DNA of 22,296 nt from a virus: the IMG/VR virus record IMGVR_UViG_3300042907_001459, positions 1 to 22,296 of that record. One strand, written 5' to 3'. A model generated the notes under the pieces. It searched no databases and was not told the origin of the DNA. It saw nothing but the letters and a program-made list of their open reading frames with translations. The position numbers and the translations under genes were made by a program. How positions within the stretch are numbered: position 1 is the stretch's first letter; each line of letters starts with the position of its first letter. This document shows positions 1 through 22,296 of the stretch, one piece after another.

Positions 1-67
1 ACACCCATTCAGAGACTTGCACGCCAAGGCCTGCAGCATTCTCGGTGTAGACGACGAGAGGTTTCAT
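1..67 (-). CDS. Truncated phage protein, N-terminal 22 residues only
   Basis: An ATG lies one base after the TAA stop of the upstream 65-residue gene (TAA-C-ATG). The frame stays open to the window edge, giving a protein that begins MKPLVVYTENAAGLGVQV. The tight spacing and same strand support a real gene of the late operon, and the 3' end is missing. I do not recognise the family. The visible part has no signal peptide or membrane segment. The next genes to the left would be expected to be head completion or tail genes, but that is only inference from gene order. Confidence 0.6.
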   Translation of the reverse strand, partial: MKPLVVYTENAAGLGVQVSEWV

Positions 68-68
68 G

Positions 69-266
69 TTAGCAGTCTCCGCCGTGACGCTTGTGGAGTT
101 TCTTCAAGGTCATCGCGAGATTTGCTCTCTTGGCGAGTGTCGGATTGTCACTATGCGCCGCTTTCTGCAATTTCTTCGCGGGAATATTTTTATCTTCGGG
201 GACGTGAAGCGCCTTACGCAAAGAACCCGGATTCTTTATTGCTGACTGAATCCACTTCTCTGACAT
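69..266 (-). CDS. Small basic conserved phage protein (65 aa)
   Basis: This short Lys/Arg-rich protein carries the signature KWIQSAIKNPGSLRKAL near its N-terminus, followed by KNIPAKKLQKAA and a basic helix ending in KRHGGDC. I recall this WIQxAIKxPGxLRxxL pattern from many small phage proteins of unknown function, usually near head genes; that is memory, not a search. The start is supported by an AAGGGGGG Shine-Dalgarno 8 bases upstream of the ATG. It sits after the 130-residue GG-motif gene, with a GC-rich hairpin in between. Charge and size would suit a minor virion or DNA-binding protein, but no function can be assigned. Confidence 0.8.
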   Translation of the reverse strand: MSEKWIQSAIKNPGSLRKALHVPEDKNIPAKKLQKAAHSDNPTLAKRANLAMTLKKLHKRHGGDC

Positions 267-295
267 CGTCGCGGCCCCCCTTAAAATGGACGAGC

Positions 296-313
296 GCCCC
301 GGCGAACCGGGGC
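296..313 (-). terminator. GC-rich hairpin with TTCG loop, possible weak terminator or RNA stabiliser
   Basis: GCCCCGG and CCGGGGC pair perfectly (7 bp) around a 4-base loop that reads TTCG on the transcribed minus strand. It lies between the stop of the 130-residue gene and the start of the 65-residue gene. No U-run follows directly, only TTTT about 11 bases later, so full termination is doubtful. Partial attenuation or mRNA 3'-end protection is equally possible. Confidence 0.4.
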
Positions 314-321
314 ACTCCTTT

Positions 322-714
322 TTAGTCGTTAATATCCTTCATGCCCTTGAAATTCGGGCGCTCAGAAGTGCTCGAAGCCGTCGAAAGCGGGGTCCGGCCG
401 CCGCTCGCGCGCTTCGCGCGGTCCATGCGAGCCGGCGACTTCATGCCCTCGCACGAACCGCCGTCCTTCTTCACCTTCTTTTCCTTCTTGAGCTTCTCAA
501 ACTCGTGCATGCCGCCGGCTTCATGACCACGGTCATAATAGCCCTGCTTCTTGGCGACCTTGCCGCCCTTCTTAAAGTTGCTGACTTTCTCGTCGGCTTC
601 TTTCGCAGTGTTGCTGTCGCCGCCGGCATACCAGCTCGCACCCTTGTCAGAGTCCGTAACCTTAACGCCCTCTTCAACCTTGCCGCCTTCTTTGCGGTAT
701 GTCTTGCCCTTCAT
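322..714 (-). CDS. Lys/Gly-rich phage protein with repeated xGG(K/R) motif (130 aa)
   Basis: A very basic, low-complexity protein in which short GG motifs recur: RKEGGKV, FKKGGKV, EAGGM, KDGGS and ASGGR. Between them are charged linkers, and it ends with a Ser/Thr-rich tail. A longer frame begins at a TTG at 720, but the ATG at 714 sits 8 bases after AAGGA, a normal spacing, so I prefer 714. The motif is shared with the 332-residue protein at 6289-7287 (KKGGRV, KQGGKV, KDGGRM, KDGGKI), suggesting a common binding or processing role. I recall similar GGKV-rich small proteins from other phages, without a known function. It lies in the late operon downstream of the capsid genes and is probably a virion or assembly component. 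Confidence 0.75.
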   Translation of the reverse strand: MKGKTYRKEGGKVEEGVKVTDSDKGASWYAGGDSNTAKEADEKVSNFKKGGKVAKKQGYYDRGHEAGGMHEFEKLKKEKKVKKDGGSCEGMKSPARMDRAKRASGGRTPLSTASSTSERPNFKGMKDIND

Positions 715-734
715 AGCCAAATTCCTTCTATGTA

Positions 735-1211
735 TTACGTGTTGCCGTTAGGACCCTGGAGATACGTGACTGTCAGAACGCCGCGTCCCGCGCCCGCAAC
801 AGCGCCGCCCGAAACGACGATACGTACGTCATTCGCCTGCGTCGGAGAAATCACGCCCACAGAAATCCAGTTCTCGCACTGAGCGACCGTAGTCGGAGCA
901 AGAATGGAAACGCCGAGACCCTCAGCCGCCGCATTGGTAAAATGCGTCGCGTCAATCGTAACGCCATCCAACGTGCCGCCAACGCTAACCGTATTGGTGA
1001 AAGCAGTCGAAATGGTCCAATTGATGCTGAGAATCTGGCTCGTAGCCGGCAACGTAATATCTGTAACGGTCGGAGTGCCGTTCTCTGTGAACGGATAACT
1101 CTGAGCCATAACCACCTGGCCGACGTTTTCAACGTCAACTCCAGGCAGCGTGCCAGTCGTCGCCAGAATATTTCCGGCTCGGATTGGGCCTGTGAATGTC
1201 GTATAACCCAT
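735..1211 (-). CDS. Probable structural protein downstream of capsid gene (158 aa)
   Basis: This protein begins MGYTTFTGPIRAGNI and is rich in Thr, Val, Gly and Ala, with alternating hydrophobic stretches typical of beta-strand virion proteins (for example LSINWTISTAFTNTVSVGG). It has no Cys-based motif, signal peptide or membrane helix. I do not know the family; the composition and position close to the major capsid gene suggest a head decoration, fibre or head-completion protein. AAAGGA about 11 bases upstream of the ATG, inside the 3' end of the endonuclease gene, can serve as ribosome binding site. The endonuclease gene separates it from the capsid gene and was probably inserted between two formerly adjacent structural genes. 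Confidence 0.75.
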   Translation of the reverse strand: MGYTTFTGPIRAGNILATTGTLPGVDVENVGQVVMAQSYPFTENGTPTVTDITLPATSQILSINWTISTAFTNTVSVGGTLDGVTIDATHFTNAAAEGLGVSILAPTTVAQCENWISVGVISPTQANDVRIVVSGGAVAGAGRGVLTVTYLQGPNGNT

Positions 1212-1216
1212 TGTTT

Positions 1217-1969
1217 TTACGTCCTTTCCCCCTGCACGAGGTTTCGCCCCATCGTCCGTGCAGTGTCTGCCGGGCCAGTCGAGGGGGCTAAGGTGCCCGG
1301 TTGTTCTTCAGACACGACGGGCGTGTCTGAAGAGTATTTCAGTAAGTATTTGTAAACACTAAGAACCACTAAAGGGTTATCTTTTAGCATACCCACACCT
1401 ACATTGCAACTGTTACAGAGCAAGCCGCGAACCTTTCCAGTCTCATGACAGTGGTCAACGGCTAACGCTTTTAACTTACCGTTTCTCACACTTACCTCAG
1501 GCAGACCACAAATTGCGCATTTGTTATCTTGTTCTATGACTTTCTTAGAGTATTCAGCAAGAGTTATGCCAAAATCTCTAAGTAAGCTACTGTTAGAACG
1601 TTTCGGTTCGTATGTTTTGCAGTAAGCCTTAGCGTAAGCTAACCGATCGTCTCTATTATTGTGGTCGTACCCAGACAAACCCCGCATTACTTCCAAGTTT
1701 TCGAACCGGTAATCCCGAATGTTCTTATTCTTAAAAGTAACTCGTCTCTCTGGCCACGAACCGGTCATGTAAAACCAAATGGCACGGGGTATCGTAGTTG
1801 ATTGCCTATCAACGACCACATACCCTTTAGTGCCGCCTGCGATCATACCGGCTTTCACATTCTTAGAAACGTCGACCTTCCACTTTAAGACGCCAGTTTC
1901 CGGACAATAGTCAAGAACCTCTAGAAGTCTTTCATGTGAATATGTCGGATCGTCTATCTTACCCTTCAT
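1217..1969 (-). CDS. Free-standing endonuclease: degenerate HNH-type module plus endonuclease VII-like domain
   Basis: Residues 10-95 resemble the N-terminal half of phage HNH homing endonucleases (YCPETGVLKWK, then AGMIAGGTKGYVVV, then IWFYMTGSWP). The usual His-Arg and Asp-His-x-Asn positions are replaced by PRAIW and VTFKNKNIRDYR, so this active site looks dead. Residues 148-195 form a recombination endonuclease VII-like domain: CAIC (C151, C154), VDHCHETGKVRGLL with the catalytic-type D172-H173, and CNSC (C185, C188). The zinc and catalytic positions appear intact. The gene is visibly more A+T-rich than its neighbours up to about position 1335; the last 35 residues return to local base composition. 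It follows the major capsid gene, a frequent insertion site for mobile endonucleases. The SD GGAG, 5 bases before the ATG, lies in a hairpin. Likely role: a mobile endonuclease cutting phage DNA, unless it acts as a resolvase. Confidence 0.88.
   Translation of the reverse strand: MKGKIDDPTYSHERLLEVLDYCPETGVLKWKVDVSKNVKAGMIAGGTKGYVVVDRQSTTIPRAIWFYMTGSWPERRVTFKNKNIRDYRFENLEVMRGLSGYDHNNRDDRLAYAKAYCKTYEPKRSNSSLLRDFGITLAEYSKKVIEQDNKCAICGLPEVSVRNGKLKALAVDHCHETGKVRGLLCNSCNVGVGMLKDNPLVVLSVYKYLLKYSSDTPVVSEEQPGTLAPSTGPADTARTMGRNLVQGERT
1305..1333 (-). repeat. Perfect 12-bp inverted repeat inside the endonuclease 3' end
   Basis: TCTTCAGACACG (1305-1316) and CGTGTCTGAAGA (1322-1333) are exact inverted copies around a 5-base loop. 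The repeat lies in the coding sequence at residues SSDTPVVSEEQ, where A+T-rich endonuclease sequence changes to G+C-rich sequence. A second hairpin, CCGGGC/GCCCGG (1270-1275 and 1295-1300), follows downstream. It could be an RNA structure that slows transcription or protects mRNA, or a scar of insertion. Confidence 0.6.
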
Positions 1970-2040
1970 GGTGTCTCCGGGGGTTGGTTGAACGGTTCAA
2001 CTATACCCCGGAAAACCTTTCTTAGCAACTGGGTGCGCAT
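1966..2040 (-). other. Possible 24-codon leader ORF coupled to the endonuclease
   Basis: An ATG at 2040 opens a 24-codon frame (begins MRTQLLRKVF) whose TGA stop overlaps the endonuclease ATG as ATGA. The nearest SD, AAGGAG, is about 15 bases upstream, which is too far for efficient use, and it can pair with CTCCTT. Translation of this leader would open the hairpin that masks the endonuclease SD. The overlap could be chance; I see no protein family. Confidence 0.22.
1976..2012 (-). promoter_or_regulatory. Two-part hairpin covering the endonuclease ribosome binding site
   Basis: The outer stem TCCGGGG (1976-1982) pairs with CCCCGGA (2006-2012). The inner stem GTTGAA (1987-1992) pairs with TTCAAC (1996-2001) around a 3-base loop. 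On the mRNA, three of the four bases of the GGAG SD (1978-1975) are in the outer stem. This would reduce translation from full-length capsid transcripts, as is known for some phage homing endonucleases (T4 I-TevI late message). No U-run follows, so it is not a terminator. Confidence 0.55.
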
Positions 2041-2042
2041 CA

Positions 2043-2061
2043 AAGGAGTACGTTTCTCCTT
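2043..2061 (-). promoter_or_regulatory. AAGGAG/CTCCTT hairpin just downstream of the capsid gene
   Basis: AAGGAG and CTCCTT form a 6-bp stem around a 7-base loop, 12 bases after the capsid stop codon. On the mRNA the 5' arm itself looks like an SD, so pairing with the 3' arm would hide it. It may be a weak terminator (a TTTG follows) or part of a leader controlling the endonuclease. Confidence 0.35.
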
Positions 2062-2073
2062 AACTCATTGTTT

Positions 2074-2988
2074 TTAATGAGTCGGGAACGACCCGAAGAT
2101 GCTTCTCCAATTGTAGAATCCAAACGAATATCGTTCGTAGCCCTTGACCAAAAGATTATCGGTCGTAAAGTCTACCTGCATGTCCATTTCGTACGGAACA
2201 CGCTCCATGTAGACCAGACCCTTGATATTGGTCAGGAGGAACCAGGCGTAGTTCGAGGTCAAGAAGTCCATGACCATATAACCTTCCGGCAGGCCGCCGG
2301 CTGTTGTATGGATGGCGTTGACATCGTTGTCCGCCGTGCCCGGACGAAGTTCCGTCTTGGTCAGGCGGATCGCGACCGGCTCGAGGGCCGGCGGGACGAT
2401 CAGCTTGCGACCGCGAGCGAACATTTTCAGACCGGCGATGTCCTTGAAGTTCTGCCGGATGGAGACCATCGCGTTCAGCAAGGACGACTCGTTCAGGTCA
2501 ACCTGGACAATCGGGGTGTTCGGAATGACGCCGCCGTCAATCGGGTGATTGAGCGAGCAGAGCGCCTGTCCGTCACCACCGACCGACGGGTTGTAGGTCT
2601 GGGCGGTGTTGAGGATGTTCGCGCCGTAGATTTCCTTCGTCTGACCGAACGATTCGATCAGGCCAAGGTTCGTCGGCGTAAACTGAGTTTTGTATAAATT
2701 GTCATCAATAGCTTTACGAGTGATCGCGTAGCCGAGACCGATCTCGTAGTGCTCCTGATTGTAGACGTAACGCTCGCTCGCATTGTTGTCGAACGAAACC
2801 GCGCCGCCTTCAGTCTTGATCGCCGCAAGACCGAGGTAACGCATTTCAGCGGTACGCTCAAGCGCCATGTTGGACTTGGCCTTTTCGAAGACCTTGTCCC
2901 ACTGCGACGGGATCTGCGGATACTTGCCTTCAACGCCCCGGAGACCGGGGAGGAGAAGGTCGCGAATAGCCGAAAGATTAACAGCCAT
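2074..2988 (-). CDS. Major capsid protein
   Basis: A 304-residue protein beginning MAVNLSAIRDLLLPGLRGVEGKYPQIPSQWDKVFE. It has motifs familiar from Mu gpT-like/HK97-fold capsid proteins: an early SNMALERTAEMRYLGLAAIKTEGGAVSFD, then YEIGLGYAITRKAIDDNLY, CSLNHPIDGG, a VPPALEPVAIRL core strand and the C-terminal GFYNWRSIFGS. The role is to form the icosahedral shell. The length is normal for an uncleaved HK97-fold shell protein, and no protease gene is seen nearby. GGAG and AAGGA lie just upstream of the ATG. Gene order (scaffold-like, 178 aa, 208 aa, capsid) fits a head-assembly operon. The exact family rests on my pattern memory; the capsid assignment itself is firm. Confidence 0.88.
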   Translation of the reverse strand: MAVNLSAIRDLLLPGLRGVEGKYPQIPSQWDKVFEKAKSNMALERTAEMRYLGLAAIKTEGGAVSFDNNASERYVYNQEHYEIGLGYAITRKAIDDNLYKTQFTPTNLGLIESFGQTKEIYGANILNTAQTYNPSVGGDGQALCSLNHPIDGGVIPNTPIVQVDLNESSLLNAMVSIRQNFKDIAGLKMFARGRKLIVPPALEPVAIRLTKTELRPGTADNDVNAIHTTAGGLPEGYMVMDFLTSNYAWFLLTNIKGLVYMERVPYEMDMQVDFTTDNLLVKGYERYSFGFYNWRSIFGSFPTH

Positions 2989-3003
2989 TGGTCCTTACTC
3001 CTA

Positions 3004-3630
3004 TTAGATGCCAGCAACGGCGCTATTCGTGCGCAGCCACTCGTTGTTAAAGCCGACTTCGACGTAGTTAAACTGAGCAGTTGCGTCTGTTCCGTTCGAC
3101 CCCGGCGGGTCAAGCACCATGTTGGTGATAATGAACGGGAAAGTCGATGTCGTGGCGATTGTGTCAACAAACATGCCCGACTGCTGTGTCAGGGAGCTGC
3201 CGACGCCGACGTTCAGATTGCAGTATTTGCCGACAGGCGAGGATACGAAGTTCGACGGTGTGCCGGAAATCTGAAAACCCGTGCCGCTTGTCTGAACGAT
3301 GAACCGCGCGTTCGGGTCATCAATGATGTACGCCGCGACGTCGCCCTGGGCGTCAAAGCCCGGCCAATACTGCGACCACACCGTCCGCTTCTGCGAGATG
3401 CTCAGATACTGGCAGCCCCAGAAAATGCCGGCCAGCGGCGCGTTAAGCGTCGATGTCGCCGAGGCCTGCCCGACGTAACCATTCGCCGGCAGCACCTGCG
3501 TAAGCGCGTCTCCGCGATAGATCGGGGTGGCGTTTGTGGACTGAATACGGCGGGTGGTAACCCTCCAGTTCATGGGTCCATTAGACGTGTTTACGGGTCT
3601 GAAGCCAAAAGGGGCCAAAAGATTTGCCAC
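3004..3630 (-). CDS. Conserved head-associated protein upstream of capsid (208 aa)
   Basis: The protein starts MANLLAPFGFRPVNTSNGP and contains IYRGDALTQV, then GIFWGCQYLSISQKRTVWSQYWPG and DVAAYIIDDPNARFIVQ. I recall this combination (APFGFRP near the start, SQKR.VWS.YWPG in the middle) from proteins coded next to major capsid genes in many phages and metagenomic contigs, with no firm function. A shell-decorating or stabilising protein is a reasonable inference. The start is GTG at 3630, supported by AGGAGG with 5-base spacing; a purely ATG-based start would lose the conserved N-terminus. It leads the capsid cluster, after the 255-bp gap with hairpins. Confidence 0.8.
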   Translation of the reverse strand: MANLLAPFGFRPVNTSNGPMNWRVTTRRIQSTNATPIYRGDALTQVLPANGYVGQASATSTLNAPLAGIFWGCQYLSISQKRTVWSQYWPGFDAQGDVAAYIIDDPNARFIVQTSGTGFQISGTPSNFVSSPVGKYCNLNVGVGSSLTQQSGMFVDTIATTSTFPFIITNMVLDPPGSNGTDATAQFNYVEVGFNNEWLRTNSAVAGI

Positions 3631-3885
3631 GGCTTCCTCCTGTTCAAGAGAGAAGTCAGTAGCTACAACAGCGCGTTATAGAATACGGACAGATAAATAA
3701 TGAAGAGCGGCTCGGCGCGAGCTGCTGAAGGATCTGCGGAACGGTGGTCCCGCTAGAATTCTTTGCGTCTACCGTGTTTAGATTCAATCGCAGCGCGCTT
3801 TTGAACTAATAAAACCACGGCGAAGTCTAAACATTTACGACGCTGTTGGCGATTATAGCGCAACAGCGTCGAAATGTCAAATCTG
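3631..3885 (-). promoter_or_regulatory. Intergenic gap upstream of the capsid cluster
   Basis: I see no credible gene here. It contains the 17-bp hairpin at 3831-3877 and a smaller GCGGCTCG/CGAGCTGC hairpin at 3707-3725. There is also a TATAAC-like -10 box (minus strand, about 3679-3674) with only a weak -35 (TTCATT). A promoter for the 208-residue and capsid genes is plausible, because the strong hairpin precedes it and would insulate the cluster. Confidence 0.35.
3831..3877 (-). terminator. Very strong hairpin after the 178-aa gene, probable terminator or attenuator
   Basis: CGACGCTGTTG (3838-3848) and CAACAGCGTCG (3861-3871) pair perfectly over 11 bp. ACATTT (3831-3836) and AAATGT (3872-3877) extend this to 17 bp with a single bulged base. 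On the minus strand the stem ends in AAATGTTTAG, a poor U-run. It starts 8 bases after the TAA of the 178-residue gene, the normal place for a terminator or for an RNA end-protecting hairpin. Confidence 0.5.
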
Positions 3886-4422
3886 TTACTCGTTCGGCAC
3901 GTCAATCGGTCCACGCGTCTTGGAAAACCGGTTAACTTCCCGGCGACCAAGGTCTCCGGCGCGACCTTCGCGCATCTGAGCCTCTTTCGTAATGACCGCC
4001 TCACGAGCGGCGCGGCGCTCTTCTTCACGCGCTTCAAGCGTGAACTGGAGCGGGCGTTCCATGAGAACGAGGCCGCCGACTTCAATCGTTTCGCCTTTCC
4101 AGCCGCGCGGCATGAGTTCGGGGTGCCGGCTAACAGGGACCGGTTCCCAGCCGTTCATTTCGTTCTGACGGATACGGTCAATGTCGTCCTGGTTTAAAAC
4201 GGACTTTAACTTCCATTGGTAGTCCCACCCGTCAGGCGGGGGCGGTGCCCAGTACTTATCGCGTTCTGAACCGCCTGCGAGGTCCGGATTTCCGCGCAGC
4301 TGGCGAATACGAGCTTCCGCACGAGCAATTGAACTCATTTCTTTTGATTCGGCCGCGCCTTCCGCTTCCGCCGCAGATTTTAGCGCGCGCCCCTCGCGGG
4401 TTCTCAAGTCAATATTAGTCAT
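3886..4422 (-). CDS. Conserved phage protein next to scaffold gene (178 aa)
   Basis: A charged, mostly helical protein beginning MTNIDLRTREGRALKSAAEA. Its middle part has DGWDYQWKLKSVL, GWEPVPVSRHPELMP, and then GGLVLMERPLQFTLEAREEERRAA. I recall the W-x-W ... GWxPVPxxRHPEL ... GGLVLMERP arrangement from proteins beside scaffold and capsid genes in other phages; no function is established that I know of. A minor head or assembly role is inferred from position only. It follows the scaffold-like gene, whose TAG stop is part of TAGAAGGAA, giving this gene its SD 9 bases before the ATG. The strong hairpin at 3831-3877 follows it. Confidence 0.75.
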   Translation of the reverse strand: MTNIDLRTREGRALKSAAEAEGAAESKEMSSIARAEARIRQLRGNPDLAGGSERDKYWAPPPPDGWDYQWKLKSVLNQDDIDRIRQNEMNGWEPVPVSRHPELMPRGWKGETIEVGGLVLMERPLQFTLEAREEERRAAREAVITKEAQMREGRAGDLGRREVNRFSKTRGPIDVPNE

Positions 4423-4436
4423 TAGTTATATTCCTT

Positions 4437-5444
4437 CTAAGCCGTCAGCTTACCTTGCTTAATTAAGAAAGCTTTGTTTCGGGCGTAGGATTCGATAGCT
4501 TTATCGCGGGGGAGGTCGGGTTCAGCGAGAATCGCCATTTCAACCTCATCCGGCCTTAGCGTCATGACGTTGCTCTGGTTGTTCGGTCGCGACGAGATGC
4601 CGTTAGCCGTTGAAGATACGGGGGTTGAAGCGATTGACTTTTTCTGAACGCGAGCCGCCGGGGCTTCGTCTTCCTGATTGGAATACCCGAGACGCGCTTC
4701 AATATAGCGGAAGTATTCCCGGCTTTCCGGCTGTATTCCGTCTTCGACCGCGTCTTCGTGGGCGCGTGTGAGGCGTCCTATTTTACTGACGACCTCGGGG
4801 TGTTCCCGCAACCACTGCGCAGATTTCGGCGTTAGCCGCTGCGCGTACATTTCAACCGGGTCCATCTGAGGCGCAGGAGGAACCTGCGGCTCAAACGACG
4901 GCGGTTGCTGTTTTACGGAACCTTCCGTCGTTTCCTGAAGCTGTTCCTGAAGTCTCGCGCGGCCATTCTGAAGCTGAAGGAGGTGCGATTCTGCCTGAGC
5001 AATAGCCCGCTGCGCCTTTGCGGCCGCTGCATAGTCGCCCGCCGCCATGGCCTCTGCGTAATCGCGCTCTGCTCCGGCTGCCGCCTGTTCGGTAGAGTGT
5101 ATCGCGTTATCAATAATCGCGAGGTTACTCCCCTGAACCTGATTTTGCGCATATTCCGCTTGGTAACGCTGTTGCTGCGCAAATTGTTCGGCTTGTTTTC
5201 GGGCCTCGCGTTCGGCCTCTGCGATTTTCCGCTGATGTTCATACTGAGCGCGGAGATCGTTTAGCGCCTTTTCCCGAGGATCCGGGGCGTCGGGTTCTTC
5301 CCGCTTGGTAGAAACCGGCTCAATCTTTGCTGATGTTTCTTCGATTTTCGCTTTACTGTCACTGATTTCGACTTCAGTAACGGGTTCGTCAGGCAGCGTT
5401 ACCTGAACCGCTTTTTCCTGCGGCGCATCGTCGTCCGTTATCAT
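4437..5444 (-). CDS. Putative capsid scaffold protein (335 aa)
   Basis: The sequence has the typical build of a phage scaffold: an acidic, disordered N-terminus (residues 1-60), a long Gln/Ala/Arg/Glu-rich coiled coil (about 60-175), a Pro-rich hinge (QQPPSFEPQVPPAPQ), and a more compact C-terminal part with SAQWLREHPEVV and a final MTLRPDEVEMAILAEPDLPRDKAIESYARNK. It has no Cys and no enzyme motif. It lies between the GroES-like gene and the capsid cluster, where a scaffold belongs. The role would be to guide capsid subunits into a procapsid and then leave. The start ATG has AGGA at 7 bases, but this can pair with TCCT directly before the ATG. Confidence 0.75.
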   Translation of the reverse strand: MITDDDAPQEKAVQVTLPDEPVTEVEISDSKAKIEETSAKIEPVSTKREEPDAPDPREKALNDLRAQYEHQRKIAEAEREARKQAEQFAQQQRYQAEYAQNQVQGSNLAIIDNAIHSTEQAAAGAERDYAEAMAAGDYAAAAKAQRAIAQAESHLLQLQNGRARLQEQLQETTEGSVKQQPPSFEPQVPPAPQMDPVEMYAQRLTPKSAQWLREHPEVVSKIGRLTRAHEDAVEDGIQPESREYFRYIEARLGYSNQEDEAPAARVQKKSIASTPVSSTANGISSRPNNQSNVMTLRPDEVEMAILAEPDLPRDKAIESYARNKAFLIKQGKLTA

Positions 5445-5456
5445 AGGAGCGTCCTA
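5444..5456 (-). promoter_or_regulatory. Small hairpin pairing the scaffold SD with its anti-SD
   Basis: TAGGA (5444-5448) and TCCTA (5452-5456) form a 5-bp stem with a 3-base loop, reaching the first base of the scaffold start codon. On the mRNA the SD AGGA is in the 5' arm. It could tune scaffold translation, but the stem is short. Confidence 0.3.
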
Positions 5457-5460
5457 TAAG

Positions 5461-5880
5461 TTAGTAGATTGCGTCTGGAGACGCGACACGCAGGCGCAGA
5501 TGGATGTCCGTAACAACTCGACACGGGACAGCTGCGTCGCGGGAGGATAGTCCCTCTTTAGAAGAGTTCAGTGTGACGGGCCAGCCGTCTGAAGGGCGAA
5601 ATACGACCCAATCACCCGGACCAATGTCGCGGAAACGTTCGCCATCTTCATCGAGAAATGCGGTGGGGCCGAGTTTCAGAATAAGCCCACACTTTCCCTG
5701 CCACCGATCTTCGTCGCGTGTGGCATCCGCAAGTATAATACCCGATTTGGTTTTTTCAGGCCGCATGTATAACGCGACGAGAACATCGGAACCAAAAACT
5801 TCTACTCTAGAAGTATCGCCAAGTTTTTCTAAAATTTGCTGTTTCGGATCAACGTCGTGAGACATAAGTGAAGCCGGCAT
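5461..5880 (-). CDS. Phage-encoded GroES-like co-chaperonin (139 aa)
   Basis: After a 25-residue extension, the chain follows the GroES fold: VEVFGSDVLVALYMRPEKTKSGIILADAT. The mobile loop (about residues 41-53) carries GIIL (47-50), matching the GroEL-binding I-V-L tripeptide. Then come GKCGLILKLGP, the conserved turn IGPGDWVVF (86-94), and a closing VVTDIHLRLRVASPDAIY. GroES caps GroEL so that clients fold; phage versions (T4 gp31 is the classic case) help fold the capsid protein. The position before scaffold and capsid genes fits that role. At about 139 residues it is longer than bacterial GroES (about 97), with an N-terminal tail and an insert after the PGD turn (SSKEGLSSRDAA). The ATG at 5880 is preferred over the internal one because AAAGG precedes it, overlapping the upstream TAG. 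Confidence 0.87.
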   Translation of the reverse strand: MPASLMSHDVDPKQQILEKLGDTSRVEVFGSDVLVALYMRPEKTKSGIILADATRDEDRWQGKCGLILKLGPTAFLDEDGERFRDIGPGDWVVFRPSDGWPVTLNSSKEGLSSRDAAVPCRVVTDIHLRLRVASPDAIY

Positions 5881-5883
5881 GGC

Positions 5884-6093
5884 CTACCTTTCTTTGTCTT
5901 CTACGCCCAGGACGCGCGCCTGAGCTTCGCGAGCGGCATCGAGGGCGTCTCGAATGCCGCGGATTTTCCCGTAACGGTAGCGGTAGTCCGCCCAGTCAAC
6001 GGGTTTGCCATTAACCAGTTCTGACGCGTGATGTTCGAGCTGCTCGCCGAGTATCCGCTCCAATTCCTGGTAAAGCCGTAAATCAAGATTCAT
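5884..6093 (-). CDS. Small helical protein of unknown function (69 aa)
   Basis: The protein begins MNLDLRLYQELERILGEQLEHHASELVNGKPVDWADYRYRYGKIRGIRDAL and is predicted by eye to be two helices with a short loop. I do not recognise it by name; small proteins with LVxGKxxDxxxYRxxxGxIxGLR patterns are common beside phage head genes and may be assembly factors. The ATG has no clear SD. Instead it overlaps the stop of a 15-codon frame (GCATGA), so translational coupling is possible. The stop TAG is part of the SD of the GroES-like gene, linking the two. Confidence 0.7.
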   Translation of the reverse strand: MNLDLRLYQELERILGEQLEHHASELVNGKPVDWADYRYRYGKIRGIRDALDAAREAQARVLGVEDKER

Positions 6094-6137
6094 GCGTTGA
6101 TTGATTTAGGGTTTAGTGATACACTAGTCCCAGCCAT
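6090..6137 (-). other. Possible 15-codon leader ORF coupled to the 69-aa gene
   Basis: ATG at 6137 opens MAGTSVSLNPKSINA, whose TGA overlaps the ATG of the 69-residue gene as ATGA. GAGGA lies about 10 bases upstream, a loose SD. The next gene lacks an SD, so coupling would make sense. The frame is too short to exclude chance. Confidence 0.25.
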
Positions 6138-6238
6138 ATACCGATTGTCCTCGTTGGTATTTGGTTAGAAGGCGCTCGTAAGCAGTGATACGAGCGCCTT
6201 TGTTTTTAAAGTTTGTCTAGACCCGCGTCAAGTGATAC
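6115..6238 (-). repeat. Three direct copies of AGTGATAC in an intergenic gap
   Basis: AGTGATAC occurs at 6115-6122, 6184-6191 and 6231-6238, in the same orientation, within the 195-bp gap between the 332-residue and 69-residue genes (6094-6288). Each lies in or beside an inverted repeat: TAGTG-ATA-CACTA, the loop of the 12-bp hairpin, and the inner part of the 8-bp hairpin. This suggests a protein- or RNA-binding element rather than coding sequence; no gene fits the gap apart from the tiny leader frame. Confidence 0.5.
6169..6200 (+). terminator. 12-bp perfect hairpin followed by T-run on the plus strand
   Basis: AAGGCGCTCGTA and TACGAGCGCCTT pair perfectly around AGCAGTGA. On the plus strand TTTGTTTTT follows, the form of a Rho-independent terminator; on the minus strand only a short TTCT follows. 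All genes are on the minus strand, so it may stop antisense transcripts, act in both directions, or be a structured 5' leader. Confidence 0.5.
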
Positions 6239-6256
6239 AATATCAATCGACGCGGG
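6222..6256. repeat. Nested inverted repeat
   Basis: CCCGCGTC (6222-6229) pairs with GACGCGGG (6249-6256), and inside it TGATA pairs with TATCA around CAA. A short T-run (CCAACTTTTT) follows on the plus strand. On the minus strand it lies about 30 bases after the stop of the 332-residue gene and could protect or end that message. Confidence 0.45.
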
Positions 6257-6288
6257 CCAACTTTTTGATTCGACACTGTATTCCGCGG

Positions 6289-7287
6289 TCAGTAGTTGTC
6301 TTTGCTCTTCGGACCCTTGGTGCCGTAGCTATCAATCTTCTGTTTTCGGCCAAACGCCGACCCCGATCCGAAGTCCATGCTCGGGTAATCGTCCTTACGT
6401 CCAGGTTTCTTGTACGGAACCTGAATTTTTCCGCCATCTTTACGCGGCATGGGCAGTCCGCCGGGCGGCATCATCGGGGGTGCGCCACCCATCATCGGGG
6501 GTCCGCCCATCGGAGGAGCCATCGGAGGCGGAGGAGCCATCGGGGGCGGGGCCGGCGGCATCATCGGGGGCGCTGCACCCATCGGAGCAGCCGCAGGCGC
6601 ACCAGGTTTACCCATTCCGTCCATGCCACCAATGATGACGTTGACCGTGGTCTTACCTTTAGCGTTCTTTGCGGGCTTTTCGGAGGATTCCCCACCCGTG
6701 AGCATGCCGCCTTCAGCGCGCTTGGCGCGACCACCGTACGATTTGCCGGTCAGGGCGTCAGATTTCACCATTTTCTTGACGAGAGCGCGGTCTTCACGCT
6801 CATCTTCGTGCATTCGACCGCCGTCTTTACGCCGAGACGCCTGCGACTCGTGTGAACGGGCCTCATAATCCTGCTGATGACCTTTGTATTTGACTTTGCC
6901 ACCCTGTTTCCGGGTTGTTCCGGGGGCCATCTCGCCGCGCGCAAAGCGCGTTGTCGGGTCGAAGTCTTCCTGCTGGGTCGTTCCGGACGGAATCGCGCCG
7001 ATTCGCGCGCCGCCCATATCACGACCTTTGCGGCCGGCCTTGTCAAGGCGCTTTAGGCTTTCGGCTCCGTGAACTCGACCGCCCTTTTTACGCATAATTC
7101 GCGGCATTGTCTCTTCAGACATTGACGCCGGCTTGTTAAGCGGGGCCATCCCGGCCTGCTTATCGGTGTTCAGCGCATCAAAACCCGCCCAATTCTTAGG
7201 TGTTTTGATGTCTTTTTCTTCAGCCCCGTAGCTTTTCAGCTTTCGGTCATGGGATGCCTTCGCATCTTTCGCGTATTCGTGTGCCAT
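6289..7287 (-). CDS. Basic, Pro/Met-rich phage protein with repeated GG(K/R) motifs (332 aa)
   Basis: The first 60 residues are charged and helical. The rest is dominated by short motifs: RKKGGRVHGAESLKRLDKAGR, RKQGGKVKYKG, RRKDGGRMHED, SYGGRAKRAEGG and, near the C-terminus, PRKDGGKIQVPYKKPGRKDD. Between residues about 215 and 280 lies an Ala/Pro/Met/Gly tract with many APPMM and PPMAPP units, preceded by TTVNVIIGG. The protein has no Cys and no enzyme motif. The GG-plus-basic units also occur in the 130-residue protein at 322-714. I cannot assign a function; a disordered virion protein binding DNA or shell is an inference. AGGA is 8 bases before the ATG, inside the palindrome TTCCTATAGGAA. 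Confidence 0.75.
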   Translation of the reverse strand: MAHEYAKDAKASHDRKLKSYGAEEKDIKTPKNWAGFDALNTDKQAGMAPLNKPASMSEETMPRIMRKKGGRVHGAESLKRLDKAGRKGRDMGGARIGAIPSGTTQQEDFDPTTRFARGEMAPGTTRKQGGKVKYKGHQQDYEARSHESQASRRKDGGRMHEDEREDRALVKKMVKSDALTGKSYGGRAKRAEGGMLTGGESSEKPAKNAKGKTTVNVIIGGMDGMGKPGAPAAAPMGAAPPMMPPAPPPMAPPPPMAPPMGGPPMMGGAPPMMPPGGLPMPRKDGGKIQVPYKKPGRKDDYPSMDFGSGSAFGRKQKIDSYGTKGPKSKDNY

Positions 7288-7294
7288 TTGGGTG

Positions 7295-7306
7295 TTCCTA
7301 TAGGAA
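7295..7306 (-). promoter_or_regulatory. Palindrome over the SD of the 332-aa gene
   Basis: TTCCTATAGGAA is a perfect 12-base palindrome containing the AGGA SD of the gene starting at 7287. It could be an operator-like site or could fold to hide the SD; with no loop, the hairpin form would be weak. Confidence 0.3.
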
Positions 7307-7342
7307 AAAGACCCATAAATGAGGCGCTCATCCGGGTTTTTA

Positions 7343-7429
7343 TCTCCCGTGGCCAGTTGGGAGAAAACATGTTGCCTTAGCGTAAGGCTAATTGACGATC
7401 TCCAGGCATCGTCGACGATACGCCTGGAG
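7343..7429 (-). promoter_or_regulatory. Cluster of three hairpins in a 5' leader
   Basis: From the promoter side the gap holds CTCCAGGC/GCCTGGAG (7400-7429, 8 bp, with the inner palindrome ATCGTCGACGAT), GCCTTA/TAAGGC (7374-7388, 3-base loop) and TCTCCC/GGGAGA (7343-7364). None is followed by a U-run on the minus strand, so they look like leader structures stabilising the transcript of the 332-residue gene rather than terminators. Confidence 0.45.
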
Positions 7430-7434
7430 GGTTT

Positions 7435-7463
7435 AGTTTAGTGCTTTCCCGTGTTTGGGTCAA
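7435..7463 (-). promoter_or_regulatory. Sigma70-like promoter for the 332-aa gene and head operon
   Basis: On the minus strand TTGACC (7463-7458) and TAAACT (7440-7435) are separated by exactly 17 bases; the -35 matches 5 of 6 and the -10 4 of 6 consensus positions. It lies directly after the stop of the 215-residue gene, and the predicted transcript would begin with the 8-bp hairpin at 7400-7429. A 14-codon frame (7482-7438), starting at TGATG and overlapping the promoter, is the competing explanation for these bases. Confidence 0.45.
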
Positions 7464-7481
7464 CTTCTGCGGATTTCACCA

Positions 7482-8129
7482 TCAGTAAATCGGGAGACCG
7501 CGACGCGCTCTGTCCGCAGCGACGGCATCTGTGGTAAGTCCAGCGCTCATTCTGCCCTGCCCCGTCTGAAGACGAGGATTTTGGGACATAGCAAGACGAA
7601 GAGCGTCTGCTACTTCGGGGGGCATTCCACCGCCTAATCCGCCTGCCGCAGGTAGTGTCGGGGCATCACCGGGGTAGCCCACCGGCATTACAGGCATACC
7701 AGGAGTGACGGGCTGCCGCCGCTGGTTATATCCCATCCCCTCTTCGCTCTGGTCAAACATCCGCTGGATGTCATTGCGGCTCATGCCCCCACCGAGCTGC
7801 TGCTGCCAGAAGTTCATACCCTGCTCATCCGGAGCACGCCCGAGCTCTTGCTGGTAAAGCATCCGGAGATATTCGTTGTCGTCCATTTGTGTGGGCGCTT
7901 TAGGGGCCAACCCTGAGCCTGGACCCTGGTTCGTTATCATCGGTGGCTGCATGGGGGGCATATTAGTGCCCGGGAATGGTCGAGATGACCCGTCGCCAGA
8001 GAAAATCGGCATTCCAGGGCGCGGTCCTGTGTTCATTATCGGCGGCTGCTGCATGGGCGGCATATCAAAAGCCGGGACGTCCCCTTGCGGCATAGGCATT
8101 CCGCCCTGACCTGCTGATTTGGCACCCAT
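7482..8129 (-). CDS. Pro/Met-rich virion-type protein with one DUF4214-like segment (215 aa)
   Basis: The N-terminal 85 residues are low-complexity Pro/Met/Gly. Residues about 92-135 fit one DUF4214 unit (EYLRMLYQQELGRAPDEQGMNFWQQQL, then MSRNDIQRMFDQSEEG). The C-terminal part has PPEVADALRLAMSQNP, a copy of the ALRIA motif seen in the two larger upstream proteins, and ends DRARRGLPIY. DUF4214 is a short helical repeat found in secreted and surface proteins; its role in phages is not established as far as I know. The gene follows the 957-residue gene by 9 bases, with AGGAG 6 bases before the ATG. I infer a virion component related to its two larger neighbours. Confidence 0.75.
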   Translation of the reverse strand: MGAKSAGQGGMPMPQGDVPAFDMPPMQQPPIMNTGPRPGMPIFSGDGSSRPFPGTNMPPMQPPMITNQGPGSGLAPKAPTQMDDNEYLRMLYQQELGRAPDEQGMNFWQQQLGGGMSRNDIQRMFDQSEEGMGYNQRRQPVTPGMPVMPVGYPGDAPTLPAAGGLGGGMPPEVADALRLAMSQNPRLQTGQGRMSAGLTTDAVAADRARRGLPIY

Positions 8130-8138
8130 TTTAGTCTC

Positions 8139-11012
8139 CTACTTTTTGCGTTGCGCCGCGCGCATATTGTCAACAAGATTTGGGTAGGGTCTACCCGCCG
8201 CCTTTGCCGCTGCTTTAGCTGATGCCTTCTGTTTGTCAGACAGGGACTCAGGCTTACCAAGTGACTTGGGGCGCGACTTGTCCCAAATTGGCTTGCCGCC
8301 GCTCGCGTAACCTGTGCGAGCTAGGGTTTCATGCATTCGGACTGGTTTGTTGGGGCTTTGCGCAATACGAAGCGCGTCTTCTATTGCTCCGCCGTCCGCG
8401 CAATTCCACTTGCGAAGAGACTTATTTATCCGGCTGTTCGGGTCGTTGGCTGTCTCAGAACTCGTAAGTTTCGCCTTCATCCCTTTCATCCGAGCACAGA
8501 AGCTGTCTCGCCGTGGGCCACCTTCCGGCTGCGGTCGCTTGATGTCATGCCCCTGCGCACGAAGAGAGGCGCGGCCCTTTTCATTCAAGCCTCCTTCCGG
8601 GTTCTTGCCTTCCTTGCGTGTCCAGGCGCCGCCATTTGCTTTTGCAATGCGTAATGCGTCTTCGACAACGCCGCCCTTGTTCATAAAGGAGACGCCAAAG
8701 CTGCCCCCCGGTGAAGGAGCGCCGCCATAGCTTGGGAGACCACTCGGCGCGGCGATACCTGGCCCGCCAGACCCGCCGCCTGCGCCGCTAAACTGCGCTG
8801 CGAGCTGAGAGCCCGCAATCATATTCTGCATGGGGGCCCAACTTACAGTGGTAGGCATACCTTGCGGCGTAAAAGTAGACCCTGTCGTCCCCGGCATGGG
8901 CGTCGGCGACGGGTTAGATATTGGCGGGGGCGTTGGCATGGGGGGAAGCGGATTGACCTGCGTGCCGGCTCCCTGATTGATTGGTTGCAGCTGTGGCTGT
9001 GGCGGGGGCGGCTCTGGGCGATAGTCCCCACCGCTCGGATTGCCCCAGTCAGCCGGATTTGGCGGCGTAGGCCGGTTGTTCATAATCATCGCCGGGACAG
9101 GGCCAATCTTGCCCTTGTTCATCGCAGCATCGTTCATCTGCCATGCCCGGACGCTGTTTTCCCAGTTCGCGTAGTCCTGTTTGTATTTAGCCACAGCCTC
9201 TTGATAGTTTGACGGCGGAGGAGGAGGTGGCGGAAGTGTGCTTTGTAGGAGCTCATCGAGCGTGTTGTAGCCGCCGAAAGGACCGTTGCCGGGCGCCGGC
9301 TTTGGTGGCTCAGTTGGTGTTGCAGGTAAAGTGAGGTCAGACGTTGGAGTTGGCTTTTGTTTTAATTGAGATTCAACCTGCTGAATTTGCTGCTGCGTAA
9401 AGTCTTGATATGGCTTTTGTCCGGCGTATTGCTCTTGTGGCTCATAGTTGAACGCAAGGTCAAAGTTTTCTTTAATTTTGTTGTCATATATTGGATTTGA
9501 ATAATAAATGTGCTTTCCTATTGGAGACGCCTTGCCAATTTTTGAATCAGCAAGCGTTTGCGTCCACCTTGGTTGTTTTTTATAAACATTTGGATTTAAG
9601 TAGTTTGTTGCCCCTGGTGTTGGGTTGGGTATTTCCCTTTTAATAATTTTCTGAGCAATATCCATTGCCGCCTGGTTTATAGGACTGTCGGGGTTGTTGA
9701 CAACATCCTCTGCAATTCTAAGTCCTCGTCGAGCCTCTTTGGAAGCAGGGCTTTTCATTGAAGAATATGCAGAGGGAGCCAAGATTTGAGAAGACGGGTC
9801 TCTCGGGTCGTTTGTGTCAAACCATCCACCAAAAAATCCCGGACGCCCTTTCTTTGGTCTAATTCCAGGATTTTCTTTAAACTCTGCGGCCGCCCGCGTG
9901 AATGGCGTATACCCAATAGATGCTAATTCTTTAATATTGTCTGGGGTCAGGTTAGATAAATACTGCTCACCTTCCTGAACTAGAAGAGTTGCCAATTGAA
10001 CAGCCAATGGCTGCGAGCGCATTAACTTGTCTGTTTTCTCGTTTATTTCCAGAGTATTCGGTCCGCTCTTCGCTACAGTTTTTCCAGCTACCTGATATGG
10101 CTCAAAATTACTTGCTTGATATAATTGAGATTCTTCTGTGTTTGAGAGGGCATTACTGATTTCAGTAATTGGCATTCCATTTTCAGCTTGTTCTGTCCAA
10201 TAGTCCAGCCCCGCCTTGTCTGGCTCCCTGCCCATTAATTCTCGATACTCATCCGATATGTAGTCTCGGATTTGTTGAGATTTTTCGGACTGATATTCTT
10301 TATATTCTGGAGTCTTAGAAAACGCATTTTGTATCTCAGATATTGGCATTCCAGACAATAATTGGTTTGTCCAATATTTTACACCAGCAACATCTCCGGA
10401 GCGCCCAAAACTTTCATCATACAAATCCCTAACCGCAGAAGCCGCGCGCTCTCGCGCTTGAGGCTGCTGACGAAACTGGCCCACCAGTCCGCTGGGGTCT
10501 ATTTTCCCTGCGGTGAGTAGACTTGTCCAAAAATTCAAACCTTCTGAATCTGGCTTGCGCCCCAAAATATTCTCATAAGCTTGCGTAACAAAGTTTTTTG
10601 TAGCTGACGCAGAGTCTCCTCCGTCAGCCATGCCAACTCTGCCACCATTTTTTATTGCAAAGACGCCACTGCCATATATTCCCTTTCGATATTCTTCCGG
10701 GTCAATGTAATATTTGGGGTCTTTCGGGTCGTGGCGTTCTTCGGATGGATGCGTATACACGTTTTCTTTGTCAGACCACGGGTCATAGCCATCTTCTCGA
10801 CCATAAGCGCCGCGCTTCTCACGCCATTTATTGACGGATGCCCCGTAATCGGGTGCATAGTCCCCGGGCTTAAGAACACCTCTTCTTACGCGTGAACCCG
10901 CCTCATCAGAGCTATAAAAAGACTCTAGTTCCTTTGGTATAGGCTTTTCTTTTGGCTCGCGCCCCTTGCGGGCTTTTGCGATGCGGAGAGCGTTCTTGAT
11001 GTCCTCGTCCAT
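8139..11012 (-). CDS. Large mosaic virion-type protein: DUF4214-like segments, SleB-like region, Pro-rich linker (957 aa)
   Basis: The protein opens with MDEDIKNALRIAKARKG, matching the start of the 1845-residue neighbour. Residues about 138-300 hold three DUF4214-like units (ENILGRKPDSEGLNFW, ESFGRSGDVAGVKYW, RELMGREPDKAGLDYW). Residues about 340-490 resemble a SleB/CwlJ-type cell-wall hydrolase (SQILAPSAYSSM, then IPNPTPGATNYLNPN and IGKHIYYS), but the usual catalytic Glu region is not convincing. A Gln/Pro-rich linker (about 500-720) follows. The C-terminal region carries two ALRIA motifs around EGGLNEKGRASLRAQGHDIKRPQPEGG...RINKSLRKWNC, a phage domain I recall as DUF6321 (unverified), and ends with GRPYPNLVDNMRAA. 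Bases 9350-10700 are clearly A+T-rich, so the N-terminal half may be acquired. It starts directly after the upstream TAA, with AGGAG 7 bases before the ATG. Confidence 0.82.
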   Translation of the reverse strand: MDEDIKNALRIAKARKGREPKEKPIPKELESFYSSDEAGSRVRRGVLKPGDYAPDYGASVNKWREKRGAYGREDGYDPWSDKENVYTHPSEERHDPKDPKYYIDPEEYRKGIYGSGVFAIKNGGRVGMADGGDSASATKNFVTQAYENILGRKPDSEGLNFWTSLLTAGKIDPSGLVGQFRQQPQARERAASAVRDLYDESFGRSGDVAGVKYWTNQLLSGMPISEIQNAFSKTPEYKEYQSEKSQQIRDYISDEYRELMGREPDKAGLDYWTEQAENGMPITEISNALSNTEESQLYQASNFEPYQVAGKTVAKSGPNTLEINEKTDKLMRSQPLAVQLATLLVQEGEQYLSNLTPDNIKELASIGYTPFTRAAAEFKENPGIRPKKGRPGFFGGWFDTNDPRDPSSQILAPSAYSSMKSPASKEARRGLRIAEDVVNNPDSPINQAAMDIAQKIIKREIPNPTPGATNYLNPNVYKKQPRWTQTLADSKIGKASPIGKHIYYSNPIYDNKIKENFDLAFNYEPQEQYAGQKPYQDFTQQQIQQVESQLKQKPTPTSDLTLPATPTEPPKPAPGNGPFGGYNTLDELLQSTLPPPPPPPSNYQEAVAKYKQDYANWENSVRAWQMNDAAMNKGKIGPVPAMIMNNRPTPPNPADWGNPSGGDYRPEPPPPQPQLQPINQGAGTQVNPLPPMPTPPPISNPSPTPMPGTTGSTFTPQGMPTTVSWAPMQNMIAGSQLAAQFSGAGGGSGGPGIAAPSGLPSYGGAPSPGGSFGVSFMNKGGVVEDALRIAKANGGAWTRKEGKNPEGGLNEKGRASLRAQGHDIKRPQPEGGPRRDSFCARMKGMKAKLTSSETANDPNSRINKSLRKWNCADGGAIEDALRIAQSPNKPVRMHETLARTGYASGGKPIWDKSRPKSLGKPESLSDKQKASAKAAAKAAGRPYPNLVDNMRAAQRKK

Positions 11013-14000
11013 TTACTTGCTCCTGCCACCGCGTGCGAGCTTCATGTCCCAGTCCGGGTCTTTGTCTATCCGGGTGTTTATCTTGCCGCCTTTTAGGCGT
11101 TTGTGGGCAATGCGGAGGGCGTTTTTGACTGCGCCGCCGTCTTTGTAGCTGGGCAAGTCGCCGTAGGGGTTCTGGCCAATAAGCATATCATAAGACCAGT
11201 TGTGAGTTCCGTGGTGACCGCCGTGATGCCCGAAATGGCTGTTGTGGCCAACCGTCGAATGCCCAAATCCGTGGGAACCGGCATAATCACTGAAACTTGG
11301 GCTGTGTATTGCGTGAGAACCTAAATCAGGCCCAAAACTTACGCCAAAGTCATGAGATGTATGAACGGGCGTATGGTGTATAGGCGCGTGGTGTATAGGC
11401 GCAGAATGAACGGGGCTGTGGATTACGGGCGTTGTGTGGTGAACTACATTTCCGATGTGCGGCGTATGGATACCCGCGCCGCCTCCTGTAAAATCGCCAC
11501 CCGCGCCGCTTATGTCCGCCGCTCCTGACGTTCCGCCGCCACCGGGGACAAAACCAGAGTCGCCGCCAGCTATCCCAGCGCCGCCGGGCATGTAACCTGA
11601 ACCGCCGCCAAAATTATCTTGCGCCGGAATCAGAACGTCATCGCTCGGGCGCGGGGGCGGAAGCGGCGCTTGCGTCTCGCTCTCTGTTTCTGCTGCGGCA
11701 GTCGTACCTCCGCTACGTGCTGCTTCGAGCGTTTTTCGGAAATCAGCGACGCTGTGCCCGGACTTATTTCCGCTACCATAAAATGACGCGCCCGTCAGCG
11801 GATTGGGCAACGAGGCCCATTCTTTGGCCCCGTCCATCATCGCGGCAACAACATTGTTTGACTTGCCAATTAAATAGTTCATTAGATTGGGTCGACGCGC
11901 AATTAGCGCTGCGCCCAACGCGTCCTGCGTTTCGTTATCAAATTTTCGGTTGACGTCAATACCGGTTTCTTTAACGAGCGACCGCATCGTATCAGGGATG
12001 ATTTGATAGCGACCTACCGCAAATAATTTCCGTCCTTTTGCGGGCGAGCCTTGCTGGAGTTCCATAATCTCGCGGATCGTCATATCTTTCAAATGCTTTC
12101 CGACGTAACGACTCGCGTCTTGTGTGCTGTTAATGACTTTGCCGCCGACGGTTCCGTTATTCATCGCGTCGTAGCCGCCCTCTCCTTTAGAAATAAAATC
12201 AAGAAACGTCCTCGCGCCTTCGGAGAGAGTTTTATTCGGACCTGTGAATAACTGTTGCGCACCTTTGATTATTTGACCGGGGGCGTTTAGAACCGCCCCT
12301 AGTGTTTCCTTAACCCGATCCATGAAGGAAGGTGCCGGACTATTTGAAACGATTTCCGACGGTCGTGTCGGCGGCAGTGGAGCGTTAACCATCTTGCCAA
12401 TTTCAGACGCTGCCTCTTTAGGTGACAGCACGCCCTTCGCCATCGGGTCGGACATCATTGATAGTGACGCCTGCTCTTCGGCTGTCGGCTCACGATTCGT
12501 CAGCGAGCGGAATACGCCCGAGGCAAAGCTGCTGGGGTCATCCGGATTAAAGTTGGCAATCGCGTCGTTAACCTTCATCGCGTTTATCGACGCATCAACA
12601 TAAGGTTTGTATACACCGTTCTCGCCCAGGCCATTCCTGAGAGCGTTCGCCGCGAACTGATATTTGTCTACAACATTGTCCTTGCCCGACAGCATAACAT
12701 TCGGGTCGATATAGCCTGTCGGAATCTGCTGGTTTGCGCCCAAGCCCTTATTCAAAAGCGTCGAAGCGAATGAAGTCGGGAAAACATCGTTCGACTCAGA
12801 AACGCCCCAAACATTCGGGTCACGATAGCCGTCCGGCATTGGGCCGCGCTCGCCAATGCTCTTGAGGGCCGTTGCCGCGAAATCATACGGATTGACCTCG
12901 TTGATGCCGCTTTTGGCCGCTTCAAACTGCCTATCCATGTAGCCCGCGTATTCGGGGCTCTGCATAAGCGTCTGACCAACATCGGCCAAATCCATTCGCC
13001 CCTGGGCAATCTGGTCTTTAAAATAATTCAGTCCGTCAGCATCCGGCTGGCGGCCAAGCACGTATTGATACATGCTGCCGACCTGGTTCATCTGCGCCTC
13101 TGGGGACGCCGCGAACACACGCGCGACCTCTGAAGGAGACGCGCCTTGATTGAGCGCGTTCAAAAAGAAGTTCTGCCCCTCAAAATCAGGTGCGCGGCCC
13201 GTGTAGGAATGATAAAGACTCGAGACAAAAGACGAATAGTCCTGCGGATTGACTGTAACCTGATTAGAGCGTAGCTGCTCAAGGGGCGGCGCAAGAGGCG
13301 GCGTCGCCATGTCCGACCGCCCGATATTCGGATTCCAAACCGGGATTTCATTCCGATTGTCCGGTGTCGTCGCGGATCCGTTCATGCCGGGCGTCGTCGT
13401 CCCGGCGCTCGGGCCTGTTGTTCCTGGGACAACGATGTTGTCGCCCATGCCCGGCGTGCGCATGTCCGGAACAGGAACATTCGGATTGAGAGGCGGCAAA
13501 GGCGTCGAGGGTGTCGGCGTAAGCGCCGGATTAAGCGGTGGTGTTGGGGTGTTCGACGTCGGAATATTCGGGTTGAACGCGGGGAGCGTTGTCGGCTGCT
13601 GCGTTGGATTTAAAGCAGGGTTCAAAGGCGGCGTCGGGATGTTCGACGTCGGGATGTTCGGGTTAAACGGCGGAAGCGGATTCGGCTGCGTCGGCGGCGT
13701 TAGTTGCGGGTTCAAAGGCGGCGTCGGGATATTCGACGTCGGAATATTCGGATTCCAATTCGGTAGTGGGGATGACGGTAGGAAGCGATTGGCTTGAGAG
13801 AACGTAACTGGGTTCGCCTCACGATACGCACGCGCCCAATTCATCGCCTCCGTCGCCTCACGGGGTGCGCGCCCATATGCCGACTCAAATGCGCGCCCTA
13901 AATCGGCCGCGTAAACTTGTCCCTCGGTCGACTGTTGGAATTGCTGAGAAAGATCCGGCGCGCCAATCGCGCCCGACTGCAAGTGGCCGAGCCAGAAGGC

Positions 14001-16550
14001 CTGCCCGGCTGGGTCCGGTGCGCGTCCGAGATAGTTGTTATACGCAGCTGAAACAGCCGCCTGCTGTTCCTCATCTTGTTCAGGCGTCCGCATGCCTGGC
14101 TGTCCGCCGTTTGCCAGTGCACTACGTGCGACGCGCATCGCGTCTTGAACCTGAGCGTCTTCAGGCATATTCATGCCCATGCTGCTCGTCATGTTCAAAG
14201 CCGGCGTGTGGACGCCGTTGCTCAAGTCAAGTGGTGACTTCTGCGGGTTGTAAACAGCGTTGAGCGAATTTACCTGGTCGCCGTACGCCGCGCCGCCGAA
14301 CGCTTTTTCAACGGGTTCTTCGTCCGTCGCCATAACCGCCCCTGCGCCAGCACCAACAGCACCGAGCGGTCCCGCGCCGCGAATAAGTTTCGGGATCGCG
14401 GTATATGACGTTGCAGCGGTCGGGTCTTCTTCGATTTTCTTTACTGTCTCATACGCATCAAGCGCGCGGCCGACCGGCGCGGTATACGGGTTCGCATAAA
14501 GCGGGGCCGTCTTCAACCCATAAAGCGTATTTAGAACTTTGTTGGCTGTTCCCGCGTAATCATACGGGAGTTCGCCGAGTTCCTTCTTGCCGCCCAGCAG
14601 CGGGGCGTCAACGACGACTTTGCGCTTCGGGGCTTCCGGCTCTGCGCCGCCTTCAAATTCATAGGCGTGGCGCTTCAACTGATACTCACGAATGTCAGGC
14701 TCGCTTGATAGCTTTTCTGCGGGCGGCGTGATCTTCAGGCCCCGGAAGGGCGACCAAGTCTTGCGCTCGACCGTTCCTTCTTCAGTGGTGCCGCCATCGG
14801 CATATTTTCTTGCGATTTTTAGTGCATATGAGTTGTCTGCGGGTTTACGATTCCTACCGCGTATGTTTGTTCCGCCAGCGTCTGTGCTTTCGTCGTGTCT
14901 CTTGTGGGCTTCTTCCACCCCGCCCCCTCTTGAGAACAGATGTTCTCCAAAATGTTTCATAACCAATTCCCCAGGGTTATCTTCATAAAGATGCGTCACA
15001 AGCCCCAGCTTCTCAAGTTTACGCAACACTTCTGGGTCGGTCCCTTTTGGTGCTAAAGCCCCAGCAAATTCTTCTAACTTAACCTCGCGTTGCGGTTTGC
15101 CTTCAAAATACGGAACGTAAAGTTGATCCCTTTCGTCCAAAATTTTCTGGGCTAACTCTAAATCTTTTTTGTTGGCTGTGGGAAAATATTTCTTCAAATC
15201 GCCAGCGCGGGCTGCGTCTACAATATATGCGCGTGCACTTGGTGAACCCAGTTCTTCTTTTAGCTTTGGGTCAGCATGCGCGCTTAATAACTGGTCCATA
15301 ATCGAAAGATCATCAACGGCCTTAAACCCATACATACCGGGTGTAGCGCTTATTAAATTTCGACGAGAATTAACATCCTCGATTGTTTTCAATAACGGTG
15401 CGGTGTGTGCATAAAAGCTTGTTGGGCTGTCATAATTAGCAATATTTTTATATTGTCCCGGACTATACGAAACGCCCCCCCGCGTGGGGATGCTCTTCAT
15501 ATGCTCCGTAAGGTTTTCGAGAGTTGCCGGTGTGTCCGGGCCTTTTACGCTGCTATGAAATTTTCCTTCAGATATTTTAGGAAGCGTCGGGGTATACGCA
15601 TCCGTTGAAAATATGGGGTTGTCCTCTGCAGGCGTGCCCAGATGTTTCTTACCAACTAGCGTAATATCGCCGTAGCCTCCGAACTGATTTAAATAATTTT
15701 CTGGCTTCGTGATGGCCAAGCTTGGCGTAGGTAATCCGCCCCATTCCGCGATCTGATCAATATAACTGCTTGGGAATTGGTGTAGAACGGCCAACCGCTC
15801 ATCCGTACTTAACGGAGGTGCGTTTTCTAAGGAGCGTCGTTCGAAGGGTGAAATATGCTCGGGTTTTGTAGCAAAAATATCATGCTCTTCGTAACCTTGA
15901 CGACGAGCATCTGCCACTAAATCGTCGGCCAGCCTCTGCTCCAGTTTAGCATGCTGTTCAGGGGTCAGCTCGTTAGCGGGCTTGCCAAACATCTCTCCCG
16001 AAAAATCATTTGCAAAATCTTGATAATGTGTTTTTAACGACTCTTTCATTTCGGGAGCGTATTTACTAAGGGACGCCTCCGAGTAACCTAATGGCTTCGC
16101 AAATTTTTCAGTCGCCTTCGCTACCTTCGCCATAGGCGCAGCTGCCATCGCAAGTTTCGCAGCCAACGGTGCTTTGAGGGCAGCGCCCGTAGCCGTGCCA
16201 ACAACCGGAACAGCCTGCAGAACATCGCCTACAGCACCCAGGCCCTTTAGCCCTGCAGAGAGATATTCTCGTTTCTTGATGTCTTCCATCAGAGAAGGCT
16301 CAAACCCCCCTTCAGCCGTCGGGAATTTTCCAGCAGCGGCGGCGAGGCCCGTTCCCGGAACAAGGCCCGCAGCCATCAGTCCCGCTTCCTTAGCCGTCCG
16401 CATCCCACCTTCCGGGTCATACTGAGGTGCGGAGCCCTCTAGCTCGCGGCGAAGAAATTCTTCCTGACCGGCTTCGTCGGGGACGCCACCATCGGCATAA
16501 CCGCGCGCCCGAAGCGCCAGCCGCAGAGCGTTCTTAATCGTGGCGTCCAT
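11013..16550 (-). CDS. Giant mosaic virion/polyvalent-type protein with muramidase domain (1845 aa)
   Basis: Modules in order: MDATIKNALRLALRARGYADGG start; Ala/Gly-rich hydrophobic stretch (about 45-150); a region like large phage polyvalent proteins (about 150-540: WGGLPTPSLAITKP, FGGYGDITLVGKK, NPIFSTDAYTP, YFEGKPQREVKLEEFAGAL); ALKIARKYADGG (about 570); AMRVARSALANGG (about 805); DUF4214-like units (about 825-920 and 1095-1200) flanking 30-residue Pro/Asn repeats. A muramidase domain follows (about 1445-1610; SKGEGGYDAMNNG, AVGRYQIIPDTMRSL, ETQDALGAAL, EWASLPNP), resembling lambda R-type transglycosylase. The tail is Gly-rich then His-rich and ends with VKNALRIAHKRLKGG. Likely a virion protein that opens peptidoglycan and enters the cell. 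ATG 16550 is preferred over GTG 16553 because it gives TGATG coupling to the portal stop, with AAGGA 8 bases upstream, and aligns with the next protein's start. Confidence 0.85.
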   Translation of the reverse strand: MDATIKNALRLALRARGYADGGVPDEAGQEEFLRRELEGSAPQYDPEGGMRTAKEAGLMAAGLVPGTGLAAAAGKFPTAEGGFEPSLMEDIKKREYLSAGLKGLGAVGDVLQAVPVVGTATGAALKAPLAAKLAMAAAPMAKVAKATEKFAKPLGYSEASLSKYAPEMKESLKTHYQDFANDFSGEMFGKPANELTPEQHAKLEQRLADDLVADARRQGYEEHDIFATKPEHISPFERRSLENAPPLSTDERLAVLHQFPSSYIDQIAEWGGLPTPSLAITKPENYLNQFGGYGDITLVGKKHLGTPAEDNPIFSTDAYTPTLPKISEGKFHSSVKGPDTPATLENLTEHMKSIPTRGGVSYSPGQYKNIANYDSPTSFYAHTAPLLKTIEDVNSRRNLISATPGMYGFKAVDDLSIMDQLLSAHADPKLKEELGSPSARAYIVDAARAGDLKKYFPTANKKDLELAQKILDERDQLYVPYFEGKPQREVKLEEFAGALAPKGTDPEVLRKLEKLGLVTHLYEDNPGELVMKHFGEHLFSRGGGVEEAHKRHDESTDAGGTNIRGRNRKPADNSYALKIARKYADGGTTEEGTVERKTWSPFRGLKITPPAEKLSSEPDIREYQLKRHAYEFEGGAEPEAPKRKVVVDAPLLGGKKELGELPYDYAGTANKVLNTLYGLKTAPLYANPYTAPVGRALDAYETVKKIEEDPTAATSYTAIPKLIRGAGPLGAVGAGAGAVMATDEEPVEKAFGGAAYGDQVNSLNAVYNPQKSPLDLSNGVHTPALNMTSSMGMNMPEDAQVQDAMRVARSALANGGQPGMRTPEQDEEQQAAVSAAYNNYLGRAPDPAGQAFWLGHLQSGAIGAPDLSQQFQQSTEGQVYAADLGRAFESAYGRAPREATEAMNWARAYREANPVTFSQANRFLPSSPLPNWNPNIPTSNIPTPPLNPQLTPPTQPNPLPPFNPNIPTSNIPTPPLNPALNPTQQPTTLPAFNPNIPTSNTPTPPLNPALTPTPSTPLPPLNPNVPVPDMRTPGMGDNIVVPGTTGPSAGTTTPGMNGSATTPDNRNEIPVWNPNIGRSDMATPPLAPPLEQLRSNQVTVNPQDYSSFVSSLYHSYTGRAPDFEGQNFFLNALNQGASPSEVARVFAASPEAQMNQVGSMYQYVLGRQPDADGLNYFKDQIAQGRMDLADVGQTLMQSPEYAGYMDRQFEAAKSGINEVNPYDFAATALKSIGERGPMPDGYRDPNVWGVSESNDVFPTSFASTLLNKGLGANQQIPTGYIDPNVMLSGKDNVVDKYQFAANALRNGLGENGVYKPYVDASINAMKVNDAIANFNPDDPSSFASGVFRSLTNREPTAEEQASLSMMSDPMAKGVLSPKEAASEIGKMVNAPLPPTRPSEIVSNSPAPSFMDRVKETLGAVLNAPGQIIKGAQQLFTGPNKTLSEGARTFLDFISKGEGGYDAMNNGTVGGKVINSTQDASRYVGKHLKDMTIREIMELQQGSPAKGRKLFAVGRYQIIPDTMRSLVKETGIDVNRKFDNETQDALGAALIARRPNLMNYLIGKSNNVVAAMMDGAKEWASLPNPLTGASFYGSGNKSGHSVADFRKTLEAARSGGTTAAAETESETQAPLPPPRPSDDVLIPAQDNFGGGSGYMPGGAGIAGGDSGFVPGGGGTSGAADISGAGGDFTGGGAGIHTPHIGNVVHHTTPVIHSPVHSAPIHHAPIHHTPVHTSHDFGVSFGPDLGSHAIHSPSFSDYAGSHGFGHSTVGHNSHFGHHGGHHGTHNWSYDMLIGQNPYGDLPSYKDGGAVKNALRIAHKRLKGGKINTRIDKDPDWDMKLARGGRSK
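13461..13750 (-). repeat. 90-bp tandem repeats coding 30-residue Pro/Asn units
   Basis: GTTCGACGTC or ATTCGACGTC recurs at 13551, 13641 and 13731, exactly 90 bases apart, and a diverged copy (CATGTCCGGA) sits 90 bases further at 13461. Each unit codes for NPNIPTSNIPTPPLNPxL followed by a Pro/Thr spacer and LPxF. A fifth, more distant unit (WNPNIGRSDMATPPLAPPL) lies near 13310. They form an extended linker between DUF4214-like segments. Confidence 0.8.
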
Positions 16551-18838
16551 CACACAGGTCCTTCGCCTGACTTAATAAGATCATGCGCGCGATCAGCGGC
16601 TGCCTGCTGCGCTTCCTGCTCTTTGTCGCGGTTTATATTTCGCTGCGCGTGCGCAAGGTCGAGGCCCTTAATCCTTGTCGCATTTAGCAGGCTCTTATCG
16701 TGCAATCGCTCATCAAGCGAAAGTTTGTCGCGATGAACAAGCTGCGTTTGCTGAAGCTTCAAGCCCTCAAGCTGGAGTTTCGCATTCCTATCCTGCGCGT
16801 GATTGACCGCATCCGTCTTAGCGATCTGACGCCGCGTAAGTGCGTCAATATTCTGCGAACCGATCTGCGCCATCTTCGCCTGTACCTCAGCCGCTGACGT
16901 CTGGGCCTTCACTTGCGTATCGGCCATCTTCGCCTGCGCTGTCATCAACTTCGCCTGTGCGTCCATCATACGCGTCGGATCCGGCTGATGCTGAGCCGGC
17001 GGCTGCTTGTTGAATAGGTCCTGCGCATCCTCAACACCAATCATCGAGAAAATGCGGTTGTATACTGCCTGCTGATCAAACGCCATCGGATTCTGCTGCG
17101 CAATCGTGTAGATCGCAATCGCCTTCTGAATCCTGAGCGTTTGGGACGCCGTATTGGGGTCCGCTTTCGGGACAATGAAGTTATTCTCGAGCGCCGCTTG
17201 AAGCATTGCGGCGTCGCCCTGAAAATTCGGGTTCTTGTTATTGCGCCAAAGAACGCTCGGGTCTCGCCGGAACAATTCCTTCAACAACCCGAACTCTTTG
17301 CACTGCGCCTGGTGCATTCGTTTGTGAACTGCGCCGACAACTTTCGTCGCCTGATCGATCATGGCAATCGTCGTGCCAACCGGCGCGTCATTGCGTCCCT
17401 CGCCCACAGCCGTATCCGCCGTGCCGCCCAAACGCTGAGATGTCTGCTCAACGTTCTGGATGATACTGACGAAGCCGCCGCCGACGTCTCGGTACGGAAG
17501 CGGCATAAATGCCTGGTTCAACGGAACGCCGTCTACATCCATCGGCGCGACTTGGCCCGGTCCCACGCGGATGTTAGTCGTTTGCTGTTTTCCGGTAGAT
17601 CGAGCCATAACGCCGCCCGGAAAATTAGCGAGCATACCATTGTCAAGAGCAATACGCCAAGCCGCCGTAAGAGCGCGAGAAGCATTACCCAGAATATGCA
17701 AGAGGCCAAGGTTAACACCAGGAAAAGCGGGGACAAACACGTATTCGACGAAGACTTCTTTCCGGACATATGCCTTGTCTCCTTCTTCCCACCATCGGCG
17801 GATTTCAAGGATCTGGCGGCTTTCTTTGTCCAGTGTTACTCTATACGGTAGAGGAAGCCCTGTCGTTTCGCCGTCTTCTGTGTGTTCAAAACCCTTTAGA
17901 TCAATCTCACAATAACACTCGTAGATTTCCCGGTCCGAATCTTCCATGCCCATATTCATCTTGGGCTGCATTCCGGAAATTTCGTCAAGCTTGCGGTCAA
18001 CAATGTTGAGGTCCGGCATCGCAACGCCGCCGTCAAGCGCAACGTCTCGCCACGCCCCGACCAACTGCATCTGCTTCACAACGCTCGGGCGCATCCGGGA
18101 ACGGTGCGTGATCCGGCCGCAAGCCTCGAGAGACACGGCCCCATCGCTAAGAATGATATCTTTGCGGTCAATCGTTTCTGATACCGGGCGACGTTTAAGC
18201 GGATGCCAATAGACTTTTTTGTAGGCCTCGCCGCCGTGTCCAAGCGAGAAGAACATGCGGTCAGTGTCGGGGTAGTATTCCGGCGCACCTGTCGTCAAGT
18301 AGTGGTTGAAATCCTGCTGGAGCTTCATCGCCTGTTGATCCAGTTGCAGCGTACCGTCGCCCTCGTTCGACACTTTGACCGGGCCGTCCGCCGGCAAGAG
18401 CTCGCCGCGCGCGTTCGCCTGGAAACGAAGAACCGCCTCAAGCAAGAGCGGATGCCGAATAACCGAAATACCTTCTTCGTTCGGCTCTGTGCGCGGTTCC
18501 TCGAGCTTGATTCCGAGTAGTTCGATTCCCTTTACGACGTCTTGAAGTCGCTGCTCCTGTCGCGTAATGTCGTCTGTAATCAGGCGCAAAAGGTCGTCGG
18601 AGATTCCGCCGAGTGTGCCTGAGTCAAGATACATCGCGAGGTTTGCGTCGTGGTCGCTTGACTCGTCCGGTGGGACAACGCCGAGGCCGCCAAAATTAAT
18701 CGTAACGGCGCCGTCGGGTAGATCGATTACGAGGGCGTCAGGCTTTACCTTCCCGAGATCACCGAGGTCAACGGTTTCAGAACCCGGCGGGGCCGGAGCC
18801 TGATCTTCGGGTTGTTGGATAAAGCGAAAATCGTCCAT
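16550..18838 (-). CDS. Portal protein (762 aa)
   Basis: The size and order match large portal proteins of the P22 type (P22 gp1 is 725 residues). After a disordered N-terminus come the helical wing (MYLDSGTLGGISDDLLRLITDDITRQEQRLQDVVKGIELLGI), RHPLLLEAVLRFQANARGEL, and the familiar core YYPDTDRMFFSLGHGGEAYKKVYWHPLKRRPVS with IILSDGAVSLEACGRITHR. Further on are GLGLLHILGN-like and NVEQTSQRLGGTAD segments, and a long C-terminal coiled coil (about 630-750; repeated AQAKM units) like the P22 barrel. A dodecameric ring at one capsid vertex, it is the DNA channel and docks the terminase. It follows the 75-residue gene by 11 bases and couples through TGATG to the giant gene. Confidence 0.88.
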   Translation of the reverse strand: MDDFRFIQQPEDQAPAPPGSETVDLGDLGKVKPDALVIDLPDGAVTINFGGLGVVPPDESSDHDANLAMYLDSGTLGGISDDLLRLITDDITRQEQRLQDVVKGIELLGIKLEEPRTEPNEEGISVIRHPLLLEAVLRFQANARGELLPADGPVKVSNEGDGTLQLDQQAMKLQQDFNHYLTTGAPEYYPDTDRMFFSLGHGGEAYKKVYWHPLKRRPVSETIDRKDIILSDGAVSLEACGRITHRSRMRPSVVKQMQLVGAWRDVALDGGVAMPDLNIVDRKLDEISGMQPKMNMGMEDSDREIYECYCEIDLKGFEHTEDGETTGLPLPYRVTLDKESRQILEIRRWWEEGDKAYVRKEVFVEYVFVPAFPGVNLGLLHILGNASRALTAAWRIALDNGMLANFPGGVMARSTGKQQTTNIRVGPGQVAPMDVDGVPLNQAFMPLPYRDVGGGFVSIIQNVEQTSQRLGGTADTAVGEGRNDAPVGTTIAMIDQATKVVGAVHKRMHQAQCKEFGLLKELFRRDPSVLWRNNKNPNFQGDAAMLQAALENNFIVPKADPNTASQTLRIQKAIAIYTIAQQNPMAFDQQAVYNRIFSMIGVEDAQDLFNKQPPAQHQPDPTRMMDAQAKLMTAQAKMADTQVKAQTSAAEVQAKMAQIGSQNIDALTRRQIAKTDAVNHAQDRNAKLQLEGLKLQQTQLVHRDKLSLDERLHDKSLLNATRIKGLDLAHAQRNINRDKEQEAQQAAADRAHDLIKSGEGPV

Positions 18839-18849
18839 CGTGGTTCCTG

Positions 18850-19077
18850 TCAGTGCGGCCCGTGGAATTTCTCGTTAAACAATTGTTCCGAGGCTTCATA
18901 GGCAGCGGTCAGGCTTAGATGAAGCGCGCCACCCTCAAGAACCAGTTGTTCGAGTTCATTCGACAGGGAGATTACAACTTCGGGCTCGGTAGATCTTTCC
19001 CGCAGCTCATTGAAAATAGAGCGAGTTCGGTTGCAAATGAACTCCAGCCGCGCTTCGGCTTCCGCGAGCGTTTTCAT
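18850..19077 (-). CDS. Small helical protein before the portal gene (75 aa)
   Basis: The protein, starting MKTLAEAEARLEFICNRTRSIFNELRERS, is almost entirely helical by eye, with acidic and Leu-rich heptad-like spacing and no enzyme motif. I do not recognise a family. GGAG lies 8 bases before the ATG. It is the first gene after the promoter at 19110-19138 and precedes the portal by 11 bases, so it is expressed with it. A packaging or portal-assembly accessory role is only a guess from position. Confidence 0.65.
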   Translation of the reverse strand: MKTLAEAEARLEFICNRTRSIFNELRERSTEPEVVISLSNELEQLVLEGGALHLSLTAAYEASEQLFNEKFHGPH

Positions 19078-19109
19078 GCTGGAGGCTCCGGTCGATAAAA
19101 TAACAAGAA

Positions 19110-19138
19110 AGTATAACGTAAAAATTTCAGTAGGTAAA
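19110..19138 (-). promoter_or_regulatory. Sigma70-like promoter for the portal operon
   Basis: On the minus strand TTTACC (19138-19133) and TATACT (19115-19110) are exactly 17 bases apart; the -10 matches 5 of 6 consensus bases and the -35 4 of 6. It begins directly after the CCA end of the tRNA gene and precedes the 75-residue gene start by about 30 bases. The local sequence is A+T-rich compared with both flanks, as expected for a promoter. Confidence 0.55.
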
Positions 19139-19139
19139 G

Positions 19140-19216
19140 TGGAGCCGACTATCCGATTCGAACGGATGACCTGCTGTTTACAAAACAGCTGCTGCTACCA
19201 ACTGAGCTAAGCCGGC
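19140..19216 (-). tRNA. tRNA-Thr (anticodon UGU)
   Basis: The minus strand folds as a full 77-base tRNA. The acceptor arm is GCCGGCT with AGTCGGC (one G-U pair), then U and an encoded CCA. The D-arm starts GCTC with a GG in its loop, the anticodon arm is GCTGT-TTTGTAA-ACAGC, and the T-arm is ATCCG-TTCGAAT-CGGAT. The loop places TGT at the anticodon, reading ACA (and other ACN) Thr codons. One oddity is a C-C mismatch at the last D-stem pair. It lies between the large terminase and the portal operon and is intact, so it is probably a functional phage tRNA. Confidence 0.9.
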
Positions 19217-19230
19217 GGGATTACGGCGCA

Positions 19231-19260
19231 ACCTTAGCCCGCTGCGCTGTGAAATGTCAA
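19231..19260 (-). promoter_or_regulatory. Possible promoter for the tRNA gene
   Basis: A perfect TTGACA -35 (19260-19255, minus strand) is followed after 18 bases by TAAGGT, a poor -10 by the E. coli consensus, within GGGCTAAGGT, which resembles the GCTA-type -10 of some alphaproteobacterial promoters. The tRNA 5' end is about 15 bases downstream. The terminase stop codon lies just upstream. Confidence 0.4.
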
Positions 19261-19262
19261 GG

Positions 19263-21005
19263 TTAAACCTCGTAAAGAACTCGAGAGGGGCGCTTGTGTG
19301 CCGCCTGATCTCTAATTTCGGCGGCTATCTCTTCGGGGCGGCGCAACAGGTTGCGTTCGCGGAGAAAACTGATTGCCTGTACAGAAGAGTCGACCAAATC
19401 GTCATGCGCGCCCTTCGGGAACGACTCCCACTCCGTAATCACCTGATCGGCCCAACTCTTATCGGGGGCATAAACCATTCCGCTACTGAACGTGGGCTGA
19501 ACCGAATAAGCACGCGCAACTTTATCCGCCGAACCAGGGTTTATAAGCGTGACGTCCCAAGAAGCGGTCCGATTCAAACGCTTAATTTCCTGAGCGACAC
19601 TGAGACCTGGTCCCTTCGCCTCGACAAGTAGCTTATTAACATTGTAACGATTGCAGCTGTCTATAACCCACTGGACAAGTCCCCAACTTTCCCGCTCACG
19701 CAGCTTAAATGCGTGCTCAGTTTCTCCGGGTTCTCGGAAAATGTCTGGGCCGTTTATCGGAAGTCTCTTGGCCCAGGCATACATTAGCATAACGGCTGTG
19801 ACAGTGTCCCGATCGTCTAGTACGTCTGACACGTCTCCGGTTCGACTCAGGATACGTCGCGCGCTCTGTCCGCCCTTTTGCCACACGCCCCAAATTGTGA
19901 ATCCGCTCGGGTCGTTCTCCTGCTTTGTTGTATACGCCGGATCAAGTGACGCCACGATGTAATCCATCGGCGGATACTTGTGCGCGCCCGGAATGCCTTG
20001 AGCCTGTGCCTCAGCGTCGTCATAAAGAACCCACCAATCGCGTTTTACAATTCCACCGCCACGCGGGCTCGGGGACTGTTGGAATTGGCCCGCATAACCG
20101 TAAGGCCCCAGTACCTGCTTGTCCCTCTCGACGACTTCTCTTGGGAATCGCCCCGGAAAGAGCAGTTCCCCTTCTTCTTTTCGCGGGTCTACAAAGCCTA
20201 TTTCTGTTTCACAGCGACGATTTGGATCAAACTCTTGCGGCAGCATCAAATGACAATATGGCAACCCTTCGTCAAGAATGACGCCGCTTACGTCTTTTTC
20301 ATGAAGCCGCTGCATGATAACAATAATAGACGACTTCTCCGGGTTATTGAGACGCGTGGGTAACGCTTCTCTAAATGTCGTAATCGTAGACTCTCGTTGC
20401 GCATCTGAAATCGCACTATCAACTGAGTGCGGATCGTCTAAGATAATTATGTCGCCTCTAGAACCCGTCATGCTTTCAAACGCAACCGCTTCCCGGAAGC
20501 CTGTCGCTGTATTTTCGAATTTGGTTTTAGCCGACTGGTCTGAAGTTATTTTTACAGTGTCACCCCAACGCTGCTTGTACCAATCGGAAGTAACAAGACG
20601 TCGCATTTTTAAAGAATCACGAATCGCGAGATTCTGATTGTGCGCAGTGCAAAGGAATCTTGTCGCTGGCTTCCCTCTCGGTCCCCAAATCCAAGCTGGG
20701 AAAAATACTGACGTCAAAAGACTCTTCATCATTCCTGGGGGAATGTTAATAAGGAGTCGGTTTATATCGCCGTCCTCGATTGCATGGAGGTGCATTGCGA
20801 CAGCTTTAATATGCCACCCGTCAACATACGGGTTGCTTGGCTCAACCACATGCCACGCTTCTTTAATAAAATGGGTTAGTGACGCAGCACATCTACGTTT
20901 ACTTTTCCGAAGATCAAGCTCGACCTTGGCTTTCGCGCGGCTGATCAACTCCTCTCGCGGAAGCTTTAATAATTCTCTAACGTCTAAATCAAAATGGACG
21001 CTCAC
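19263..21005 (-). CDS. terL: Terminase large subunit (580 aa)
   Basis: The packaging motor and headful/end nuclease. The ATPase domain shows the variant Walker A IPPGMMKS (88-95), an adenine-side CTAHNQNLA segment, Walker B DIIILDDP (185-192) and IIVIMQRLHEKD as coupling motif. The nuclease domain has the RNase H-fold acid set: D355 in ASLDPAY, E462 in LLVEAKGPG, and D535/D536 in AHDDLVDS. The length is usual. The lack of a classical GKS/T P-loop is normal for the PPGxxKS terminase family. The start is GTG at 21005, overlapping the small-subunit stop by 4 bases (GTGA), with GGAGG about 10 bases upstream. It acts with the small subunit upstream and the portal downstream. Confidence 0.95.
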   Translation of the reverse strand: MSVHFDLDVRELLKLPREELISRAKAKVELDLRKSKRRCAASLTHFIKEAWHVVEPSNPYVDGWHIKAVAMHLHAIEDGDINRLLINIPPGMMKSLLTSVFFPAWIWGPRGKPATRFLCTAHNQNLAIRDSLKMRRLVTSDWYKQRWGDTVKITSDQSAKTKFENTATGFREAVAFESMTGSRGDIIILDDPHSVDSAISDAQRESTITTFREALPTRLNNPEKSSIIVIMQRLHEKDVSGVILDEGLPYCHLMLPQEFDPNRRCETEIGFVDPRKEEGELLFPGRFPREVVERDKQVLGPYGYAGQFQQSPSPRGGGIVKRDWWVLYDDAEAQAQGIPGAHKYPPMDYIVASLDPAYTTKQENDPSGFTIWGVWQKGGQSARRILSRTGDVSDVLDDRDTVTAVMLMYAWAKRLPINGPDIFREPGETEHAFKLRERESWGLVQWVIDSCNRYNVNKLLVEAKGPGLSVAQEIKRLNRTASWDVTLINPGSADKVARAYSVQPTFSSGMVYAPDKSWADQVITEWESFPKGAHDDLVDSSVQAISFLRERNLLRRPEEIAAEIRDQAAHKRPSRVLYEV

Positions 21006-21391
21006 TCCTCGTCATCCTCCAATAATTCGTCCGCATAACTCTCGTCGCTCTCCGCCTCCTCGATAATCTTTAAAACCTCGCCCTCAATAACGTTACCAGT
21101 GATAAGCTTCACCAACTCAATGTCACTCATTTTATCGTAAGCCGTAACTGTAGCGTTTACCTCAATCTGCGCCTTGCCCCAGCCTCTGTCCAAAATAGAA
21201 TTCGCCGCCGCCACTCGTGCAGCAGGCGGTGAACTCTTTGAATTCAATACGTCGATTAGCGCATTAACCGCATCAAGTGTGTGACTTCTGCACAAGTCAC
21301 GGATATCTTTGGCTATTCGACGCTTTTCAATCGTCTCAGGTTTCTGAGGCAAACCAGTGGGGTTCCCCGATTGTCCCTTCTTGAATACCAC
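21002..21391 (-). CDS. Probable small terminase subunit / DUF5681-like protein (129 aa)
   Basis: The chain starts MVFKKGQSGNPTGLPQKPETIEKRR, the signature of DUF5681-type proteins that often sit directly before large terminase genes. A helical part follows (SHTLDAVNALIDVLNSKSSPPAARVAAANSILDRGWGKA), and it ends in a very acidic tail (about 110-129). The GTG at 21391 is chosen because GGAGG lies 6 bases upstream and the protein then begins with the conserved VFKKGQSGNP; an ATG further upstream (21424) would place the SD inside the gene. It presumably recognises phage DNA and hands it to the large subunit. The assignment as small terminase is inferred from position and the helical ARVAAANSILDRG pattern. 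Confidence 0.75.
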   Translation of the reverse strand: MVFKKGQSGNPTGLPQKPETIEKRRIAKDIRDLCRSHTLDAVNALIDVLNSKSSPPAARVAAANSILDRGWGKAQIEVNATVTAYDKMSDIELVKLITGNVIEGEVLKIIEEAESDESYADELLEDDEE

Positions 21392-21456
21392 AAATTGCCT
21401 CCAAATTGCTGAGCAATAGTCCACTTTGCTTCAGTCTAACCTTATATTAACGTTCG

Positions 21457-21699
21457 TTAAACGAGCTTTTCACCGCCCTGCATCCCGAGCGCAGCCATGT
21501 AAGTCTCTAAGACTGCCTGCTCCTCTACACGCTTTTTAGCGTCCTTCTTGCGTAGAGCAATCACAGTCTTCAACGCCTTCTTATCAAACCCATTGCCCTC
21601 TGCTTCTTTATAAACGTCCTTGATATCCGCGGAGATCGCCGCCTTCTCCTCCTCGAGCTTTTCAATCCGCTCAACAATAGTTTTAAGCTGCTGCGTCAC
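21457..21699 (-). CDS. gapR-like: GapR-like (DUF2312) DNA-binding protein (80 aa)
   Basis: Nearly the whole protein matches the DUF2312/GapR pattern: [46 protein letters not shown], then a C-terminal [10 protein letters not shown]. GapR of Caulobacter and relatives is a small chromosome-structuring protein that binds overtwisted A+T-rich DNA ahead of replication and transcription. The family is characteristic of Alphaproteobacteria, so this phage copy points to such a host. A role on phage DNA, or in interfering with host GapR, is inference. The start is GTG with GGGAG about 8 bases upstream, inside the nuclease gene with which it overlaps by 17 bases. Confidence 0.9.
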
Positions 21700-22096
21700 T
21701 GTCTGTGCTCCCTAAAAGTCTCTGTTCAACTTCGTTCCAGTCCCAGTTCCGAGAACCAACTCCGGCTATCGGAACAAAATTCTTTACGCCCTTTTCCTCG
21801 AGCTCTAACACATCCACTCCTGGAATAAGGTAGAGCTCGTCTTTTTTCCGCCTAACCGCGATAAATACGCGTCCACCCAAGCGCGATACCCGATGAATGA
21901 ATGGTATCTGCAACGGCTGGAATCGAACGCGCCAGCCCGAACATTGTTTAAACTCCACAAGACCCATCGTCCCGCCCGGCGCAACAAACAATGAATCCGG
22001 AATTCCCGGGCAAACAGCCCCCGTTTCCAAACGCGACCACATCCAGTCTGGTGTTTGTTTTTTAAAAAGAGAATACAATCCCCCATCAGTACTCAA
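21683..22096 (-). CDS. PD-(D/E)XK nuclease, VRR-NUC-like (137 aa)
   Basis: The catalytic core is visible: [23 protein letters not shown] gives D34, E48 and K50 of the PD...ExK motif. The following [22 protein letters not shown] is the Q-x-x-[helix]-GG-x-x-x-V part of VRR-NUC-type nucleases. These cut structured or foreign DNA; in phages they are thought to act in replication, recombination or host DNA breakdown. The start is TTG (22096), overlapping the stop of the upstream gene as TTGA; the next Met is residue 19, which would leave the core intact but lose the coupling. It overlaps the GapR-like gene by 17 bases. Confidence 0.85.
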
Positions 22097-22296
22097 GTGT
22101 GGTGCTCCAACGTATGCTTTAGGTCGCGATCGAGATCAGGTCGCCCCTTCAGCCAGGCTAAATAGTCTCGGGGCACCTCTGTAAACGGAAGCCCCCGGTG
22201 TTTCCCGAAGGGTATTCTCTTGAGAAGAACGGGCTCTTGCGTGATCTCAACCATCTCTTTCGCAGTTTTCTCAGTAAGAAGACGTAGCATGAGCTG
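22093..22296 (-). CDS. Exonuclease C-terminal fragment (ExoX/DnaQ-like), cut by window edge
   Basis: The frame is open to the window end; the visible 67 residues include MLRLLTEKTAKEMVEITQEPVLL followed by IPFGKHRGLPFTEVPRDYLAWLKG and DLDRDLKHTLEHH. This is the C-terminal extension found after the DEDD exonuclease domain in ExoX-type proteins (FGKxRG ... DYLxWL ... DL). The catalytic domain lies outside the window. A stand-alone small protein of the same family (DUF3820-like) starting at 22290 cannot be fully excluded, but the reading frame continues upstream with no SD near that ATG. Its neighbour, a PD-(D/E)XK nuclease, suggests a replication or recombination cluster to the right. Confidence 0.75.
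   Translation of the reverse strand, partial: QLMLRLLTEKTAKEMVEITQEPVLLKRIPFGKHRGLPFTEVPRDYLAWLKGRPDLDRDLKHTLEHHT

Follow-up and report, generated by a model that had tools for sequence, protein, structure and literature searches.

In only a few phages is it known what marks the large proteins destined for injection for packaging. In T4, 10 N-terminal residues suffice to target proteins into the head, and the internal-protein cargo is later ejected and engages host defenses (PMC9026906). In P1, the first 30 residues of DarB are enough to direct packaging into the head (PMC9024508), and DarA and Hdf are located on the inner shell (PMC12810830). Polyvalent phage proteins, which combine domains of the kinds described below, were predicted to be packaged and injected (PMC5512222).

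We analyzed a 22,296-base window, which is the whole of IMG/VR record IMGVR_UViG_3300042907_001459. Based on its ORFs and on Pfam and PHROGs matches, the window was a tailed-phage head module encoded on the minus strand. The initial annotation of this DNA had pointed to a short helical motif that recurred in three of the encoded proteins, and here we refer to each copy of this motif as a tag. The phages that carry it are uncultured freshwater phages.

Results

Eight copies of a short motif in three consecutive proteins

The head module was arranged in the order GapR-like protein, small terminase, large terminase, portal, proteins of 1845, 957, 215, and 332 aa, GroES-like co-chaperonin, 335-aa protein, and Mu gpT-like capsid protein (Table 1). 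The portal was 24-41% identical to the portals of HTVC023P-type pelagiphages, roseophage CRP-902, Caulobacter phage RW, and others, and the GapR-like protein hinted at an alphaproteobacterial host.

Table 1. Positions of genes, modules, and tag copies in the window
Feature	Position	Strand	Remarks
GapR-like DNA-binding protein	21457..21699		Pfam E 8e-30; adjoins terminase genes
Portal (head-to-tail connector)	16550..18838	minus	anchors position of the tagged gene island
1845-aa modular protein	11013..16550	minus	first after portal gene; four tags; PBECR5, DUF4214, lysozyme-like (ORF, Pfam/PHROGs)
Tag 1, IKNALRLA, residues 5-12 of 1845-aa protein	16515..16538	minus	N-terminal, then YADGG
PBECR5 (phage BECR-fold nuclease-like) match, residues 253-327 of 1845-aa protein	15570..15794	minus	Pfam E 1.8e-11
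Tag 2, NSYALKIA, residues 573-580 of 1845-aa protein	14811..14834	minus	then YADGG
Tag 3, VQDAMRVA, residues 801-808 of 1845-aa protein	14127..14150	minus	precedes DUF4214 repeats
Endolysin/lysozyme-like module, residues 1449-1608 of 1845-aa protein	11727..12206	minus	PHROGs
Tag 4, VKNALRIA, residues 1808-1815 of 1845-aa protein	11106..11129	minus	between KDGGA and KGG, close to C-terminus
957-aa modular protein	8139..11012	minus	three tags, three DUF4214, DUF6321, phrog_34011 (ORF, Pfam, PHROGs)
Tag 5, IKNALRIA, residues 5-12 of 957-aa protein	10977..11000	minus	N-terminal; AF2 helix 3-17, low confidence
Tag 6, VEDALRIA, residues 783-790 of 957-aa protein	8643..8666	minus	follows NKGGV, precedes DUF6321; AF2 helix 782-792, low confidence
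DUF6321 module, residues 802-869 of 957-aa protein	8406..8609	minus	Pfam E 7e-16
Tag 7, IEDALRIA, residues 877-884 of 957-aa protein	8361..8384	minus	between DUF6321 and HETLART + PRPK units; AF2 helix 876-885, low confidence
phrog_34011 module (PRPKSLGK...AAGRPYPNLVDNMRAA), residues 908-956 of 957-aa protein	8145..8291	minus	PHROGs
215-aa protein	7482..8129	minus	one DUF4214 and one tag (ORF, Pfam)
Tag 8, VADALRLA, residues 173-180 of 215-aa protein	7590..7613	minus	
DUF4214 repeats, in all three tagged proteins	10128..10274; 13092..13235; 7737..7898		
332-aa protein	6289..7287		
335-aa protein, upstream of capsid gene	4437..5444	minus	putative scaffold from position; candidate tag partner
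Major capsid protein (Mu gpT-like)	2074..2988	minus	92-93% identical in DPY-tag phages
Endonuclease VII/HNH-type gene	1217..1969		inserted right behind capsid gene
132-aa protein	322..720		

All eight segments that the initial annotation had named were present, on the minus strand and in three consecutive ORFs downstream of the portal. Two of the proteins indeed began with the motif, MDATIKNALRLA and MDEDIKNALRIA being the N-terminal copies. We used [IVLY]xxA[LM][RK][ILV]A as the strict pattern, which was matched by seven of the eight copies; NSYALKIA matched a looser core only. In 2000 residue shuffles of the three proteins, the strict pattern occurred 0.0085 times on average and at most once, and the loose core, with 8 copies observed, occurred 0.08 times. 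No copy was found in any other protein of the window. The residues of the copies were alike and their codons differed (for example, GCT CTC CGC ATC GCA, GCA TTA CGC ATT GCA, and GCG CTT CGT ATT GCG). These synonymous differences indicated that selection acted on the peptide and not on the DNA, and the differing codons likewise disfavored a recent origin as a DNA repeat.

Several other features of the window were observed. The DUF4214 repeats had phycobilisome linker domains and the N-terminal domain of RsaA as their nearest solved structures (E above 0.001), and the homologue in L033 was matched by the Pfam phycobilisome linker family. No report of DUF4214 in phage virions was found in the open-licence literature. 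The 332-aa and 132-aa proteins carried a separate recurrent element, [KR]xGG[KR]V, around which relatives kept PRIMRKxGGxVxGAxSLKRLDKAxRK; GGR[VI]G[YF] elements were present in L124 and in pelagiphage HTVC027P. Several relatives had homing endonucleases within their cargo islands that resembled the product of the gene behind the capsid gene.

Anatomy and placement of the tag

The tag consensus was (GG-x)-[VI]-x-x-A-L-x-[LI]-[A/T/V]-x-[RK], in which one helical face was hydrophobic. The mean helical moment was 0.66 at 100 degrees, with a median p of 0.05 against shuffles of each 10-mer. In an AlphaFold2 model of the 957-aa protein, which was poor overall (mean pLDDT 46), all three tags fell on helices.

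We then considered 87 tags from 25 genomes, of which 25 were N-terminal, 20 were C-terminal, and the remainder were internal. N-terminal tags started at residue 5 in 15 cases, residue 6 in 9, and residue 7 in 2 (26 of 32 in total). The number of tags climbed with protein length (Spearman 0.46), at about one tag per 395 aa. The initial annotation had described the helix as being followed by a flexible segment, often with Gly-Gly. GG followed five of the eight copies in the window, but among the 87 tags GG was at least as common upstream (44, within 5 residues) as downstream (38, within 14 residues). In the window, three copies came directly after GG-x, and one more had GG five residues before it.

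The proposal that the copies mark module boundaries held as a tendency. HETLART units were tagged in 5 of 5 cases, PRPK units in 15 of 32, and M1 units in 5 of 10, but only 12 of 41 DUF6321 units were directly preceded by a tag, which indicated that the tag was not bound to every module. A strict cassette arrangement of one tag per cargo module was therefore only partly true. In the case of the HETLART unit, L078 had it as a gene of its own with an N-terminal tag, and in the window it was internally fused, tag included.

Tagged and untagged proteins of the island

The 51 portal relatives that we collected contained more than 70 further copies, nearly all of them in genes directly downstream of the portal. 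Across seven non-redundant relatives, including the window, the strict pattern occurred 29 times in the island proteins, which totaled 14,574 aa, and was absent from all remaining ORFs, which totaled 64,552 aa (Fisher p 5e-22; 0.017 matches expected after shuffling). Other, unrelated phages had 1 strict match in 361,589 aa. Thus, the motif did not occur at a background level in unrelated proteins, the outcome that the initial annotation had named as its refutation. As judged from gene neighborhood, the copies appeared to be confined to virion genes.

A pattern scan of IMG/VR returned 50 contigs, compared to 19 with the reversed pattern. Twenty-four of the 50 belonged to the phage family of the window, one (L073) belonged to another lineage, and the others looked like chance matches. 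The L073 contig had no match to the window proteins, and the tag reached another phage lineage there; its copies, ISKAMRLARRYADGG, INAALNIARRKKK, and GGAIDDALRLARKYAGGG, were in two small proteins adjoining tail and virion genes (L073:847-1864, minus strand). G008 had a tagged candidate cargo protein outside the island; it was 567 aa long, ended in IANALRLARGGQIG, and was encoded at a great distance from the portal (48775-50478; L158:8775-10478). No ALRLA tag was found in cultured phages of the phage collection, and MinM2, phiGT1, HTVC027P, and Caulobacter phage RW had no convincing copy. MinM2 and phiGT1 had polyvalent-type proteins and lacked the tag; the ALRLA tag is not universal among virion-cargo proteins.

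Among the complete island proteins of 14 relatives, 20 were 200 aa or longer and 18 of these were tagged; the two that were not were HNH-type and GIY-YIG homing endonucleases. The untagged island proteins of less than 200 aa were two more endonucleases, a phage lysozyme, a VanY-like peptidase, and three stand-alone DUF6321 proteins. Homing endonucleases, and presumably the small lysis enzymes, are not expected to be virion cargo and therefore served as a negative control from the same island.

The domains found on tagged proteins were DUF4214, DUF6321, PBECR5, lysozyme, ART-PolyVal (below the Pfam cut-off in three relatives), InPase, peptidase M15, and GNAT. As in polyvalent proteins, several effector-type domains were present per polypeptide (PBECR5 and the lysozyme-like module in the window; ART-PolyVal, InPase, M15, and GNAT in relatives), and the genes were located with virion genes, next to the portal.

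Hundreds of T4-like cyanophages, as well as MinM2, encoded proteins with segments that were 61-84% identical to the DUF6321 module of the window. The stand-alone MinM2 version (81 aa) was annotated as a "RecA-like recombination protein" with no visible basis, and the ACG-2014f version came last in a protein of 949 aa, whose gene was located between gp16 and gp17. We found no literature on DUF6321 among open-licence papers. The DUF6321 proteins of ACG-2014f (L170:1394-4243; FSNWRDD, FSNWRDN, and FSSWRDD, a FSNWRD-like segment present three times) and Sf-FS3 (L339:1055-2965; MDWRDSY, SNWKEDF, and SDWRSEL) contained repeats between small basic Cys-containing modules, which could be an analogue of the tag. 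A WRD-type repeat was not clearly seen in S-SSM7, S-PRM1, and S-RIM8, and we therefore treat the cyanophage repeat as an analogy only.

Tag switching between lineages

Three relatives (G004, G006, and G007) had capsid proteins that were 92-93% identical to that of the window and no ALRLA copies. In the G004 type, DPYxx[VI]Q[QE]AA was the sole strong short repeat within the genome, with four to six copies in the complete DPY-clade proteins that were examined. One DPY copy was located between DUF6321 and a PRPK unit, which is the slot of an ALRLA tag in the window, and other relatives had VARxYR or AMxMI forms in this slot. The ct7L0027 lineage (L124, L183, and L185) had C-terminal AL-x-LT forms and N-terminal VK[RK]AL, and the cultured roseophage CRP-902 had MANP[VI]K at the N-termini of four proteins, one of which was its PBECR5 protein. 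The proteins of CRP-902 with N-terminal tags were gp65, gp66, gp68, and gp72.

At variable positions, tag similarity was 8.1 within a genome compared to 4.3 between genomes (25 genomes, homologous flanks excluded), an excess that was reached in 0 of 5000 label permutations. The tag differs among lineages and agrees inside one genome. In the portal tree, the DPY clade was sister to an ALRLA pair (99/98), so at least one tag switch must have taken place. Tag type largely followed the portal phylogeny, and the within-genome agreement was thus partly due to common descent within a lineage.

Discussion

The initial annotation had offered a docking tag for the capsid interior or the portal as one role for the motif. 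This role was the best fit to the location, the taxon spread, the protein-level conservation, the within-genome agreement, and the untagged lysis-type and homing genes; a partner and a location in the virion would be predictions from sequence. We put it at slightly better than an even chance that the motif is a short docking tag whose amphipathic helix brings large cargo into the head: the motif is real, selected at the protein level, and nearly confined to the island, and packaging, a common partner, and avidity are the predicted parts. Specifically, the tag would be a helix of about 10 residues, [VI]xxAL[RK][LI]A, in flexible Gly-Gly-rich linkers, placed at the N-terminus, the C-terminus, and the module joints of large proteins encoded between the portal and scaffold/capsid genes. 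The tags may bind a single shared partner of the phage (the scaffold, the portal, or the inner face of the shell) while the head assembles and so recruit the cargo, with several tags per protein providing avidity. The tagged proteins would be packaged in the head and ejected with the DNA. If the tag and its partner co-evolve, then incoming cargo modules would have to gain the local tag.

Between the two tag types, the scaffold candidate was 48-58% identical, the portal was 60-68% identical, and the capsid protein was about 92-93% identical. Because its protein was near-constant across tag types, the capsid shell is less likely to be the partner than are the scaffold candidate and the portal. 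No single head protein stood out as the partner in this comparison, in which the DPY phages were one clade. Two findings argued against docking. The stand-alone DUF6321 genes of tagged islands were usually untagged, which means that their products are packaged in another way or not packaged, or that the tag is not required, and the polyvalent-type proteins of the cultured relatives MinM2 and phiGT1 were also without it.

The amphipathic helical moment, the multiple copies per protein, and their presence in neighboring proteins would also be expected if the tags bound each other and joined the ejected proteins as an internal core or as a trans-envelope conduit (ejectosome). Self-binding would account for the within-genome agreement combined with switching at 92-93% capsid identity, but the N-terminal copies were strictly at residues 5-7, which is more typical of targeting peptides, and an 8-residue core is short for a stable coiled coil. 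We regard such homotypic assembly as unlikely, but worth keeping in mind. Less likely still, in our judgment, is that the tags are generic linkers or spacer helices that separate modules and bind nothing in particular. The tags were in low-confidence, probably disordered stretches and at joints, and DUF6321 units occurred both with and without them, as spacers might. However, this explanation does not account for the conservation of A-L-R-[LI]-A amid free synonymous change, for the copies at the extreme N- and C-termini, or for the concerted exchange of the motif for another one in related phages.

A processing site after GG had also been suggested. We consider it very improbable that the helix is a recognition element for a cut that follows GG in the style of double-glycine leaders or prohead processing. 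T4 capsid-targeting peptides are removed after packaging (PMC9026906), and GG was downstream of and near 38 of the 87 tags, but GG was found before the tags as often as after them, several tags lacked it, and C-terminal tags often had no downstream GG. In addition, S78, ClpP-like, S49, and C39 proteases were not found in ten related records, some of them incomplete, although other proteases or those of the host could act instead. With inconsistent GG and no C39 peptidase in those ten records, the tag did not resemble a double-glycine leader. The copies were located at the joints of strongly mosaic proteins, which would suit a recombination-junction remnant, a stretch of repeated DNA that multiplies through duplication and steers the shuffling of modules but has no function as protein. 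This origin is barely credible because the copies differed at synonymous sites and DNA identity was not kept.

Starting from the docking tag, we tentatively propose a broader idea, which we think is possible but doubtful, that the tags form an interchangeable address code. In many uncultured phages, each lineage would mark its large packaged proteins with one short helical peptide, often in multiple copies, and modules passing from one lineage to another (PBECR5, ART-PolyVal, and DUF6321-bearing proteins) would adopt the code of the recipient (ALRLA, AL-x-LT, DPYxxVQxAA, VARxYR, or MANPVKGA). If this were true, the injected proteins of a phage could be listed from its sequence alone. A tag that can be recognized in sequence could predict cargo in uncultured phages, where most such genes lack an assigned function, and the natural tag swaps between close relatives, together with the untagged controls from the same island, make the packaging question directly testable.

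The T4 capsid-targeting peptides (CTS) of IPI, IPII, and IPIII are about 10 residues long, N-terminal on unrelated head cargo, and self-sufficient as packaging information (PMC9026906), and the tag may be compared to them on the basis of its placement. Like the CTS, N-terminal tags were found at residues 5-7 on different proteins of one genome. Unlike the CTS, which is N-terminal only, the tags were also internal and C-terminal, with several per protein. The T4 CTS is cut off by gp21; members of the four protease families named above were not found in the ten records, which included incomplete contigs. The CTS sequence appears to differ from the ALRLA-like core of the tag. In the case of P1 DarB, a short N-terminal signal likewise directs the packaging of a very large antirestriction protein, but what is described is a single signal at a single end of one protein, and the available part of the report mentions no repeated tag on multiple proteins (PMC9024508). 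The polyvalent proteins share the domain make-up (PBECR, ART-PolyVal, InPase, and lysozyme) and the virion-gene neighborhood, but the available part of their description includes neither a repeated short tag between domains nor an explanation of head recruitment (Iyer et al. 2017, PMC5512222).

An earlier description of a repeated, lineage-switching tag was not found in our search, which was limited to open-licence papers. The cargo-loading peptides of encapsulins and the encapsulation peptides of bacterial microcompartments are short, often helical, and terminal, and they lie behind a Gly-rich linker on unrelated cargo of one shell. These peptides serve other shells and have other sequences, and the likeness to the tag would be one of logic only. 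T4 and P1 already provide examples of capsid-targeting tags; what would be new is a form that is multivalent, internal, and switchable.
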